A DNA stretch of 64,000 bases from Amycolatopsis thermoflava N1165 (GTDB taxonomy: Bacteria > Actinomycetota > Actinomycetes > Mycobacteriales > Pseudonocardiaceae): positions 4,735,219 through 4,799,218 of the forward strand of contig NZ_KI421511.1 in assembly GCF_000473265.1 (NCBI RefSeq), given 5' to 3'. The position numbers and the translations under genes are program-made. Within the stretch, counting starts at the first letter, position 1. Each line of letters opens with the position of its first letter. The notes under the pieces were generated by a model that searched no databases, was not told the origin of the DNA, and saw only the letters and a program-made list of their open reading frames with translations. Positions 1 to 64,000 of the stretch are shown piece by piece.

Positions 1-1
1 G

Positions 2-241
2 GCCGGGCTGGTGTCCGGCCTGGCGGCGACGATGTCGCCCACCGGGGCGGCGTTGCTGGTGCTCGCGATCGGCGCCGGTTCGCTGTTCTTCTCGCACGTC
101 AACGACGCCGGTTTCTGGCTGGTCAAGGAGTACTTCGGGTTGTCCGTCGGCCAGACCATCCGGAGCTGGTCGATCATGGAGACGGTGATCTCGGTGGTCG
201 CGATCGCGATCATCCTGCCGCTGGGCGCATTGCTCGCCTGA
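2..241 (+). CDS. GntP-family gluconate/organic acid permease, C-terminal part
   Basis: Only the last 79 residues are in the window; the reading frame is open at base 2 and the gene begins upstream. The visible part has two hydrophobic stretches (about residues 16-32 and 58-78 of the fragment) separated by the segment SHVNDAGFWLVKEYF, which is characteristic of the C-terminal end of GntP-type proton symporters of gluconate and related sugar acids in the cytoplasmic membrane. The substrate cannot be told from this fragment. A strong hairpin follows eight bases after the stop, so this is the last gene of its transcript. Confidence 0.85.
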   Translation, partial: AGLVSGLAATMSPTGAALLVLAIGAGSLFFSHVNDAGFWLVKEYFGLSVGQTIRSWSIMETVISVVAIAIILPLGALLA

Positions 242-248
242 GGCCGAG

Positions 249-276
249 GGGGCCTTCGGTTGGTGCCGAAGGCCCC
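249..276 (+). terminator. Hairpin terminator after the GntP permease
   Basis: A perfect 11-bp stem (GGGGCCTTCGG / CCGAAGGCCCC) closes a 6-base loop (TTGGTG). It is followed by only a short TT, so it is a GC-rich actinobacterial-type terminator rather than one with a long U tract. Confidence 0.8.
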
Positions 277-311
277 TTATGCCGTGCGCGCCGCCGCAGA
301 ACGCTGGCGGC

Positions 312-932
312 ATGACCGAAAAACTCCTGATCGACGAATACCTGCCCGTCCACGAGGCGCACCAGCTCGACGCCATCGTCGTCGACACGCCACCGGACGC
401 GGCCTACCGCGCGGTCCGCGACCTGGACCCGGACAAGGTCGCCCAGGCCGTGCCCCTGCTGCGGGTGCTCGGCCGCGCCCGCGCGATCCCGGCCGCCATC
501 GCGGACCGGATCCGCGGCGACACCGAGCCGCCACCGGAATCCCTTCCGGCCGAGGAGTACCAGGCCGCGTTCGTGCTGCTCGACGAGCGGCCGGGCACCG
601 AGTTCGTGGTCGGCATGATCGGCAAGTTCATGACGGCGACGCAGCTGGAGTTCCGGCGGTTCGAGCCGGGCGAGTTCACCGGGTTCGACGAGCCGGGCTA
701 TGGCAAGGTGGCGCTGAACTTCGTCGTCCAGCCGTACGGGCCGGGCCGGTCGCTGCTGACCACCGAGACCCGCACGGCGACGACGGATCCGTTGTCCCGC
801 AACCGGTTCGCGCGGTACTGGACGGTGGTCGGGCCGTTCGCCGGGTTCATCATGCGGCGGTGGCTGCGCCTGGCGAAGCACAACGCCGAGTCAGCCGAAC
901 GCGACGCGGTCCAGCCAGAAGCCCAGCAGTGA
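312..932 (+). CDS. SRPBCC-like protein of unknown function
   Basis: 206 residues from ATG 312, chosen over an in-frame ATG at 279 because the earlier one would begin inside the spacer right after the terminator. The pattern recalls small SRPBCC/START-like actinobacterial proteins: an N-terminal 'DTPPDAAYRAVRDLD' element (residues about 26-40), a central beta-rich part and a C-terminal 'RYWTVVGPFAGFIMRRWL' helix (about 173-190). This is an analogy by pattern, not a demonstrated fold. No signal peptide or catalytic motif is visible. The gene is monocistronic, between a terminator and the convergent nudC gene 87 bases away. Confidence 0.7.
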   Translation: MTEKLLIDEYLPVHEAHQLDAIVVDTPPDAAYRAVRDLDPDKVAQAVPLLRVLGRARAIPAAIADRIRGDTEPPPESLPAEEYQAAFVLLDERPGTEFVVGMIGKFMTATQLEFRRFEPGEFTGFDEPGYGKVALNFVVQPYGPGRSLLTTETRTATTDPLSRNRFARYWTVVGPFAGFIMRRWLRLAKHNAESAERDAVQPEAQQ

Positions 933-1019
933 CGCGTCCCCGGCGACGGCGCGTGCGGAGCCGGTCGAAGCCCGCGGTTCCCCATTCGAGGTCCCGGCGC
1001 GACGACCGGCTTCTCGACA

Positions 1020-2027
1020 TCAGCCCCGATCCGCGTAGGCCCAGGCTTCCAGCATCACGCGCGCGATCGACGAGTTGCCCGGCAGGATCAGCTCGCTCGC
1101 GCCGCCGAGGATGGGGACCGGGCGGCCCTTCGCCTCGAACGCCGCGCGCACCTCGGCGCGCGGCACCCACAGTGCGGCCTCGATCTCGCCGTCGGCCGGG
1201 ACCAGCGGGCGGGACGCGTCGGCCTTCGCGGCGAAGCCCAGCATGATCGAGCGCGGGAACGGCCACGGCTGGCTGCCCAGGTACCGCACGTCGTGGACGT
1301 CCGCGCCGACCTCCTCCCGGATCTCCCGCACACAACAGCCCTCGAGCGACTCGCCTGCCTCGACGAACCCGGCCAGCACCGAGTACCGCCCCGGCGGCCA
1401 GACCGGCTGGCGCGCCAGCAGGACGTGCTCGCCGTTGACGCCCTCCTCGTCGTGCACCAGGCAGATGATCGCCGGGTCGGTGCGCGGGTACTCCTCGCGG
1501 CCGCACGCCTCGCACTTCGACGCCCACCCGAACTGCACCAGGTGCGTCGGGCTGCCGTCGCGCACGCAGAACCGCGCCTGCCGGTGCCACACCCGCAGCG
1601 CCTGCGCCGTGGTGAACAGCCCGGCGGCCGTGTCGTCCAGCTGGTCGCCGTGCGCCCGCAGCGTCACCCACAGCTCGCCGTCGACCCGCGGCGCCTCCTC
1701 GGGCACGCCCCAGCTGCCCGGGATCTCGACGATCTCCGGTTCGCCCTCCGGCTCGCCCGGCAGCGACCAGTAGTCGACGCCCTGCCACTCGCCGAGGAAC
1801 ACCGCGTCCGCGGGCGGCTCCTCGCCGAACGTCAGCGCCTTGCGGGTTGCCAGGACCGCTTCTCCCTCGCGCACGGGCGTGCGCAACTGCTTGTCCAGCA
1901 GCATGACCTGCGCGTCCGGCCACCGGGCGCGCAGACGCTCCGGGTTGGTGCGCAGCGTCTCCTGCCGGTCCACAGTGGACCGGGAGAGCGTCGGGAGGCG
2001 GCCCAGCGTGAACGGTGCGACGGTCAC
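1020..2027 (-). CDS. nudC: NADH pyrophosphatase NudC (Nudix hydrolase)
   Basis: 335 residues. NudC hydrolyses NADH and related dinucleotides to mononucleotides and can remove NAD caps from RNA in studied bacteria. The Nudix box is complete near residue 220 (GFVEAGES...REIREEVG, fitting GX5EX7REUXEEXGU). The zinc-ribbon before it (around residues 145-170) is partly eroded: CEACG is kept, but the first knuckle reads FCVRDG where a second Cys is expected, so metal binding may be weakened. The GTG start overlaps the stop of the upstream M16 gene (GTGA), so it ends the operon TetR-DUF2207-M16-M16-nudC. M. tuberculosis nudC (Rv3199c) lies beside the TrkA/adnB genes; here about 15 kb of other genes separate them. 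Confidence 0.92.
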   Translation of the reverse strand: MTVAPFTLGRLPTLSRSTVDRQETLRTNPERLRARWPDAQVMLLDKQLRTPVREGEAVLATRKALTFGEEPPADAVFLGEWQGVDYWSLPGEPEGEPEIVEIPGSWGVPEEAPRVDGELWVTLRAHGDQLDDTAAGLFTTAQALRVWHRQARFCVRDGSPTHLVQFGWASKCEACGREEYPRTDPAIICLVHDEEGVNGEHVLLARQPVWPPGRYSVLAGFVEAGESLEGCCVREIREEVGADVHDVRYLGSQPWPFPRSIMLGFAAKADASRPLVPADGEIEAALWVPRAEVRAAFEAKGRPVPILGGASELILPGNSSIARVMLEAWAYADRG

Positions 2028-3406
2028 TTGCCGGGCTCCCCCACGGTGACCCCGCCGAGCGCGGTCAGCTGCGGCGCGAGCGTCGCGGCGTCACCCACCA
2101 CGACACCGGTGAACCGGGCCGGGGCGAAGAAGTCGAGCGCGGCCTCGGCGACCTCCTCCACGGTGACCGCGGCGACCCGCTCCGGGTGCTCGGCCAGCCA
2201 CTCCACACCGAGGCCGGCCGCGGTCAGCGCGGCGAGCTGGCTGGCCAGCCCGGCCTGCGACGACGTCGCGGTGAGCAGCGAGCCGACCGCGTACTGGCGC
2301 ACCGACTCGACCTCCTCGGCCGTCGGCGGCACGACCGCGAGCCTGCCCAGCTCGTAGCGGGTCTCCAGCAGCGCGGCCGCGGTGACCTCGTTCGCGGTGT
2401 CCGCGTCGACCCCGACCGTCGCCGTGGTGCCGGTGAACTCGAACCCGGAGTGCGCGCTGTAGGTGTAACCCTTGTCCTCGCGAATGTTCTCCACCAGCCG
2501 CGAGGAGAAGTAGCCGCCGTAGGTCATGTTCGCCAGCTGCAGCGCGGCGTACCGCGGGTCCGTGCGCGGCAGCGACTGCGCGATGAGCCGGATCTGCGAC
2601 TGCACGGCGCCGGCCCGCGGCACCAGCAGCAGGTCACCACCCGTGACCTCGGGCAGGCCGGGCATCACGACCGCCGACGCGTCGGACGACCAGCCGCCCA
2701 GGACGCGCTCGACGTCGGCCGCGATCCGCTCCGGGTCGATGTCGCCGACGATCACCAGCACCGAACCACGCGGCAGCACCGCGGCGGTGTGCAACGCGCG
2801 GACGGCCTCCGGCGTCACCTGCTCCACATCGGCGGCCTGCGGCACCTCGCGGGTGGCCGGGTGGTCGCCGTAGACGTGCCTGAGCAGCGCCTCGCGGGCG
2901 ATCACCCGCGGCTGCGTGCGCGACACCGCCAGCCGCTCGACCAGCCGGGCCGACTCGCGCGCCACCTCTTCGTCCACATAGGACGCGGCGGTGAGCGCGT
3001 CGGCGAGCACGTCCAGCAGCGTCGGCAGGCCGGTGGCCAGACCGTTGCCGGAGATGGTCAGCCGCTCGGGATCGACCACGGTGTCCAGCTCGCCACCGAT
3101 CAGCGCCAGCTCGGTGTCGATCTCGATCCGGTCGCGCCGGGCGGTGCCGGTGAGCATGGTCTCGGCGAGCACCTCGGCGGTGGCCGCGTGCAGCGGCGCC
3201 GTGCCGCCGAACGGGATCCGCAGCCGCAGCTCCACCAACGGCACCGTCGGCTTGCGGACCGCGAGCAGGCGCAGGCCGTTGGACAGCACGGTGTCCACGT
3301 GGGACAGATCCGCCGCGGCCTTCTGCGCGCCGAGCTCCGGGACCGGGCGCGGTCCGGTGGCGGTGCGGCCGATCTCCTCGGCGCTGCGGTGGTCGACGGA
3401 CGTCAC
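2024..3406 (-). CDS. M16-family peptidase subunit, non-catalytic type
   Basis: 460 residues from a GTG that overlaps the stop of the upstream M16 gene (GTGA at 3403-3406). It has the M16 fold signature: an N-terminal half with the strand 'VLSNGLRLLAVRKPTVPLVE' and a C-terminal half with the 'YGGYFSSRLVENIREDKGYTY' region (R/Y substrate-binding motif). The zinc motif HxxEH is absent; the equivalent helix reads HAATAEVLAETML. This matches the usual M16B arrangement, in which an active and an inactive half assemble as a heterodimer. A longer open frame exists upstream but runs antisense-like through the partner gene and is not used. Confidence 0.88.
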   Translation of the reverse strand: MTSVDHRSAEEIGRTATGPRPVPELGAQKAAADLSHVDTVLSNGLRLLAVRKPTVPLVELRLRIPFGGTAPLHAATAEVLAETMLTGTARRDRIEIDTELALIGGELDTVVDPERLTISGNGLATGLPTLLDVLADALTAASYVDEEVARESARLVERLAVSRTQPRVIAREALLRHVYGDHPATREVPQAADVEQVTPEAVRALHTAAVLPRGSVLVIVGDIDPERIAADVERVLGGWSSDASAVVMPGLPEVTGGDLLLVPRAGAVQSQIRLIAQSLPRTDPRYAALQLANMTYGGYFSSRLVENIREDKGYTYSAHSGFEFTGTTATVGVDADTANEVTAAALLETRYELGRLAVVPPTAEEVESVRQYAVGSLLTATSSQAGLASQLAALTAAGLGVEWLAEHPERVAAVTVEEVAEAALDFFAPARFTGVVVGDAATLAPQLTALGGVTVGEPGK

Positions 3407-4680
3407 TTCGCTCCCCCTTCGGGCTCGACGAGCAGGACCGCGCGCGAGTCGGGCCGCAGCGCCTTGGCGGCGGCGGCCACGTCCTCGCCGGTGACGGCCG
3501 CCATCCGGTCCGGCAGCCGGGACACCAGGGACGGGTCCCCGTAGAGCAGTTCGAACGCGCCGAGCGACAGCGTCCGGGACATCAACCGGTCGTGCTCGGC
3601 GTGCAGGCTCGCGCTCCAGCGCGCGGTGACCTTGGCCAGTTCCTGCGCGTCCGGCGGCGTGGCGGCCAGCTTCTCCAGCTCCTCGTCGACCGCGGCCAGC
3701 ACCCGCTCCGCGGAGACGTCCGGCGAGTGGATGGCGGTGATCGAGAAGGTGTCCGGGTCGCGCGCCTCGAACGGGCCGAACAGGCCCGCGCCCGCGCCGA
3801 TGTCGGTGACCAGCGGCTCGCGGTGCACCAGCCGCTGCTGCAGCCGGGAGCCGTCGCCGTCGGTCAGCACGCCGGCCAGCACCAGGTTCGCGAGGTAGGC
3901 GTCCAGCTCGCCGACCGGGTCCGGCATCCGGTAGCCGACGGCCAGCGCGGGCAGCGGCGCGTGCGGATCGGTGTGCTGGCCGCGGACCTCGCCTGCGGGC
4001 GGCGCCTCGGCGAACGAGCGCTTCGGCGGCGCCGGGCGGTGCGGCACGTCGCCGAAGTGCTTCTCGATCAGGTCGCGCGCCCGGTCCGGCTCGAAGTCGC
4101 CCGCGACGGTGAGCACCGCGTTGGCCGGCGAGTAGTAGGTGTCGAAGAAGGCCGCGCAGTCGTCCAGGCTGGCCTGCTCCAGGTCGGTGAAGTCGCCGTA
4201 GCCGTTGTGCGCGTTGGGGAACGTCGAGTAGAGCACCGGCGGCAGGAGGATCCACGGGAACCCGCCGTAGGGCCGGTTCAGCACGTTGAGGCGGATCTCC
4301 TCCTTCACCACGTCGATCTGGTTGGCGAGGTTCTCCCGCGTCAGCTTCGGCGCGCGCATGCGGTCGGCCTCGAGGAACAGCGCGCGCTCCAGTGCCGCGG
4401 AGGGCAGCACCTCGTAGTAGTCGGTGTAGTCCGGGTGGGTCGACCCGTTGAAGGTGCCGCCGCTGGACTGCACGATCTTGAAGTGCGCGAGCTTCTCCAG
4501 GCTCTCGCTGCCCTGGAACATCAGGTGCTCGAACAGGTGCGCGAACCCGGTGCGCCCCTCCGGCTCGGAGCGGAAGCCCACGTCGTAGTGCACGGCGACG
4601 CCGACAACCGGAGCGGTCGGGTCCGGCGCGAGCACTACGCGCAGGCCGTTGTGCAGGGTGAAGCGGGAGGTCTCGGCCAT
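3403..4680 (-). CDS. M16-family zinc metallopeptidase, catalytic subunit
   Basis: 425 residues from ATG 4680 (MAETSRFTLHNGLRV); an in-frame ATG at 4692 is also possible. The inverted zinc motif HLFEH is at residues 48-52 and the third ligand glutamate falls in KEEIRLN near residue 128, giving the HxxEH-x76-E spacing of mitochondrial-processing-peptidase-like M16 enzymes. It likely degrades or processes peptides in the cytoplasm together with the inactive partner encoded right after it, with which it is translationally coupled. It lies 19 bases after the DUF2207 membrane protein gene on the same strand. Confidence 0.93.
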   Translation of the reverse strand: MAETSRFTLHNGLRVVLAPDPTAPVVGVAVHYDVGFRSEPEGRTGFAHLFEHLMFQGSESLEKLAHFKIVQSSGGTFNGSTHPDYTDYYEVLPSAALERALFLEADRMRAPKLTRENLANQIDVVKEEIRLNVLNRPYGGFPWILLPPVLYSTFPNAHNGYGDFTDLEQASLDDCAAFFDTYYSPANAVLTVAGDFEPDRARDLIEKHFGDVPHRPAPPKRSFAEAPPAGEVRGQHTDPHAPLPALAVGYRMPDPVGELDAYLANLVLAGVLTDGDGSRLQQRLVHREPLVTDIGAGAGLFGPFEARDPDTFSITAIHSPDVSAERVLAAVDEELEKLAATPPDAQELAKVTARWSASLHAEHDRLMSRTLSLGAFELLYGDPSLVSRLPDRMAAVTGEDVAAAAKALRPDSRAVLLVEPEGGAK

Positions 4681-4699
4681 GGGCCCCACCATACGGCCA

Positions 4700-5971
4700 T
4701 CACGGGGCCGGGGTCCGGCGACGGTCCTGCAGGGCAACGAGGAATTCACCGAGAGCGAACGCGGTGTCCGGCGCCGGCCGCCCGAGGGCCAGCGCGTAGG
4801 GCACGAAGCGGTCACCGGCGGGCAGTTCGGCCGGGTCACGCAGGCGCCGGGCGAGGGTGCGGCCGCGGCTCGTTCGATCCGGGAGGTGCCGGGCGGCGAG
4901 CGCCAGTGCGAGCCCGGTGAGCGTGAGGATCACGCCGAGCTGCGCGTAGCCGGCGGTGAGCGCGAGCACGATCGTCAGGAACAGGCCGTAGCAGGTGATC
5001 CGGATGCCGGCCCGGCGCGCGCGGCCGGGCGGGCGGAGCCAGCCGCGGCGGATCGCGTCGGCTTCGAGGTCCTGGCGGGGGTCGTCGCCGGCGAGGACGC
5101 GGCGCTCGAATCCGGTGAGCCGGTCGTCGGGCGGGTGGGCCGGTCCGGCGTCCGGCCCGAGGTAGCCGCGGATCGCCAGGTCGACGGCGGTGACGACCAC
5201 CGGGTCGGCGCCGCGGAGCAGGGCGATGTGGCCGGGCAGAACACCGTCCGGGGTGGCGAACGGCTCGGCGGTGAACCCGGACGGCAGCGGCCGGCCTTCG
5301 CGGCGGGCGAGCAGGAGCGACACCGCCCCGGCGAGGAGCAGGAGCCCGAAGGCGGCCCATGCGGTCGCGACCGGCGCGGTGAGCGCGAACGCGCCGGCCA
5401 GGGTCTTCGCCGGCTGGATGCGGGCGTTGGCGGGGACCGTGCCTGCTGGCAGGTCGACCGCGATGTCCAGCGTCTGCCCGGGTTCCAGGCGCTGGACGGC
5501 GAAGCGGGTGAGGCCGGTCTGGTCGTTCTGCGCGGCGGTGCAGCCGGTGCAGCGAACGCCGATCGCGATGCGCGGCGCGGCGAAGCTCGCGCGGACGAGC
5601 GTGCGGGCGGTGTCCCAGCCCTCCAGGGTCCAGGTCACCTCGAGGCGGTCACCGGCGTCCCGGACCGCACCGTCCACTGTGTACCGGAGGATGGCGGTGC
5701 CGGGGTTGAGGGTGACGGTGACGGCGTCCGCGCGCCGCTCGGCCGATCCGGAGCCCTCGATGGCGAGGTCGCGAAGGGTGTGCACGCGGTCGCGGTGGTC
5801 GCCGGACGGCACGCGGAGCCGGATGGTCCGGGTGGTGCGGTGCTGCACGTCGACCGCTTCCACGACCGAGAGCGAGCCATCCGGCTGGAGCCGCATCTCG
5901 ATCTCGGCGCCGTTCGGCAGGGCGGGCAACGGGGGCGTGATCAGCACCAGGGCGGCGCACAGCCATCGCAC
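4700..5971 (-). CDS. DUF2207-type membrane protein
   Basis: 423 residues from GTG 5971. It has an N-terminal signal-like segment (about residues 3-18), an extracytoplasmic beta-rich domain (about 20-200, with a GVRCTGC pair of cysteines near 150), then hydrophobic segments around 204-222 and a double segment near 340-375. This is the layout of DUF2207 predicted membrane proteins, whose function is unknown. It is 9 bases downstream of the tetR gene and 19 bases upstream of the M16 pair, so it is probably co-transcribed with them and might serve envelope protein turnover, which is inference. Confidence 0.75.
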   Translation of the reverse strand: MRWLCAALVLITPPLPALPNGAEIEMRLQPDGSLSVVEAVDVQHRTTRTIRLRVPSGDHRDRVHTLRDLAIEGSGSAERRADAVTVTLNPGTAILRYTVDGAVRDAGDRLEVTWTLEGWDTARTLVRASFAAPRIAIGVRCTGCTAAQNDQTGLTRFAVQRLEPGQTLDIAVDLPAGTVPANARIQPAKTLAGAFALTAPVATAWAAFGLLLLAGAVSLLLARREGRPLPSGFTAEPFATPDGVLPGHIALLRGADPVVVTAVDLAIRGYLGPDAGPAHPPDDRLTGFERRVLAGDDPRQDLEADAIRRGWLRPPGRARRAGIRITCYGLFLTIVLALTAGYAQLGVILTLTGLALALAARHLPDRTSRGRTLARRLRDPAELPAGDRFVPYALALGRPAPDTAFALGEFLVALQDRRRTPAP

Positions 5972-5980
5972 CCGCGCAGG

Positions 5981-6550
5981 TTAGCGGGCGAGCAGGCGCG
6001 CGATGGCGGCGGTGATGTCGGCGGCGAGCCGGTCGTCGACCGGGGCGTGCTTGCTGAGCAGGCGGTACCACATCGTGCCGAACGCGAAGTCGACGACGAG
6101 CGGGAGCGGGACGTTCTCGGCGAGCTGCCCCGCCTCGACGCCCTGCCGCAGGAACCGGTGCAGGACGTCGCGCCGCGGGCCGATGACCGTGCCCTGCAAC
6201 CGGTCCGACAACGCGGGGTCGTTCTGGGCCTCGGCCATCAGGCCGACCAGCGCGCGCCCGGTCGACTCGTGGGTGAGCGCGAACGTGCGGGCGAGGATCC
6301 GCTCGATGTCGCGCAGGGCGTCGCCGGTGTCCTCGTCGAGCCGCGGTTCGCGTTCGCGGAGGTCGATGAGGGCGTCCAGCAGCACCTGCGCCTTGTCCGG
6401 CCACCAGCGGTAGACGGTCTGCCGCCCGACACCGGCCTCGTCGGCGATCGCCTTGATCGTCACCTGCTGGTAGCCGTCGCGGTGGCAGATGCGCAGGGCG
6501 GTGTCCAGGATCGCGCGCCGGGCCTCTTCGCTGCGGGGGCGTCCTCTCAT
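5981..6550 (-). CDS. TetR-family transcriptional regulator
   Basis: 189 residues from ATG 6550. The N-terminal helix-turn-helix is typical (residues about 8-52: AILDTALRICHRDGYQQVT..., GVGRQTVYRWWPDKAQVL). The C-terminal ligand domain has the TetR_C pattern with 'FGTMWYRLL' near residue 165. It is divergent from an SDR gene across a 72-base, relatively AT-rich spacer holding a palindromic element, so it probably represses that SDR and itself. It also heads the minus-strand operon that continues into DUF2207, M16 and nudC. Confidence 0.9.
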   Translation of the reverse strand: MRGRPRSEEARRAILDTALRICHRDGYQQVTIKAIADEAGVGRQTVYRWWPDKAQVLLDALIDLREREPRLDEDTGDALRDIERILARTFALTHESTGRALVGLMAEAQNDPALSDRLQGTVIGPRRDVLHRFLRQGVEAGQLAENVPLPLVVDFAFGTMWYRLLSKHAPVDDRLAADITAAIARLLAR

Positions 6551-6560
6551 GCGGGGAACT

Positions 6561-6606
6561 TTACAAGACACCTTGCCTCGAATATGTTTACGGTGCACAG
6601 TGTCTC
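6561..6606. promoter_or_regulatory. Divergent tetR/SDR promoter region with candidate TetR operator
   Basis: The spacer contains the 12-bp palindrome CAAGACACCTTG (6564-6575) and, more loosely, AGACAC (6566-6571) facing GTGTCT (6600-6605). It is AT-richer than its surroundings. The position between a TetR gene and a divergent oxidoreductase is the usual place for the operator. No clean -35/-10 pair was resolved. Confidence 0.45.
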
Positions 6607-6622
6607 GAAATTTGAGGAGATC

Positions 6623-7333
6623 GTGACCGAACGAGTCGTGATCCTGGGTGGCACCTCGGGAATCGGGCTGGCGACCGCGCACCGCATGGTCGACAGCGGC
6701 CGGGAGGTGATCGTGACCGGACGCGACGCCGGGAAGCTCGACGCCGCACTCGCGAAGCTGGGCGACGCGCGGGGCGAGGTCGTGGACGCGCGAGACTACG
6801 AAGCGCTGCAGGCGTTCTTCGCGTCGAGCGGGCCGGTGGACCATCTGGTCGTGACGGTGACCGGGGCGCCCGGGACGACGGCGTTCGCCGACCTGACCAT
6901 GGACGGCGTGCGCGAGGGCGTCGAGGGGAAGCTGGTGCCGCACACGGCCGCGGCGCGGGCGGCGCTGCCGGTGCTGCGGGGTTCGCTGACGTTCGTGACG
7001 GCGGCGTCCGCCGGAGCGGCGATGCCCGGGACAGCCGCGCTGGCCGCGGTGAACGCCGGGATCGAGGCGATGGTGCCGGTGCTGGCGGTGGAACTGGCGC
7101 CGGTGCGGGTCAACGCGGTGTCGCCGGGCGTGATCGACACGCCGTGGTGGGACTTCCTGGACGCGGACACCAAGGCGGCGACGTTCGAAGCCATGGCGGC
7201 CGGGCTGCCGGCGCGCCGGGTGGGCACGCCGGACGACATCGCCGCGGCGATCGCGTTCCTGACGGACAACACCTACACGACCGGAGTGGTGCTCCGGGTA
7301 GACGGCGGCGCACGGCTGGCCTCGGCGGCCTGA
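6623..7333 (+). CDS. SDR-family protein without the usual Tyr-Lys catalytic pair
   Basis: 236 residues from GTG 6623, preceded by GAGGAG at 6614-6619. The Rossmann nucleotide site is present (GGTSGIG, residues 9-15) and the C-terminal part is standard (VNAVSPGVIDTPW, TTGVVLRVDGG). At the active site, where SDR enzymes have YxxxK, this protein has GTAALAAVNAG: the tyrosine and lysine are replaced by Ala and Asn. It may be a redox-inactive or mechanistically different SDR; such atypical members are known. It is divergent from a tetR gene and probably controlled by it. Confidence 0.88.
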   Translation: MTERVVILGGTSGIGLATAHRMVDSGREVIVTGRDAGKLDAALAKLGDARGEVVDARDYEALQAFFASSGPVDHLVVTVTGAPGTTAFADLTMDGVREGVEGKLVPHTAAARAALPVLRGSLTFVTAASAGAAMPGTAALAAVNAGIEAMVPVLAVELAPVRVNAVSPGVIDTPWWDFLDADTKAATFEAMAAGLPARRVGTPDDIAAAIAFLTDNTYTTGVVLRVDGGARLASAA

Positions 7334-7341
7334 ATCACTCG

Positions 7342-7655
7342 CGCGAATCGCCACGGCGGTGGCGGGAACGCGCGGTGCCTGCGGCAGCGGGGGCTGCCGT
7401 TGCCCTACGGATAGACAGCCTCTCGCGCACCCCGGCCTGATCCGGGAACAGCGCCCGAATCACCGCGGCGGTGACGGGAACGCCTGGGCGCCTGCGGTGG
7501 CGGGAACGCGCGGCACCCGCGGCAGCGGGGGCTGCCGTTGCCCTGCGGATTGACGGCCTCTCGCGCACCCCGGCCTGATCCGGGATCAGCGCCCGAATCG
7601 CCGCGGCGGTGGCGGGATCGCCTGGGCGCCTGCGGTGGCGGGAACGCCCGACGTC
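7342..7655. repeat. Tandem repeat, about 138-bp unit, in convergent spacer
   Basis: The spacer between the SDR (stop 7333) and the RDD gene (stop 7691) carries two full copies and a shortened one of a GC-rich unit. Anchors: TCTCGCGCACCCCGGCCTGA starts at 7421 and again at 7559; the CGAATC...GCGGCGGT part starts at 7453 and 7591 (both 138 apart). The first copy, from about 7347, lacks roughly 24 bases. No gene is supported here. Confidence 0.85.
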
Positions 7656-7690
7656 TGGGGCGGCGGGGCTGCCGCTGATCCAGCCGGTGA

Positions 7691-8662
7691 TCAGCTCGGT
7701 GGCACGAAACCACGCGGCGGAGTCGGCTCCCCGGGCTCCGCGGTCGGCGAGGTCACCGGCACAGCGGCGACCGGCGCCCCTACCTCCGCCGAAGGTGCCA
7801 CCACTCGCTGGGCCCCCACCTGCGGCGGGGGTGGCACCACCGGCGACGCCCCCACCTGCGGCACCGCCACGGGCACAACCGGCGCCGCCACCGGGGCCCA
7901 GCCCGGCGTTCCCACGTATCCCCCGGCCCGGCGGCGCCGCTCGGCCAGCACTGCCTGCAGGTACGCCCACGGCGGCACACCCCACGGCGGCGGCGCGCCG
8001 ATCCGGGCTGCGACGTCCTGCACCAGCTGGTGTCCCAACGGCTCCCGCGCCCGGTCGCTCAGCTCGGCGTACCGCGCCAGGTACTGCCGCGCCATCAGGG
8101 CCAGCTCGTCGCTCAGCCCGGTCAGGTCGAGCTGCGCCGCCCAGCCCTCGAGCGCCGGCGGCATCGTGATGTGCGGCGCGACCGTCCGCGGCGCACGCTC
8201 CCTGATCACCACCGTGCCGGCCAGGTAGTCGCCGACCCGCTTGGACCGCGGCGAGAACAGCGACACGAACAACGCGACCGCGCTCCACGCCAGCACCGGT
8301 CCGAAGTCGACGATCGCGCCGGCCAGCGCCCGCGTCAGGGTCTGCCGGAACCGGACCGGGCCGCCATCGTCGCGCACCACGCGCAGCCCCATCGCCATCT
8401 TGCCGAGCGTGATCCCCCGGCCGAGCGTCTCGAACAGCACCGAGTACCCGACCCGAACCAGCACGAAGAAACCGAGAGCCAGCGCGGCCAGCAACGCCTC
8501 GTCGGTCACCCCGGACACGGTCAGCGCCAGCATGAAGAGCAAGAGCGCCCCGGCCTGGACCGCAACGTCGATGGCGAACGCCGCGGCCCGGCTGGCGACC
8601 TGCGCTATCGGCAGCTCCAGCACGACGGCCTCGCCGGTCACCAGATCGGGTTCGCCTGTCAC
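7691..8662 (-). CDS. RDD-family membrane protein with proline-rich C-terminal tail
   Basis: About 323 residues from GTG 8662. An ATG at 8686 is in frame but would overlap the divergent start codon at 8685, so the GTG is preferred. The RDD domain covers about residues 20-150: 'VASRAAAFAIDVAVQAG' with the Arg and Asp that name the family, three hydrophobic segments, and LGRGITLGKMAMGLRVV. A helical stretch follows (about 175-250), then a long Pro/Val/Ala-rich tail. The function is unknown; RDD proteins are membrane proteins sometimes linked to ion transport. M. tuberculosis has the RDD/SpoIIM/DUF58/MoxR set together (Rv3690-Rv3695 area, from memory). Confidence 0.85.
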   Translation of the reverse strand: MTGEPDLVTGEAVVLELPIAQVASRAAAFAIDVAVQAGALLLFMLALTVSGVTDEALLAALALGFFVLVRVGYSVLFETLGRGITLGKMAMGLRVVRDDGGPVRFRQTLTRALAGAIVDFGPVLAWSAVALFVSLFSPRSKRVGDYLAGTVVIRERAPRTVAPHITMPPALEGWAAQLDLTGLSDELALMARQYLARYAELSDRAREPLGHQLVQDVAARIGAPPPWGVPPWAYLQAVLAERRRRAGGYVGTPGWAPVAAPVVPVAVPQVGASPVVPPPPQVGAQRVVAPSAEVGAPVAAVPVTSPTAEPGEPTPPRGFVPPS

Positions 8663-8672
8663 CGCCCCACTG

Positions 8673-8678
8673 TAATCT
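8673..8678 (+). promoter_or_regulatory. -10 element TAATCT giving a probable leaderless mRNA
   Basis: TAATCT ends six bases before the ATG at 8685, with no Shine-Dalgarno sequence in between. That spacing would put the transcription start on or next to the A of the start codon, as in leaderless actinobacterial transcripts. Confidence 0.5.
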
Positions 8679-8684
8679 GCCCCC

Positions 8685-9689
8685 ATGGACGTGGACCTGT
8701 TCGTCGCGGCCCACCGCGCCGAATGGGCCCGGCTGGACCAGCTGCTGGCCACGCGCAGGCTGACCGGTCCGGAGGCCGACGAACTGGTCACCCTTTACCA
8801 GCGGGCCGCGACGCACCTGTCGGTGGTGCGGTCGTCGGCGCCGGACCCGGCGCTGCTGTCCTGGCTGTCGTCGCTGGTCACGCGCGCCCGCTCGGCGGTC
8901 ACCGGGTCGCACAACCCGGCCTGGCGCGAGGTCGGGCTGTTCTTCGCGCAGCGCTTCCCGGCCGCGGTCTACACGACGGTCCGATGGTGGCTGCCCGCCG
9001 CGCTGGTGTCGGTGCTGGTGGGCGGGCTGATCGGGGCGTGGATCGCGGGCGACCCGCAGCTGCAGGCGAGCATCGCCGCGCCGGAGGACGTCCGGGCGCT
9101 CACCGAGCCGGGCGGGCAGTTCGAGACCTACTACTCCAGCAACCCGGCCGCCTCGTTCGCCGCGCAGGTGTGGACGAACAACGCGTGGGTCGCGGCGACC
9201 TGCCTGTTCTTCGGGGTGCTGCTGGGGATCCCGGTGCTGTTCGCGTTGTGGCAGAACGTGCTCAACGTCGGTCTGTCGGCCGGGTTCATGGCGGCGGCCG
9301 GGCGGCTGGACGTCTTCTTCGGCCTGATCACGCCGCACGGATTGCTGGAGCTGACCGCGGTGTTCGTCGCGGCGGGCACCGGTCTCCGTCTGGGATGGAC
9401 GGTCGTCAACCCGGGGCGGCGCTCCCGGGCGGCGGCGCTCGCGCAGGAAGGCCGGGCGGCGGCGGGGATGGCTCTGGGGCTGGCATGCGTGCTGCTGGTG
9501 TCGGGCGTGATCGAGGCGTTCGTGACGCCGTCCGGGCTGCCGACGTGGGCGCGGATCGCGATCGGCGCGGCCGCCGAGGTGCTGTTCCTGGTGTACGTGT
9601 TCGTGCTGGGGCGGCGGGCCGTGCGGGCCGGGGTCACCGGGGACGTGGACGCCCGGCACCGCGGCGACCTGCTGCCCGAGGCGGGCTGA
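8685..9689 (+). CDS. Stage II sporulation protein M (SpoIIM/DUF95)-like membrane protein
   Basis: 334 residues. A cytoplasmic N-terminal helical part (about 1-100: MDVDLFVAAHRAEWARLDQL, typical of this group) precedes about five hydrophobic segments (near 105-125, 163-187, 208-230, 262-282, 290-308) with the DUF95/SpoIIM pattern 'NNAWVAATCLFFGVLLGIP'. In actinomycetes these proteins accompany RDD, DUF58 and MoxR genes and are not proven to act in sporulation. The gene is divergent from the RDD gene, their starts being 22 bases apart, and is followed by a toxin-antitoxin pair. Confidence 0.88.
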   Translation: MDVDLFVAAHRAEWARLDQLLATRRLTGPEADELVTLYQRAATHLSVVRSSAPDPALLSWLSSLVTRARSAVTGSHNPAWREVGLFFAQRFPAAVYTTVRWWLPAALVSVLVGGLIGAWIAGDPQLQASIAAPEDVRALTEPGGQFETYYSSNPAASFAAQVWTNNAWVAATCLFFGVLLGIPVLFALWQNVLNVGLSAGFMAAAGRLDVFFGLITPHGLLELTAVFVAAGTGLRLGWTVVNPGRRSRAAALAQEGRAAAGMALGLACVLLVSGVIEAFVTPSGLPTWARIAIGAAAEVLFLVYVFVLGRRAVRAGVTGDVDARHRGDLLPEAG

Positions 9690-9736
9690 CACGCCGCTGC
9701 CCGCGATTGTCGGTGGCCGGCTCTATGGTGATGGGC

Positions 9737-9949
9737 ATGCGGCTGGAGCTTTCCGATGACACGTACGCGCAGGTGACGGCCCTCGCCGAGGCGGCGGGGC
9801 AGTCCGTGGGCGAGTGGGTCCGGGCTGCCGTGGAGCGCGAGGCGTACCGGCAGCTGTGCGAGCAGCAGGCGCGGTGGAACGCCGAGCACCCCGAGCAGGT
9901 GCGCGCCGCCGCGGACGACTGGCGTGCCCGTGGCTCTTCGGCCGCGTAG
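9737..9949 (+). CDS. Ribbon-helix-helix antitoxin (VapB/MazE-type role)
   Basis: 70 residues from ATG 9737; ATGs at 9725 and 9731 are in frame, but MRLELSDDTYAQVTALA is the natural RHH start. The N-terminal strand and the helix 'AEAAGQSVGEWVRAAVERE' fit a ribbon-helix-helix DNA-binding dimer; the C-terminal part (RWNAEHPEQVRAAADDWRARG) is the likely toxin-binding tail. It overlaps the start of the MazF-like gene by 26 bases, the usual antitoxin-first arrangement with autoregulation expected. Confidence 0.8.
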   Translation: MRLELSDDTYAQVTALAEAAGQSVGEWVRAAVEREAYRQLCEQQARWNAEHPEQVRAAADDWRARGSSAA

Positions 9950-10223
9950 GGGACAGATCTGGGCGGTGTCCGGCGGCTCGCGGCGGGTGCTGGTCTTCTC
10001 GGGCAACATGCTGAACGACATCGACGACGAGCACGTGGTGACGATGGAGGTCATCGAGCACGCCGTGCCGCTCAGCGTGGCCACCGGCGCGGGCGGCTGG
10101 GTGCGGTACACCTGGCTGGACCACGTGCCGAAGGAGTCGCTGACGCGGCAGCTCGGCGAGGTGCCGGAGGAACTCATGCAGCGCCTCAGCACGCGCCTGT
10201 TCATGGTGATCGCCACCGACTGA
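9924..10223 (+). CDS. MazF/PemK-family toxin (predicted mRNA interferase)
   Basis: 99 residues from GTG 9924. The start has the family motif 'RRGQIWAVS' (residues 8-16); later come RRVLVFSGNMLND and the final 'LSTRLFMVIATD', like the end helix of MazF/PemK folds. Members cleave RNA at specific sites when the antitoxin is degraded. The expected second motif is weak here (the usual RPVLV...N reads RRVLVFSGN), so activity is inferred. The pair sits between the SpoIIM-like gene and the DUF58 operon, which are adjacent in relatives, suggesting insertion. Confidence 0.75.
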   Translation: MPVALRPRRGQIWAVSGGSRRVLVFSGNMLNDIDDEHVVTMEVIEHAVPLSVATGAGGWVRYTWLDHVPKESLTRQLGEVPEELMQRLSTRLFMVIATD

Positions 10224-10239
10224 CGTCGCACATCGTCGG

Positions 10240-10690
10240 GATGCGCTCGCGGCGGGCGCGAGACCGGCGGTCGCCGGCGGGAGGTCAGGGCCCGCGAGCG
10301 CCAGGCCAGCGGGCGCAGGCGCGAAGCGCTCCCAGGCGCAAGGCCAGCGGGTGCGGAACCCGCGGGCGCGAGGCCAGCGGGCGCGGGCGCGAGGCCGGCG
10401 ATCGCGGGCGCGAGGCCAGCGACCGCCAGCGCCAGGCCAGCGGGCGCAGGCGCGAAGTGGTCCCAGGCGCAAGGCCAGCGGGTGCGGAACCCGCGGGCGC
10501 GAGGCCAGCGGGCGCAGGCGCGAAGCGTCCCGGGCGCAAGGCCGGCGGGTGCGGAACCCACGAGCGCCAGGCCAGCGGGCGCAGGCACGAAGCGGTCCCA
10601 GGCGCAAGGCCGGCGGGTGCGAAACCCGCGGGCGCGAGTTCTGCGGTCGTGGGCGCGAGTTCTTGCGGTCGCAGGCGCGGGGCGGCGGGT
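10240..10690. repeat. Degenerate GC-rich tandem repeat, about 67-bp higher-order unit
   Basis: The 473-base convergent spacer after the toxin gene is almost wholly made of variants of GGGCGCGAGGCCAGC. Larger units are marked by CAAGGCC(A/G)GCGGGTGCGG at 10339, 10470, 10537 and 10605 (131, 67 and 68 bases apart). All frames look open because the sequence is low-complexity, but no start, Shine-Dalgarno or domain supports a gene. Confidence 0.85.
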
Positions 10691-10696
10691 GTGCGG

Positions 10697-11992
10697 TTAC
10701 AACCGGCCGGCGGCCTTCAGCGCCAGGTACCGGTCCGCCAACGCCGGCGCCAGCTCGTCCGGCACCGCGTCCACCACCTCGACCCCGCGCTGCGCCAGCA
10801 AACCAGTCACGTGGCGGCGCTCCGCCAGAGTCCGTTCGGCGGCCGCCGCCTCGTAGACCGCTTCCGCGTCGCCGCGGGCGCGGGCCATCGCCGCGACCCC
10901 GGGGTCCGCCACGCCGGCCACCAGCAACTGGTGCCGCCCCACCACGAGCGGCAGCACCGGCAACAGGCCCTCCTCCAGCGGCGCGGCGTCCAGCCCGGTC
11001 AGCAGCACCACCAGCGACCGCCGCCGGGCGCGGCGCAGCACCTCGGCCACCATGCCGCGCGCGTCGGTCTCCACCAGGCTCGCCTCGAGCCGCGCCATCG
11101 CGTTCACCAGGCCCGGCAGCAGCTCCCCGGCCGCCAGCCCGCGCACGTCCGCCCGCACCTGCCGGTCGTAGGCGAGGAAATCCACCCGGTCCCCCGCCCG
11201 TGAAGCCAGCACCGCGAGCAACAACGCGGCGTCCATCGCGGCGTCGAGGCGTGGCGCATCGCCGACCCGGCCCGCCGACGTCCGCCCGGTGTCCAGCACC
11301 AGCAGCACCCGCCGGTCCCGTTCGGGACGCCACGTCCGCACCATCACGTCCGCCGCCCGCGCCGACGCGCGCCAGTCGATCGATCGCACGTCGTCGCCGA
11401 TCACGTACTCCCGCAACGAGTCGAACTCCGTCCCCTCACCGCGCACGAGCGCCGCCTGCCGCCCGTCGAGCTGCTGCAGCCGCGCCAGCCGCGACGGCAG
11501 ATGCCTGCGGCTGCGGAACGGCGGCAGCACCCGGACCCTGCCGGGCACCCGGTGCGAACCCTGCCTCCCGGCCAGCCCGAGCGGCCCCAGCGCACGCACG
11601 GTCACCCGCGCCGAGGACCGGTCGCCGCGCCGCAGGGGCGTCATCCGCACCACGACCGACCGCCGCTCCCCCGGCGGCACCGCGATCCGGAACCGGTCCT
11701 GCTCCACACCCGCGCTCGGCGGCCACGCGTCCCGCAGCAAGCCGCGCAGCGGACGGGAACCGGGGTTGGTCACCGACAGCGTCACCTCGACCGGCTCCCC
11801 GAGCCGCGCCGACGTCGCCCCGGACCGCGCGAACACCAGCCTCCGCACGGACGCCGCGAGCAGCAGGTCCACGGCCACCAGCACCGCGATCACGCCGAGC
11901 ACCGCGAGCACACCGGTCCATGACGGCACCCCGAGCGCCACCACGACGATGCCCACGAGCGCCAGCAGGCCGGCCCGGCCGGTGATCGCCAT
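10697..11992 (-). CDS. DUF58 / von Willebrand A-like protein
   Basis: 431 residues. Two N-terminal membrane segments (about 8-25 and 28-45) are followed by a beta-sandwich-like region and the DUF58 motif (EFDSLREYVIGDDVRSIDWRA, residues near 190-210). A vWA-like domain comes next (VLLVLDTGRTSAG, near 230), though the full DxSxS metal site is not present. DUF58 proteins are partners of MoxR AAA+ ATPases. The gene starts one base after the moxR stop and ends the five-gene operon running from 15712 to 10697. Confidence 0.9.
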   Translation of the reverse strand: MAITGRAGLLALVGIVVVALGVPSWTGVLAVLGVIAVLVAVDLLLAASVRRLVFARSGATSARLGEPVEVTLSVTNPGSRPLRGLLRDAWPPSAGVEQDRFRIAVPPGERRSVVVRMTPLRRGDRSSARVTVRALGPLGLAGRQGSHRVPGRVRVLPPFRSRRHLPSRLARLQQLDGRQAALVRGEGTEFDSLREYVIGDDVRSIDWRASARAADVMVRTWRPERDRRVLLVLDTGRTSAGRVGDAPRLDAAMDAALLLAVLASRAGDRVDFLAYDRQVRADVRGLAAGELLPGLVNAMARLEASLVETDARGMVAEVLRRARRRSLVVLLTGLDAAPLEEGLLPVLPLVVGRHQLLVAGVADPGVAAMARARGDAEAVYEAAAAERTLAERRHVTGLLAQRGVEVVDAVPDELAPALADRYLALKAAGRL

Positions 11993-11993
11993 G

Positions 11994-12958
<965 letters not shown>

Positions 12959-12962
<4 letters not shown>

Positions 12963-14077
12963 CTGATCTCCCTCTCGATGCGGTCCAGCTCGTCGGCGAG
13001 GCGGACCAGACCGGCGTCGTCCCCCGGCGCCGGACCGTACAGAAGCTCCCCGACGGCCGCGGCGGGCCGTCCGGTGCGGGCCGCGACCGCGGCGACGACG
13101 GCCGCCGGTTCCGCGCCCGCGCCGAGGCCGAGCAGCGGCCGCACGCGGTCGATCGCCGCCTGCCGCAGCGTAGCCGCGGCGTGGCCAGCCGCCCCCGCAC
13201 GGCGGTAGAGCCGGGCGCGGCCCTCGGTGGTTTCGGCGGCGCGGACGACGACTGGCAGCCGTTCCGACACGACCGGCCCGAGCCGCCGGGCCCGCCACAG
13301 CGCGAACAGCACCGCGGCCACGCCGAGCTGGACCGCGCCGAACAGCCACGGGCGCGGGATGAGGTCGGTGAACGACCGCGCCACGATCCCGGCGCCCGCG
13401 TCACCCGGCGTCGGCACGTACCAGACCAGCGTCGCGTGGCGGCCGAGCAGGCGCATGGTCAGCGCCGCGTCGCCCGCCTCGTCGAGCCGGTCGTTGGTCA
13501 TCGGCGCGCCGCCGCCCAGGATCGTGGTGGTGCCGCGGTCGCCGGGCAGCTGCAGCAGGGTGCCGTCGTAGCAGCCGCGCGCGCGGCCGTGCGCCTCGTA
13601 GGTGAAGCCGCCCAGCACCGCGTTGCCCGCGGCGACCGCGCCGGCCACCGTGCACCCGGGCTCGCGCGCGGCGGGCTCGACCTCGCCGCTGACGACCACG
13701 CCGGGCGCGAGGATGTCGAGCACCGGATCGTCGGGGCCGACCAGCACCGCGTCCGTAGCGCGGGACCGCAGCGCGGCGAGCCGGCCCGGTTCGACGCGGC
13801 CGGGACCGGTCACGAGCAGGGTGGCGTCGCCCTGCAGCGCCGCTTCGGCCTCGGCGTAGGTCCGCGCCGGGACGATCCGCACACCCTCCCGTTCGAGCAG
13901 CCGCGCCAGCGCGCGCGAGCCGCCGGGCGCGGCCGACTCCGGGTCGAGCGACCCACGCTGCTCGCCTGCCGAGGTCAGCAGCACGATCACCGCGCCGATG
14001 AGCACGATCACCGCGATCACCACGGGCGCGCGAGCCGCCCGCCAGATCCGCCGCGAGTCGGGAGACACACTGGTCAC
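12959..14077 (-). CDS. DUF4350-domain membrane protein
   Basis: 372 residues from GTG 14077, coupled (GTGA) to the upstream DUF4129 gene. A membrane segment at about 18-36 precedes a DUF4350 domain ('SLDPESAAPGGSRALARLLE' near 44-63; LLVTGPGRVEP), a second membrane segment near 250-268 and a C-terminal cytoplasmic helical part. It is a standard member of the actinobacterial MoxR cluster (compare Rv3691); the molecular role is unknown. Confidence 0.88.
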
Positions 14078-14709
14078 GCAGGCACCTCGGGACGGGTCCG
14101 GCGGACCAGCTCGTCGAGCTCGGCCAGGTGCTGGTAGCCCTCGGCGGTGGCCGGGCGGCCGCCGTAGTGCACGGCGTCGAACAGCTCCGCGCCCTGCCGC
14201 AACGCCTCGCGGGCGGACGGCAGCGGGCCACCGGCCTCGCGAGCCGCCTCGTCGGCGGTGCGCCCGGCGCGTTCGTCCAGCACGCCGCGCTCCTCCAGCG
14301 TCCGGACCACGGCGCGGAACCGGTCGCGGACCGCCGCGTCCAGCTCGCCCGCGGCGAACGCCCGCTCGGCCGCGTCGCGGTAGTCCTGCGCGGTGCGCGA
14401 ACGGTCCGCGAAGACCGCGGCCGGCCTGCGCGCGGACCGGGCGAGCGGCCCGACCCGCAGCCGCACCACCACGATCACCAGCACCAGCACCGCGATCAGC
14501 ACGAGCACGCCGAAGCCGCCGCCGGGCACCAGGCCCGCCGCGCCGTTGAACAGGTCGGCGACGCGTTCGGCGAGCCAGCCGATCGCGCGGTCGAACCAGC
14601 TCGGCTGCGCCAGGGCGTAGGCGGGGTCGGACAGCTCGGCCTCGGCGGCGCGGCGCGCGTCGTCGGCGTCGACGACGACCGGCACCTCGGCGAGCAGGCC
14701 CGGGATCAA
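14074..14709 (-). CDS. DUF4129-domain protein
   Basis: 211 residues from a TTG at 14709 overlapping the stop of the preceding gene (TTGA). One membrane segment lies at about 60-80 (FGVLVLIAVLVLVIVVVRL), followed by the DUF4129 domain with 'DYRDAAERAFAAGELDAAVRDRFRAVVRTLEERG', split here as DYRDAAERAFAAGELDAAVR near 107-126 and RFRAVVRTLEERG just after. DUF4129 is often fused to transglutaminases; here it stands alone in the MoxR/DUF58 operon. Its start is less certain than its end. Confidence 0.86.
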   Translation of the reverse strand: MIPGLLAEVPVVVDADDARRAAEAELSDPAYALAQPSWFDRAIGWLAERVADLFNGAAGLVPGGGFGVLVLIAVLVLVIVVVRLRVGPLARSARRPAAVFADRSRTAQDYRDAAERAFAAGELDAAVRDRFRAVVRTLEERGVLDERAGRTADEAAREAGGPLPSAREALRQGAELFDAVHYGGRPATAEGYQHLAELDELVRRTRPEVPA

Positions 14710-15554
14710 GCGGTGCCCGCCGCCCGCGCCAGCTGGAGGTCCATGCCCTCCTTGCGCATGCGCTGGTCGATGTAGAGCAGGGCGGTGGTGTTCGCGACGA
14801 ACGGCTGCACGATCGTCTGCGCGATCACCTGTCCCACCGCGACGAGCAGCAGGGCGCCCCACCCGGCCGGGACGGCCTCACCGGTCAGCACGTCGGTGCC
14901 GCCTGCGCCGAGGCTGAACGGGATGTCCACGAGGTACTGCAGCACGGTCGCGATCAGACCGGCCAGCAGCAGGATGCCGAAGCACCGCCACCACGAGCCG
15001 GACACCAGCTGCCGGGACCGGGACAGCGCCTGCCCGACCTTCGCGCGCTCCAGCACCAGTGCGGGCGTGGTGAGGCCGAACAGCGTGTAGAGCCAGATGC
15101 CCGGGATCAGGCACAGCACCGAACCGGCCGCGACCAGCAGGACGTAGACGATCGTGGCGCCGAGCAGCGGCAGGAACCGGGGCTTCGCCTCGGCCATCGC
15201 CTCCGCGAAGGTCACCGGCTTGCCCAGCACCGCCTTGCCGATGACCACGGTCAGGAAACCGGACAGGAAGGTCTGGGTGAGCACGGTGATGATCAGCGCG
15301 ACCCCGGTGATCAGCGCCGTGTCGCCGAGCACGTCCAGCGCCGCGTCCTGGATCTGCTGGTCGGTGGCGGCCGGGCCGAGGTTCTGCAGCGTCTGGACGT
15401 CCGGCAGCAGGTAGCGGCTGGCGAGCAGCTGCAGCACCGCGCCGATCACCGCGACGACCGCCGACGAGCCGAACACCAGCGCGGGGTGGCGGCGCATGGT
15501 CGTGATGGCGCCGTCGAGGATCTCGCCGACCGTCAGCGGGCGCAGCGGGATCAC
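14706..15554 (-). CDS. Glycerophosphodiester phosphodiesterase-type membrane-domain protein, first part in another frame
   Basis: 282 residues from GTG 15554 as it stands. Strongly hydrophobic, with about six membrane segments in pairs (near 25-45, 75-100, 125-150, 160-185, 195-215, 235-260) and the opening VIPLRPLTVGEILDGAITT, which is conserved in actinobacterial members usually labelled 'glycerophosphoryl diester phosphodiesterase membrane domain'. No phosphodiesterase active site is present. The codons before VIPLRP in this frame read APGYGKPG, the usual family linker, while the matching N-terminal tail lies in another frame (15551-15712). The intact gene was therefore probably 14706-15712, 335 residues, broken by loss of one base near 15582-15585. 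Confidence 0.85.
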   Translation of the reverse strand: MIPLRPLTVGEILDGAITTMRRHPALVFGSSAVVAVIGAVLQLLASRYLLPDVQTLQNLGPAATDQQIQDAALDVLGDTALITGVALIITVLTQTFLSGFLTVVIGKAVLGKPVTFAEAMAEAKPRFLPLLGATIVYVLLVAAGSVLCLIPGIWLYTLFGLTTPALVLERAKVGQALSRSRQLVSGSWWRCFGILLLAGLIATVLQYLVDIPFSLGAGGTDVLTGEAVPAGWGALLLVAVGQVIAQTIVQPFVANTTALLYIDQRMRKEGMDLQLARAAGTA

Positions 15555-15712
15555 GCCGGGCTTGCCGTAACCGGGCGCGGACCCCAGCCCTGCTGCTGGT
15601 AGGGCGCGTCGGGCGGGGGCGGCGCGGGCGGCATCTGGTTGCCGGCGGGAGGCGTCGAGTCGTCCGGCCGGTCCTTCGGATCGGGGCCGGTCCAGCCTCC
15701 GGTGTCACTCAT
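15551..15712 (-). pseudogene. Displaced proline-rich N-terminal tail of the membrane protein gene
   Basis: 53 codons from ATG 15712: MSDTGGWTGPDPKDRPDD, then a Pro/Gln/Tyr-rich stretch ending YQQQGWG. This is how the cytoplasmic tail of the downstream membrane protein normally begins. After QQGWG the frame changes meaning and stops at TGA 15551-15553. Adding one G to the GGGG run (complement of 15582-15585) restores QQGWGSAPGYGKPGVIPLRP without interruption. It could alternatively be expressed as a short peptide coupled through the GTGA overlap. Confidence 0.7.
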
Positions 15713-15852
15713 CGGGTGTACTCCAACTGACTGCGGGTCGCTTCGCCGCCCACTCTCGCAGAGCGGTCCGGCACCGGCCACGGGTGGCACGCGGCCGCCG
15801 CCGAGTCGTGATCTCACTCGCACAGCACGGGCGCTGACTATGCTGGCGCCCG

Positions 15853-16830
15853 ATGACGCCTCCGCCGCAGCGCCCTCGGGAACCGTTGCCGCCGCCCTCC
15901 TCCGCGCCGCGGCACCGGGCACAGCGTCGTTCCTCGCGGCCGGTCACCGCGTTCGTGCTGAGCGCGGTCGCGGTGCTGCTGGCCGGGCTGGTGGTGTTCA
16001 TCGCGATCGGCAACGGGCCGGACCCCTCGTCGCCGACCGTGGCCGCGCCGACGACCACCGCCGTGAGCGGCGGCAACGCGGCTGGCGCGGCGACCGGCGC
16101 GGTGGACGGCGAGAAGATCCTGGAGCTGGCGAACCACCCGATCCTGCGCAACCCGGACGACGGCCTGCAGAACTTCGCCTGCGAGCTGCCCGAGTGGCAC
16201 AGCGACCAGGCCTCGGCCGAGGCCTTCTTCACCGCCGCCGACCAGTGCCTCAACGAGGCGTGGGGCCAGTTCCTGGAGCGGTACAACCTGCCGTTCACCC
16301 CGCCGAACCTGCACTTCCCGACCGGCACCCACTTCACCACCGCGTGCGGCACGATCGCGGTGAGCGTGGCGACGGCGGCCTACTACTGCGACGACAACCT
16401 GTACGTGCCGTTCCGCGGGCTGCAGACCGACCAGTACGGCGACAACCCGGGGGTTTACCTGGCGCTGTTCGCGCACGAGTACGGCCACCACGTGCAGGAG
16501 GTCGCCGGGATCATGGACGCGGTGTGGCAGCAGATCTACGCCGTCGGGCAGAACACCCCGGCCGGCCTGGAGCTGTCGCGGCGCAAGGAGCTGCAGGCGC
16601 AGTGCTTCTCCGGGATGTTCCTGGGCGCGGTGGTCGACCGGGGCGGCTCGGTGACGCGCGACATGTACGCCAAGGCCTGGCGGGACCAGGACACCCGCGG
16701 CGACAACACCTCCGGCAGCGCCGACCACGGCACCAACGCGCACTACGCGCAGTGGTGGCGGACGGGCGCGCAGTTCAACCGGATCGCGAAGTGCAACACG
16801 TTCGCGGCACCGGCGTCCGAGGTCAGCTGA
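15853..16830 (+). CDS. Neutral zinc metallopeptidase (YpfJ-like), membrane anchored
   Basis: 325 residues. A proline-rich cytoplasmic start, one membrane segment (about 33-54), a Ser/Thr/Gly-rich linker and then the extracytoplasmic domain with HEYGHH (residues about 209-214) and the downstream 'RRKELQAQCFSGMFLG' element (third ligand glutamate and conserved Gln/Ala/Cys/Phe pattern) of the YpfJ-type putative neutral zinc metallopeptidase family. TATGCT at 15839-15844 lies eight bases before the ATG and there is no Shine-Dalgarno, so the mRNA may be leaderless. It stands alone, divergent from the MoxR operon. Confidence 0.9.
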   Translation: MTPPPQRPREPLPPPSSAPRHRAQRRSSRPVTAFVLSAVAVLLAGLVVFIAIGNGPDPSSPTVAAPTTTAVSGGNAAGAATGAVDGEKILELANHPILRNPDDGLQNFACELPEWHSDQASAEAFFTAADQCLNEAWGQFLERYNLPFTPPNLHFPTGTHFTTACGTIAVSVATAAYYCDDNLYVPFRGLQTDQYGDNPGVYLALFAHEYGHHVQEVAGIMDAVWQQIYAVGQNTPAGLELSRRKELQAQCFSGMFLGAVVDRGGSVTRDMYAKAWRDQDTRGDNTSGSADHGTNAHYAQWWRTGAQFNRIAKCNTFAAPASEVS

Positions 16831-16881
16831 CGCGCCGGTGGGGCGGCGCCGTAAGCCGCACCAACCCCTCGAACCGCGCCC

Positions 16882-17331
16882 TCAGGCGACTTTCGCCGCC
16901 TCCGCCCGGCGCGGGCCTCGGTGGACCAGGAACGCGTACGTGCCCCCGCCGAGGCAGCTGAGCGCCAGCAGCGCCAGCCCGATCGGGCGGCGCAGGTCGT
17001 CGTGGCCGGTCACCACGTCGGCGAGGTGCACCTGGATTTCCCCGTCCCCCACCGAGGCCGGCACGGTGACGTCGACGCGGTCGTTCTGGTCGTGCCCGCA
17101 CGCGTCCAGCACCCCGGCGCGGGTCTGGCCGCCGATCGTGATCTCCACCGTCTCCTGCGGGTTCGGCTCGGAGCACTCGGCGCCCTTGGTGACGGTGGCC
17201 TGCGCGACCGTGCCCTGCGCGGCGGCCGCGGTGCCCAGCATCCCCGGCCCCGCCCACCACACGGCGGTCACGATGGCGATGCCGACCAGCACGGCGACGG
17301 CGAGGGTGTTCCAGCGCAGCACGATCCCCAT
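16882..17331 (-). CDS. DUF3592-like small membrane protein
   Basis: 149 residues from ATG 17331 (MGIVLRWNTLAVAVLVGIAI); a TTG at 17391 in frame would add 20 residues but overlaps the preceding gene. Two hydrophobic segments (about 9-28 and 119-136) flank an extracytoplasmic beta-rich part holding two Cys (AECSEP, DACGHD), likely a disulfide. This resembles DUF3592 proteins of unknown function. It follows the potassium-channel gene by 52 bases on the same strand. Confidence 0.7.
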   Translation of the reverse strand: MGIVLRWNTLAVAVLVGIAIVTAVWWAGPGMLGTAAAAQGTVAQATVTKGAECSEPNPQETVEITIGGQTRAGVLDACGHDQNDRVDVTVPASVGDGEIQVHLADVVTGHDDLRRPIGLALLALSCLGGGTYAFLVHRGPRRAEAAKVA

Positions 17332-17383
17332 GCTTCCAGAAGCTCCGGGTGAAGCACAGCCGCCGACGGGCTGCCGAGATCTA

Positions 17384-18454
17384 TCACTCAACCCGGTCGG
17401 CCGGGGTCACTTTCTTCACGTAGAGCAACCGGTCGCCGGGTTCGATGGCGTCCACGGCGGCCGCGTCCACCCGGTACAGCTGCCCGTCGCGCACCACGCC
17501 GAGCACGATGTCCGGCAGGTGCCGCGGCGAACCGCCCTCCTCGGACTTCTCCGCGGGGCGCTCGGCGATCGCCAGCCCCGACTCGGGCGTCAGCAGGTCC
17601 TCGAACATGTCCACCACGACCGGCGTGGACGTCGCCATGCCGAGCAGCCTGCCCGCGGTCTCGCTGGAGACCACCACCTGGTTGGCGCCGGACTGCTTGA
17701 GCAGGTGGACGTTCTCCGCCTCGCGCACGGAGACCACGATGTGCGCCTTGGGGGCCAGCTCCCGCGCGGTGAGCGTGGCCAGCACCGCCGAGTCGTCCCG
17801 GTCCGCGGCGACGACGACCGCGCGCGCCCGCTGCACGGCCGCCACCCGGAGCACGTCCGAGCGGGTGGCCGACCCGTGCACGGTGACCAGGCCGAGCGCG
17901 GCTGCCGCGTCCAGCGCCTGCTGGTCGGTGTCCACCACGACGATCTTGTTGGGCTCGATCGCCTCGTCCCCGAGCAGGGTCTTGACCGCGGCCCGGCCCT
18001 TGGTCCCGAACCCGACGACCACCACGTGGTCCCGCACCTTGGTCCTCCACTTCTGGATCCGGAACGCCTGCCGCGACCGCTCGGTCAGCACCTCGAGCGT
18101 CGTGCCGACCAGGACGATGAGGAACAGCACCCGCAGCGGCGTGATCACCAGCACGTTGATCAGCCGGGCCGAGTTGGTGACCGGGGTGATGTCACCGTAG
18201 CCGGTGGTCGACAGCGACACCGTGGCGTAGTAGAACGCGTCGAGCAGCGACAGGCCGTCCTCGTTGACGTCCCGGTAGCCGTCCCGCCCGAGGTAGACGA
18301 TGAACACCGCGGCGACGAGCGCCAGCAGTGCACCGAGGATCCGTCTGCCGATGGACCGGATCGGGCTGAGGGCCGGCTCCGGCATCCGGACGACGCCGAC
18401 GAGCGAGTGGTCCGGTTCGTCCGCGACACGCACCCGCGGATCGTAAGCGATCAT
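17384..18454 (-). CDS. TrkA-N/RCK potassium channel protein
   Basis: 356 residues from ATG 18454. Two membrane helices (about 36-55 and 98-122) flank a pore loop with the selectivity filter TTGYGD (near residue 85). The cytoplasmic RCK/TrkA-N domain follows with the nucleotide-binding VVVVGFGTKGRAAV (near 141-155) and VVVDTD, then a TrkA-C-like end (IEPGDRLLYVKKV). It is a two-TM gated K+ channel rather than a Trk accessory protein. It starts 11 bases after adnB stops, the same pairing as Rv3200c with Rv3201c in M. tuberculosis. Confidence 0.93.
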   Translation of the reverse strand: MIAYDPRVRVADEPDHSLVGVVRMPEPALSPIRSIGRRILGALLALVAAVFIVYLGRDGYRDVNEDGLSLLDAFYYATVSLSTTGYGDITPVTNSARLINVLVITPLRVLFLIVLVGTTLEVLTERSRQAFRIQKWRTKVRDHVVVVGFGTKGRAAVKTLLGDEAIEPNKIVVVDTDQQALDAAAALGLVTVHGSATRSDVLRVAAVQRARAVVVAADRDDSAVLATLTARELAPKAHIVVSVREAENVHLLKQSGANQVVVSSETAGRLLGMATSTPVVVDMFEDLLTPESGLAIAERPAEKSEEGGSPRHLPDIVLGVVRDGQLYRVDAAAVDAIEPGDRLLYVKKVTPADRVE

Positions 18455-18465
18455 GTCAGGCCTCG

Positions 18466-21400
18466 CTAGGGCTGCGGCACACTGCGCAGGAGGTCGCGCA
18501 GACCGTCCGCGTCGAGCAGGTCCACCGGGCGCAGCGTGTGGTCTTCGCGGACGTAGTGGAAGGCAGCGCGCACCTTCTCCAACGGCGTTCCGGACAGCGA
18601 CGCCCAAGCCAGACGGTACGCCGCCAGCTGCACGGCGAGCGAAGCCATCCGGCCCTCCTCGGGCACCGCGCCGGTCTTCCAGTCCACGACGGTCCAGCCG
18701 CCGTCCGGGTCGGCGAACACGGCATCCATGCGCCCGCGCACGGTCACGCCGTCCACCTCGGTGGAGAACGGCACCTCCACCTCGTGCGGAGTGCGGGCCG
18801 CCCATGCGCTCCGGTCGAAGGCCTCCTGCAACGCTTCGAGTTCGTCGTCGCCGGCCTCGTCCGGGTCGGCGGCGCCGGGCAGCTCGTCGAGGTCGAACAG
18901 GCGGTCGCCGGCGAAGCGGCGCTCCAGCCAGCCGTGGAAGGCGGTACCGCGGCGGGCGAACGTGTTGGGCGGCACCGGCAGCGGGCGGCGCAGGCGGCGG
19001 GCCAGCCCGGCCGGGTCCGCGGCGAGCTCGACGAGCTGGCTCACCGACAGGTGGTCCGGCAGGGCGACCTGCTCGGCCGTGCCGCTGCGCTTGGCGAACT
19101 CGGCGAGCAGCACGTCGGTGTCGGCGATCCAGCCGTCCGGGTCGTCCTCGTCCGTCTCCTCGACCTCACCCTCGGCCAGCGCGGTGCGCACCAGGTCGGC
19201 GCCCTCGTGCACGGCGTCGCGGCGGCCGGTCAGCGGGTCGGACGGCCACTGCGCCGACCGGGCCTGGCTGACCAGCGGGTTCTCCTCGTCGGCAGGCGGC
19301 TCATCGGCCCAGACGGCGACCTTGCCGACGCCCTCCTTCGCGAGTTCGCCGACCTCGACCAGGAAGTCCGACGGGCCCTTCGGCCGTGCGCTGGTTTCGT
19401 TCCACCAGTGCCCGGAGACGATGAGGGCGCGCTCGGAGCGGGTCAGCGCGACGTAGCAGAGGCGGCGTTCCTCCTCCGCCTCGCGCTCGGCGAAGTCCTG
19501 CTCGTGGATCTCGAAGGCCTCGATGACCTCCTTGCGGTCCATGCCGTCGGACACACGCAGCTTCGGCAGGTCCTCGGAGTCGCCGCGCAGCGCGGCGGGC
19601 AGCGACGTGACCGTGCGCAGCCACGACGAGGACCGGCGCTTGTTCGGGAAGACCTCGCGCGCCAGGTGCGGCACGGCGACGACCTCCCACTCCAGGCCCT
19701 TCGCGGAGTGGACGGTCAGCACCTGCACCCGGTCCGGCACCACCTCGACCTCGCCCGGGGTGAGGCCGTCCTCGGCGTGCGCGGCGGTGGCGAGGTAGTC
19801 CACGAAGGACATCAGCGTGGCGGTGGGCGAGGTCTCGGCGAAGTCGGTGACCACGTCGGCGAACGCGTCCAGGTGGGCGCGGCGGGCGCTGCCGGGGCGG
19901 GCCTGGGCTTCGACGTCCAGCAGCATGGTCCGCTCCACGTCGGCGACCAGCTCGGGCAGCGACTGGTCCAGCCGACGGCGCAGCGCGGCGAGCTCGTGGC
20001 CCAGTTCCCGGATCCGGCGGTAGCCCTCCGGCGAGTAGCGCTTGGGGTCACCCGGATCGTCCAGCGCGTCGATCAGGCCGGTCTGCTCGGCGCGTTCGGC
20101 GAACAGGTCGTCCACCTTGGACTCTTCGGTGGGCGGGGGCGCGGAGATCTCGTTGGCGCGCCGCCACAACGCGGCCAGGTCGGCGGCCGCGAGCCGCCAG
20201 CGGGCGCCGGTGAGCAGGCGGGCGGCGGCGGTTCCCGCCAGGGGGTCGGCGAGGACGCGCAGAGTGGCGACGAGGTCGGCCACCTCGGGTTCGTCGAGGA
20301 GCCCGCCGAGACCGACGACCTCGACCGGCAACCCGCGGGCCCGCAGCTCGGCCGCGATCGGGGCCATGTCGGCGCGGCGGCGGACGAGGACGGCGGCGGT
20401 GGGCGGGGCGCCGTGCTCGGCCTGGTGGGCGAACCACCTCCGCGCCAGGGCGTCGGCGACCCACTCGCGTTCGGTCCGGATGTCCGGCAGCAGGGCGACC
20501 TCGATGTCGGCGGGCGGCGCGCCGTCGCGGGCGCGGAGCCGTTCGACGCCGAGGCCGCGCTGCCGCAGCGGCTCGGCGATGCCGTTGGCGAGGACGAGGA
20601 CTTCGGCGGGGTTGCGGAAACTGGTGAGCAGGCCGTACTCGCGGGCGGGTTCCAGGCCGGGGCGCGGGAAGTCGGTGGTGAAGCGGGGCAGGTTGGCCGC
20701 GCTCGCGCCGCGCCAGCCGTAGATGGCCTGCGCGGGGTCGCCGACCGCGGTGACCGGCAGCGGTTCGTTCTCGACGCCGCCGAACAGGGCGCGCAGCAGG
20801 ATGCGCTGCGCGTGGCCGGTGTCCTGGTACTCGTCGAGGAGAACGGCGCCGTAGCGGGCGCGTTCGCCCTCCGCGACCGCCGGGTGGTTGTCGGCGAGCG
20901 TCGCGGCCAGTGACATCTGGTCGGCGAAGTCGAGCGCGCCCTCGGCCCGTTTGCGGCGCTGGTACTCCTCGATCAGCGGGATGAGCGAGAGGCGGAACTT
21001 CTGCGCGGCGACGATGTCGGTGAGCGACTTCGGCATGGCGGCGCGCTGGCCCTTGGCGCGCGGGGCTCGTTCGATGAGGTCGCAGAGCCAGCGCGTGTAG
21101 TCGGCGAGTTTTTCTTCGGTGACCAGGTGTTCGCCGAGTTCGCCGGTGAGGGCGAGCAGTTGCGCGGTGACCGAGGCCGGGACGCGGTCGGTGTCCAGGT
21201 CCTCGTCCCAGGTGGAGACCACGCGGTGGGCGAGCTGCCAGGAGCTGGTCTCGGAGAGGAGGCGGACGCCGGGCTGGACGGGCAGGCGGAGGCCGTGCTC
21301 GGCGAGGAGGCGGCCGGCGTAGGCGTGGTAGGTGAGGACGGTCGGTTCCCCGGCGACCACCGCGGCCCGGCGCGCGCCGCCCGGGTCGAGGCGGTCGAGG

Positions 21401-21684
21401 AGGCCCGAGCCGGCGAGGCGGCGCAGGCGGGCGCGGACGCGGTCGGCGAGCTGGCGGGCGGCCTTGCGGGTGAACGTGAGGCCCAGGACGCGCTCCGGGG
21501 TGACGAACCCGTTGGCGACGAGCCAGACGACCCGGGCGGCCATGGTCTCGGTCTTACCGGCCCCGGCCCCCGCGACGACCAGCGCGGGCTCGATGGGCGC
21601 CGCGATGACCGCCGCCTGCTCGGGGGTGGGCGGATGGAGGCCGAGCGCGTGGGCGACTTCAGCTGGGGAGGCGATCTCGGTCAT
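18466..21684 (-). CDS. adnB: AdnB, ATP-dependent helicase-nuclease subunit
   Basis: 1072 residues. AdnAB is the mycobacterial-type motor-nuclease that resects DNA double-strand breaks. UvrD-like motor motifs are intact: Walker A AGAGAGKT (38-45), motif Ia FTRKAA, motif II LLDEYQDT (near 275), motif III GDPAQAIYGWRGA, motif V VHSAKGLEW and motif VI YVALTRSERAL. The C-terminal RecB-type nuclease has GRMDAVFADPDGGWTVVDWK..G with the catalytic Asp and Lys near 985-1000 and a Q...Y element after it. The ATG overlaps the stop of a small repeat ORF (ATGA). In mycobacteria AdnB is the lead motor. Confidence 0.95.
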   Translation of the reverse strand: MTEIASPAEVAHALGLHPPTPEQAAVIAAPIEPALVVAGAGAGKTETMAARVVWLVANGFVTPERVLGLTFTRKAARQLADRVRARLRRLAGSGLLDRLDPGGARRAAVVAGEPTVLTYHAYAGRLLAEHGLRLPVQPGVRLLSETSSWQLAHRVVSTWDEDLDTDRVPASVTAQLLALTGELGEHLVTEEKLADYTRWLCDLIERAPRAKGQRAAMPKSLTDIVAAQKFRLSLIPLIEEYQRRKRAEGALDFADQMSLAATLADNHPAVAEGERARYGAVLLDEYQDTGHAQRILLRALFGGVENEPLPVTAVGDPAQAIYGWRGASAANLPRFTTDFPRPGLEPAREYGLLTSFRNPAEVLVLANGIAEPLRQRGLGVERLRARDGAPPADIEVALLPDIRTEREWVADALARRWFAHQAEHGAPPTAAVLVRRRADMAPIAAELRARGLPVEVVGLGGLLDEPEVADLVATLRVLADPLAGTAAARLLTGARWRLAAADLAALWRRANEISAPPPTEESKVDDLFAERAEQTGLIDALDDPGDPKRYSPEGYRRIRELGHELAALRRRLDQSLPELVADVERTMLLDVEAQARPGSARRAHLDAFADVVTDFAETSPTATLMSFVDYLATAAHAEDGLTPGEVEVVPDRVQVLTVHSAKGLEWEVVAVPHLAREVFPNKRRSSSWLRTVTSLPAALRGDSEDLPKLRVSDGMDRKEVIEAFEIHEQDFAEREAEEERRLCYVALTRSERALIVSGHWWNETSARPKGPSDFLVEVGELAKEGVGKVAVWADEPPADEENPLVSQARSAQWPSDPLTGRRDAVHEGADLVRTALAEGEVEETDEDDPDGWIADTDVLLAEFAKRSGTAEQVALPDHLSVSQLVELAADPAGLARRLRRPLPVPPNTFARRGTAFHGWLERRFAGDRLFDLDELPGAADPDEAGDDELEALQEAFDRSAWAARTPHEVEVPFSTEVDGVTVRGRMDAVFADPDGGWTVVDWKTGAVPEEGRMASLAVQLAAYRLAWASLSGTPLEKVRAAFHYVREDHTLRPVDLLDADGLRDLLRSVPQP

Positions 21685-21974
21685 TGGAGTGCGGGTTCGG
21701 CTCGGTTGACGGGATCGGCGGGTTCGGCCCGGCCAGCCGGACCGGCCCAGCCAGAGAGTCCGGCCCGACCAGCCGGATCGGCGGGTTCGGCCCGGTCGGC
21801 GGGTTCGGCCCAGCCAGAGGGTCCGGCCCGACCAGCCGGATCGGCGGGTTCGGCCCGGTCGGCGGGTTCGGCCCAGCCGGAAAGTCCGGCCCGACCAGCC
21901 GGATCGGCGGGTTCGGCCCGGTCGGCGGGTTCGGCCCAGCCAGAATGTTCGGCCCGGGCGGCGGGTTCGGTCAT
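21681..21974 (-). CDS. Small Pro/Ala/Glu repeat ORF between adnA and adnB (expression uncertain)
   Basis: 97 codons from ATG 21974, 38 bases after adnA stops. It starts MTEPAARAEHSGW and then repeats a 21-residue unit (AEPADRAEPADPAGRAGLSG plus W) three times, ending NRAEPALQ. Its stop overlaps the adnB start (ATGA). The DNA unit is exactly 63 bp, a multiple of three, so the frame is preserved whatever the copy number. No domain is recognised. It may be a linker peptide whose translation couples adnA to adnB, or an accidental frame through a minisatellite. Confidence 0.4.
   Translation of the reverse strand: MTEPAARAEHSGWAEPADRAEPADPAGRAGLSGWAEPADRAEPADPAGRAGPSGWAEPADRAEPADPAGRAGLSGWAGPAGRAEPADPVNRAEPALQ
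21720..21969. repeat. 63-bp minisatellite between adnA and adnB
   Basis: Four near-identical units. The anchor CAGCC(A/G)GA starts at 21748, 21811, 21874 and 21937, exactly 63 bases apart each time. Inside each unit the motif GGCGGGTTCGGCCC recurs, giving a smaller 15-21 base substructure. The middle copies differ at only a few positions. Confidence 0.92.
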
Positions 21975-22012
21975 GGGGCGGCCCCCAGGCTGGCGGGAGT
22001 TGGAAAGGATCC

Positions 22013-25000
22013 TCACGGGCCTGTCACCTGCCTGCCCTCCGGGCGCAGCGGGCACGATCCCTTCGCCGGGCAGCGGTCGCAGTCCGGGTTTTCCGTCGCG
22101 TCGTACGAGGGGCCCGTCGCGGAGGCCGCCACCTTTCGCACCAGCTCCAGCCACTCGCGGCCGCTCTCGTCGTCCAGCGGGGGCTGCTCCCGCACCGTCG
22201 CGCCGGTCTTGTTGTGCGCCTTCGCCAGGTACACCAGCTTCGCGCCGCCCGGTCGCTTCCCACCGCCGAACGCGCCCAGCAGCACGGACAACTGGTACGC
22301 CGCCAGCTGCGGGTTCAGCTCGGCGTCCGCGGCGCTCACCGCGTTCTTCCCGGTCTTCAGGTCGACGATCACCGGCCGGCCCTCGGCGTCGTGCTCCAGG
22401 CGGTCCACGCGGCCGCGCAGCTTGACCAGCAGACCGTCACCACCGACCGGCAGCTCCACCTCGATGTCCTGCTCGATCCCCATCTGCTGCAGCTCGTGCC
22501 GCGAATTGTGCAGCCAGGTCAGGAAGTTGCGCACCATCTGCTCGACCCGGTTGCGTTCCCGCCGCGAGAACCACGGCGCACCGGCGTCGACCTTCGCCCA
22601 CGCGTCGTCCAACGCGCGGCGCAGGCCCTCGTCGTCCATGCCGTCCGCGGCGGCCTGCGCCAGCTCGTGCACCAGCGTCCCGGTGATCGCCGCCAGCTGG
22701 GCCGGGTCGGCGCCACCGTGCCGTTCGATCAGCCACCGCAACGGGCACTTCTTCAACGTGTCCACAGTGGACGGCGAAATCCGGATCACGTCGCCCTCGC
22801 CGTAGAGCGGGGTGTCCGTCGACGTCTCCACCAGGCCGTACCAGGAATCCGGGTGCGCGCCGGGCACCCCGGCCCGCGCCAGCCGCGCCAGCTGCCGCGC
22901 CGCCCGCGCCCGCCGGTCCGGCGGCACCTCCGGGTCGCACACCGCGCGCCGCAGGTCGCCGACCAGCTCGGCCAGCACCAGCGACCGGCCGGGTGGCTTG
23001 ACCCGCGAGTCCAGCCCGGACTCGTCCGCGCTGTTGGCCTCCAGGTCGTCGACGAACCGCGACGGCTGCTCGTCCTCCCCGATCACCGCGCTCACCAGCA
23101 GCGTCCGCTTCGCCCGGCCGAGCGCCAGGTAGAACAGCCGCCGCTCCTCGGCGAGGATCGGCGCCGTCGCGGACACCGTCTCCTCCTCCAGCCCGGAGAG
23201 CAGGTCCACCAGTCGCTCGACGCCGAGCAGCGACCCGCGCAGCCGCAGGTCCGGCCAGCTGCCCTCCTGCACGTTCGCCACCGCGACGACCGTCCACTCG
23301 CGACCGGCCGCGCCGTGCGCGGTCAGCATCGACACGCCCTCGCCGCGCATCGCCACCGGGGCGAGGCTGTCGCCCGCGATGTTCTGCGACGACAGGTAGT
23401 CCGCGAACGCCGCCACGCTCGCCTTCGGCAACCGGTCGACGTAGTTGCCCGCGGCGTGGAACAGCGCCACCACCGCGTCCAGGTCGCGGTCGGCCTGCGC
23501 GCCCAGCGTGCCGCCGCGGCCGGACAGCCGCACCCACCGCTTCTGCAGGCCGCTCTCCCGCCACACGTCCCACAGGACCTGCTCGACCCCGGCGCCCCGG
23601 GCGATCGCCTCGCGGGCGACCGCGATCAGCCCGCCGACCCGGCGGATCGGCGCCGCCTCGGCCTCGGCCAGTCCGCCGAGCTTGTCGTTGTCCCGCAACA
23701 CTTCCACGAGCAGCTCGTCGCTCGACCGCTCACCGCCGCCTGCCAGCTCCAGCCGCCGCAGACCGCGCCGCATCCGGCGCAGCGCCAGCGGATCGGCGCC
23801 GCCGAGCGGGGACGCCAGCAGCATCTCGGCGGTGTCGACGTCCAGCAGCCCGGGATCGCTCGCCACCCGCAGGACCGCGAGCAGTGGCCGGACCGCGGGC
23901 TGGCGGGCCAGCGGCAGCTCGTCGGCGGCCGACGCGATCGGCACGCCCGCGGCACGCAACGCCCGCTGCAGCACGGGGAACGACCGTCCCGGCGAGCGCA
24001 CCAGCACGGCCATCTCCGACCACGGCACGCCGTCGATGAGGTGCGCGCGGCGCAACTGGTCGGCGACCCAGCTCGCCTCGGCGGACGGGGTCGGCAGCAA
24101 CCGGACCTTGACCTCACCCTCTTCGGACGACGGGTCGACCTCGATCGCGCGGTGCCGCTGCGCGCCCGGCAGGGTCGCGCCGAGCTTCGTCACCGCCTCG
24201 TGCACGGCCAGGCTCAGCCGGTGGGTCCTGGTCAGGGTCACCGTGCGGCCGCCGTCGGCGTCGGCCCGTGTGAGCAGGCCGGGGTCGGCGCCGCGGAAGG
24301 AGAAGATCGCCTGGTCCGGGTCGCCGGTGACGACGAAGTCCTCGGCCGCCGTGCCGAGCAGCCGCAGCAGGCGGAACTGCAGGTGGTCCAGGTGCTGGGC
24401 GTCGTCGACGAACACGTGCCTGATCCGCGCCTGCTCGCGCGCCAGCAGGTCGGGGTCGCCCTCCAGCTCGACGAGCGCGCTCGCGACCAGCTCAGCCGCG
24501 TCCAGCGCGGGCGAACCGGGCGCGCCGAGGGCGTTGCCGCCCGCCCCCTGCAGGACGGTGACCTCCTCGTACTGCCGCCAGAACACCCCGGCCGCGACCC
24601 ACTCCGGACGGTCCTTGCGCCGCCCCAGCTTGACCAGGTCCTCCGGGCCGAGGCCACGCTCGGCGGCCCGCAGCAGCAGGTCCCGCAGCTCCTCGGCGAA
24701 GCCGGGCACGGCCAGCGCCGGCCGCAGCTGCTCGGGCCAGTCCGGCGCGCCCTCCGCGAGGTCGCCTGCCAGCAGTTCGCGGACCACGACGTCCTGCTCC
24801 GGGCTGGACAGCAGCCGCGGCGCCGGCACGTCCTGCAGCCCGGCCTGCAGGCGCAGCAGGGAGAACGCGTACGAGTGGACGGTGCGCACGATCGGCTCGC
24901 GGATCGTGCGGGGCACGCCGTCACCCGCGGTCACGCGGCGGGTGATCTCGGCGCGCAGGGCGTTGGCGGCGCGGCGGGACGCGGTGAGCACCAGCAGGCT

Positions 25001-25213
25001 CTCCGGATCGGCGCCGCCGGAGATGCGGGCCGCCGCCGCGCTCGTGATCAAGGTGGTCTTGCCGGTGCCCGGTCCACCGAGGACCCGGACGAACCCGCGG
25101 GGCGCCGCCAGCACCGCCCGCGCGTCGGCGTCCCAGCGTTCCGGGCGCGGCTCGGGGACGGGCAGCCGAACCAGCCGCGCGCCCGCCCGGGACCGGGTGC
25201 CCTCTCCGCTCAC
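22013..25213 (-). CDS. adnA: AdnA, helicase-nuclease subunit with Fe-S-type nuclease domain
   Basis: 1066 residues from GTG 25213. Partner of AdnB. Walker A is GGPGTGKT (46-53); motif II reads VFVDDAQHLD, Asp replacing the usual Glu; motif III GDPDQAIFSFRGA; motif VI is weak (FYLALGRAKRTL). The C-terminal nuclease has VIVDLKTGK (near 950). Four cysteines placed as in Fe-S-clasped AddB-type nucleases are visible: KKCPLRW (near 822) and DCDRCPAKGSC (near 1044-1053). The weak motor motifs fit a subunit that is not the main translocase. It is divergent from the alkyltransferase-like gene 67 bases away. Confidence 0.95.
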   Translation of the reverse strand: MSGEGTRSRAGARLVRLPVPEPRPERWDADARAVLAAPRGFVRVLGGPGTGKTTLITSAAAARISGGADPESLLVLTASRRAANALRAEITRRVTAGDGVPRTIREPIVRTVHSYAFSLLRLQAGLQDVPAPRLLSSPEQDVVVRELLAGDLAEGAPDWPEQLRPALAVPGFAEELRDLLLRAAERGLGPEDLVKLGRRKDRPEWVAAGVFWRQYEEVTVLQGAGGNALGAPGSPALDAAELVASALVELEGDPDLLAREQARIRHVFVDDAQHLDHLQFRLLRLLGTAAEDFVVTGDPDQAIFSFRGADPGLLTRADADGGRTVTLTRTHRLSLAVHEAVTKLGATLPGAQRHRAIEVDPSSEEGEVKVRLLPTPSAEASWVADQLRRAHLIDGVPWSEMAVLVRSPGRSFPVLQRALRAAGVPIASAADELPLARQPAVRPLLAVLRVASDPGLLDVDTAEMLLASPLGGADPLALRRMRRGLRRLELAGGGERSSDELLVEVLRDNDKLGGLAEAEAAPIRRVGGLIAVAREAIARGAGVEQVLWDVWRESGLQKRWVRLSGRGGTLGAQADRDLDAVVALFHAAGNYVDRLPKASVAAFADYLSSQNIAGDSLAPVAMRGEGVSMLTAHGAAGREWTVVAVANVQEGSWPDLRLRGSLLGVERLVDLLSGLEEETVSATAPILAEERRLFYLALGRAKRTLLVSAVIGEDEQPSRFVDDLEANSADESGLDSRVKPPGRSLVLAELVGDLRRAVCDPEVPPDRRARAARQLARLARAGVPGAHPDSWYGLVETSTDTPLYGEGDVIRISPSTVDTLKKCPLRWLIERHGGADPAQLAAITGTLVHELAQAAADGMDDEGLRRALDDAWAKVDAGAPWFSRRERNRVEQMVRNFLTWLHNSRHELQQMGIEQDIEVELPVGGDGLLVKLRGRVDRLEHDAEGRPVIVDLKTGKNAVSAADAELNPQLAAYQLSVLLGAFGGGKRPGGAKLVYLAKAHNKTGATVREQPPLDDESGREWLELVRKVAASATGPSYDATENPDCDRCPAKGSCPLRPEGRQVTGP

Positions 25214-25268
25214 GCTCGCATGGAATCACGACCGTCCGACAGAACCGGGGACCGGCACACCTTGACGG

Positions 25269-25274
25269 TAGTTT
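25269..25274 (+). promoter_or_regulatory. -10 element TAGTTT of a probable leaderless transcript
   Basis: TAGTTT ends six bases before the GTG start at 25281, and there is no Shine-Dalgarno between them. The spacing predicts a transcript starting at or next to the start codon. Confidence 0.45.
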
Positions 25275-25280
25275 GGTCAC

Positions 25281-25568
25281 GTGGACGAGGAGCTGCACGA
25301 GCGGGTGCGCGAGGTGGTCGCGACCGTGCCGCCGGGGAAGGTCGCCACCTACGGCGACATCGCGGCGATCGCCGGCGCCCCGTCACCCCGGATGATCGGC
25401 CGGATCCTGTCCGAGGACGGCGCGGACCTGCCGTGGCACCGGATCCTGCGCGCCAACGGCACGCCCGCGCCGCACCTCGTGCACCGGCAGCTGGAGCTGC
25501 TCCGGGCCGAAGGCGTGCTGGCGGACGGTCAGAAGGTCAACCTGAAGACCTACCGCTGGCAGCCGTAG
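25281..25568 (+). CDS. Alkyltransferase-like protein (ATL), non-catalytic MGMT relative
   Basis: 95 residues from GTG 25281. It has the MGMT DNA-binding fold: VPPGKVATYGDIAAIAG (16-32) and the arginine-finger region SPRMIGRILSED. At the active site the expected PCHR reads LPWHRILRANG (near 50-60): Trp replaces the alkyl-accepting Cys. ATL proteins bind O6-alkylguanine and flag it for nucleotide excision repair instead of reversing it. It is divergent from adnA, as the ATL-like Rv3204 is near Rv3202c in M. tuberculosis. Its last 19 bases overlap the end of the convergent lipase gene. Confidence 0.93.
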   Translation: MDEELHERVREVVATVPPGKVATYGDIAAIAGAPSPRMIGRILSEDGADLPWHRILRANGTPAPHLVHRQLELLRAEGVLADGQKVNLKTYRWQP

Positions 25569-26668
25569 AGCCGCTGGCCGAAGAACTCGACGAGGCTCGT
25601 CCGCTGGAACTCCAGGCTGTGGGCGGCGTCGACGTCGCCGATCCAGGGCGCGGTGACCGCCGGATCGACGCCGAGCCGGGGCAGCAGGAACTGGTAGTCG
25701 GTGTAGCTGAAGTGCTCGCCGCCGGCGAGGTGCCGCTGCTCGACCGGGCCGCGCCGGTTGTCCAGGAACTCCTGCCAGGACCCGTCCGTGCCGGCACTGT
25801 GGTCACCGGCGCTCATCAGCAGGAACGGCCGGTCCAGACCCTGCTCGACGGCTTGCCCGAAGATCCGGTCCCGCTGCGAGTAGGCCATGCTGCCGTCCAG
25901 GTTGGCGCCCGCGTCGATCCGCGGGTCGGCCAGCATCGTCTCGGCCGTGGTGAACCCGCCTGCCGAATGCCCGAACATACCGATCCGGGTCAGGTCGAGC
26001 GAGCGGCCCAGCCGGGCGGGCAGCGCACGCCGCGCGACGTCCGGGTTGCCGCCCCGCGCGAGGACTTCGAGCTGGTCGAGGACGAACCGGGCGTCCGCGA
26101 CGCGGGTGGCGATCATCCGACGGCCGACCTCGACGCTCTGCGGTGGCAGGGAGCCGCGCACCAGGCGGCCGTCCGGGAACTCCACCACGGACGTCTCGCC
26201 GGGATGGTCGAACGCGACGGTGACGTATCCCCGGCTCGCGAGCTCCTCCAGCTGGGTGGTCGCCAGCGCGCGAGGCTGCTCGGCGCCCGGTGTGTAGAGC
26301 ACGACGGGCAGGCGCCCCGCGGCGACGGGCGCGCCGGAACGCGCGTTGGTGGCGAAGCCGTAGTCCAGCCGGGACGGGTCCATGCCGATCCGGGCGGCGT
26401 CCGCTTCGGCGATCACAGCGGCGGCGCCGGGCGTCAGGAACGGCGCCCGCGGGCCGCGGTCGTGGATGGCGGGGTAACGCACCGTCGCCATCAGCTCGCG
26501 GTCGCGGGCCTGGTCGACCAGGTGCAACTCGGTGACGCCGACGGCGAACGGGCCGGACGGTGCCGGCAGGGCGAGTGCCGTGTCGGCCGACGCCGGCACC
26601 ACGGTGAGGGCGAAGGCGGCGGCGGTGAGCAGCGCGAGACTGCGGATTGTCGATCTTGGTTTGACCAT
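25550..26668 (-). CDS. Secreted alpha/beta hydrolase, PAF-acetylhydrolase/lipase-like
   Basis: 372 residues. An N-terminal signal peptide is clear (MVKPRSTIRSLALLTAAAFA, cleavage near PASA-D at about 28). The nucleophile elbow GHSAGG is near residue 235, the oxyanion region LPVVLYTPG near 120, an acid candidate in SAGDHSAGT and a histidine in AGGEHFSYTDY (near 325), as in platelet-activating-factor acetylhydrolase-like lipases. Two late cysteines are not obvious partners. It may hydrolyse secreted esters; the substrate is unknown. It is convergent with the ATL gene and ends inside it. Confidence 0.85.
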   Translation of the reverse strand: MVKPRSTIRSLALLTAAAFALTVVPASADTALALPAPSGPFAVGVTELHLVDQARDRELMATVRYPAIHDRGPRAPFLTPGAAAVIAEADAARIGMDPSRLDYGFATNARSGAPVAAGRLPVVLYTPGAEQPRALATTQLEELASRGYVTVAFDHPGETSVVEFPDGRLVRGSLPPQSVEVGRRMIATRVADARFVLDQLEVLARGGNPDVARRALPARLGRSLDLTRIGMFGHSAGGFTTAETMLADPRIDAGANLDGSMAYSQRDRIFGQAVEQGLDRPFLLMSAGDHSAGTDGSWQEFLDNRRGPVEQRHLAGGEHFSYTDYQFLLPRLGVDPAVTAPWIGDVDAAHSLEFQRTSLVEFFGQRLYGCQR

Positions 26669-26751
26669 GCACCGAACCTAGGAAGCGGCGGGGCAGGGCA
26701 CATCCGGTCGCGGCCCGGAGATCGTCCCCTAGGTGTAGGGATCATGGACGT

Positions 26752-27033
26752 TTGTTGACGGTGCGGTCGTTGAGTCGGGTTGATCAAGGCGGTTGCGCCG
26801 GTTTCAGGAGGACGGTGAGGCCGGGTTGGCCGCCCGCCCGAGTCGCCCGCCGCACCTCCCCGACCCGAACGTCTGCGGAGGTGGCTCCTGGACGTGCCTT
26901 CACCAACTCACACCAGCGCACCGCCGCACTGCCCAACTTCCTCCACCACTACAACCACCACCAAGCCCACACCGCCCTCAACGGACAACCACCCAACACC
27001 CGCGTCGACAACCTCACTGGGCACTACACCTAG
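26752..27033 (+). pseudogene. IS481-type transposase remnant
   Basis: Two pieces of an IS481-like transposase are joined by an internal deletion. The frame from 26793 gives LRRFQEDGEAGLAARPSRPP, the N-terminal HTH end of IS481 proteins. A second frame gives AFTNSHQRTAALPNFLHHYN from about 26898, continuing to NGQPPNTRVDNLTGHYT, the typical C-terminus. The DDE core is missing. Its terminal TAG (27031-27033) is part of the CTAG next to the IS5-type element. This fills most of the 360-base spacer after the lipase gene; 26669-26751 holds nothing recognisable. Confidence 0.8.
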
Positions 27034-27773
27034 GGCGTGTCTGACAATGCTTTCGTCCAGGTGATGATGTCGTGGATGAGGATGGCGGCGCGGTAGAGGG
27101 TGGCGAGTTTGTCGTAGCGGGTGGCGATGCCGCGCCATTGTTTGAGCTGGTTGAAGCTGCGTTCGATGACGTTGCGGCCGCGGTAATCCAGGGCGTGGAA
27201 GGTGGGTGGGCGGCCGCCCCGGGAGCCGCGGCGTTTGCGGTGCGCGATCTGGTCGGCGGGTTCGGGGATGATCGTGCGGATTCCGCGGCGGCGGAGGTGT
27301 TGGCGGATGGCGCGGGAGGAGTAGGCCTTGTCGCCGCGCACGAGGTCGGGTCGGGTGCGGGGTCCGCCGCCGCCCAGCCGGGGGACCTGCAGGTGGGCCA
27401 TGAGCGGTTCGAACATCGGCGAATCCCCGGCCTGCCCGGCGATGAGCAGGGTGACCAGGGGGCGGCCGTGGCCGTCGGCCAGCCGGTGGATCTTGGTGGT
27501 CGGGCCGCCGCGGGAGCGGCCGATGGCATGGTCAGGCGGCTCGATCCCGGGTTTCGTGTAGTTCGATCCAGCCCCCTGTGTGGCGGGTGATGGTGGTGGC
27601 GTGCTGGTGGGCGCGGGCGATCGTGGAATCCACCGAGATCGCCCAGTCGATCTGCCCGGCCGCGTCCGCGGTGGCCAGCAGCCGGGCCAGCACCGCATCC
27701 CAGACGCCCTGGGCGGCCAGGCGGCGGTGCCAGGTCCAGATTGTTTGCCAGGGCCCGAACACCGCCGGCACAT
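27030..27773 (-). CDS. IS5-family transposase, ORF B (translated by frameshift from ORF A)
   Basis: The useful part runs from about 27570 (GAGSNYTKPGIEPPDHAIG) to the stop. It carries the second and third catalytic residues: VRGDKAYSS (Asp) and NVIERSFNQLKQWRGIATRY (Glu). The frame is +1 relative to ORF A, and the run GGGGG near 27570-27576 is a candidate slip site. Its stop codon TAG (complement of 27030-27032) lies outside the inverted repeat, supplied by the CTAG target copy. The stretch 27773-27570 in this frame is not thought to be coding. Confidence 0.85.
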   Translation of the reverse strand: MCRRCSGPGKQSGPGTAAWPPRASGMRCWPGCWPPRTRPGRSTGRSRWIPRSPAPTSTPPPSPATQGAGSNYTKPGIEPPDHAIGRSRGGPTTKIHRLADGHGRPLVTLLIAGQAGDSPMFEPLMAHLQVPRLGGGGPRTRPDLVRGDKAYSSRAIRQHLRRRGIRTIIPEPADQIAHRKRRGSRGGRPPTFHALDYRGRNVIERSFNQLKQWRGIATRYDKLATLYRAAILIHDIITWTKALSDTP

Positions 27774-27974
27774 CCCGCCACGCGATCCCGCACCGGTAGC
27801 GGTAAATGATTCCCTCCACCATCGACCGGGCGTCGGAGAACGGCCGCCCCGGTTTACCCGTCCGCACCGGCAGCAAGTCCTTGATCAACGCCCACTGCTC
27901 ATCCGAGAGCAACTCAAACCGCGACACGACCAGCAGCGTCCCAGCAACCAGCCAGAACCTTTGTCAGACACGCC
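27034..27974 (-). mobile_element. IS5-family insertion sequence, complete
   Basis: 941 bp with perfect 14-bp terminal inverted repeats GGCGTGTCTGACAA (27034-27047) and TTGTCAGACACGCC (27961-27974), flanked by CTAG on both sides (27030-27033 and 27975-27978). CTAG fits the YTAR target duplications of IS5-type elements. Inside are two overlapping transposase frames on the minus strand. Ends and frames look intact, so the element may be recently active. Confidence 0.92.
27532..27927 (-). CDS. IS5-family transposase, ORF A
   Basis: 131 residues from GTG 27927. It begins MSRFELLSDEQWALIKDLLP, the usual IS5/ISL2-type N-terminus, includes the DUF4096 region (GIAWRDVPAVFGPWQTIW) and the first catalytic Asp in ISVDSTIARAHQHA. 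It stops at 27532 after the frame has departed from the homologous sequence. The functional protein continues in ORF B, which is one base forward in frame. Confidence 0.88.
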   Translation of the reverse strand: MSRFELLSDEQWALIKDLLPVRTGKPGRPFSDARSMVEGIIYRYRCGIAWRDVPAVFGPWQTIWTWHRRLAAQGVWDAVLARLLATADAAGQIDWAISVDSTIARAHQHATTITRHTGGWIELHETRDRAA

Positions 27975-27978
27975 CTAG

Positions 27979-29544
27979 CTTGAGTTTTAACCTGTTCGGC
28001 GTGGTCGAGGCGTGCTCGACTTGTATTTCTTGGATGTTGTTGAGGTGATGACGTGCACGTCATGGCGGGTGGCTGGGCGGTCGTTGCGACGGCCGGTTGG
28101 CCGCCCTGGGCCGGCGCGTGTTGGTTTCGGTGCACTCGCGGGACAGCCGGCCTGTGCGCGTAGGTGCCGAAACCCGCGACGTACTCGAGCTGGGGTGAGC
28201 CGGCCCGGTGGTGCGGGTTTCTCCCAGGGGCGCCGTAGATCTGCGGCCAGCCGGCGGGCCAGTCGGAGTTGGGTGTAGGCGGCCAGCATCAGCCAGCCCC
28301 ACCGATCGGCCTGCTCGGGAGTGCGCAGCTTCGGGCGGGTCCAACCGAGTGTCTGTTTGAACAGTCGGAACGTGTGCTCGATGTCGAATCTGCGCAGGAA
28401 CGCCTGCCAGAGCAGATCGACCATCTCAATGTCCAGATCGACGCGGGAATACCATAACCACACCGGTTTCGGGATCGCCCCGGACGGTAACCGGTCCACC
28501 TGCAAACGCACCACGGTGCCCTCCAGAATCGGCAGGTGTCCGACATGCGTGGTCCAGGCGGTGCGGTGTGTCAGCCGGGGATGCAGCCGGTTCCAGGCCC
28601 GGACGATGGCCGGACCGTAGAGACGGGTGTCGGCGTCGATAGCGACATCGGGTTGACCCCAGGTGGCCGGATCACCGAAGACGAACTCGCTGCCGTGACG
28701 GCGCGGTCGGCCCACCGTGTGCGGTGTGTGGGGCGGGGCCGAGCGGCGCAGGACCCGGTCTGAGCGCATCCGCACCAGCACCGCCACGGGCAGGTCGGCT
28801 AACTGGAAGGCCAAGCGTGGTCCGTCGTAGCCGGCGTCGGCCACGATCAGGATCTCGCGATCCCCGGGCTGCCAGTGCCCGTGGGTGATCAGTCCGGTGA
28901 CCACCCGGCGGAGTTGGTGTGCGGTGACCGTGGCGGCATCGACCCCGGGTGCCAGGCGTTGGATGTCCACGGGCGCGGTCCAGGAGCTACGGCCGCTTTC
29001 CAGCGCGACCACGACCGAGTAAGGCCAGCCGGGAATCGCCAGGTGCTGGTTACGGTTGCGGCCGTAGGCGTGGCACATGACCCGTTCTGGCGCGGTGTGC
29101 GCCTCGGGCCGCAACCAGCAGGTGATGTCCACGGCCAGCACCAGCCGGCCGTCGGCCGCTTGCGGCAGCGGTCCGGCCAGGATCGCGTCGCGGAGCCGAT
29201 CGACATCGATCCGGCCGTGAGCCAGACCCGCATACAGCCCACCATGACCGCGGCGATGCTCCGCGAGCAGAGACAACTCCGGCAGCGACCGCACCGGTCC
29301 CTCGGCACACAACACCGCCTCGGCCAGCTCGAACAACGCGTCCGCCCGGCGGGTCAGGCACCGATAGAACTCGTGCCGGAAACGGACAAGGTCCCCGGAC
29401 GCGCCACCCGCATCCGGATCGTGCACACTGATCAACTGAAGCCCTTGGTGTGATCGTCTTTCTGTCGCAAGAAGAATGATCAACCAAGGGCTTCATCCAT
29501 GATCAACTGGGTCCTCGCCACCACCCCAAACGTTAAAACTCAAG
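27979..29544 (-). mobile_element. IS701-like (NF041680-type) insertion sequence, complete
   Basis: 1566 bp between CTTGAGTTTTAAC (27979-27991) and its inverted copy GTTAAAACTCAAG (29532-29544), flanked by CTAG at 27975-27978 and 29545-29548. If CTAG is counted as part of the repeat, the inverted repeat is 17 bp. IS701 elements typically duplicate YTAR, and CTAG fits. One full-length transposase is inside. The left CTAG is shared with the IS5-type element. Confidence 0.9.
27987..29435 (-). CDS. Transposase, NF041680/IS701-like
   Basis: 482 residues from TTG 29435 (MISVHDPDAGGASGDLVRF); an in-frame TTG at 29483 and a GTG at 29426 are alternatives. DDE residues are visible: VLAVDITCWLRPEAHT (first Asp, near 115), ILIVADAGYDGPRLA (second Asp, near 215) and FDIEHTFRLFKQTLGWTRPK (Glu, near 375). 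It ends with a basic tail that enters the end of the element. The reading frame is uninterrupted, so it may be functional. The family name is recalled by pattern. Confidence 0.85.
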   Translation of the reverse strand: MISVHDPDAGGASGDLVRFRHEFYRCLTRRADALFELAEAVLCAEGPVRSLPELSLLAEHRRGHGGLYAGLAHGRIDVDRLRDAILAGPLPQAADGRLVLAVDITCWLRPEAHTAPERVMCHAYGRNRNQHLAIPGWPYSVVVALESGRSSWTAPVDIQRLAPGVDAATVTAHQLRRVVTGLITHGHWQPGDREILIVADAGYDGPRLAFQLADLPVAVLVRMRSDRVLRRSAPPHTPHTVGRPRRHGSEFVFGDPATWGQPDVAIDADTRLYGPAIVRAWNRLHPRLTHRTAWTTHVGHLPILEGTVVRLQVDRLPSGAIPKPVWLWYSRVDLDIEMVDLLWQAFLRRFDIEHTFRLFKQTLGWTRPKLRTPEQADRWGWLMLAAYTQLRLARRLAADLRRPWEKPAPPGRLTPARVRRGFRHLRAQAGCPASAPKPTRAGPGRPTGRRNDRPATRHDVHVITSTTSKKYKSSTPRPRRTG

Positions 29545-30351
29545 CTAGGTGCCCAGCTCCGCCACCAGCAGCTTGACCAGCGCACCGAGCCGCTGCCGCT
29601 CCGGCTGCAGGGTCGGCACCCCGGCGTCGGTGAACGGCGCGGCGGTCACCGGCCCGACGCAGGCGCACACGACGTCGCCCCGCAGGGCGCGCACCAGGTC
29701 GTCGTAGGTGCCGCGTTCCCGGGCCAGGTTCAGCATGTTCGCGCTCGCCGGGGCGCTGGTGAACGCGAGCGCGTCGACCCGGCCGTCGAGGACGCCGTCG
29801 AGCAGCTCGTGCGCCGGGTGCAGGTCGGCGGGCCACTCCCACCGGTACGGCTGCACCTCGATCACCCGCGCGCCGGCTTCGCGCAATGGCGCAGTGTGCT
29901 CGGGCAGCGGCGAGCCGTGCAGCTGGACCGCCAGCCGCGCGCCGGCGACACCGGCTTCCAGGAGGTGCCCGAACAGCTGCCGGTTGCTCTCCTCGGGCGC
30001 GGCCCACTCCTCGGTGAGCCCGACGCCCCGCACCGCGCCCTTGCCCTTCGGGCCGCGGACGAACACCCGCGCCCTGGTCAGCGACGCGAGCAGGTCGTCG
30101 CGCAGTCCCCACCCCTCGGCGGCCTCGATCCAGCCGCGGAAACCGGCGCCGGTGGTGACCGCGAGGACGTCCAGCGGCTCGGCGAGGACCTCCTCGGTCG
30201 CGGCGCGCAGCCGGGCGTCGTCGGGCAGCGGCACGATGTGGATCAGCGGCGCGTGCCGCACCGTGGCGCCGTTGCGTTCCAGCGCGCCGATGAACTCCTC
30301 GGCCCGCCGCTCCGCGGTCACCCCGATCGTGACTCCGCTCAGGTCACCCAT
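29545..30351 (-). CDS. Uroporphyrinogen-III synthase (HemD)-family protein
   Basis: 268 residues from ATG 30351. HemD proteins close the tetrapyrrole ring to uroporphyrinogen III. The two-domain HemD pattern is seen: GVTIGVTAERRAEEF near the start, VLAVTTGAGFRGWIEA (near 77), VRGPKGKGAVRGVGL and DALAFTSAPASANML (near 200). It closely resembles the N-terminal domain of the HemD-winged-helix fusion at 34707-35819. The start overlaps the end of the WYL gene by 8 bases, so the two are coupled. The TAG stop is the CTAG at which two insertion sequences entered; the gene itself is intact. Confidence 0.88.
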   Translation of the reverse strand: MGDLSGVTIGVTAERRAEEFIGALERNGATVRHAPLIHIVPLPDDARLRAATEEVLAEPLDVLAVTTGAGFRGWIEAAEGWGLRDDLLASLTRARVFVRGPKGKGAVRGVGLTEEWAAPEESNRQLFGHLLEAGVAGARLAVQLHGSPLPEHTAPLREAGARVIEVQPYRWEWPADLHPAHELLDGVLDGRVDALAFTSAPASANMLNLARERGTYDDLVRALRGDVVCACVGPVTAAPFTDAGVPTLQPERQRLGALVKLLVAELGT

Positions 30352-31309
30352 AGAACGCACCCATCCGGCCCACCGCGGCCGCCACCCGGTCACGCAGGTC
30401 GGCGGGCTCGAGCACCTGCAGCTCGGGCCCGAACCGCAACAGCTCCCCGAGCGCCGGGGCGCCGGGTTCCACCGGTAACTCCACGCGCAACCACCCGTCT
30501 TCGTCCGGAACCGCACGGCACTCCCGCAGCGCGCGAGCGCCCACCGCTCCCAGGTAGAACGGTACGAGTTCGCGGCCCAGCGGGGAAAGCCGGACGACGG
30601 CGACCCGCGGGTACATCCGCCGCTCGAACTGCTCCGACCACTCCCGCCAGTAGGCGGCGAGGTCGAACCCGGCCGGGCGCTCGAACGCGGCGCCGGGTTC
30701 GAGCGAGAGGATCCGCGACACCCGGTAGGTCCGGGTCGCACCGTCGCAGTGCGCTGCAAGGTACCAGTTCCCGGCCTTGAGGATGAGCCCCAGCGGCTCC
30801 AGCAGCCGGTTCGTCTCGCTGTTGTCCCACCGCCGGTACCGGACCGAAACACGCCGCGAATCCCACACCGCCTGGGCCACCTCGGCCAGGTGCGGCAGGC
30901 TCTCGATGCCGCGGAACCAGCCGGGCACGTCGAGCACGAACCGCTCGGCGACCTTGCCGGCGCGGCCGCGCAGCTCGTCCGGCAGTGCGGCGTACAGCTT
31001 GAGCTGCGCGGCGGTCAGCACGGTGCCCAGGCCCAGCTCGGCGGCCGCGTCCGGCAGCCCGGCCAGCGGGAGCGACTGCGCCTCCTCCCCGGTCAGCCCG
31101 GTCAGGCGGGTGCGGTAGCCGTCGAGCAGCCGGTAGCCGCCCGCCCGGCCGCGTTCCGCGTAGACCGGCACCCCGGCGGCCGACAGCGACTCGATGTCCC
31201 GGTACACGGTCCGCACCGACACTTCGAGCTCCTCCGCCAGCTCCTCGGCGGTCATCCGGCCCCGGTTCTGCAGGAGCAGCAGCACCGACAGCAACCTGCT
31301 CGCGCGCAT
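30344..31309 (-). CDS. WYL-domain transcriptional regulator (YafY type)
   Basis: 321 residues from ATG 31309 (MRASRLLSVLLLLQNRGRMT); ATG 31318 is also in frame. An N-terminal winged HTH (about 5-60: MTAEELAEELEVSVRTVYRD) precedes a WYL domain (about 140-230) in which the motif reads GNWYLAAHCDG; a WCX-like C-terminal domain follows. GATAAT at 31316-31321 (complement) lies just ahead of the preferred ATG. A 19-bp palindrome between this gene and the divergent DUF3224 gene is the likely operator. It is co-transcribed with the hemD-like gene. Confidence 0.92.
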   Translation of the reverse strand: MRASRLLSVLLLLQNRGRMTAEELAEELEVSVRTVYRDIESLSAAGVPVYAERGRAGGYRLLDGYRTRLTGLTGEEAQSLPLAGLPDAAAELGLGTVLTAAQLKLYAALPDELRGRAGKVAERFVLDVPGWFRGIESLPHLAEVAQAVWDSRRVSVRYRRWDNSETNRLLEPLGLILKAGNWYLAAHCDGATRTYRVSRILSLEPGAAFERPAGFDLAAYWREWSEQFERRMYPRVAVVRLSPLGRELVPFYLGAVGARALRECRAVPDEDGWLRVELPVEPGAPALGELLRFGPELQVLEPADLRDRVAAAVGRMGAFYG

Positions 31310-31331
31310 GGGCTCCATTATCGCCGGAAAA

Positions 31332-31350
31332 CCTGACAGAAGGTGTCAGG
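31332..31350. promoter_or_regulatory. Palindromic operator CCTGACA-N5-TGTCAGG
   Basis: A perfect 7-bp inverted repeat with a 5-base spacer, midway between the WYL regulator and the divergent DUF3224 gene (start 31373). The TGACA-N5-TGTCA core is the kind of site recalled for YafY-type WYL regulators, so this is the likely binding site for the neighbouring regulator. Confidence 0.7.
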
Positions 31351-31372
31351 CAAGGGGGTCAGACTTGGTGCC

Positions 31373-31765
31373 ATGACCAACACTTTCACCATGCGGACCT
31401 GGGACGAGAAGGTCGTGAGCGGCCCCGAGGACGGGCCCCGGTACGCCCACGCGCACGCCACGTTCACCTACTCCGGGCTGATCGAGGGCGAATCCGCCTG
31501 CGACTACCTGCTGTACTACCCGGGAGAGGGCTACACCGGCAGCACGCAGACCGCACCGGGGTTCGAGCGGATCGAGGGCAGCGTGGACGGCCGCAAGGGC
31601 AGCTTCGTCATCCGGCACGACGTGTCGTACGGCGCGGACGGCATCCGGGGCACGTTCACCGTCGTCGAGGGCTCGGGCACCGGTGAGCTGGCGGGGCTGG
31701 CGGGCACCGGGACGATCGGAGGGGCGAGCGAGACCGTGAACTACACCTTCGACCACCGGCTGTGA
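31373..31765 (+). CDS. DUF3224-domain protein
   Basis: 130 residues from ATG 31373. A compact beta-rich protein with the DUF3224 pattern: FTMRTWDEKVVSGPEDGPRY at the start, 'GFERIEGSVDGRKGSFVI' in the centre and a closing GTGTIGG...YTFDH. It looks like a small allene-oxide-cyclase/lipocalin-like barrel; the function is unknown. Its regulatory partner is probably the divergent WYL protein, a pairing often seen in actinomycetes. The stop overlaps the next start (TGATG). Confidence 0.88.
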   Translation: MTNTFTMRTWDEKVVSGPEDGPRYAHAHATFTYSGLIEGESACDYLLYYPGEGYTGSTQTAPGFERIEGSVDGRKGSFVIRHDVSYGADGIRGTFTVVEGSGTGELAGLAGTGTIGGASETVNYTFDHRL

Positions 31766-32886
31766 TGCTCGACGTCGACCGCGAGCAGGTGCTCGCCCAC
31801 CGGATCGCGGCGCAGGGTCTGCACCGCGACGTCGCGGACGCGGCCGGGCTGGCCGTGTTCGACCTCGGCGTCCAGAGCACCCAGCGGGAGACGGCGGCGA
31901 TAGCGCTCGCGGCGCGACTGCCCGGCCCGGTCACCGAGGAGTCCTTTGTGGAGGATCCGCGGTTCGTGCTGGCGTGGACGCACCGCGGCGCGCCGCATTT
32001 CCACCGCGCGGACGAGATCGGCCGGGTCACCGCCGCGCTGGTCCCGCTCGACGAGGACGACGCGATGGCGCGGATGGGCTGGCAGCGCAAGCAGGTCGAG
32101 GCGGCCGGGATGAGCGCGGTGGACGGCCTGTTCACGGCGGCGCGGGCGATCCGCAAGGTCGTGACGCGGGTGATGACCAAGGGGGCGGTGAGCGAGGCCG
32201 TCACGAAGATCATCCCGGCCGGGTTGTCGTACTGGTGCCGCGGCTGCCAGGCCACCCACATCCTGGAGCAGGTCATGCGGCTGGCGGCGATCCACGGCGG
32301 GGTGCGCTTGGAGGCCGGCGCGCAGCCCGCGGCGCTCGCGCCGCTGGAGGGCAGGTCGCGGATGCGGACCACACCGGATCTTGAGGCGGCGACGGGCGTT
32401 GTCCGGGACTACCTGCACCTGCACGGCCCGGCGACGCCCAAGGAGGCGGCCGATTTCGTCGGCACGAAGACGGCGATCGCGAAGCGGATGTGGCCGGACG
32501 ACCTGACGCCGGTGCGCTTCGCGGGCCGCGAGGTGTGGTTGCCGTCTGGGGATGTGGCCGCGCTGGAGAACCCGCCGGAGCCCGACCTGGTGCGGTTGCT
32601 GCCGCCGTGGGACCCGTTCCTGCAGTCGCGCGACCGGGCGGTGCTGGTGCCGGACCGGGCGCGGCAGAAGGAGGTGTGGAAGATCCTGGGCAACCCCGGA
32701 GCGCTCCTCGCGGGCGGCGAGGTGGCCGGCGTGTGGCGGACGAAGGGCAGCGGCCGCAAGCGCCTGGACTTCACGATCACCGCCTTCGACCCCCTGCCGC
32801 CCGCCGCACGGAAGGCGGCGGAAGAGGAGGCCGAACGCGTCGCGCGAGCGCGGGGGTTCGCGGATCTGCGGGTGAGCTGGGGCTGA
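31765..32886 (+). CDS. Winged-helix DNA-binding-domain protein (HTH_42/YcaQ-type)
   Basis: 373 residues from ATG 31765, coupled to the DUF3224 gene; GTG 31762 is an alternative. The family pattern is seen in FDLGVQSTQRETAAIALAAR (near 33-53), a long winged-helix array, and the conserved C-terminal LVRLLPPWDPFLQSRDRAVL (near 270-290) and GNPGALLAGGEVAGVW. E. coli YcaQ (AlkX) is a glycosylase of DNA crosslinks. Here the N-terminal motif reads VQSTQ, so glycosylase activity is uncertain and should not be assumed. Confidence 0.85.
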   Translation: MLDVDREQVLAHRIAAQGLHRDVADAAGLAVFDLGVQSTQRETAAIALAARLPGPVTEESFVEDPRFVLAWTHRGAPHFHRADEIGRVTAALVPLDEDDAMARMGWQRKQVEAAGMSAVDGLFTAARAIRKVVTRVMTKGAVSEAVTKIIPAGLSYWCRGCQATHILEQVMRLAAIHGGVRLEAGAQPAALAPLEGRSRMRTTPDLEAATGVVRDYLHLHGPATPKEAADFVGTKTAIAKRMWPDDLTPVRFAGREVWLPSGDVAALENPPEPDLVRLLPPWDPFLQSRDRAVLVPDRARQKEVWKILGNPGALLAGGEVAGVWRTKGSGRKRLDFTITAFDPLPPAARKAAEEEAERVARARGFADLRVSWG

Positions 32887-32899
32887 CGCGCCGGGCCGC

Positions 32900-33225
32900 G
32901 CGCGCCCGGCGTAAGCGGGCCGGGCGCGACGCGGCGGATTGGCCGGGGCAGCGTGGCGGATTGGGCAGGCGCGGACAAGCCACGGTTGGCCAGGGCGCGG
33001 ACCAGGCCACGGCTAGGCGCGGCGCGAGCAGGCCGCGCGCACGCCGGATTGGCACGGCGCGACCCGGCGGATTGGCACGGCGCGGACAAGCCACGGTTGG
33101 CCAGGGCGCGGACAGGCCGCGGCTGGGCGCGGCGCGGCGCATTGGGCAAAGCGCGGCGCGGCGGGTTGGGCAAAGCGCGGACAGGCCGCTGCCCGGCCGG
33201 ACGCGGTGAACCACCCGTGAGCTCA
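32900..33225. repeat. GC-rich tandem repeat, about 111-bp unit, in convergent spacer
   Basis: The spacer between the winged-helix gene (stop 32886) and the SDR gene (stop 33243) holds degenerate repeats. GCGGACAAGCCACGG starts at 32971 and 33082 (111 apart), followed in both by TTGGCCAGGGCGCGGAC. Shorter variants such as GGCGGATTGG and GGTTGGGCAAAGCGCGG recur around them. No gene is supported. Confidence 0.8.
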
Positions 33226-33242
33226 CCGCAGCGCGCGTGATA

Positions 33243-33983
33243 TCAGCGCAACGCGCTGCCGATGCTGATCCCGCCGTCGACGTCGAGCACGACCCCGGTC
33301 ACGTACCCGGCCGCCTCGGAGCACAGGAACGCCGCGGCCTCCGCGATGTCCTCCGGGTCGCCGATGTGCCCGGCAGGCACCCGCGCGGCGAGCTTCGCCC
33401 GCGCCCGCTCGTCCATCGACGCCAGCATCGGGGTCGCGATCAGCCCGGGCGCGATCGCGTTCGACGTCACGCCGTGGCGGGCGCCTTCGAGCGCGATCGT
33501 GCGCGCCATGCCCACCACACCGGCCTTCGCCGCAGCGTAGTTGACCTGCCCGAAGTTGCCGCGCCAGCACATCGACGAGAACGACAGCAGCCGCCCGTAC
33601 CCCTGCCGCTTCATCACCGGGAACACCGCGCGGCTGCAGTTGAACATGCCGCGCAGGCTGACGTTCAGCACCGCGTCCCATTCGTCGTCGGTCATCCGCT
33701 CCAGCCGGTTGTCGCGGATCACGCCGGCGTTGTTGACCAGCACGTCCACCCGCCCGAACTCGAACAGCGCCTCCGCGACCCAGGAGTCGACCTGCTCGGG
33801 ATCGGACACGTCGACCACCGACGTGCGCACATCGATGCAGTCGACCGCCGTTTCCTTCAGCGCACCCTCGTTGACGTCGCACAACGCGAGCGACGCCCCC
33901 TCGTCGGCGAACCTGTGCGCCATGGCCCGGCCGAGCCCCTGCCCGGCACCGGTGATCAGAACGACCCTGTTCGTGTAACGCAT
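33243..33983 (-). CDS. SDR-family oxidoreductase (FabG/beta-ketoacyl reductase-like)
   Basis: 246 residues from ATG 33983. A classical SDR: cofactor site TGAGQGLG (near 11-18), NNAG (near 89), catalytic Ser in SFSSMCWRG and YAAAKAG (Tyr and Lys near 153-157), and a C-terminal VTGVVLDVDGGISI. It probably reduces a 3-ketoacyl or related carbonyl; the substrate is unknown. A 20-bp palindrome lies directly upstream, so it is likely transcribed separately from the nitrate operon that ends 43 bases before it. Confidence 0.9.
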   Translation of the reverse strand: MRYTNRVVLITGAGQGLGRAMAHRFADEGASLALCDVNEGALKETAVDCIDVRTSVVDVSDPEQVDSWVAEALFEFGRVDVLVNNAGVIRDNRLERMTDDEWDAVLNVSLRGMFNCSRAVFPVMKRQGYGRLLSFSSMCWRGNFGQVNYAAAKAGVVGMARTIALEGARHGVTSNAIAPGLIATPMLASMDERARAKLAARVPAGHIGDPEDIAEAAAFLCSEAAGYVTGVVLDVDGGISIGSALR

Positions 33984-33987
33984 CACG

Positions 33988-34007
33988 GAAACAGAAACTA
34001 CTGTTTC
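33988..34007. promoter_or_regulatory. Palindrome GAAACAG-N6-CTGTTTC before the SDR gene
   Basis: A perfect 7-bp inverted repeat with a 6-base centre, ending only 4 bases upstream of the SDR start codon. It is AT-rich against the background, which suggests an operator for a TetR-like repressor not encoded next door. Confidence 0.6.
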
Positions 34008-34026
34008 ATCAAGCGAACCACAAGGG

Positions 34027-34710
34027 TCAGGCGGCCACCGCGAGCTGCCGCTGCGCCTGCTGGTACCTGGCCAGCACCAGGTCGACGACGTCCGGGTGCA
34101 CACCGAGCGGGTCCGCCACCACGTCCGCGCCCGCCTCCAGCACCTTCCGCTGGAACAGCCCCGGCGCGAGCAGCCACGACGCCACCGCCACCCGCCGCCC
34201 GCGGCCTCGCGCCCTGGCGACCGCGTCCGCGATCGAGGGCCGCGCCGTCGCGACGTAACCCACCTGCACTGACACGCCCAGCAACGCGCCCAGCGCATCC
34301 GCGGCGACCCGCACCTCGGCCAGCGCACGCGGATCGCTGGAGCCCGCCGCGGCCAGCACGACCGCGTCGCCCGCGCGATAACCCGCCCACTCCAGCCGGT
34401 CGCGCATCACGCCGACCAACTCCGGCGCCGGGCCGAACGGGCCGGCCAGCAGGACGTTCCGGTGCCCGCTCGCGGCGATCTGCGCCGGGATGTCGGTGCG
34501 CACGTGGTAGCCGGCCGCCAGGAACGCGGGAACGACGATCGCCTGGTAGCCGCGCACCGAGTCGAGCACCGTGGTGACGTCGGGCTGCCGCACGTCGGCG
34601 TAGGCCACCCGCACCGGCACAGGCGTCTCGGCCCGCACCCGGTCGGCCAGTTCCTCGATCACCCGCGCGCCCTGCGGGTCCCGCGTTCCATGCGCTGCCA
34701 GCACGATCAT
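34027..34710 (-). CDS. CbiX-type sirohydrochlorin chelatase, likely making siroheme for NirB
   Basis: 227 residues. Metal insertion into sirohydrochlorin is the expected reaction. The metal-site histidine is in VLAAHGTRD (His7) and a second in AAGYHVRTDIP (His69); the second half repeats the fold with VVLAAAGSSDP, where the first His is lost, as in two-repeat CbiX proteins. The ATG overlaps the stop of the HemD-winged-helix gene (ATGA). As the last gene of the nitrite operon it plausibly supplies siroheme; it corresponds in order to nasF of A. mediterranei and to Rv0259c (from memory). Confidence 0.85.
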   Translation of the reverse strand: MIVLAAHGTRDPQGARVIEELADRVRAETPVPVRVAYADVRQPDVTTVLDSVRGYQAIVVPAFLAAGYHVRTDIPAQIAASGHRNVLLAGPFGPAPELVGVMRDRLEWAGYRAGDAVVLAAAGSSDPRALAEVRVAADALGALLGVSVQVGYVATARPSIADAVARARGRGRRVAVASWLLAPGLFQRKVLEAGADVVADPLGVHPDVVDLVLARYQQAQRQLAVAA

Positions 34711-35819
34711 CGTTCCACCGCCAACCGGTATCCGCGCTTCACCACGGTCTGCACGAGCTTCCCCTCACCGAGCGACGTGCGCAGCCGCCCGATCGCGGTC
34801 TCCACCGCGTGTTCCTCACCGCCGCTGGGCAGCGCGGACGTCAGCTCCCGGCGCGACACCACCCGTCCGGGCTCGCGGGCCAGCGCCCGCAGCACCGCCA
34901 TCGGCGCGGGCGCCACCTCACACAGCTGACCGTCCACAATGGCCGCCTGGCCGCGCAGCTCGATGAGCCGCCCGGCCGCGCACAGCTTGGGCGACCGCTC
35001 GACCAGCGCCTGCGCCACCGTCCGCGCCAGCGCGCCGATCCGCGCCCGCTCCGGCTGCACCGTGGGGATCCCGACGGCCGCCAGCGGGGCGGCGGTGATC
35101 GGCCCGACGCACGCGACCAGCACCCGGTGCGTCAGCGCGTCGACCAGCGCCGCGAGACGTCCGGTGCGCTTGGCCATGGCCAGCGTGCTCGCCGCGGCCG
35201 GGGCGCTGGTGAACGGCAGCGCGTCCACCGAACCGTCCAGCACCGCGTCGATCAGCCGGTCCAGCGGCCCCGGGTCGGAGGGCCCCACCCAGCGATACAC
35301 CGGCACCTCGATGACCTCGGCCCCGGCCTCCCGCAACGACTCCACCAAGTACGGCAACGGCTCGCCGTGCAGCTGCACCGCGATCCGCTGACCCTCCACA
35401 CCGGACTCCAGCAGGTGCTGGAGCAGCTCGGCGCTGCTCTCCGAGGCGGGCGAGTAGATCTCGGACAGCCCGGCCGCCCGGATCGCGCCGCGCGCCTTCG
35501 GGCCGCGGGCCAGCAGCGACGCCTTGCCGAGCTGGTCGACCAGCGCCTCGCCGAGGCCCCAGCCCTCGGCCGCCTCGACCCACCCGCGGAACCCGATGCC
35601 GGTGGTCGCCACGACCACGTCGACCGGCTCCTCCAGCATCCGCACGGTCGCGGCGTGCAGCTCGGTGTCGTCGGCGAGCGGCACGATCCGGATCGCCGGC
35701 CCGTACCGCACGGTCGCGCCCTTGCGTACCAGCAGCGCGCCGAGCTCGTCCGCGCGGCGCGCGGCCGTGATGCCCACCGCGAAACCGGCGAGCGGGAGGA
35801 TTCCGGAGGAATCGATCAT
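34707..35819 (-). CDS. HemD domain fused to an OmpR-type winged helix
   Basis: 370 residues from ATG 35819. Residues about 10-255 form a HemD-like domain (FAVGITAARRADELGALL, VVATTGIGFRGWVEAAEGWG, PFTSAPAAAST). Residues about 280-368 form a Trans_Reg_C winged helix (REPGRVVSRRELTSAL, HAVETAIGRLRTSL, VKRGYRLAVER). It may couple tetrapyrrole synthesis or sensing to transcription of nitrite genes. The same architecture occurs in Rv0260c beside narK3. It overlaps nirD upstream and the chelatase gene downstream by ATGA, and no phospho-acceptor receiver domain is present. Confidence 0.9.
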   Translation of the reverse strand: MIDSSGILPLAGFAVGITAARRADELGALLVRKGATVRYGPAIRIVPLADDTELHAATVRMLEEPVDVVVATTGIGFRGWVEAAEGWGLGEALVDQLGKASLLARGPKARGAIRAAGLSEIYSPASESSAELLQHLLESGVEGQRIAVQLHGEPLPYLVESLREAGAEVIEVPVYRWVGPSDPGPLDRLIDAVLDGSVDALPFTSAPAAASTLAMAKRTGRLAALVDALTHRVLVACVGPITAAPLAAVGIPTVQPERARIGALARTVAQALVERSPKLCAAGRLIELRGQAAIVDGQLCEVAPAPMAVLRALAREPGRVVSRRELTSALPSGGEEHAVETAIGRLRTSLGEGKLVQTVVKRGYRLAVER

Positions 35820-36166
35820 GGTTGGATGTACACCACGCCCTCGATCACCCGCACGGGATACGTCCGCACAGCCACCGTTTCGTCCTCCAGAGAGTAGCCC
35901 GTGGCCAGCTCGAAACGGTGTTTCAGCATGGGTGATGCGACGTGCGGCACACCCTTGACATCGCCGATGATCCCGCGGGACAGCACGGCGGCCTTGGTGA
36001 ACGGATCCACATTGGACAGCGCGTAGACGTCGTCGGTGACGGTGCGGAAGATCGCCACCTGCCGTCCGTCCGGCAGCAGCGCGGCCACCCCGCGACCGGG
36101 GATCAACCGGTCGAACCGGCAGATCTCGACCACCTCCGTGGCGCGCTTCTCCTCCACCGCGGTCAT
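35816..36166 (-). CDS. nirD: Nitrite reductase small subunit NirD
   Basis: 116 residues from ATG 36166, overlapping the nirB stop (ATGA). It has the Rieske-like NirD fold (EICRFDRLIPGRGVAALLPD, then DVYALSNVDPFTKAAVLSRG and VRVIEGVVYIQP) but no CxH...CxxH cluster ligands, which is normal for NirD. It partners NirB in NAD(P)H-dependent reduction of nitrite to ammonium in the cytoplasm. Confidence 0.95.
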   Translation of the reverse strand: MTAVEEKRATEVVEICRFDRLIPGRGVAALLPDGRQVAIFRTVTDDVYALSNVDPFTKAAVLSRGIIGDVKGVPHVASPMLKHRFELATGYSLEDETVAVRTYPVRVIEGVVYIQP

Positions 36167-38706
36167 CGCGAAACCACCTCCGGGACACCCAGCAGGACGG
36201 GCACTTTCTGCTCTCGTTCCGCCCGGAACGAGATGGTCGGGTCCGGCGTGCCCGGCGCGTTGACGAACGACGTGAACCGGGCGAGCTTCTCCGGGTCCTC
36301 CAGCACGCCGCGCCACTCGTCGGCGTAGTTCTCCACGTGCTTGGCCATCGCGGCGTCCAGCTCCTCGCAGATGCCGAGCTTGTCGTCGACGATGACCGCG
36401 CGCAGGTGGTCCAGCCCGCCGTCCATCTCCTCGACCCACGGCGCGGTGCGCTGCAGGCGGTCGGCGGTGCGGACGTAGAACATCAGGAACCGGTCGATGT
36501 AGGTGATCAGCGTGTCCTTGTCCAGGTCGGACGCCAGCAGCTCGGCGTGGCGCGGCAGGGCGCCGCCGTTGCCGCCGACGTAGAGGTTCCAGCCCTTCTC
36601 GGTGGCGATCACGCCGAAGTCCTTGCCGCGGGCCTCCGCGCACTCACGGGCGCAGCCGGACACCCCGGCCTTGAGCTTGTGCGGCGAGCGCAGGCCGCGG
36701 TAACGCAGCTCCAGCTCGACAGCCAGTCCCACGCTGTCCTGCACGCCGTAGCGGCACCAGGTCGAGCCGACGCAGGACTTCACCGTGCGCAGCGACTTGC
36801 CGTACGCGTGGCCGGACTCCATGCCCGCGTCCACCAGCCGCCGCCAGATGTGCGGCAGCTGGTCCACGGTGGCGCCGAACAGGTCGATCCGCTGCCCGCC
36901 GGTGATCTTGGTGTAGAGGCCGAACTCCTCGGCGACCTCGGCGATGACCTTGAGCTTCGCCGGGGTGATCTCGCCGCCGGGGATCCGCGGCACCACCGAG
37001 TAGGTGCCGTTGCGCTGCATGTTCGCCAGGAAGTGGTCGTTGGTGTCCTGCAATGTGGCCTGCTCGCCGGCCAGGACGTGCCCGCCGTCGCGGTCGGTCG
37101 TGTCCAGCGTGGCGAGGATCGAGGCCACCGCGGGCTTGCAGATCTCGCAGCCCGCGCCGGTGCCGTGCTTGGCGATCAGCTCGCCGAACGTGGTGATGCG
37201 GGTGGCGCTGAGGATCTGGAACAGCTCCTGGCGGGAGTAGGCGAAGTGCTCGCACAGCGCCTTGGACTGCTCGACCCCGCAGGCATCCAGCAGCTTCGCG
37301 AGCATCGGCACGCACGAACCGCAGGTCGTGCCCGCCTTGGTGCAGCCCTTGATCTTCGCGACGCTGTCGCAACCCTGGTCGTGGATCGCGCTGGTGATGG
37401 CGCCCTTGCTGACCGCGTTGCACGAACAGATCTGCGCCTCGTCCGGCAGCGCGTCCACTCCCACGGCGCTGGAACCGCCCTCGGGAGCCAGCATCGCGGC
37501 GGGGTCCGCCGGCAACGGGCTGCCGACCAGCGGCCGGAGCAGGTTGTAGGCGCTCGCGTCGCCGACCAGCACACCGCCCAGAAGGAGTCGTCCGCCCTGC
37601 TCATCGGGTTCGGACACCACGAGCTTCTTGTAGTACCCGCCGACGGCGTCGGAGAGCACGACCTCGACCGAGTTCTCCGTGGTGGCGTGCGCGTCGCCGA
37701 AGCTGGCCACGTCCACGCCCATCAGCTTGAGCTTGGTGGAGAGGTCCGCGCCCGGGAACTCGCCTGCCCGGCCGAGAAGCTGCGCGGCGACGATCTCGGC
37801 CATCGTGTAGCCCGGCGCGACCAGGCCGTAGCAGCGGCCCTCGACGGCGGCGCACTCGCCGACCGCCCAGATGTCCGGGTCGCTCGTGCGGCAGGCCAGG
37901 TCGGTGATGATGCCGCCGCGCTCGCCGACCGCCAGACCGGACGAGCGGGCCAGGTCGTCGCGCGGGCGGACACCGGCGGAGAACACCACCAGGTCCAGGT
38001 CCAGCTCGGTGCCGTTGGTGAGCTTGGTGAACAGGCGGTCGCCGTCCTGCTCGATCTTCTCCGCCGACGTTCCGGTGTGGACGGTCAGGTCGAGGTCGGT
38101 GACCAGCTTGCGCAACAGCCGGCCACCGCCGTCGTCGACCTGGATCGGCATGAGCCGCGGCGCCATCTCGACCACGTGCGGCGACAGGCCCATGTCCCGC
38201 AGGGCCTTCGCCGCCTCCAGCCCGAGCAGGCCACCACCGACGACCATCGCCGCGGCGCGGCCGCGCTTGGTCGCCTTCGCGTGCTCGACCGCGGCCCGGA
38301 TCGCGTCCAGGTCCTCGATCGTGCGGTAGACGAAGCAGCCCGGCAGGTCGTGGCCGGGCACCGGCGGCACGAACGGCCGCGAGCCGGTGGCCAGCACCAG
38401 CGCGTCGTAGGCCTGCACGTGGCCGGACGCGGTGGTCACCTTCTTGGCCGCCCGGTCCACGGACGTGACCGGGTCGCCCAGCCGCAGCTCGACGAGGTCG
38501 TCACCCGCGTAGTCCGAACCGGACAGGGTGAGCGCCTGGACGTCCCAGCCATCCACGTAGGAGGTCAGGGCCACCCGGTCGTAGGCCGGGCGCGGCTCCT
38601 CGGCGAGCACGACGACCCGCCAGGCGCCCTCGGTGTCCTCGGCCCGCAGTGCCTCCACCAGTCGATGGCTCACCATGCCGTTCCCGACGACGACGAGTGT
38701 GCGCAT
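36163..38706 (-). CDS. nirB: Nitrite reductase large subunit NirB
   Basis: 847 residues, full length for NirB. An N-terminal FAD/NAD(P)-binding part (VVVGNGMVSHRLVEAL; AMVVGGGLLGLEAAKAL) is followed by a BFD-like [2Fe-2S] segment (ICSCNAVSKGAI and CTKAGTTCGSC, near 425-455) and an extra CEIC pair. The siroheme/[4Fe-4S] module comes last, with SCVGSTWCRYG (near 645) and GVSGCARECAEA (near 685). It reduces nitrite to ammonium. An upstream GGAGG precedes the ATG at good spacing. Fourth gene of the operon. Confidence 0.97.
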   Translation of the reverse strand: MRTLVVVGNGMVSHRLVEALRAEDTEGAWRVVVLAEEPRPAYDRVALTSYVDGWDVQALTLSGSDYAGDDLVELRLGDPVTSVDRAAKKVTTASGHVQAYDALVLATGSRPFVPPVPGHDLPGCFVYRTIEDLDAIRAAVEHAKATKRGRAAAMVVGGGLLGLEAAKALRDMGLSPHVVEMAPRLMPIQVDDGGGRLLRKLVTDLDLTVHTGTSAEKIEQDGDRLFTKLTNGTELDLDLVVFSAGVRPRDDLARSSGLAVGERGGIITDLACRTSDPDIWAVGECAAVEGRCYGLVAPGYTMAEIVAAQLLGRAGEFPGADLSTKLKLMGVDVASFGDAHATTENSVEVVLSDAVGGYYKKLVVSEPDEQGGRLLLGGVLVGDASAYNLLRPLVGSPLPADPAAMLAPEGGSSAVGVDALPDEAQICSCNAVSKGAITSAIHDQGCDSVAKIKGCTKAGTTCGSCVPMLAKLLDACGVEQSKALCEHFAYSRQELFQILSATRITTFGELIAKHGTGAGCEICKPAVASILATLDTTDRDGGHVLAGEQATLQDTNDHFLANMQRNGTYSVVPRIPGGEITPAKLKVIAEVAEEFGLYTKITGGQRIDLFGATVDQLPHIWRRLVDAGMESGHAYGKSLRTVKSCVGSTWCRYGVQDSVGLAVELELRYRGLRSPHKLKAGVSGCARECAEARGKDFGVIATEKGWNLYVGGNGGALPRHAELLASDLDKDTLITYIDRFLMFYVRTADRLQRTAPWVEEMDGGLDHLRAVIVDDKLGICEELDAAMAKHVENYADEWRGVLEDPEKLARFTSFVNAPGTPDPTISFRAEREQKVPVLLGVPEVVSR

Positions 38707-38737
38707 TACCGAAACCTCCTGCTTGCTTTCTCTTGCT

Positions 38738-40120
38738 TCAGACCCGGGCGCCGGCCAGAGCCAGCCCGCGCTCGCTCACCGGGGCGTCCGACTTGCGGAG
38801 GTACACGGCCCAGGTGAGGACGAAGCAGATCCCGTAGAAGACGAGGAACCCGACGAACGCCGGGACACCGCTCTTGGTGTCCAAGAAGGACTGGCGGAAC
38901 GCCAGGTTGATGAACAGGCCGCCGAGCGCGCCGATCGCGCCGGCGAGGCCGATCAGGGCGCCGGAGCGCTTGCGGGCCTTGAGCAGCTCGGCCGCCTCGT
39001 CCGCGCCGGCCGCGATCGCCGCCTTGGCCTTGGTGCGGAAGATGGCCGGGATGCTCTTGTAGGTCGAGCCGTTGCCGATCCCGGTGAGGACGAACAACAC
39101 GATGAACGCGGTGGTGAACAACGCCAGCGACTTCGTGTTCGACGCGATGATCAGGATGACGGTCATCGCCGCCATGCCGACGAACGTGGTGAACGTGACC
39201 CGCGAGCCGCCGAGCTTGTCCGCCAGCCAGCCACCGGCCGGGCGGGAGAACGAGCCGAGCAGCGGGCCGAGGAAGGTGACCGCGGCGGCCTGCAGCGGGG
39301 TGCGGCCGAACTGGTTCTGCAGCACGAGGCCGAAGGCGAAGCTGTAGCCGATGAACGAGCCGAAGGTGCCGATGTAGAGGAACGACATCACCCACGTGTG
39401 GGCGTCGCCGATGATCTCCCGCATCGCCTTCTTGTCGTTCTTCACGGACGCGATGTTGTCCATGAACAGCGCCGAGCACAGCGCCGCGACGACGATCAGC
39501 GGGATGTAGATGAACAGGATGATCCGCGGCGCGCCGGTGCCCGCCGTGGCGATGATCAGCAGGCCGAGCAGCTGGATCACGGCGACGCCCAGGTTGCCGC
39601 CGCCCGCGTTCAGGCCGAGCGCCATGCCCTTGGCCTTCTCCGGGAAGAACGCGTTGATGTTGGTCATCGAGGACGCGAAGTTGCCGCCGCCGACACCGCC
39701 CAGCGCCGCCACGATCAGGAAGCCCCACAGCGGGGTGCCGGGCTCCATCACGATCGCCGCGCCGACGCTCGGGATCAGCAGCAGCAACGCGCTGACGATC
39801 GTCCAGTTGCGACCGCCGAACTTCGCCACCGCCCAGCTGTAGGGCAGCCGCGCGATCGCGCCGACCAGCGTCGGCGTTGAGGTCAGCAGGAACTTGTCGG
39901 CGGCCGAGAACCCGTACTGCGGCCCCATGAACAGCACCATGACCGACCACAGTGTCCAGATGGAGAAGCCGATGTGCTCGGAGAAGATCGAGAACCACAG
40001 GTTGCGGTTGGCGATCTTCTTGCCGGTGCTCTCCCAGAACGACTCGTTCTCGGGCTCCCAGTGCTCGATCCAGTGCTTGCGCCCGCTGGGCGCGGTGGTG
40101 TCGCTGGCAGTCGTCGTCAT
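38738..40120 (-). CDS. narK: NarK-family nitrate/nitrite transporter (MFS)
   Basis: 460 residues. Major-facilitator protein with about 12 membrane segments and the nitrate signatures ALGGVGGGNFASSMTNINAFFP (here as GGVGGGNFASSMTNINAFFP, near 142-161) and GSFIGYSFAFG, plus the second glycine-rich motif GIGNGSTYKSIPAIF (near 347). It imports nitrate or exchanges it for nitrite. It lies between the FAD/Fe-S protein (25 bases) and nirB (31 bases), so it is part of the same operon (nasK in A. mediterranei order). Confidence 0.95.
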   Translation of the reverse strand: MTTTASDTTAPSGRKHWIEHWEPENESFWESTGKKIANRNLWFSIFSEHIGFSIWTLWSVMVLFMGPQYGFSAADKFLLTSTPTLVGAIARLPYSWAVAKFGGRNWTIVSALLLLIPSVGAAIVMEPGTPLWGFLIVAALGGVGGGNFASSMTNINAFFPEKAKGMALGLNAGGGNLGVAVIQLLGLLIIATAGTGAPRIILFIYIPLIVVAALCSALFMDNIASVKNDKKAMREIIGDAHTWVMSFLYIGTFGSFIGYSFAFGLVLQNQFGRTPLQAAAVTFLGPLLGSFSRPAGGWLADKLGGSRVTFTTFVGMAAMTVILIIASNTKSLALFTTAFIVLFVLTGIGNGSTYKSIPAIFRTKAKAAIAAGADEAAELLKARKRSGALIGLAGAIGALGGLFINLAFRQSFLDTKSGVPAFVGFLVFYGICFVLTWAVYLRKSDAPVSERGLALAGARV

Positions 40121-40145
40121 CCCTGCTCCTTCAATGCGGAAAGGT

Positions 40146-41588
40146 CTAGGCGGTGGTCGCGAGCCAGTCGGCGATGCCGCACACGGCGTCGCGGCAGCTG
40201 CCGCATCCGGTCGTCGCTCTGGTCACGGACGCGAGTTCGGTGACGTCGGTGGCCCCGGCGCGGAATGCCTCGACCAGCCGGCCCTTCGTCACGGAGTTGC
40301 ACCGGCAGACGACGGCGGCCGCCGGGATGTCGGCGGGGCTCGACGCGACGGTCGCCCCGCCCGGCAGCGCGCGCCCGAGCAGGACGGCGAGCCGGTCTTC
40401 GGGAACCGGGACACCCCGGTCGAACAGGTGCGTGATGTTCGCGGCGGCGTCCGGCGCACCCAGCAGGATCGCCCCCGCCACCCGCTCCCCGCGGACGACG
40501 AGCTTCGCGTAGCGGCCCCGGGTGGGGTCGGTCAGGCAGACGACCTCGGCGTCCGGGTCGGCGGCGTCGGTGTGCACGTCGCCGAGCGCGGTGAGGTCGA
40601 TGCCGCGCGCCTTCAGCTTGGTGATCACCTGCGTGCCGCGGTACCGCGCGGACACGTCGGCGCCGGTCAGCAGGTCGGCCAGCACCTTGGCCTGCTGCCA
40701 GGCCGGCTCGACGAGGCCGGACACGGTGCCGGGGTGCTGCGCGCAGTCGCCGATCGCGTGGATGCGGCCGTCACTGGTGCGCAGCGCGTCGTCGACCAGG
40801 ACGCCGCGGTCGACCTCCAGACCGGCGTCGACAGCCAGGGTGGTCTCGGCCCGCACACCGGTGCTGACGACGACCAGGTCGGCGTGCACCTTGCTGCCGT
40901 CGTCGAGCTTGAGCCCGTCGCCCGGCAGATACCGGGCCGCGCCCGCGCCGAGCTTGAAGTCGATGCCCAGCTCGCCCAGCGCCTTGGCGAGCACGCCACC
41001 GGCACCGGCGTCGAGCTGCCGTTCCATCACGTGGCCGACCGGGTGCACGACGGTCACCAGGTTGCCGCGCCCGGCCAGGCCGCGGGCGGCCTCCAGGCCG
41101 AGCAGCCCACCGCCGAGCACCGCGACCGGCGCGCCGGCCTTGGCCGCGTCCAGGATGCGGTCGCAGTCGTCCAGCGTGCGGAAGGTGACCACGCCCGGCG
41201 CGGGCGTGCCGTCGTCCAGGGTCAGGCCCTCGACCGGCGGCAGCCACGGGCGGCTGCCGGTGGCCAGCACCAGCGCGTCGTAGTCCACAGTGGACCCGTC
41301 GCTGAGCCGGACCCGCCGGGCGGCGCGGTCGATGTGCTCGGCCTTGACGTCCGTGCGCAGGTCGACGTTGTGCGCGGCCGCCCAGCCGGCGTCGTGCAGG
41401 CGGACCATCTCCGGGCGCATCGTGCCGGCGACGACGGCGGAGAGCAGGACGCGGTTGTACGCGGCGTGCGGCTCCTCGCCGATCACGGTCAGCGTGACGC
41501 GGGTGCCCTCCGGATCGCGGGCCCGGATCTCGTCGGCGAGCCGGGCCCCGGCCATGCCGTAGCCCAGCACCACCACCTTGCGGGTCAT
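40146..41588 (-). CDS. FAD-dependent oxidoreductase with BFD-type [2Fe-2S] tail, electron donor for nitrate reductase
   Basis: 480 residues from ATG 41588, overlapping the nitrate reductase stop (ATGA). A pyridine-nucleotide/FAD module (VVVLGYGMAGARLADEI; VAVLGGGLLGLEAARGL; IHAIGDCAQHPG) is followed by a BFD-like cluster site: VVCRCNSVTKGRL (near 423) and TTGCGSCRDAVCG (near 460). The arrangement resembles NasB/NasC-type subunits that pass NAD(P)H electrons to the assimilatory nitrate reductase encoded immediately upstream. It is similar to the N-terminal half of NirB, pointing to a common origin. Confidence 0.9.
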   Translation of the reverse strand: MTRKVVVLGYGMAGARLADEIRARDPEGTRVTLTVIGEEPHAAYNRVLLSAVVAGTMRPEMVRLHDAGWAAAHNVDLRTDVKAEHIDRAARRVRLSDGSTVDYDALVLATGSRPWLPPVEGLTLDDGTPAPGVVTFRTLDDCDRILDAAKAGAPVAVLGGGLLGLEAARGLAGRGNLVTVVHPVGHVMERQLDAGAGGVLAKALGELGIDFKLGAGAARYLPGDGLKLDDGSKVHADLVVVSTGVRAETTLAVDAGLEVDRGVLVDDALRTSDGRIHAIGDCAQHPGTVSGLVEPAWQQAKVLADLLTGADVSARYRGTQVITKLKARGIDLTALGDVHTDAADPDAEVVCLTDPTRGRYAKLVVRGERVAGAILLGAPDAAANITHLFDRGVPVPEDRLAVLLGRALPGGATVASSPADIPAAAVVCRCNSVTKGRLVEAFRAGATDVTELASVTRATTGCGSCRDAVCGIADWLATTA

Positions 41589-43666
41589 TCCGCACCGTCC
41601 TTCGTGGTCAGGCGAACCGCGCACACCTTGAACTCGGGCATGCGGCTCGTCGGGTCCAGGGCGGGGTTGGTCAGCAGGTTCGCCCGCTGCGCGCCGGGGA
41701 AGTGGAACGGCAGGAACACCGTGTCCGGCCGCATCGAGGCGATGCACCGCACCCGCGCGGTGGTCTCCCCGCGCCGGGAGACCACCCGCGCCCAGTCGCC
41801 GTCGGCCAGTCCGGCGCGGGCGGCGGTGTCCGGGTGCACCTCGACGTAGGCCTCGGGCACCACGTCGTTCAGCTCGCCGACCAGCCGGGTCTGCGCCCCG
41901 GACTGGTAGTGCTGCAGCACCCGGCCGGTGGTCGCGATCAGCGGGAACTCGTCGTCGGTCGGCTCGGCCGGGCCGCGGTGCTCGACCGGGACGAACCGCG
42001 CGCGGCCGTCCGGGTGGGCGAAGGTGTCCAGGAACATCCGCGGCGTCCCGGCGTGCTCGGCGCCGGTCACCGGCCAGTACAGGGCCTCGCCGTCGTGCAG
42101 GCGCTCGTAGGTGACGCCGGAGTAGTCCGCGAGCCCGCCCCTCGAAGCCTCGCGGAGTTCGGCGAACACCGTCTTCGCCTCGACCGGGAAGCGTCCGGCG
42201 GGCTGACCGAGGCGCTGCGCGAGTCCACTGAGGACCTCCAGGTCGCTGCGGACGCCGGCGGGCGGGTCGATCGCCTTCTGCCGCAACAGGATGCGGCCCT
42301 CCAGGTTCGTCATCGTGCCGCTCTCCTCGGCCCACTGCGTGACCGGGAGTACGACGTCGGCCATCGCGGCGGTCTCGGACAGCACGAAGTCCGCGACGAC
42401 GAGGAGGTCCAGGCTGCGCAACCGGTCCGCGACGTGCGCCGAGCGCGGGGCGGACACCACGACGTTGCTGCCGAACACGAGCATCGCCTTGGGGCCGGTT
42501 TCGGTGCCCAGCGCGTCGAGCAGTTCGTAGGCCGAGCGGCCGGGTCCGGGCAGCTCGGCGGGGTCGACCCCCCACACGCGCGCGACGTGCTCGCGGGCGG
42601 CCGGGTCGTCGATCTTGCGGTAACCGGGCAGCTGGTCGGCCTTCTGGCCGTGCTCCCGCCCGCCCTGGCCGTTGCCCTGGCCGGTGAGACAGCCGTAACC
42701 GGAGCCTTCGCGGCCCGGCAGGCCGAGCGCCAGCGCCAGGTTGATCCAGGCGCTCACGGTGTCCGAACCGCTGGCGTGCTGCTCGGTGCCGCGCGCGGTG
42801 AGGATGTAGGCGTTACGGGCGTTCGCCAGCAGGGTGGCGACGCGGCGCTGGTCGGCGGCGGCGACACCGGTGATCCGCTCGACGCGCTCGGGCCACCAGC
42901 GGGCCGCGATCTGCCACACCGCGTCGAAACCGCGGGTGCGCCGCTCGACGTAGTCGCGGTCGAACCGGCCCTCGGCGACGAGCGCGTGCAGGATGCCCAG
43001 CGCCAGCGCGAGGTCGGTGCCCGGCGCGGGCGCGAGGTGCAGGCTCGCCTGGTCCGCGGTCGGCGTGCGGCGCGGGTCGACCACGACCAGCCCGCCGGTG
43101 TCGATGGCCTTGCGCAGGTGCTGCATGAACGGCGGCATGGTCTCGGCCGGGTTGGCGCCGATCAGCAGGACCGCGTCCGCCCCGCCCACGTCGGTCAGCG
43201 GGAACGGCAGCCCGCGGTCCAGGCCGAACGCCTTGTTGCCCGCCGCCGCCGCGGACGACATGCAGAACCGCCCGTTGTAGTCGACCTGCGAGGTGCCCAG
43301 CGCGACGCGCGCGAACTTGCCGAGCAGGTAGCTCTTTTCGTTGGTGAGGCCGCCGCCGCCGAACAGGGCGACCCCGTCCCGGCCGTGCTCGGCCTGGACC
43401 TCGGCGATCCGGCGCGCGACGAGGTCGAGCGCGTCGTCCCAGGTCGCGGGCACCAGCTCGCCGTCGACCCGGACCAGCGGCGTGGTCAGCCGCGCCGGGG
43501 TGGTGAGCAGGCTGCCCGAGGTCCAGCCCTTCTGGCACAGACCGCCGCCGTTGGTGGGGAACTCGCGGGGTGCGACGGCGGTGCCGGACAGGCTCATCCC
43601 GCACTGCAGGGCGCAGTAGGGACAGTGGGTGGCCACCTTGACCTGGGGTTCCGCGGTGAGCGTCAC
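41585..43666 (-). CDS. Assimilatory nitrate reductase catalytic subunit (molybdopterin)
   Basis: 693 residues from GTG 43666 (MTLTAEPQVKVATHCPYCA); an in-frame GTG at 43672 overlaps the Shine-Dalgarno AAGGAGG, so the later start is preferred. The N-terminal [4Fe-4S] ligands are CPYCALQC and LCQKGW (near 15-48). Molybdopterin oxidoreductase signatures follow (DYNGRFCMSSA; VVDPRRTPTAD; the GSGYGCLTGQGNGQGGREHG region; C-terminal 'LPFHFPGAQRANLLTNP' dinucleotide-binding domain). It reduces nitrate to nitrite in the cytoplasm and is the first gene of the seven-gene operon ending at 34027. Confidence 0.95.
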   Translation of the reverse strand: MTLTAEPQVKVATHCPYCALQCGMSLSGTAVAPREFPTNGGGLCQKGWTSGSLLTTPARLTTPLVRVDGELVPATWDDALDLVARRIAEVQAEHGRDGVALFGGGGLTNEKSYLLGKFARVALGTSQVDYNGRFCMSSAAAAGNKAFGLDRGLPFPLTDVGGADAVLLIGANPAETMPPFMQHLRKAIDTGGLVVVDPRRTPTADQASLHLAPAPGTDLALALGILHALVAEGRFDRDYVERRTRGFDAVWQIAARWWPERVERITGVAAADQRRVATLLANARNAYILTARGTEQHASGSDTVSAWINLALALGLPGREGSGYGCLTGQGNGQGGREHGQKADQLPGYRKIDDPAAREHVARVWGVDPAELPGPGRSAYELLDALGTETGPKAMLVFGSNVVVSAPRSAHVADRLRSLDLLVVADFVLSETAAMADVVLPVTQWAEESGTMTNLEGRILLRQKAIDPPAGVRSDLEVLSGLAQRLGQPAGRFPVEAKTVFAELREASRGGLADYSGVTYERLHDGEALYWPVTGAEHAGTPRMFLDTFAHPDGRARFVPVEHRGPAEPTDDEFPLIATTGRVLQHYQSGAQTRLVGELNDVVPEAYVEVHPDTAARAGLADGDWARVVSRRGETTARVRCIASMRPDTVFLPFHFPGAQRANLLTNPALDPTSRMPEFKVCAVRLTTKDGAE

Positions 43667-43731
43667 GCGCACCTCCTTCCGCCTCTGCCCAGAGACGGTA
43701 GGAACGGCGTGTTACCTGAAAACTCCCGAAT

Positions 43732-43747
43732 GTTTCAGGCGTTTGAC
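43732..43747 (-). promoter_or_regulatory. GlnR-box-like site before the nitrate operon
   Basis: On the minus strand the sequence reads GTCAA-N6-GAAAC, matching one half of the actinobacterial GlnR consensus GTnAC-N6-GAAAC at nine of ten informative positions allowing one mismatch. A further GTAAC lies at 43711-43715 (complement). It is about 66-81 bases upstream of the nitrate reductase start. GlnR is the known nitrogen regulator of nas genes in Amycolatopsis and Streptomyces, so the position supports the call. Confidence 0.55.
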
Positions 43748-43792
43748 ATTGCTACGGCATTTCGAGGGATGCCCGGTGAGAAGTGACCGGCG

Positions 43793-44596
43793 CTACAGGA
43801 TTTCACTCACGGCAGCCGCGGCGGCACGCAAACCGTCCAGGGAAGCGGCCGTGGCACGCGGGCTGAGGGCGTTGCCCGCCAACCGGAACAGCACGGCGCG
43901 CAGCAGGAGCTGGGGCCATTCCGGCAGGTGGGACCAGCGCTGCAGGAAGTCGGGGGCGGCGTCGCCCCAGGCGACCGCGTCGACGGCGGCGACCGCGGCG
44001 CCCCATTCGGCGGGCCGGTAGAACGGGTCGAAGTCGACGATGCCGGGCGGGGCGTCACCGTCGAAGAGGACGGCGCCGAAGAGGTCGCCCGGCACGACCT
44101 GGTCCGGCAACCCCACGGGTCTTCGCGCCACGGCGAGGACCTCGAACCAGCGGCCGCCCTTGGCCTCGTCGACCGGCACCTCGGCCTCACCCCACGCGAC
44201 GCGGTCGGCGATCCCGTCCGGATCGGTGCGCGCGGCGAGGTGCTTCGGGCGCGGCAGGCCGGTGAGGGCGTGGGCCAGTTTGAGGGCGGCGAGCATGATC
44301 TCGTCGTGCCGGTGCTCGGGCGCGCCGTCGAGGTAGCGGCGGGCCGCCCACCCGGCGACGATCCACCGCCCGTCCCTGGCACGCTGCGGCCGGGCGATGC
44401 GCAGGTCGGGGACGTCGAGGGTGTGCATGGTGCCGGCGAGCCAGAGCGCCTTCGGCCGGTCCCGCACCGGGGCCAGGACGGTGTCGCCGCAGCGGTGCGC
44501 CCGGCCGCCCGGCAGCGGCTCGGGGGTGGTGTGCTGGAGGCCGAACGCCATCAGGACAGTCGCCGGTGGCTGACCTGCTCTCGGACCGTCGGGCAC
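43793..44596 (-). CDS. TIGR02569-like actinobacterial protein, kinase-fold relative with eroded active site
   Basis: 267 residues from GTG 44596 (then PDGPRAGQPPATVLMAFGLQ). It resembles the TIGR02569 group, which looks like aminoglycoside phosphotransferase/kinase folds. The catalytic loop reads VVPGDLFGAVLF (near 178) and the metal-binding strand PPGIVDFDPFYRP (near 194). Compared with HxDxxxxN kinases, the His is Pro and the Asn is Ala, so phosphotransfer is doubtful. In M. tuberculosis a similar gene (Rv3205c) lies between the ATL-like gene and moeB1 (from memory). It lies 40 bases upstream of the HTH regulator gene on the same strand order. Confidence 0.75.
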   Translation of the reverse strand: MPDGPRAGQPPATVLMAFGLQHTTPEPLPGGRAHRCGDTVLAPVRDRPKALWLAGTMHTLDVPDLRIARPQRARDGRWIVAGWAARRYLDGAPEHRHDEIMLAALKLAHALTGLPRPKHLAARTDPDGIADRVAWGEAEVPVDEAKGGRWFEVLAVARRPVGLPDQVVPGDLFGAVLFDGDAPPGIVDFDPFYRPAEWGAAVAAVDAVAWGDAAPDFLQRWSHLPEWPQLLLRAVLFRLAGNALSPRATAASLDGLRAAAAAVSEIL

Positions 44597-44636
44597 CGCC
44601 CGAGGTTACCCCGTGACGACGACGTTTTTCCCGCGT

Positions 44637-45164
44637 TCAAGCGGTCGGTTCGGCCGCCGGGAAGAGGATCGGGCTGAGCAGGTAGCGCGCTCGTTGCGTG
44701 GTGGGCTGGTTCGCCAGCCGGGGCGCGATCGCCGCGCGCAGGTCGGCGATCAGCGCCTCCAGTTCGTCGCGGCTGAGCCAGACGGCGTGCTGCCGGAACC
44801 CGACCAGATCGGCGGCCGGGTCCGCGCCGTCGCGGTCGAGGTAGGCCCCGAACTCGGCGACCAGCGCGGCGACCGCGGTGGTGAACGCCCGCCGGTAGTC
44901 CTCGGCGGACAGGCCCTCGGCGTCGACGACCGCGCGCTCCTGGCGCAGCCGGTAGCGGCGCTCGACCGCGCCACGCACCCGCCGCTCCTCGGCGACCTCC
45001 AGCACCCCGCCGCCGGCGAGCACGTCGACGTGCCGGTAGAGCGTGGCCTTCGAGACGTCGGGCACCAGGTCGCCCAGCTCCGCGGTGGTGAGGGTGCGCC
45101 CGCCGCGCATCGCGTGCACGATCCGCAGCCGGACCGGGTGGGCGAGCAGCTCCAAGGTGTTCAC
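44637..45164 (-). CDS. ArsR-like HTH transcriptional regulator
   Basis: 175 residues from GTG 45164 (then NTLELLAHPVRLRIVHAMRG). The winged helix covers about 1-75 with LTTAELGDLVPDVSKATLYRHV as recognition region (split LTTAELGDLVP and SKATLYRHV), followed by a helical C-terminal part with 'VWLSRDELEALIADLRAAI'. It is divergent from an alpha/beta hydrolase gene across 55 bases and probably controls it. The start is uncertain because the frame stays open further upstream. Confidence 0.85.
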   Translation of the reverse strand: MNTLELLAHPVRLRIVHAMRGGRTLTTAELGDLVPDVSKATLYRHVDVLAGGGVLEVAEERRVRGAVERRYRLRQERAVVDAEGLSAEDYRRAFTTAVAALVAEFGAYLDRDGADPAADLVGFRQHAVWLSRDELEALIADLRAAIAPRLANQPTTQRARYLLSPILFPAAEPTA

Positions 45165-45219
45165 GAGCCCAACGATCTCATGACGTGCTACCGTTCGCAA
45201 AACTTGAGAAAGGTATGCC

Positions 45220-46095
45220 ATGTGGGAGCCCCCGGGGTACACCGTTCCGTCGTCGTTCGCCGAGCACGAGGTCGCGGTCGGCGCGGTCGCCGGCACGCTG
45301 ACGCTGCCCGTCGGCGCCGGGCCGAGGCCGGGCGTCGTGCTGCTCGCGGGCGGCGGGCCGCAGGACCGCGACGAGACGACCGGACCGAACAAGCCGCTCA
45401 AGGACCTGGCGTGGGGTCTCGCGAGCCGTGGCGTGGCCGTCGTCCGCTTCGACAAGCGGGCAGGCGCGCCGACGATGGCCGAGGAGTACGTGCCCGACGC
45501 CCGCGCCGCCGTTCGGCTGCTGGCCACGCGGCCGGAGGTGGACCGGGTGTTCCTCGCCGGGCACAGCATGGGCGGCAAGGTCGCGCCCCGCGTCGCCGCC
45601 GCCGAGCCGGTCGCCGGGATGGTGCTGCTGGCCGCGGACGCACAGCCGATGCACGAGGCCGCGGTCCGCGTCGCCCGGCACCTCGACTCGCTCGGGGCAC
45701 TGCCGGACGGTTTCCTGGACACGATCGTCCGGCAGGCCACGCTGGCCGGCGGCCCGGACCTGAAACCATCGACCCCGGCCGCGGACCTGCTGTTCGGCTT
45801 CCCCGCGTCGTACTGGCTGGACCTGCGCGACTACGACCCGGTGGCGACCGCCGCCGCGCTGGACGTGCCGATGCTGATCCTCCAGGGCGGCCGCGACTAC
45901 CAGGTGACCGTCGACGAAGACCTGGCCCGCTGGCGTGCGGGCCTCGCCCACCGCGCGGACGTGGACATCCGCGTCCACGATGCCTGCGACCACCTGTTCT
46001 TCCCCGGTACGGAACCCTCCCGGCCCGAGCAGTACGCGCACCCGCAGCACGTGGACGAGGCGGTGGTCGACGACATCGCCACGTGGTTGAAGTAA
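45220..46095 (+). CDS. Alpha/beta hydrolase (dienelactone hydrolase/serine aminopeptidase-like)
   Basis: 291 residues from ATG 45220 with GAGAAAGG upstream. Pattern: PGVVLLAGGGPQDRDET (oxyanion region, near 39-55), nucleophile elbow GHSMGG (near 111-116), Asp in LILQGGRDYQVT (near 222) and His in ACDHLFFPG (near 258). This resembles small cytoplasmic hydrolases of unclear substrate. It is divergent from the ArsR-like regulator and followed by a strong bidirectional hairpin. Confidence 0.88.
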   Translation: MWEPPGYTVPSSFAEHEVAVGAVAGTLTLPVGAGPRPGVVLLAGGGPQDRDETTGPNKPLKDLAWGLASRGVAVVRFDKRAGAPTMAEEYVPDARAAVRLLATRPEVDRVFLAGHSMGGKVAPRVAAAEPVAGMVLLAADAQPMHEAAVRVARHLDSLGALPDGFLDTIVRQATLAGGPDLKPSTPAADLLFGFPASYWLDLRDYDPVATAAALDVPMLILQGGRDYQVTVDEDLARWRAGLAHRADVDIRVHDACDHLFFPGTEPSRPEQYAHPQHVDEAVVDDIATWLK

Positions 46096-46102
46096 CGAAA
46101 AA

Positions 46103-46130
46103 GCCCGCCGCGGCAAACACCGCGGCGGGC
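46103..46130. terminator. Bidirectional hairpin terminator between hydrolase and moeZ
   Basis: A perfect 11-bp stem GCCCGCCGCGG / CCGCGGCGGGC with a 6-base loop (CAAACA). It is preceded by GAAAAA (U tract for the minus-strand moeZ transcript) and followed by CCTTCC for the plus strand. Confidence 0.85.
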
Positions 46131-46144
46131 CCTTCCGGCAAGCG

Positions 46145-47323
46145 TCAGTACGTCGGCAGGCTCTGGTCGATCTGCCGCGCCCAGGCGAGCACGCCGCCAC
46201 CGAGGTGCGTGGCGTCCTTGAACCCGGCCCGGTGCAGCGCCGCCAGCGCCTCCGCCGAGCGGGCGCCCGACTTGCAGTGCAGCACGATCGGCTTGTCCTG
46301 CGGCAGCTCCGCCAGCGCCTCGCCCGACAGGATGCGGTCCTTCGGGATCAGCTTGGCGCCCTTGATGTTCACGATCTCGTGCTCGTGCGGCTCGCGGACG
46401 TCGATGAGCTCGAAGTTCTCACCCGCGTCGAACTTGGCCTTCAGCTCCGCCGGGGTGATGGTGCTGCCCGACGCCGCCTGCTGCGCCTCGTCCGACACGA
46501 CACCGCAGAACGCCTCGTAGTCGATCAGCTCGGTGATCTTCGGCGTCTCCGGGTCCTTGCGGATCTTGACCTCGCGGTACTTCATCTCCAGCGCGTCGTA
46601 GCTGATCAGGCGGCCGAGCAGCGGCTCGCCGATGCCGGTGATCAGCTTGATCGCCTCGGTCACCATGATCGAGCCGATCGAGGCGCACAGCACGCCCAGC
46701 ACGCCACCCTCGGCGCACGAGGGGACCATGCCCGGAGGCGGCGGCTCGGGGTAGAGGTCGCGGTAGTTCAGGCCCTGACCGTTCGGCGCGTCCTCCCAGA
46801 ACACGCTGACCTGGCCCTCGAACCGGAAGATCGAACCCCACACGTACGGCTTGCCCAGCAGCACGGCGGCGTCGTTGACCAGGTAGCGGGTCGCGAAGTT
46901 GTCCGTGCCGTCCAGGATCAGGTCGTAGCCGCGGAAGACGTCCAGCGCGTTCGCGGTGGTCAGCTGCTCGGTGTGCAGGATGACGTTGACGAACGGGTTG
47001 ATCTCGGCGATCGACTCCTTGGCCGAGACGGCCTTGGGCTTGCCGATGTCGGACTGGCCGTGGATGACCTGGCGTTGCAGGTTCGACTCGTCGACGACGT
47101 CGAAGTCGATGACACCGAGCGTCCCGACGCCCGCGGCGGCGAGGTACAGCAGCGCGGGGCTGCCGAGGCCGCCCGCGCCGATGACCAGCACCTTCGCGTT
47201 CTTCAGCCGCTTCTGCCCGTCCATCCCGACATCCGGGATGATCAGGTGCCGACTGTAGCGGGCCACCTCTTCCTTGGTGAGTTCGGCCGCCGGCTCCACG
47301 AGCGGCGGCAGCGTGCCTGCCAT
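46145..47323 (-). CDS. moeZ: Adenylyltransferase/sulfurtransferase MoeZ
   Basis: 392 residues from ATG 47323 with GGAGG at ideal distance. The N-terminal ThiF/MoeB domain has the ATP site VLVIGAGGLGSPALLYLA (near 46-63) and activates the C-terminal Gly of ThiS/MoaD-like sulfur carriers. A rhodanese domain follows (about 290-392) with the persulfide Cys in VLHCKSGARSAEA (near 348). The expected zinc-site cysteines of the adenylating domain are not both present (PSCAEGG). It serves molybdopterin and/or thio-metabolite sulfur transfer, and fits Rv3206c in the conserved block. Confidence 0.95.
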   Translation of the reverse strand: MAGTLPPLVEPAAELTKEEVARYSRHLIIPDVGMDGQKRLKNAKVLVIGAGGLGSPALLYLAAAGVGTLGVIDFDVVDESNLQRQVIHGQSDIGKPKAVSAKESIAEINPFVNVILHTEQLTTANALDVFRGYDLILDGTDNFATRYLVNDAAVLLGKPYVWGSIFRFEGQVSVFWEDAPNGQGLNYRDLYPEPPPPGMVPSCAEGGVLGVLCASIGSIMVTEAIKLITGIGEPLLGRLISYDALEMKYREVKIRKDPETPKITELIDYEAFCGVVSDEAQQAASGSTITPAELKAKFDAGENFELIDVREPHEHEIVNIKGAKLIPKDRILSGEALAELPQDKPIVLHCKSGARSAEALAALHRAGFKDATHLGGGVLAWARQIDQSLPTY

Positions 47324-47423
47324 CGGTCCTCCAAAATCGCGCGGCTGTCGTTGTCGCTTCCCCAAGTATCCACAACACGGAGCGCGACCGGACTCTTCCC
47401 GCCGTCCCAGGATGTGGAACCGG

Positions 47424-48536
47424 TCAGCCGGCCGGAGCGGAATCGCCGAACTGCAGCACCGGCCAGGCGTTCGGAACGCAGGTCTTGCCGTCGGCGGGCA
47501 CGGCCTTCGAGTTGTACTGGTCGACCGCGTTCAGCTGGGCCACGTAGTTGTTCGACACGCCGAAGGTCTGCTGCATCATCACGGGCGCCAGCGCGCCGTT
47601 CTCCTGGCAGCCCACGTGCGATTTCCCCAGCGCGTGCCCGACCTCGTGGTTGATCGCGTACTGCCGGTACATCCCGAGGTCGGTGAACGCGAGCCCGCCG
47701 CGGACCCACCTGGCGAGGTTGATCACCACGCGGTGGTCGAAGGACCGCGAGTAGCAGGAGGTCGGGAACGGGATGCTGAACCCGCACACGTCCGGCCGCT
47801 TGGCGGTCTCCGGGGTGGTGAGGCTCACGCGGAAGTCGATGTCCGGGTAGTCCGCGCCGACGCGTTGCAGCTTGACCTTGCTGGTGCCGATCCAGCTGCG
47901 CACGTCCGACAGCGTCCGCTCGACGGCGCTGGCGAAGGCGTCGTCGCCGGCGTAACTGGCCGCGTCGATGCCGTTCTCGACCTCGATCGTGTAGTGGTAC
48001 AGCTTCCCGCCGCTGCCGGCCTCCTTGCCGCTCACGCCGTCGTTCGGCACCGGGACGACGTGGTAGGCCATGGAGCCGCTCTGCGTGAAATCACCGCCGG
48101 TCGGCAGCTCGGCGGTGGGGATGTTGAGGTCGCGCGGCGTGGCCGGTTGTTCGGAGAGCGCGCTGTCCCCGCCCTGCGCGGCGCCGCCGTCGACGGTCTC
48201 CGCCGCGGAGTTCGTCTGCGGCGGCTCGGTCGCGGTGTTGAACACCACCAGGACGGTGATCACGACGAGGACCGGCAGCGCGTACACGCGCCAGCCGTAG
48301 GCGCCGACGAGACGGCCGACCTTGCCCTTGCGGCGCCGCTCCCGGCGGGCTTCCTCCGGGTCCTGCTCGAGCTGCGCCTGCGGCGGCTTCCACGACGCGG
48401 CGAGCGGCTCGGCCTGCACGCGCCGCGCACGCGGCCGGTAGCGGTCCTCGCTCAGGCGAACCGACGGCCGGCCCGACGGGGGCGCGTACTGCAGTCGCCG
48501 TCCTTCGCCACGCTCGCCGCTGCTCGCCCGCTTCAC
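47424..48536 (-). CDS. DUF3152 membrane-anchored putative metalloprotease
   Basis: 370 residues. A basic cytoplasmic start, one membrane segment (about 83-100), a Thr/Glu/Pro-rich linker and then the DUF3152 domain (about 150-365) with the metzincin-like zinc motif NHEVGHALGKSHVGC (HExxHxxGxxH, near 293-303). Several cysteines (VCGF, SCYS, GCQE, TCVP) are likely disulfides outside the cell. It corresponds to Rv3207c, next to moeB1/moeZ. It is an orphan transcript within a 100-base and 82-base spacing. Confidence 0.88.
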   Translation of the reverse strand: MKRASSGERGEGRRLQYAPPSGRPSVRLSEDRYRPRARRVQAEPLAASWKPPQAQLEQDPEEARRERRRKGKVGRLVGAYGWRVYALPVLVVITVLVVFNTATEPPQTNSAAETVDGGAAQGGDSALSEQPATPRDLNIPTAELPTGGDFTQSGSMAYHVVPVPNDGVSGKEAGSGGKLYHYTIEVENGIDAASYAGDDAFASAVERTLSDVRSWIGTSKVKLQRVGADYPDIDFRVSLTTPETAKRPDVCGFSIPFPTSCYSRSFDHRVVINLARWVRGGLAFTDLGMYRQYAINHEVGHALGKSHVGCQENGALAPVMMQQTFGVSNNYVAQLNAVDQYNSKAVPADGKTCVPNAWPVLQFGDSAPAG

Positions 48537-48618
48537 GGCTCCCAGATTGCCACATGCGCAGAGTTACGCAACGCGCGACCAAGCCGTCACGGAGCGGGCT
48601 CGGAGTAACTCGAATGGG

Positions 48619-49629
48619 CTACCACGAACCGGCGGCGACCGCCTCCCACATACCCAGAACAGCCTTCGCTACGACAACCGGGCGTTCCATCTGCGCCACG
48701 TGGCCGGTCCGCGGCAACACGAGGAGCCGCCCGCGCGGCAACAGCTTCGCGGTCCGGGCCGCCCGGCGGACCGAGATCACCTTGTCCTCGGTGCCCCACA
48801 CGACCAGCGTGGGAACCGTCACGTTGGGCGTCACCCGCCACAGTGAGGCGGCGCCCCGCGCGAACCAGGTGCGGAAGATCCCGAACGTGCTCCGCGACAT
48901 CGCCGCGTTCGCCCAGGCCAGCTCGGCGCGGGCGCTGTGCTCCTCGACCAGCTCGGCCATCCGGTGCTCGGGGAAGGAGTCCGGGTCGGCGAAGCACAGC
49001 TTGATGACCAGCTTGGCCCGCTGGTGCGCGGTGTAGGCTGCGAGCTTGCGCCGGGCGCGGCGGCCGACGATCGGCAGGTAGGCCAGCGCCATCAGCGGGT
49101 CGGACAGCCGCCGCGGGTCCGGCCGCCGGTCCGGCATCGCGGGCGAGATCAACGTCAGCGTCTTGACCAGCTCGGGGTGCCGCGCCGCGACGAGCAGCGA
49201 CACCGCGCCGCCCATCGAGTTGCCGATGAGGTGCACCGGGCCGGCGCCGAGCCCCTCCGCGAACCTGGCGACCACCTCGGCGTGCGCGTCGAGGCTGAAA
49301 TCGAAGGCGCGTTCCGGCTCGGAGAACCCGAAGCCGGGCAGGTCGATCGCCGCTCCCCCGGCCGTCGGCGCCAGCAGGGCGGCGAGGTCCGTCCAGTTCG
49401 TCGACGACCCGCCGAGGCCGTGCACGTAGAGGACGGTCTCCTCCGCCGCGCCCGGCGTGCGCCGGACGTGCAGCGACACGCCCCCGACCTGCTCGGTTTT
49501 CCCCGGCCACGGCGGGAGTTTCGGGTCGAGTTCGGGTAACTGACGAGTGGACAGCGGTACGTGCGTGACGGGCACCCTGGGCGCCCCGGAATCCGGGGAC
49601 GGCCGGGAAGCCGGGACGGTGTCGGTCAT
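48619..49629 (-). CDS. Alpha/beta hydrolase
   Basis: 336 residues from ATG 49629. Typical fold: LYVHGLGGSSTNWTDLA (oxyanion, near 71-87), nucleophile elbow IGNSMGG (near 136-142), Asp in LVVWGTEDKVI and His in RTGHVAQMERP (near 313). The N-terminal 45 residues are Pro-rich and lack a signal peptide. It is divergent from a TetR gene (84 bases), which may regulate it. The substrate is unknown. Confidence 0.88.
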   Translation of the reverse strand: MTDTVPASRPSPDSGAPRVPVTHVPLSTRQLPELDPKLPPWPGKTEQVGGVSLHVRRTPGAAEETVLYVHGLGGSSTNWTDLAALLAPTAGGAAIDLPGFGFSEPERAFDFSLDAHAEVVARFAEGLGAGPVHLIGNSMGGAVSLLVAARHPELVKTLTLISPAMPDRRPDPRRLSDPLMALAYLPIVGRRARRKLAAYTAHQRAKLVIKLCFADPDSFPEHRMAELVEEHSARAELAWANAAMSRSTFGIFRTWFARGAASLWRVTPNVTVPTLVVWGTEDKVISVRRAARTAKLLPRGRLLVLPRTGHVAQMERPVVVAKAVLGMWEAVAAGSW

Positions 49630-49713
49630 CAATCCAGGATGCCTACCCACCCGGCCCTTGGCGACTCGGCGATACCGGCGAGTAATCTCGAACGGGTTCT
49701 TTGGGAGGAAAGC

Positions 49714-50352
49714 ATGACGGAGACTGCGGCGGCGCAACAGCGGGGAGTCCGGCTACCCCGGACCGAGCGGCGCGCTCAGCTTCTGGCCGCGGCGCAGCGG
49801 GTCTTCTCGGCAAACGGGTACCACGCGGCGGCCATGGACGAGATCGCCGAGCAGGCGGGGGTCAGCAAGCCCGTGCTGTACCAGCACTTCCCGGGCAAGC
49901 TGGACCTCTACACCGCGCTGCTGGAGAACCACGTCGACGAGCTGGTCGCGCGCGTGAACGAGGCGCTCGCCTCGACCACCGACAACAAGCTCCGCGTGCG
50001 GGCCGCCGTCGGCGCGTTCTTCGACTTCGTCGCCAGCGAGACCGGCGCCTTCCGGATGATCTTCGAGTCCGACCTGCGGGGCGAGCCCGTCGTGCAGGAG
50101 GCCGTCGACCGCGCCACCACCGAGTGCGTCAACGCGATCACGGACACCATCACCGCCGACGCGGGCCTGGACGAGGGCCGGGCGCGCCTGCTGGCGGTCG
50201 GCCTGGTCGGGTTGAGCCAGGTCAGCGCCCGGTTCTGGCTGGCCCACCACAGCACGATGAGCCGTGAGGAGGCGGTGTCGCTGACCGCGACGCTCGCCTG
50301 GCGCGGCATCGGCGGCGGCTTCCCGCTCCAGCACACGCCAGGCGATTCCTGA
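49714..50352 (+). CDS. TetR-family regulator (Rv3208-like)
   Basis: 212 residues from ATG 49714 with GGGAGGAAAGC before it. HTH at about 18-60 (ERRAQLLAAAQRVFSANGYH, GVSKPVLYQHFPGKLDLY), then the TetR_C domain with VGAFFDFVASETGAFRMIFE. TAATCT at 49684-49689 is a plausible -10. The gene position between the hydrolase and DUF3107 genes matches Rv3208, but here a four-gene oxygenase cluster has been placed in between. Confidence 0.9.
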   Translation: MTETAAAQQRGVRLPRTERRAQLLAAAQRVFSANGYHAAAMDEIAEQAGVSKPVLYQHFPGKLDLYTALLENHVDELVARVNEALASTTDNKLRVRAAVGAFFDFVASETGAFRMIFESDLRGEPVVQEAVDRATTECVNAITDTITADAGLDEGRARLLAVGLVGLSQVSARFWLAHHSTMSREEAVSLTATLAWRGIGGGFPLQHTPGDS

Positions 50353-50613
50353 GGTGTCGGGCCAGCTTGCGAGGCGGTGCGGGTAGCGGAACCTCAGAAT
50401 CCCGCCCGCCACCCGACCACCGCCCCTCATCGAGGCGCTTCGCGCCGCCGTGCTTCCGGGCTGTGGGATCGCCTCCTCATGAATCCCCGCCCGCCGGCCC
50501 GACCACCACCCTCAACCGACGCGCTCCGCGCGGCTGAGCCGACTCCGAACCCACGACGGTGCCGGCTGCCTGCGTGGCACGAGCGGCACCGCCGCTCCTG
50601 ACGGCTCAGCCGG
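50353..50613. repeat. Convergent spacer with two imperfect copies of a roughly 84-base unit
   Basis: The segment AATCCCGCCCGCCACCCGAC (from 50398) returns as AATCCCCGCCCGCCGGCCCG (from 50482), each followed by CACC...CCCTCA and a GCGC-rich hairpin-forming part. Copies are diverged. No gene is seen. Confidence 0.5.
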
Positions 50614-51507
50614 TCAGAGCGCCAGCAGGCGGCTCAGCCGCTTCGCGACCTCGCGCGTCCGCTCGTAGGTCAGCTCGTGACCCGCGCCGGGGAAGAGCAC
50701 GAACTCCGCCTCCGGCAACTCCTCGGCGATCACGCGCGCGTGGTGCACCGGCGTGATCCGGTCCCGGTCGCCGACCATGACCACGGTCGGCTTCTCCCGC
50801 AGCGTGGCCAGCGCCTTGCGCCGGTCGTGGTCGGACATCGAGTCCCGGAAGCCGCCGACGCTGCGCGGGTGCGCACGCAGGAACTGCTCCGTCATCGCCC
50901 GCACGTCGGCCCGCCGCACCTTCTTCCCGAACGCCAGCCACTTCACCGACGGCCGGGCCAGCGGCGCCGGGATCGGCACGTGCTCGGCGCCCCAGCGGTT
51001 CAGCAGCCGCCCGAACGTCTTGTCGACACGCGCCGCCACCCGTCCGGCCCGCCCGTTCAGCCCGAGCGTGAGCCGGTCCATGTCGCAGCACGAGGTGGCG
51101 ATGAACGCGACCCCGTCCACCCGCGATTCGACCAGCTCCGGGTGCCGCTCGGCCAGCGCCATCACGGTCATCCCGCCCATCGAATGCCCGGCCAGGACGA
51201 GCCTGCCCTCCGGTGCCAGCTCCGCGATCAGCTCGGCGAGGTCGTCGGCCAGCTGCGCGACCGTCGCCGTCCCCGGTTTCGCCGGCTCCGACCAGCCGTG
51301 CCCGCGGTGGTCGTAGCGCAGCACCTGGACGCCGGTCGGCAGCAGCGGCAGGACCGGGTCCCACTCCAGGTGGTCCTGCGTCCACGCGTGCACCAGCACC
51401 AGGGTGACCGCGGCATCGCGCGGTCCGGACAGCTCGACGTGGAGGGCGGTGCCGTCGCTCGTGGTGAAGCGACGGTCCGTCCCCCTCCGACGGACCGTCG
51501 CCGTCAT
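50614..51507 (-). CDS. Alpha/beta hydrolase downstream of a diiron oxygenase
   Basis: 297 residues from ATG 51507, coupled (ATGA) to the AurF-like gene. Pattern: LVLVHAWTQDHLEWDPVLP (near 36-54), elbow LAGHSMGGMTVM (near 105-116), Asp in MVGDRDRITP (near 247) and His in FPGAGHELTYER (near 276). The pairing with a diiron oxygenase under TetR control suggests a small degradation or lipid-modification pathway; the substrate is unknown. Confidence 0.88.
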   Translation of the reverse strand: MTATVRRRGTDRRFTTSDGTALHVELSGPRDAAVTLVLVHAWTQDHLEWDPVLPLLPTGVQVLRYDHRGHGWSEPAKPGTATVAQLADDLAELIAELAPEGRLVLAGHSMGGMTVMALAERHPELVESRVDGVAFIATSCCDMDRLTLGLNGRAGRVAARVDKTFGRLLNRWGAEHVPIPAPLARPSVKWLAFGKKVRRADVRAMTEQFLRAHPRSVGGFRDSMSDHDRRKALATLREKPTVVMVGDRDRITPVHHARVIAEELPEAEFVLFPGAGHELTYERTREVAKRLSRLLAL

Positions 51508-52409
51508 CGGGCCCCCAGCAGGAAGGACTTGCGCCACCAGTACGTGCCCGGCTGGCCGACGAGCCCTGCGTCGTCGAGGAACGCCATGATGCGCTCGCCG
51601 GACCAGCGGAGGGTTTCGTGCCAGTGCGGGTTGTTCATGGCCGCCTCCCACGCCTCGCGCGGATTGAGGCCGACCGCCTTGTAGACGCGCGGGTTGATCA
51701 GGCTGCGGGTGATCGCGAAGCTGACCACGGCGATGAGCCAGCGCTGGTAGAACAGCTCGGCCTTGTTCAACTTCGCCATGCCGCGGGTGACCTCCTCGCG
51801 GGCGAAGGTCACGTGCCGCGCCTCTTCGAGCACGTGGATGCGGTTGACCATGCGCACAAGCGGCTGGATGTCCTCGTCCGCCATGCTCTCCCGCTGGATC
51901 CGGTCGAGGATCTCCTCGGCGACCAGGATCGAGCCGTACAGCGCGGGCCCGTAGCCGATGAACGGCAGCAGCTTGCCCAGGCGATGCACGATCTTCACCG
52001 GGCCGTACGCCGGCGCCCCAACGGCCTCGACCGACCGCGCGAACATCGTCGAGTGGCGGCACTCGTCGGCGATCTCGGCGAGCGCGTACTGCACGTGCCG
52101 CGTGGTCGGGTCGGAGTTGTAGACCTCCTTCAGCAGCAGTTGCATCAGCAGCACCTCGAAGAAGATGCCGTTGCTGGCGATGCTGGCCAGCTCGTGCTTG
52201 CCCAGTTCGAGCCGCTGTTCCTCGGTGAGCCGGTCCCACAGGTGCGTGCCGTAGAGCGAGCTGCGGCGCTCCAGCTGGAAGGGCTTGCCCTCGGCCAGCG
52301 GGGCGGACCAGTCGATGTCGACGTCGGGGTCGTAGAACTTGTTGGCCGAGGACTTCAGCAACCGGTCGGCGGTCTTCTCGCGGCCGTGGTCGTCCAGCGT
52401 TCGCGTCAT
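51504..52409 (-). CDS. AurF-like diiron oxygenase
   Basis: 301 residues from ATG 52409. The helical bundle carries AurF-type iron ligands: an early Glu in SNGIFFEVLLMQLLLKE (near 80-96), EIADECRHSTMF (near 110-121), EEILDRIQRE (near 164) and EEARHVTFAREE (near 194-205). AurF oxidises an aryl amine to a nitro group; related actinobacterial proteins are unassigned, so the substrate is not known. It is divergent from a TetR gene across a palindromic operator and coupled to the hydrolase gene after it. Confidence 0.9.
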   Translation of the reverse strand: MTRTLDDHGREKTADRLLKSSANKFYDPDVDIDWSAPLAEGKPFQLERRSSLYGTHLWDRLTEEQRLELGKHELASIASNGIFFEVLLMQLLLKEVYNSDPTTRHVQYALAEIADECRHSTMFARSVEAVGAPAYGPVKIVHRLGKLLPFIGYGPALYGSILVAEEILDRIQRESMADEDIQPLVRMVNRIHVLEEARHVTFAREEVTRGMAKLNKAELFYQRWLIAVVSFAITRSLINPRVYKAVGLNPREAWEAAMNNPHWHETLRWSGERIMAFLDDAGLVGQPGTYWWRKSFLLGAR

Positions 52410-52437
52410 CGCGTGCTCCCCACATTGTGTAACCCGT

Positions 52438-52450
52438 GGTAACAGTTACC
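52438..52450. promoter_or_regulatory. Palindromic TetR operator GGTAAC-A-GTTACC
   Basis: A perfect 6-bp inverted repeat around one central base in the spacer between the AurF-like gene (start 52409) and the TetR gene (start near 52469). A related GTAACC at 52429-52434 and GGTAGC at 52454-52459 extend the pattern. TAGCAT (52456-52461) downstream is a possible -10 for a leaderless tetR transcript. Confidence 0.7.
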
Positions 52451-52468
52451 TCTGGTAGCATGAGGCGC

Positions 52469-53228
52469 GTGACGGATCGTGTCAAGCGCAGCGGCAAGCA
52501 CCCCTCGGCAGGCGAGCCTGCGACCGGCGACGCGCGCCGGGACCGGTGGCGCAAGCACCGGGTCGAGCGCCGGGCCGGGGTTCGTCGAGGCGGCGCTGAA
52601 GGCGCTGGACGAGCGCGGTCCGGACCTGGCGATGGACGACGTGGCGGTCGCCGCCGGGGTCACCAAACCGGTGCTGTACCGGCACTTCGCGGACAAGGCC
52701 GACCTGTACGACGCGCTCGGCCAGCGGGGCACCGAGCTGCTGTTCTCGCGGCTGGTCCCGGCGATCAACGCGGAACTGGCGCCGGTGCCGCGGATCCGCA
52801 TGGCACTGGACGCGTTCTTCACCGTCATCGAGGAGCACCCGAACCTGTACCGGCTGCTGGTGCGCGGCTCGTTCGCGGGCAAGCCGGCCGACGCCGACGT
52901 GGTGGCCGAGGACAAGGAACTGATCGCCACCGCGCTGACCGCCCTGCTCGGCGACTACATGCGGATGTTCAACATGGACTCCGGCGCGGCCGAGCCGTGG
53001 GCGTACGGGATCGTCGGGATGGTCCAGAACACCGGTGAGTGGTGGCTGGAGCGCCGGTCGATGAGCCGGGACAGCGTCGTGGAGTACCTGACGCAGATCA
53101 TCTGGGCCGCCATCGACGGGCTGGCCCGCCAGCACGGGGTCACGATCGACCCGAACAAGCCGCTGGAGGAGAACAAGATCGTCCAGCTCGGACGGGTGCG
53201 CCCGAAGGAGGAGACGGATGTCGGCTGA
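52469..53228 (+). CDS. TetR-family regulator with an apparent 1-base frameshift
   Basis: Read from GTG 52469 (ATG 52460 is also in frame) the N-terminus is MTDRVKRSGKHPSAGEPAT, ending RKHRVERRAG; the rest, from GFVEAALKALDERGPD (52579 on), lies in another frame. Removing one G from the run at 52577-52580 joins them as ERRAGFVEAALKALD and gives 252 residues with a normal TetR HTH (DDVAVAAGVTKPVLYRHFAD). Third-position G/C also switches frame there. As sequenced, the gene is broken or starts later. It should regulate the AurF/hydrolase pair and is followed, with an 11-base overlap, by the DUF4873 gene. Confidence 0.85.
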
Positions 53229-53535
53229 CGACGAAGACGGCTACACCGGTCCCGCGACGGTGGTGGTGGACGGCGCCGAGGTGCCGGTCGAGGTGGAGCT
53301 GAGGGGCCACTTCCAGCCGATCGACGGCTACTACCGCTGGTACGGCCGCATCGCGCCGAGCGCCCGGCTGGACGAGCTGTGCGGCGGCCGCAAGAAGAAG
53401 GGCGAGATCCGCACCCCGGACGGCTCGGCCACCGGCGAGCTGTCCGACCCCGACCCGTGGGGGCGGTACCGCATCCTGGGGACGAGCACGCCGCCGTTCA
53501 CGGTGCCGAAGACACTCGCCGAACTGGCGGACTGA
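53218..53535 (+). CDS. DUF4873-domain protein
   Basis: 105 residues from ATG 53218, overlapping the end of the tetR gene by 11 bases. It is beta-rich with the DUF4873 pattern: YTGPATVVVDGAEVPVEVEL, 'GHFQPIDGYYRWYGRIAP' and WGRYRILGTSTPPF. In other actinobacteria DUF4873 is found fused to or beside flavin monooxygenases; here it accompanies the AurF-like oxygenase locus. The function is unknown. A strong terminator follows immediately. Confidence 0.85.
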   Translation: MSADDEDGYTGPATVVVDGAEVPVEVELRGHFQPIDGYYRWYGRIAPSARLDELCGGRKKKGEIRTPDGSATGELSDPDPWGRYRILGTSTPPFTVPKTLAELAD

Positions 53536-53536
53536 A

Positions 53537-53566
53537 AAGGGCGCCCACCAGCCGGTGGGCGCCCTT
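53537..53566. terminator. Bidirectional terminator after the DUF4873 and DUF3107 genes
   Basis: A perfect 13-bp stem AAGGGCGCCCACC / GGTGGGCGCCCTT with loop AGCC, followed on the plus strand by CTTA and on the minus strand by TTCAGT. It serves the convergent pair. Confidence 0.88.
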
Positions 53567-53583
53567 CTTACATCCGAGAAGAC

Positions 53584-53814
53584 TTACGAGCCGACCGCGA
53601 ACCCGACCCGGCGCACGTCCGAGGGCGCGATCTCGACGTAGGCGATCCGGTCCGACGGGACCAGGAACTTGCGGCCCTTCTCGTCGGTGAGGCTGAACAG
53701 GCCGTCCTCGGTCTTCAGCGCGTCGGCGACCAGCTTCTCGACCTCCTCGGCGGACTGGCCACTGGACACCACCAGCTCACGCGGGGTGTCCTTGATGCCG
53801 ATCTTGACCTCCAC
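53584..53814 (-). CDS. DUF3107 small protein (Rv3208A/TB9.4-like)
   Basis: 76 residues from GTG 53814 with GGAGGT five bases upstream. It starts MEVKIGIKDTPRELVVSSGQ and ends 'DRIAYVEIAPSDVRRVGFAV', fitting DUF3107, a conserved small actinobacterial ATP-binding-annotated protein of unknown role. It sits between the TetR and MiaE-like genes, as in M. tuberculosis. Confidence 0.92.
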   Translation of the reverse strand: MEVKIGIKDTPRELVVSSGQSAEEVEKLVADALKTEDGLFSLTDEKGRKFLVPSDRIAYVEIAPSDVRRVGFAVGS

Positions 53815-53857
53815 CTGCTACCTCCGACTGGTTCTGCCACGTACTCCACCGCCCAGG

Positions 53858-54505
53858 CTAGCCCAGCCCGAGCACCTGCATCCGTTTGGTGTGCCCCTGC
53901 TGCAACCGGCGGAAGAGCCCGGCGATTCCCGACAGGTCGCCCGAGCCGGACACGATCAGCTCGGCCAGCGGGTCCCGCTCGGCCACCACGTACTGCGCCT
54001 GGGTGAGCGCCTCGCCGAGCAGCCGCCGCCCCCACAGCGCCAGCTTGTCGCGCGTCTTGGGGTCGGCCTCGATGCCCGCGGCGACCTCCCGCTCGGCGAA
54101 CGCCGAGTGCCCGGTGTCGGCGAGCACCGTGACCACCAGGTCCTTGGTCTCCGGGTCCAGCCAGCTGCCCACCTCGCGGTAGAGGTCCGCCGCCAGCCCG
54201 TCCCCGACGTAGGCCTTGACCAGCGATTCCAGCCACGACCTGGGCGCGGTGGACGCGTGCCAGGCGTCGAACCGGGCCACGAACGGCGCCATCGCGTCCT
54301 CGACACGCCTGCCGTGCTCGGCGAGGAACTTCGCCAGCATTTCGTAGTGCCCGATCTCGGCGGCCGCCATCGCCGACAGCGCGGCGCGCCCGGACAGGGT
54401 GGGCGCCTTCCGCGCGTCCTCCGCCATCCGGTCGAACGCGGACAATTCGCCGTAGGCGATGACCCCGAGCAGGTCGACGACGCCTTCGCTGATCTCTCGT
54501 GTCAC
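53858..54505 (-). CDS. Ferritin-like MiaE_2-type protein
   Basis: 215 residues from GTG 54505 ([20 protein letters not shown] follows). A four-helix bundle is predicted with candidate ligands Glu in [11 protein letters not shown], the pair [11 protein letters not shown] (Glu and His near 60) and [12 protein letters not shown] (near 130). This is the pattern of the MiaE-like tRNA hydroxylase group found as Rv3210c. Whether it hydroxylates tRNA in actinomycetes is unproven. It diverges from the DEAD-box helicase gene. Confidence 0.85.
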
Positions 54506-54843
54506 GGCCGTGAGCGTACCGCCGTTACGAGGAGACGAATCTAACGTGGACACACCGGGCCGAAATGCCGAGGCCGGGGCCGTACCGGTTACAATTGGAC
54601 GGGAAAGCTACCGCATCCGCAGTAGCGCGTCCCACCCGAGGCACCCCCGCCTCGACTCGCCGGAGGACGAGCAGACCCCGGGCGCCACTGCGAGCGGCAG
54701 GTAATGCGCGTGCACGCCGTCCAGGCATTCCCGGTGGACCTTCCCGCCGGTTGAGTGCCGAATCTCGACCAGGCCGTGCGCGCTGGTAGAGAGAGGCGAT
54801 CACACTGACCGCGAACATTTCCGACAACAACGAGATCGACCCG
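54506..54843 (+). promoter_or_regulatory. Divergent promoter and long 5' leader of the DEAD-box helicase gene
   Basis: 338 bases without a gene. TACAAT (54590-54595) is the best -10 and would give a leader of roughly 200-240 bases. Within it CGAGGC/GCCTCG (54637-54642, 54649-54654) forms a small hairpin. GAGAGAGG at 54789-54796 has proper spacing to a CTG at 54805, while GTG 54844 has no Shine-Dalgarno. Long structured leaders are common for DEAD-box helicases that are cold-controlled or autoregulated. Confidence 0.45.
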
Positions 54844-56463
54844 GTGGCCCTCGAGCACAGCGAGACGGGCGTCCCGGACACCGACACCTCCCACCCGCTG
54901 CAGGCCGACCACGTCGAACCGGCCACCCCGACCTTCGCCGAGCTGGGCGTCCGCCCCGAGATCGTGCGCGCGCTCGCCGAGGCCGGCATCGAGCACACCT
55001 TCGCCATCCAGGCCCTCACGCTGCCGCTCGCGCTGGCCGGCGACGACCTGATCGGCCAGGCCCGCACCGGCATGGGCAAGACGCTGGGCTTCGGCGTCCC
55101 GCTGCTGCAGCGCGTGGTCTCCCCCGGCGACGGCACCCCGCAGGCCCTGGTGGTCGTCCCGACCCGTGAGCTCTGCCTGCAGGTCACCCGGGACCTCACC
55201 GACGCCGGCAAGCACCTGAACGTGCGCACCCTGGCGATCTACGGCGGCCGCCCCTACGAGCAGCAGATCAGCGCCCTGCGCAAGGGCGTCGACGTGGTCG
55301 TCGGCACCCCCGGCCGCCTGCTGGACCTGGCCGAGCAGAAGGCGCTGGTCCTCGGCAAGGTCCGCGCGCTGGTGCTGGACGAGGCCGACGAGATGCTCGA
55401 CCTGGGCTTCCTGCCCGACATCGAGCGCATCCTCGGCATGGTGCCCGACCAGCGGCAGACCATGCTGTTCTCGGCCACGATGCCGGACCCGATCATCAAG
55501 CTGGCCCGCACCTTCCTCAACCGCCCGACGCACGTGCGGGCCGAGGAGAACGACTCCAGCGCGGTGCACGAGCGCACCACGCAGTTCGCCTACCGGGCGC
55601 ACTCGCTCGACAAGCCCGAGCTGATCGCCCGCGTGCTGCAGGCCAAGGACCGCGGGCTGACGATGATCTTTACCCGCACCAAGCGCACCGCGCAGAAGGT
55701 GGCCGACGACCTCGCCGAGCGCGGGTTCGCCGCCGCGGCGGTGCACGGCGACCTCGGCCAGGGCGCTCGCGAGCAGGCGCTGCGCGCGTTCCGCTCCGGC
55801 AAGGTCGACGTGCTGGTCGCCACCGACGTGGCCGCCCGCGGCATCGACGTCACCGACGTGACGCACGTGATCAACTACCAGACACCCGAGGACGAGAGCA
55901 CGTACGTGCACCGCATCGGCCGCACCGGCCGCGCGGGCAAGACCGGTGTCGCGATCACGCTGGTCGACTGGGACGACATGCACCGCTGGCAGGCCATCAA
56001 CGACGCGCTCAAGCTCGACATGGCCGAGCCGGTCGAGACGTACTCGACGTCGAAGCACCTGTTCAGCGACCTGGACATCCCGGAGGACGCCACCGGGCGG
56101 CTGCCGCTGTCCAAGCGCACCCGCGCCGGCCTTGCCGCCGAGCCGGAGGAGCAGATGGGCGGCCGTCGCCGGAGCGGCGGCGCGACCACCCGCAACCGCC
56201 GCCGCACCCGCGGCGCCGCGAAGGCCGGCGAAGGCGAGCAGGCCGAGGCGACCGGCGAGCCGTCGGGTGAGGAGCGCCGTCCGCGCCGCCGCACCCGCGG
56301 TGGCAAGGCGCTCGGCGACACCTCGGGCCCGGCGGAGAAGGGCCCGACCGAGCGTGAAGGCGGCGAGGCCGCGGAGCGTCCCGCCCGTCGCCGCCGCCGT
56401 CGCCGTTCGGGCTCGGCCAGCGCGACGGCGAACACGTCTGATACACCGGGTTCGGCAGACTGA
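54844..56463 (+). CDS. DEAD-box RNA helicase (RhlE-like)
   Basis: 539 residues from GTG 54844; a CTG at 54805 in frame with a better Shine-Dalgarno would add TANISDNNEIDP. Helicase motifs are complete: Q motif PTFAELG...FAIQALTLP, Walker A ARTGMGKT (near 72-79), PTRELCLQV, VLDEADEML (near 177-185), SATMPD (near 208), ATDVAARGIDV and HRIGRTGRAGKTG (near 356-368). The last 120 residues are Arg/Gly/Glu-rich (RRRRRRRS), a flexible RNA-binding tail. It unwinds RNA, probably in ribosome assembly or decay at low temperature. It fits Rv3211. Confidence 0.95.
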   Translation: MALEHSETGVPDTDTSHPLQADHVEPATPTFAELGVRPEIVRALAEAGIEHTFAIQALTLPLALAGDDLIGQARTGMGKTLGFGVPLLQRVVSPGDGTPQALVVVPTRELCLQVTRDLTDAGKHLNVRTLAIYGGRPYEQQISALRKGVDVVVGTPGRLLDLAEQKALVLGKVRALVLDEADEMLDLGFLPDIERILGMVPDQRQTMLFSATMPDPIIKLARTFLNRPTHVRAEENDSSAVHERTTQFAYRAHSLDKPELIARVLQAKDRGLTMIFTRTKRTAQKVADDLAERGFAAAAVHGDLGQGAREQALRAFRSGKVDVLVATDVAARGIDVTDVTHVINYQTPEDESTYVHRIGRTGRAGKTGVAITLVDWDDMHRWQAINDALKLDMAEPVETYSTSKHLFSDLDIPEDATGRLPLSKRTRAGLAAEPEEQMGGRRRSGGATTRNRRRTRGAAKAGEGEQAEATGEPSGEERRPRRRTRGGKALGDTSGPAEKGPTEREGGEAAERPARRRRRRRSGSASATANTSDTPGSAD

Positions 56464-56510
56464 GGCCGACCGGCGCCGCGGGGGCGCCGGCGAACACCGG
56501 GAGCAGGAAC

Positions 56511-57866
56511 GTGAGCGAGCCCGAGGCGGGTGGACGGCACCGCCGTCCCGACGGCGGCGAAGTCGCCGGGCCGATCGGCGCGGAGGACGTGCTGGCCGGC
56601 GCTCCCGCCCCGGCGCCGGCTCCGGAACGCCCGCGACGCGAGCGGCCGTCCCCGTGGAACCGGCCTCGTGACCGGGTCGTCGCGGTCCTGATCGTCGTCC
56701 TGGTGGTCGTCACCGGTGTCGTGATCTGGGCGGGCAGCGCGAGCCGGGCGACGATCCAGGAGACGTCCGCGCCGGGCACTCCCCTGCCGCCCGCGCCGGC
56801 GACCGTGCCTGCGACGCTGCGCGAGCTGTGGCAGGCGCCCAGCGACTCGGCCCCGGTCCCGATCGCCGAGGGCACGGCCGTGGCCACCGCGAACGGCGGC
56901 GAGATCGCCGGGCGCGACCCGCTCACCGGCGAGGTGCGCTGGCGCTACGCCCGCGACCTGACGTTGTGCACCGCCGCCGAGGCCTGGGGCCGGGTGCTGG
57001 CCGTGTACCGCAAGGACGGCGTGAACGGCGAGTCCGGCTGCTCCGAGGTGATCGGGCTCGGCATCGACACGGGCCTGCGCAAGGCGCAGCGCACCGGCAG
57101 CGCGCCGCTGGGCACGCGGCTGGTGACCGACGGCAGCCAGGTCACCGCGACCGGGCCGGAGCTGCTCGTGACCTGGCGGGACGACCTCGTCGAGACCAAC
57201 GAGTACGGCAAGGTTCCCGCGCTGGTGAACCCGAACAAGCAGCCGCGAACGGGCTGCACGTACGGGTCGGTCGCGATGGCGTCGGGCCGGCTCGGCGTGA
57301 TCGAGCGCTGCCCCGGCGACCCTGGCGACCGGCTGACGGTGATGAAGTCCGTGCCCAAGGAGTCGGACGAACCGCAGGTGTCGTTCAGCACCATTGTGGC
57401 CGGGCACAACGCGAAGCTGGTCGCGATGTCCGGTGATCACACGGCGGTCGCGTTGCCGGACCAGAGGCTGCTGGTGCTGTACGACGCCGACGGCGAGCAG
57501 ACCGCGGCCTACCCGCTGGACCTGCCCGCGTCCGACCTGGCGCAGGACCCGGCCGGGCTGGCGCCGGTCACGTCGACGACGTCGGCGAACGTGTACTGGT
57601 TCACCGGTTCGAAGATGATGGCGCTGTCCCGGGACAACCTGACTCCACTGTGGACGCTGAACAGCGCGCTGGGTCCCGGGATCACCTTCGCGCACCAGCT
57701 GGTGGTGCCCATCCAGGGTGGACTGGCGGTGCTGAACGAGTCGGACGGGTCGACGATCCGCACGATCGCGGTGGACCGGCACGGTTACACCGGGCCGGTG
57801 CGTCTGGCCGCCCTGGGGCCGGTGCTGCTCGAACAGCGCGGGAACATGCTGGTCGCGTTGTCGTGA
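56511..57866 (+). CDS. Membrane-anchored beta-propeller protein (Rv3212-like)
   Basis: 451 residues from GTG 56511. A basic, Pro-rich cytoplasmic part (1-50), one membrane segment (about 58-78) and an extracytoplasmic PQQ/quinoprotein-like propeller with repeats such as GEIAGRDPLTGEVRWRYARD (near 125-144) and ALSRDNLTPLWTLNSALG (near 372-389). Three cysteines (LTLCTA, SGCSEV, RTGCTYG) may be oxidised outside. It directly follows the helicase (47 bases), as Rv3212 follows Rv3211, and is coupled to the next hydrolase gene by GTGA. Confidence 0.85.
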   Translation: MSEPEAGGRHRRPDGGEVAGPIGAEDVLAGAPAPAPAPERPRRERPSPWNRPRDRVVAVLIVVLVVVTGVVIWAGSASRATIQETSAPGTPLPPAPATVPATLRELWQAPSDSAPVPIAEGTAVATANGGEIAGRDPLTGEVRWRYARDLTLCTAAEAWGRVLAVYRKDGVNGESGCSEVIGLGIDTGLRKAQRTGSAPLGTRLVTDGSQVTATGPELLVTWRDDLVETNEYGKVPALVNPNKQPRTGCTYGSVAMASGRLGVIERCPGDPGDRLTVMKSVPKESDEPQVSFSTIVAGHNAKLVAMSGDHTAVALPDQRLLVLYDADGEQTAAYPLDLPASDLAQDPAGLAPVTSTTSANVYWFTGSKMMALSRDNLTPLWTLNSALGPGITFAHQLVVPIQGGLAVLNESDGSTIRTIAVDRHGYTGPVRLAALGPVLLEQRGNMLVALS

Positions 57867-58693
57867 CGGCCCAGCTGACGCCGCACGGGGCGGAGAAGGT
57901 GCGCCTGCGGGGCCTGGCCGCGCTGCGCACGACCGCCCCGGCGAAAGCCACCGCCGTACTGGTGCCCGGGTACACCGGGTCCAAAGAGGACTTCGCGCCG
58001 TTGCTGGATGGCTTGGCGGAGGGCGGTTTCCGCGCGGTCGCGATCGACCTGCCGGGCCAGTTCGAGTCGCCGGGCCCGCCGGACGAGGAGGCTTACCTGC
58101 CGTCCGCGCTGGGTGCCGTGGTGGCGGGGCTGATCTCGGACATCGACGGGCCGGTGGTGCTACTGGGCCATTCGTTCGGCGGTTTGGTGGCGCGGGCGGC
58201 GGTGCTGGCGGGCGCGCCGGTCGCGGGGTTGACGTTGCTGGACAGCGGACCGGGCGAGTTGCCGGCGGGCGCCCGGCGGCAGGCGTTGGGCGCGGGTGAG
58301 CCGGTGTTGCGGCAGGCCGGGCTGGACGAGGTGTACCAGGTGCGGGAGCAGGTGAGCGCGCGGTCGCCGCTGTGGGCCACGGTGCCCGCGGACCTGAAGG
58401 ACTTCCTGCGACTGCGTTTCCTGGCCTCGAGCCCGGCCGGGTTGCTCGGAATGGCGCGGGGCTTGCGCACCGAACCGGACCGGGTGGACGAACTGGCCGC
58501 GTCGGGCGTGCCGACCCTGGTGGTGGCGGGCGAACTCGACGATGCGTGGAGCGTGCCGTGCCAGCGCGAGATGGCGGCCCGGCTGGGCGCTCCGTTCGAG
58601 GTCATCCCGGGCGCCGCGCACTCACCGAACACCGAAAACCCCGCTGCTTTGCTGCGGGTGCTGTTGGCCGCGTGGCGGGAGTGGCTGGCCTAG
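57863..58693 (+). CDS. Alpha/beta hydrolase
   Basis: 276 residues from GTG 57863, overlapping the stop of the propeller gene (GTGA). Pattern: AVLVPGYTGSKEDFAPLLDG (near 31-50), elbow LLGHSFGG (near 97-104), Asp in VVAGELDDAWSV (near 231) and His in IPGAAHSPNTE (near 256). It lacks a signal peptide. Its last 72 bases overlap the end of the convergent M48 peptidase gene, so the two C-termini share DNA. Confidence 0.9.
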   Translation: MTAQLTPHGAEKVRLRGLAALRTTAPAKATAVLVPGYTGSKEDFAPLLDGLAEGGFRAVAIDLPGQFESPGPPDEEAYLPSALGAVVAGLISDIDGPVVLLGHSFGGLVARAAVLAGAPVAGLTLLDSGPGELPAGARRQALGAGEPVLRQAGLDEVYQVREQVSARSPLWATVPADLKDFLRLRFLASSPAGLLGMARGLRTEPDRVDELAASGVPTLVVAGELDDAWSVPCQREMAARLGAPFEVIPGAAHSPNTENPAALLRVLLAAWREWLA

Positions 58694-60586
58694 TCCCACC
58701 GTCGCGAGTGGCGGCAGCGGGCAGTGCACCATGGCGCACACCGTCCGGAGGAGCTCGCTTTCGGCGACGCCCAGCACCCCGTCGTTCGTGATCACGGTGG
58801 TGAGCCCGTCCACCAGCAGCGCCTTGTCCGGACCGGGCAGGCCGTCGAGCACGGGCCATGCTGCGTCCAACGCCTGCCAGGCCTGACCCGGCGGCTGGAA
58901 GGGGATCGGCGCGCCGGGCAACACCCGTGCCAGACCTGCTCGGAACGCGGCCGCGGCCGCCGCCGGGTCGCGGTGTCCCACCGCGGCCACCACGGCGAAC
59001 AGCGCGGCTACCGAGGGCGCGGCCTGCCGCAGCGACGTCCGCCTGACCGGCCACGGCGGCCGGTGGTGCGCCGCCTCGGACAGGTCGCGGACGAGCAGAG
59101 CGGACAGGCAGTACTCGAAGACGTCCACCTTCCCGTCGATGCGGACGAGTTCGTGCAGCACGGCGGCAACGGCCTGGAGCTCCTGCTGCGGCCGCTGGCG
59201 CAGCGCGGGGAAGGCCAGTTCCGTGAGCGGCAGGCGCGCAGCGGGGTCGAGCCCCCGGAGGGCGTCACCCTCGCGCCAGGCCGCGTCGGCGAGCGGCCTG
59301 CCCAGCCGGGCCGTGAGCAGCTGGTGCTGCCCGGTCCGGATCTGCGGGTGCCCCGACAGCAGCAACCCGAGGATCACGGGCACAACGGAGTCGGCTCGCC
59401 GAGCCCGCGCCTGCACGTCCTCTGGGATGCAGCGGAGCAGGCCACCGGCATGACCGAAGGAACCAGCCGCCGGATTGCCGATGGACGCGACGACCGCGTC
59501 CGCTGGTGCGCGGACCGGGCCGGGCGCTGGTGCCGCGGCCGTGGCGAGGCCCAGCGCGCGGTCTTCGTCCATCCCGGACGGCGGTGCCGCCGCCCACCGC
59601 GAGCTCAGCTGGTCCAGCTCCCGCGGATCGAAGGCAGGATCGAGCAGCTGGATGCGCCGCACCAGTGGCGGGTGGGTGGCGAACAGGGACGAGAACTTGC
59701 GGCTCTCCCAGAAAAGCATGTGGCTCACGTCCTCGGCCTTCGCGGTGTGCAGCCGCGAGCCTGCGGGCAGGCCGGCGATCTTCTTCAGCGCGCCCGCGAG
59801 CCCCTCGGTCTGCCGGGTGAACTGTACGGCCGATGCGTCGGCGAGGAATTCCCGTTGCCGGGACACGCCCGCCTTGATGAGCCTGCCGATGACAACGCCG
59901 ACGTATCCGGCGATGACCGCGACCAGGGCTGGGAGGACCAGCGGGCCCAGGCTGCCGGCTTGGCGCCTGCCGCCTCCCCTGGGCAGCAGGATCCTGCCGA
60001 GGAGCGCAAGCCCGAGGATTCCGGTGAGCACACCCATCAGCCGGATGTTCAGGCGCATGTCGCCGTTGACGACGTGGCTGAACTCGTGGGCGATGACGCC
60101 CTGCAGTTCGTCGCGGCTGAGCCGGTCGAGAGCACCCTGGGTGACCGCGATGGCAGCGTCCCCCGGTGTCCAGCCTGCGGCGAAGGCGTTGATGCCCGGC
60201 TCGTTCGGCAGCACGTACAGCTGCGGAACCGGCATGCCGGAGGCGATCGCGATCTCCTCGACCACGTTGCGCAACCGGCGCAGGTTCGGGTCAGGGGTGT
60301 CCGGCGAGACCGGCACCCCGCCGAGGCTCGTGGCCACCTTCCCGCCGCCGCCCCGGCGCAGCAGCAGGGTCCGGATCCACGAGGTGAGACCGATGACGAG
60401 CACGGTCAGCACCCCGGCGACGACCAGGATCCGCACGGCGGAGCCGGCCTGCCGCTCCCACAGCCGGAAACCGGCCCAGACCGCGAAGTCGACGAGCGCG
60501 ACGATCACCACGACGGCGAGTGCGAACAGCCACACCAGCCGCGCCGAGGCCCGGCGCACTTCCAGTTGTCGTTCGAAGAAGTTCAT
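58622..60586 (-). CDS. M48-family membrane metallopeptidase (HtpX-like) with long C-terminal extension
   Basis: 654 residues, more than twice the length of HtpX. Two membrane segments (about 17-40 and 50-70), the zinc motif IAHEFSHVVNGD (near 164-175), two more hydrophobic segments (near 183-200 and 218-238) and the third ligand in REFLADASAVQFTR (near 247). From about 330 on a helical, Ala-rich region of unknown function continues to the end. It degrades damaged membrane proteins if it acts as HtpX does. It starts 5 bases after the lemA stop, a common pairing. Confidence 0.92.
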   Translation of the reverse strand: MNFFERQLEVRRASARLVWLFALAVVVIVALVDFAVWAGFRLWERQAGSAVRILVVAGVLTVLVIGLTSWIRTLLLRRGGGGKVATSLGGVPVSPDTPDPNLRRLRNVVEEIAIASGMPVPQLYVLPNEPGINAFAAGWTPGDAAIAVTQGALDRLSRDELQGVIAHEFSHVVNGDMRLNIRLMGVLTGILGLALLGRILLPRGGGRRQAGSLGPLVLPALVAVIAGYVGVVIGRLIKAGVSRQREFLADASAVQFTRQTEGLAGALKKIAGLPAGSRLHTAKAEDVSHMLFWESRKFSSLFATHPPLVRRIQLLDPAFDPRELDQLSSRWAAAPPSGMDEDRALGLATAAAPAPGPVRAPADAVVASIGNPAAGSFGHAGGLLRCIPEDVQARARRADSVVPVILGLLLSGHPQIRTGQHQLLTARLGRPLADAAWREGDALRGLDPAARLPLTELAFPALRQRPQQELQAVAAVLHELVRIDGKVDVFEYCLSALLVRDLSEAAHHRPPWPVRRTSLRQAAPSVAALFAVVAAVGHRDPAAAAAAFRAGLARVLPGAPIPFQPPGQAWQALDAAWPVLDGLPGPDKALLVDGLTTVITNDGVLGVAESELLRTVCAMVHCPLPPLATVGLGQPLPPRGQQHPQQSSGVFGVR

Positions 60587-60591
60587 CGGTG

Positions 60592-61182
60592 TCAGAAGGA
60601 GATCCGCGGAACCTCGCGCTGTTCGGGCGAGTCGATCTCCAGGAGCGCGGCCGGGGTGAACCCGAACGCCCCCGCGATCACGTTGCCGGGAAACACTTCG
60701 CGCTTGGTGTTGTAGGCCATGACCGAGTCGTTGTAGCCCTGGCGCGCGAAGGCCACGCGGTTCTCGGTGGAGGTCAGTTCCTCGGACAGCTGCATCATGT
60801 TCTGGTTGGCCTTGAGGTCCGGGTAGGACTCGGACAGCGCGAGGAGCCGGCCCAGCGTCTGCGTCAGCACCTGCTCGGCGCCCGCGAGCTGGTTCATGGC
60901 AGCGGGGTCGCCCGGGTTGCCGCGCGCAACCTGCTGCGCGTTGACCGCGCCGCCGCGGGCCGCGATCACGGCCTCGAGCGTCTGCCGCTCGTGCCGGAGG
61001 TAACCCTTCGCTGTTTCGACCAGGTTCGGGATCAGGTCGTGCCGGCGGGTCAGCTGTACGTCGATCTGCGCGAAGGCGTTCTGGTACGCGTTACGCCGCT
61101 TGACCAGCCCGTTGTAGACCCCGATCGTCCCGATGGCGAGCGCCAGCAGCACGACGACCAAGATCACGATCGCCACGATCAC
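60592..61182 (-). CDS. lemA: LemA-family protein
   Basis: 196 residues from GTG 61182. One N-terminal membrane segment (about 3-24) and then the LemA coiled-coil pattern: YNGLVKRRNAYQNAFAQIDV, LTRRHDLIPNLVETAKGYL and AMNQLAGAEQVLTQTLGRLL, ending with FGFTPAALLEID. LemA proteins are often beside M48 peptidases, as here, and may regulate them; the function is not settled. Confidence 0.95.
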   Translation of the reverse strand: MIVAIVILVVVLLALAIGTIGVYNGLVKRRNAYQNAFAQIDVQLTRRHDLIPNLVETAKGYLRHERQTLEAVIAARGGAVNAQQVARGNPGDPAAMNQLAGAEQVLTQTLGRLLALSESYPDLKANQNMMQLSEELTSTENRVAFARQGYNDSVMAYNTKREVFPGNVIAGAFGFTPAALLEIDSPEQREVPRISF

Positions 61183-61292
61183 CCCAGTACCCCTTTACGT
61201 TGAACGCTGTTTCGCCGAACGATAAGGGTCCTGGGCCGGCCGTGGAGCGAGTTCGCGAAGATCGGGGAGAATGCACCCTTGAGGGTGAGCGG

Positions 61293-61613
61293 CTAGGCCC
61301 ACCAGAAGGTCCACAGCGCGGTGGCGACGATCGCGAGCACCACCAGCCCGGCGACTCCGGCAACCGGGCCGTTCTTCCGGTCCGCGAGGCGCTGCACGAG
61401 GAGGGCGAGCACGGCGGCGACCGGGTGGGCGACCATCGGCGTGGCACCCGGGCCGGGTACGTCGAGGAAGGCGCACAGCAGCCCGGCTCCCAGCACGAGC
61501 ACAGCGAGCGCGACGAGCCCTGCCGCGAGTGAGCCGGTGAACGCGCGCCACCAGCGAGCCGGCCGGCTCCGGGCGCGCACCGGGGCGAGCGCCAGCTCCT
61601 CGGTGTCCGTCAT
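61293..61613 (-). CDS. Small membrane protein of unknown function
   Basis: 106 residues from ATG 61613 (MTDTEELALAPVRARSRPAR); GTG 61625 is a reasonable alternative with AGGAG further upstream. Three hydrophobic segments are visible (about 27-50, 60-72, 84-104), the last ending at the C-terminus WTFWWA. The arrangement is typical of small actinobacterial DUF membrane proteins but no family is recognised. It lies 110 bases upstream of lemA on the same strand. Confidence 0.7.
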   Translation of the reverse strand: MTDTEELALAPVRARSRPARWWRAFTGSLAAGLVALAVLVLGAGLLCAFLDVPGPGATPMVAHPVAAVLALLVQRLADRKNGPVAGVAGLVVLAIVATALWTFWWA

Positions 61614-61859
61614 GTCGTCGCTCACCTTGTTCCCACTCCTCGGCCAGGCTCCAGCACCGAGAATTCCACCACGACGGCGACGGGCAGAAGGATACCCACC
61701 CGCGGCGGGGATTCCGGCTGCCACATCGCGCCCGGCGTGCCGTTCGACCAGCGCTGACGCGCGCGGGGCACGCACCAGCAGAGCTCCGCCGGCGAAGCCG
61801 GCCCCTGGTGGCGCAGGGTTACTCCCGGCCGCCGGGGCCCGCACCGTCACAAATCACCG

Positions 61860-62530
61860 ACCGCGAACCACGGGTTCCGGCCAGCCACCACGCCCGCAGC
61901 AGCACTGCGAAGAGCCCCATGACGCCAGCCTCAGCCCCCGATGCAGCCCTACCGCGCCGACAACCCCAAGACCTCGCCACCAGCACAGCCCGACCACCCC
62001 GGCACTCAGCCACGAGCGCAGCTCCGCCACCCCGCACCCGCCACCACCGCAGCCCTACCGCGCCAGCCCCCGGCACTCCACCACCAGCCACCGGCAGCAG
62101 GACCCTCCAGGACCTCACCACCAACAGCCCCCACGACGCCAGCCTCAGCCCCCGATACAGCCCCAACGGCGCCGGCAACCCCACGACCTCGCCACCAGCA
62201 CAGCCCAACCACCCCGGCACTCAGCCACCAGCGCAGCTCCACCACGCAGCACCCGCCACCACCGCAGCCCTACCGCACCAGCCCCCGGCACTCCACCCCC
62301 ACACCCGCAGCAGGACCCTCCAGGACCTCACCACCAACAGCCCCCCACGACGCCAGCCTCAGCCCCCGATACAGCCCCAACGGCGCCGGCAACCCCACGA
62401 CCTCGCCACCAGCACAGCCCTACCAGGCCAGCACCCCGGCACTCGGCCACTCGCACAGCACCCGCCACCACCGCAACCCCACCGCGCCAGCCCCCGGCAC
62501 TCCACCCCCACACTCGCAGCAGCAGGGCGA
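61860..62530. repeat. Tandem repeat, 214-bp unit, about three copies
   Basis: GACGCCAGCCTCAGCCCCCG starts at 61921, 62135 and 62349, exactly 214 bases apart, with high identity over the units and drift at the outer ends. The unit is C-rich on the plus strand (CACC, CCAGC motifs) and 214 is not a multiple of three, so long frames through it are not conserved and no gene is called. The rest of the 900-base spacer, 61626-61860, holds nothing recognisable. Confidence 0.92.
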
Positions 62531-62537
62531 ACCGCCC

Positions 62538-63395
62538 CTACGGCGCCAGGAGCTCCCAGGACTTCGCCGCCGGTGCGGCCTGCTGCCCCGCCTCGCAGCT
62601 GGGCCGGAAGTCGCACCAGGCGCAGCGTCGGTCGGGGCGCGCGGGGAACAACACGTCGGCGTCGCCGCCGGCTTCGAGGGTGTCCGTGGCCAGCCGGACG
62701 TCCTCGGCGGTCTCCTCGGCTCGGCGCAGGTGCCGCTGCAGGCTCTCCGGCGTGTGCGTCGCCTCCGCGACCGTGCCGCTCGGCAGGTGGTGCAGCTCGA
62801 CCTTGCGGCACGGCCGCCGCAGGGTGCGCTCGGCCGCGACCGCGTACATCGCCAGCGCCTGGGAGCTGCGGGCCTCGTACTCGTCCGGCGCGCGGCGGCC
62901 GGTCTTGTAGTCGACGATCACCAGCTCACCGCCGCGCTGGTCGATACGGTCCGCGCGCCCCTCGATGATCATCGACGCGGGACGGCCGGGCTCCGGGTTC
63001 ACCGGCGCGGACACCCACCGCTCGATGCCGACCGGATCGCTGGTCACGTCGTGGTGCTCGACGTACTCGGCGACCCACTCCTTGGCACGGGCGCGGTACG
63101 TCGCGGCCTGGCCGGCGTCGGCGAACCCGGCGTCCTGCCAGTGCTCCGACAGCAGCGCCGCGGCACGCTCCGGCGTGCGGCGCGCGGGCGGCACGTCGAA
63201 CAACGCACGCAGCGCGTTGTGCACGACCGCGCCGAGCGTGCTGTGCGCCCACGGGCCGGTGCGCTGCGGGGTCGGCCGGTCGAGGTAGGCCAGCCGGTAC
63301 CGGCGCGGGCAGTCCGCGAAGGTGGCCAGCCGCGCCGGGCTCACCTTCGTCAACCGCCGCGGCTGGACCGCGAACTCGAACCCCAGTTGCTCCAC
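62538..63395 (-). CDS. RecB-family exonuclease (PD-(D/E)XK, Fe-S type)
   Basis: 285 residues from GTG 63395 (then EQLGFEFAVQPRRL); GTG 63401 is an alternative. The nuclease core reads MIIEGRADRIDQRG (Asp) and ELVIVDYKTGRR (Asp-Lys, near 160-172), then QALAMYAVAAE. Four cysteines are placed as in Cas4/AddB-like Fe-S nucleases: ATFADCPRRY (near 28) and RRCAWCDFRPSC (near 266-277). It is a stand-alone nuclease probably acting in DNA repair. TACGGT before the start (complement) may be a -10 of a leaderless mRNA. Confidence 0.9.
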   Translation of the reverse strand: MEQLGFEFAVQPRRLTKVSPARLATFADCPRRYRLAYLDRPTPQRTGPWAHSTLGAVVHNALRALFDVPPARRTPERAAALLSEHWQDAGFADAGQAATYRARAKEWVAEYVEHHDVTSDPVGIERWVSAPVNPEPGRPASMIIEGRADRIDQRGGELVIVDYKTGRRAPDEYEARSSQALAMYAVAAERTLRRPCRKVELHHLPSGTVAEATHTPESLQRHLRRAEETAEDVRLATDTLEAGGDADVLFPARPDRRCAWCDFRPSCEAGQQAAPAAKSWELLAP

Positions 63396-63494
63396 GCCCA
63401 CTACCGTACGCACCACCCCCGACACTTTCGGCTCCGCCCACGGCCCGCGGCGCATATGATCTGGGCGGTTGGCATTCGGAGCAGGGGGCAATGC

Positions 63495-64000
63495 GTGTTG
63501 ACGTTCGAAACGGCGCCGGCCGAACTGGACATCCTCGACGAGGAGCTGGGCCTCGGGAGGTTCGTCTACCCGCACCGGATCCCGTTCGTCAGCGGGACCC
63601 GGTCCGAGCGCGCCGAGCAGCGGCAGCGCGTGTTCGACCACTGGCACCGCCTCGGGCGCATGACGCGCGACCGGCTGCGCGGTGAGTTCGAGGACCTGCT
63701 GCGGCTGTGGGCGCGGCCGGGCGTCCTCGTCACCCAGGTCGTGGCCGAGCTGACGCGCGACGAGAAGGTCCTGTCGCGCGGCGGCTGGACCGGCGAGCGC
63801 GGTGTGCTGAGCCGCCAGAGCGGTGACAACGTCAGGTTCGCCGAGCTGCGCGCTGGTCAGGTGCTCCCGCAACTGCTCGAACCGCTGCCGGAGGTGCCGC
63901 CGGTGCGCATGGCGCCGGTGACCTACGTGTCGCAGGCGCGCGGCGGGGGCGATCTGTTCGGCGGCGAGCCGCCCCGGGAGAAGCGCGTGGCGGATCGGTA
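63495..64000 (+). CDS. EspG-family ESX secretion-associated protein, 5' part
   Basis: About 168 codons from GTG 63495 are visible, with AGGGGG eight bases upstream; the gene continues beyond the window. The start LTFETAPAELDILDEELGLG and the following VYPHRIPFVSGTRSERAEQR match the opening of EspG chaperones that bind PE/PPE-type substrates of type VII secretion. No partner gene is visible inside the window. In non-mycobacterial actinomycetes the cognate cargo is often a nearby WXG100- or PPE-like protein. Confidence 0.7.
   Translation, partial: MLTFETAPAELDILDEELGLGRFVYPHRIPFVSGTRSERAEQRQRVFDHWHRLGRMTRDRLRGEFEDLLRLWARPGVLVTQVVAELTRDEKVLSRGGWTGERGVLSRQSGDNVRFAELRAGQVLPQLLEPLPEVPPVRMAPVTYVSQARGGGDLFGGEPPREKRVADR

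Follow-up and report, generated by a model that had tools for sequence, protein, structure and literature searches.

A minisatellite between adnA and adnB in Amycolatopsis thermoflava lies in an open reading frame that probably keeps the two genes translationally coupled

Why should a tandem array lie between the two subunit genes of a DNA-break-repair enzyme, and does the reading frame that runs through it matter? We addressed this question at the adnA-adnB locus of Amycolatopsis thermoflava N1165, within a window of 64,000 nt (NZ_KI421511.1, positions 4,735,219 to 4,799,218; the window means this whole stretch, and its own numbering is used below). The upstream subunit gene, adnA (22013..25213, minus strand), encodes a UvrD-like motor and a PD-(D/E)XK nuclease (Pfam UvrD-helicase at residues 30-319 and PDDEXK_1 at residues 811-1055), and its product best matched the PDB chains 7sjr_A, 9np6_A and 6ppj_A (E down to 3e-245, residues 37-1060). 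The downstream subunit gene, adnB (18466..21684, minus strand), carries the Pfam domains UvrD-helicase and PDDEXK_1, and its product matched PDB chains, among them 6ppu_B and 6ppr_B, with an E value of 0 across residues 6-1070. With the exception of 6ppu_A, the A and B chains of 6ppj, 6ppr, 6ppu, 7sjr and 9np6 were matched nearly end to end; we take these structures to be AdnAB, three of them (6ppj, 6ppr and 6ppu) being labelled UvrD/REP helicase in the PDB table. The locus was thus assigned to AdnAB on an adjacent gene pair in which each gene has an N-terminal UvrD-like motor and a C-terminal PD-(D/E)XK nuclease, and on near full-length similarity of both proteins to chains of the solved complex. 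While the flanking genes correspond to that complex, the window differs from a plain AdnAB operon by the extra ORF or ORFs between the subunit genes.

The array (21712..21956, minus strand) was reported by TRF with a period of 63 bp, or 21 codons per unit, 3.9 copies, 93% matches, 0% indels and a score of 413. A first-pass annotation of the sequence had described its units as exactly periodic, which is right for the spacing; the units themselves differ by substitutions, and the copies are not identical. It had also placed the array in a coding frame between adnA and adnB, and this was borne out: an ORF of 97 codons runs from 21974 to 21681 on the minus strand, begins 38 nt past the adnA stop (translation MTEPAARAEHSGWAEPADRAEPADPAGRAG...PALQ*) and ends in an ATGA overlap with the adnB start (21681..21684, minus strand), both ends being confirmed by the sequence. 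What that annotation missed was a GTG further upstream, in a GTGA overlap with the adnA stop (22013..22016, minus strand), from which the same frame runs to the same stop over 111 codons. We refer to this ORF as the bridge, with a long form (21681..22016) and a short form that starts at the inner ATG (21681..21974). The 4-nt stop/start overlaps at both ends are those of a coupled gene set. Between the inner ATG and the ATGA, each frame on both strands contains at most one stop, and the two forward-frame stops sit at the extreme ends of this stretch; because the frames are nearly stop-free on both strands, the openness of the array is little evidence by itself. Since openness is cheap here and units divisible by three hold phase unaided, the argument must rest on comparison.

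The adnA-adnB gene pair was present in all 19 genomes of the genus that were examined. In 10 of them the genes overlap directly by 4 nt, and the nine spaced junctions all fall in one clade (support 99/99), with spacers of 19, 52, 58, 94, 328 (the window), 406, 472, 808 and 1036 nt. Every one of these lengths is 1 mod 3, and every spacer holds an ORF that runs from an ATGA or GTGA overlap at the adnA stop to an ATGA overlap with adnB, over 8 to 347 codons. Phase alone would have a probability of (1/3)^8 = 1.5e-4 if the lengths were independent. Clear spacer similarity among the nine was found only within the group formed by the window and loci L008 and L009 and within the pair L011/L012; weak matches joined L010 to L014 (126 nt at 66%, E 2e-4) and L012 to L013 (20 nt). 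The window and L009 are identical across 330 compared residues (140 of AdnA and 190 of AdnB), and 99.6% and 99.0% identical over longer stretches, while their spacers measure 328 and 94 nt, a difference of 234 nt or 78 codons. This comparison indicates that the copy number changes fast and the frame does not. Retention of the frame and both overlaps in relatives, the test of function that the first-pass annotation had proposed, was observed in the other eight clade genomes despite changes of length and sequence.

We then extended the comparison to loci from named genome contigs (the best 80 of 581 confirmed), from the genus and from the family (matches in 244 of 249 genomes; 30 loci and then 60 more). 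In total, 174 of 189 loci were readable and yielded 140 distinct adnA-adnB junctions, 83 with a direct overlap, always of 4 nt, and 57 spaced. Directly adjacent genes were half of what the first-pass annotation had named as speaking against its reading, and in that half it was contradicted by these 83 junctions. Nine of the 83 encode an AdnB whose N-terminus is 12-31 residues longer than that of the window, and in these loci extra DNA may persist as an in-frame extension. A bridge start is possible at the 35 spaced junctions where adnA ends in ATGA or GTGA (hereafter eligible), and 27 of these 35 were bridged by one or two ORFs joined through 4-nt overlaps (one link in L079 is 1 nt; L052, L204 and L238 have two bridge ORFs in series). 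With the same sequences placed in random frame 14.9 bridged junctions were expected (P 4.6e-7), and with shuffled spacers 8.1; an initial null, which admitted frames in which spacer and adnB are fused, was too loose (27/35 versus 13.6 expected), and the final null conditions on non-fused frames. When one junction was picked by hand from each cluster, and for Pseudonocardia the member that fails, 19 of 25 were bridged against 11.0 expected (P 7.5e-5). All 12 Amycolatopsis/Prauserella-like clusters were bridged (expected 6.7, P 0.0006), as were 7 of the 13 clusters from other genera (expected 4.3, P 0.044), which indicates a constraint that is clear in the relatives of the window and weak elsewhere.

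The exceptions delimit this pattern. Eight eligible junctions were unbridged (L060, L061, L077, L108, L109, L203, L209 and L210). In 20 spaced loci adnA ends in TAA or TAG, and in two in CTGA, one of which (L236) is bridged via TGATG; direct coupling is, by these stop contexts, lost in all such loci, and the eight unbridged junctions and the 20 loci with TAA or TAG mean that coupling is dispensable in Lentzea, Actinokineospora and others. Among the 27 bridges, two from the Pseudonocardia loci L104 and L114 look like mere shadows cast by a real gene that is read in another frame; their relative L109 is unbridged. All three have an adnA-adnB gap of ~1.15-1.2 kb that seems to contain a real gene in a different frame: one position of the bridge codons has a GC of 0.91 in L104 and L114, and a 292-codon ORF in L109 ends 52 nt before adnB. 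The three loci were not taken as evidence, yet they are counted in the 35, as is the doubtful bridge of L207, with its 4-nt spacer. A further 20 loci at the level of the class, from 156 genomes with a match (six starting at a -4 overlap, eight spaced and six with another overlap or unclear), enter no count.

Other junctions provided controls. In the window and 13 relatives, this region has 83 further co-directional junctions spaced by at least 40 nt; 3 of them were bridged, compared with 8 of 8 at adnA-adnB. Counting only start-compatible ends, and only junctions with a direct overlap in one genome or more, left 2 of 9 bridged. At the junction of adnB with the next gene, 4 of 19 eligible cases were bridged (Fisher 1.2e-4 versus adnA-adnB). 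Across 442 kb of the window's genome, 9 of 26 eligible spaced junctions were bridged, adnA-adnB included (Fisher 0.0014); the genes in these 442 kb came from a crude codon-bias caller with a preference for high GC3. Bridging of controls exceeds zero because chance often satisfies phase and openness. The same 442 kb held 20 arrays with a TRF score of at least 90, nine in convergent gaps, seven in co-directional gaps, four within genes and none in divergent gaps. Two of the seven strong co-directional arrays were bridged, with periods of 63 and 168 (both divisible by three); the five unbridged ones had periods of 59, 151, 61, 16 and 215, none divisible by three. In the window, three arrays lie in convergent gaps (7356-7674, 10252-10659 and 32961-33137), and a 215-bp array of 2.9 copies (61915-62522) lies within a co-directional gap of 912 nt. 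In eight clade genomes, those in which both of its flanking genes could be located, the latter gap measures 145-1767 nt, its upstream gene ends in TAG and none of the eight is bridged; direct overlap was seen in G003, G010 and G013 and short bridges in G012 and G014. This junction contrasts, as far as these gaps show, with adnA-adnB.

How ribosomes would reach adnB was addressed through the anti-Shine-Dalgarno duplex before each start. At the adnB start of the 83 direct loci the duplex had a median of -11.8 kcal/mol (range -14.0 to -4.8); random positions gave a median of -4.1 and a 10th percentile of -8.4. The adnB ATG scored -0.1 kcal/mol in the window and, in its two closest relatives, -1.2 (L008) and -0.1 (L009), which amounts to no Shine-Dalgarno, and in the window it is the earliest ATG, GTG or TTG of its open frame. 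The bridge start at the adnA stop scored -12.2 kcal/mol in all three; in the window the Shine-Dalgarno-like site is AGGTG (22025..22029, minus strand), inside the 3' end of adnA and upstream of the GTG at 22016. A G-rich Shine-Dalgarno-like site (21982..21986, minus strand) precedes the inner ATG; its duplex of -8.4 (-6.6 in L008 and -6.5 in L009) just reaches the 10th percentile seen at random positions. Before adnB at the other 25 bridged loci, 20 scored -5.8 or lower and 15 passed -8.4; weak values occurred in L079 (-0.3), L228 (-2.9), L104 (-4.0), and L114 and L207 (-4.4).

The spacer start itself resembles an adnB start, which gives some basis to the remark of the first-pass annotation that the ORF begins with MTE like AdnB. 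Against the adnB start contexts of L010, L013 and L014, the 20 nt that precede the inner ATG show 60-80% identity (60-65% for the window), compared with 20-35% for those that precede today's adnB start (20-30% for the window). Over its first 27 nt, the spacer ORF agrees with the adnB start at 22 positions in L009, at 20 in the window and at 18 in L008. By local alignment this similarity was significant only in L009 (P 0.018, versus 0.116 in the window and 0.460 in L008), and for that reason an origin of the spacer by duplication is treated here as inferred; an ungapped test of nt 9-27 gave P 0.002 in the window, 0.037 in L008 and 0 of 5000 shuffles in L009. We infer that the original start of adnB was displaced and now serves as the bridge start, and that adnB has come to depend on it.

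A second junction made such an origin visible. In the window's genome (G000) the gene at C1:4370059-4370673 is followed by one at C1:4368348-4369556, transporter-like by eye, and in G009 the two overlap directly. The 502-nt spacer in G000 consists of tandem copies of the end of the upstream gene and the start of the downstream gene. G017 has a 337-nt spacer with copies of the downstream start, and G016 one of 433 nt with no visible origin. All three lengths are 1 mod 3, and the bridges, of 169, 114 and 146 codons, have 4-nt overlaps at both ends. The second bridge ORF of G000 (C1:4369556-4370059, represented by L267:11446-12654 and upstream) is composed of a 168-bp tandem duplication of the stop/start junction. 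At L310 (G011) the second junction ends in CTGA, and the upstream gene was not found at L307 and L311. When 134 orthologous junctions of G000 and G009 were compared without selection, 23 differed in length, and five of these were coupled in at least one genome. Three of the five keep a bridge or a direct overlap in both (502/-4, 328/94 and -4/73 nt in G000/G009); the other two are not coupled in both, one (62/-4) by an early stop in the upstream gene and one (39/40, a 1-nt difference) being bridged only in G009.

From these comparisons we proposed that the array probably lies in a bridge frame that maintains the translational coupling of adnB to adnA, with ribosomes reaching adnB by termination-reinitiation. 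The ancestral state, as shown by relatives, is an NTGA overlap of adnA and adnB. Extra DNA would then have entered the junction in this clade, a duplicated adnB start region being its probable source; at the second junction such duplication is visible. The statistical pattern in the window's relatives shows that the spacer was kept in a phase that gives an ORF from at or near the adnA stop to the ATGA at adnB. Ribosomes finishing adnA would restart on the bridge, translate the repeats and restart on adnB. The 63-bp repeats would be locally amplified filler, whose 21-codon unit could vary in copy number with the bridge intact, and the peptide would probably be a by-product, as it is unconserved and has a GC3 of 0.59-0.80. 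Termination-reinitiation at gene pairs with 4-nt overlaps is described by Huber et al. (2019, PMC6728339). Huber et al. (2023, PMC10666635) report that gaps of ~20 nt almost abolish reinitiation and that genes for heteromeric complexes are enriched in overlaps; the effect of gaps is why translation of a spacer would be needed here. With the pairs described in these papers the locus shares its ATGA/GTGA overlaps and a gene pair for a heteromeric complex; unlike them, its coupling would run through an inserted, unconserved ORF, and its final gene has no Shine-Dalgarno. As in uORF coupling and bicistronic designs, as treated in a review (PMC12548453), translation of the bridge and not its product would be the function, although this bridge has a large gene on either side and varies extremely in length, from 8 to 347 codons within the clade. 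The literature searched returned, among its top matches, nothing on adnA-adnB bridge ORFs or on operon repeats in Amycolatopsis, most subscription journals lying outside its scope.

Could the array instead be a neutral minisatellite, its frame open by chance in GC-rich DNA with a unit that is a multiple of three, and adnB be initiated independently of the bridge? The scarcity of stops in all frames across the array fits this explanation, as do the abundance of such arrays in the window's genome, the shadow bridges and the 9 of 26 eligible junctions bridged in the 442 kb; moreover, units of 9, 18 or 63 bp keep a frame without selection, and GC-rich DNA is poor in stops. Nevertheless, spacers with no detectable similarity to that of the window (L010, L013 and L014) have the same phase and ends, adnB has no Shine-Dalgarno in three genomes, the unbridged co-directional arrays have periods not divisible by three, and control junctions are seldom bridged, which leaves this explanation unlikely. 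Chance openness alone was rejected, the case being carried by phase and ends, which were tested against nulls, and by the Shine-Dalgarno pattern. The bridge might also be translated so that Rho does not stop transcription between adnA and adnB, coupled initiation being secondary. Protection from polarity would likewise need an open frame from stop to start, and polarity through untranslated RNA is stated in the review (PMC12548453); protection from polarity is a decidedly improbable account, since it leaves the missing adnB Shine-Dalgarno unexplained and since long unbridged spacers exist, such as that of L066, where adnB start candidates lie 746-803 nt past adnA and a missed gene is possible.

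Roles for the repeats or their product fared less well than the coupling explanation. That the copy number of the 63-bp unit controls the AdnA:AdnB ratio or differs from cell to cell, the former a suggestion of the first-pass annotation, accords with the phase-preserving unit and with spacers of such different length in near-identical genomes; it has little chance of being right, given that other clade genomes have other spacers of other lengths and that no particular length is kept. The same annotation had offered a new small protein of the complex, and the open frame, the start and its Shine-Dalgarno would suit one. This proposal found no support: the window ORF has no match in Pfam or NCBIfam, the product is unconserved across the DNA of the nine clade spacers, which are largely unrelated between species, and most relatives have no bridge ORF, the genes overlapping directly in 83 of 140 junctions. 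In addition, GC3 is 0.59-0.80 in the five long clade spacers, against a median of 0.94 and a 1st percentile of 0.82 in called genes, a reference that comes from the caller favouring high GC3. A new AdnAB subunit was therefore rejected on its lack of a family match, low GC3 and unrelated spacers, and a functional small protein of any kind in the complex is scarcely credible. Finally, the array could be a DNA or RNA element in this DNA-break-repair operon, namely a recombination hotspot or Chi-like site, a promoter, a terminator or a structured RNA. The close relative L009, with its 94-nt spacer, has no such array, the window region had no Rfam match, no promoter- or terminator-like site was found in 21500-22300, and the RNA fold at the adnB start was no better than shuffles (z -0.97); the likelihood of such an element is next to negligible.

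Inserts of another kind occur in operon junctions of these genomes. The -4/73 case mentioned above is a 77-nt cassette (L301:9907-9983, G009) that belongs to a dispersed family of 77-90-bp cassettes in operon junctions (L318-L337 and L340-L364), whose ORFs start MSELASES or VSELASEP. Cassettes were found at 25 distinct sites in 11 of the 19 genus genomes, with none in the window's genome; they were searched by their first 21 nt, and because the pattern begins DTGA it partly presupposes the start overlap. At 20 of the 25 sites they form short ORFs of 15-30 aa ending in ATGA or GTGA, at five they are fused in frame to a long ORF, and none is uncoupled; tandem copies occur. Across the order, the cassette motif was present in 18 of 150 genomes, with up to 19 sites in one (G027), and a reversed control pattern in none. 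Mycobacterial interspersed repetitive units (MIRUs), for which Supply et al. 1997 is reportedly the original paper, are a known system of comparable form. They are described in the review (PMC12548453) as apparently mobile mycobacterial repeats that insert at start codons, with an ORF coupled by -4 spacing and a likely minimal impact on genes. By its position and its coupled ORFs, the cassette family looks like a MIRU-like coupling element. The window locus resembles MIRUs in having a repeat-bearing insert at a gene start and an ORF joined to adnB by -4 spacing; unlike them, its array is not dispersed, differs between species and looks locally duplicated.

A broader and more tentative possibility, which we would put somewhat below even chances, is that coupled junctions in these actinobacteria admit any DNA, be it junction duplications, minisatellites or mobile 77-90-bp cassettes, provided that it is translated as a bridge, and that adnB of this clade, its own ribosome-binding site lost, has become wholly dependent on the bridge. 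A junk-like, fast-changing peptide gene would then be effectively required for a DNA-break-repair enzyme. If the coupling explanation is right, selection for coupled synthesis of the two subunits would keep a frame open and ignore its sequence, and a class of ORFs that would otherwise be annotated as orphan genes or noncoding DNA would have an explanation, with the warning that such ORFs should not be read as new subunits of a complex. Duplication of a stop/start junction would be a route for the birth of small ORFs, and the nine lengths in nine genomes would be a natural experiment on termination-reinitiation.

Spacers were also compared with their own genomes. The window array had six matches in its 8.69-Mb genome, namely itself and five short, weak ones (E 2e-6 to 6e-4); with these five, four for G017 and one for L052, the spacer as a dispersed element was rejected. 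The 1036-nt spacer of G006 (L010:470-1490) contains repeats ~84 bp apart and has nine other partial matches in its own genome, the best with an E value of 8e-18 at 64% identity, and some dispersal of this spacer is possible.
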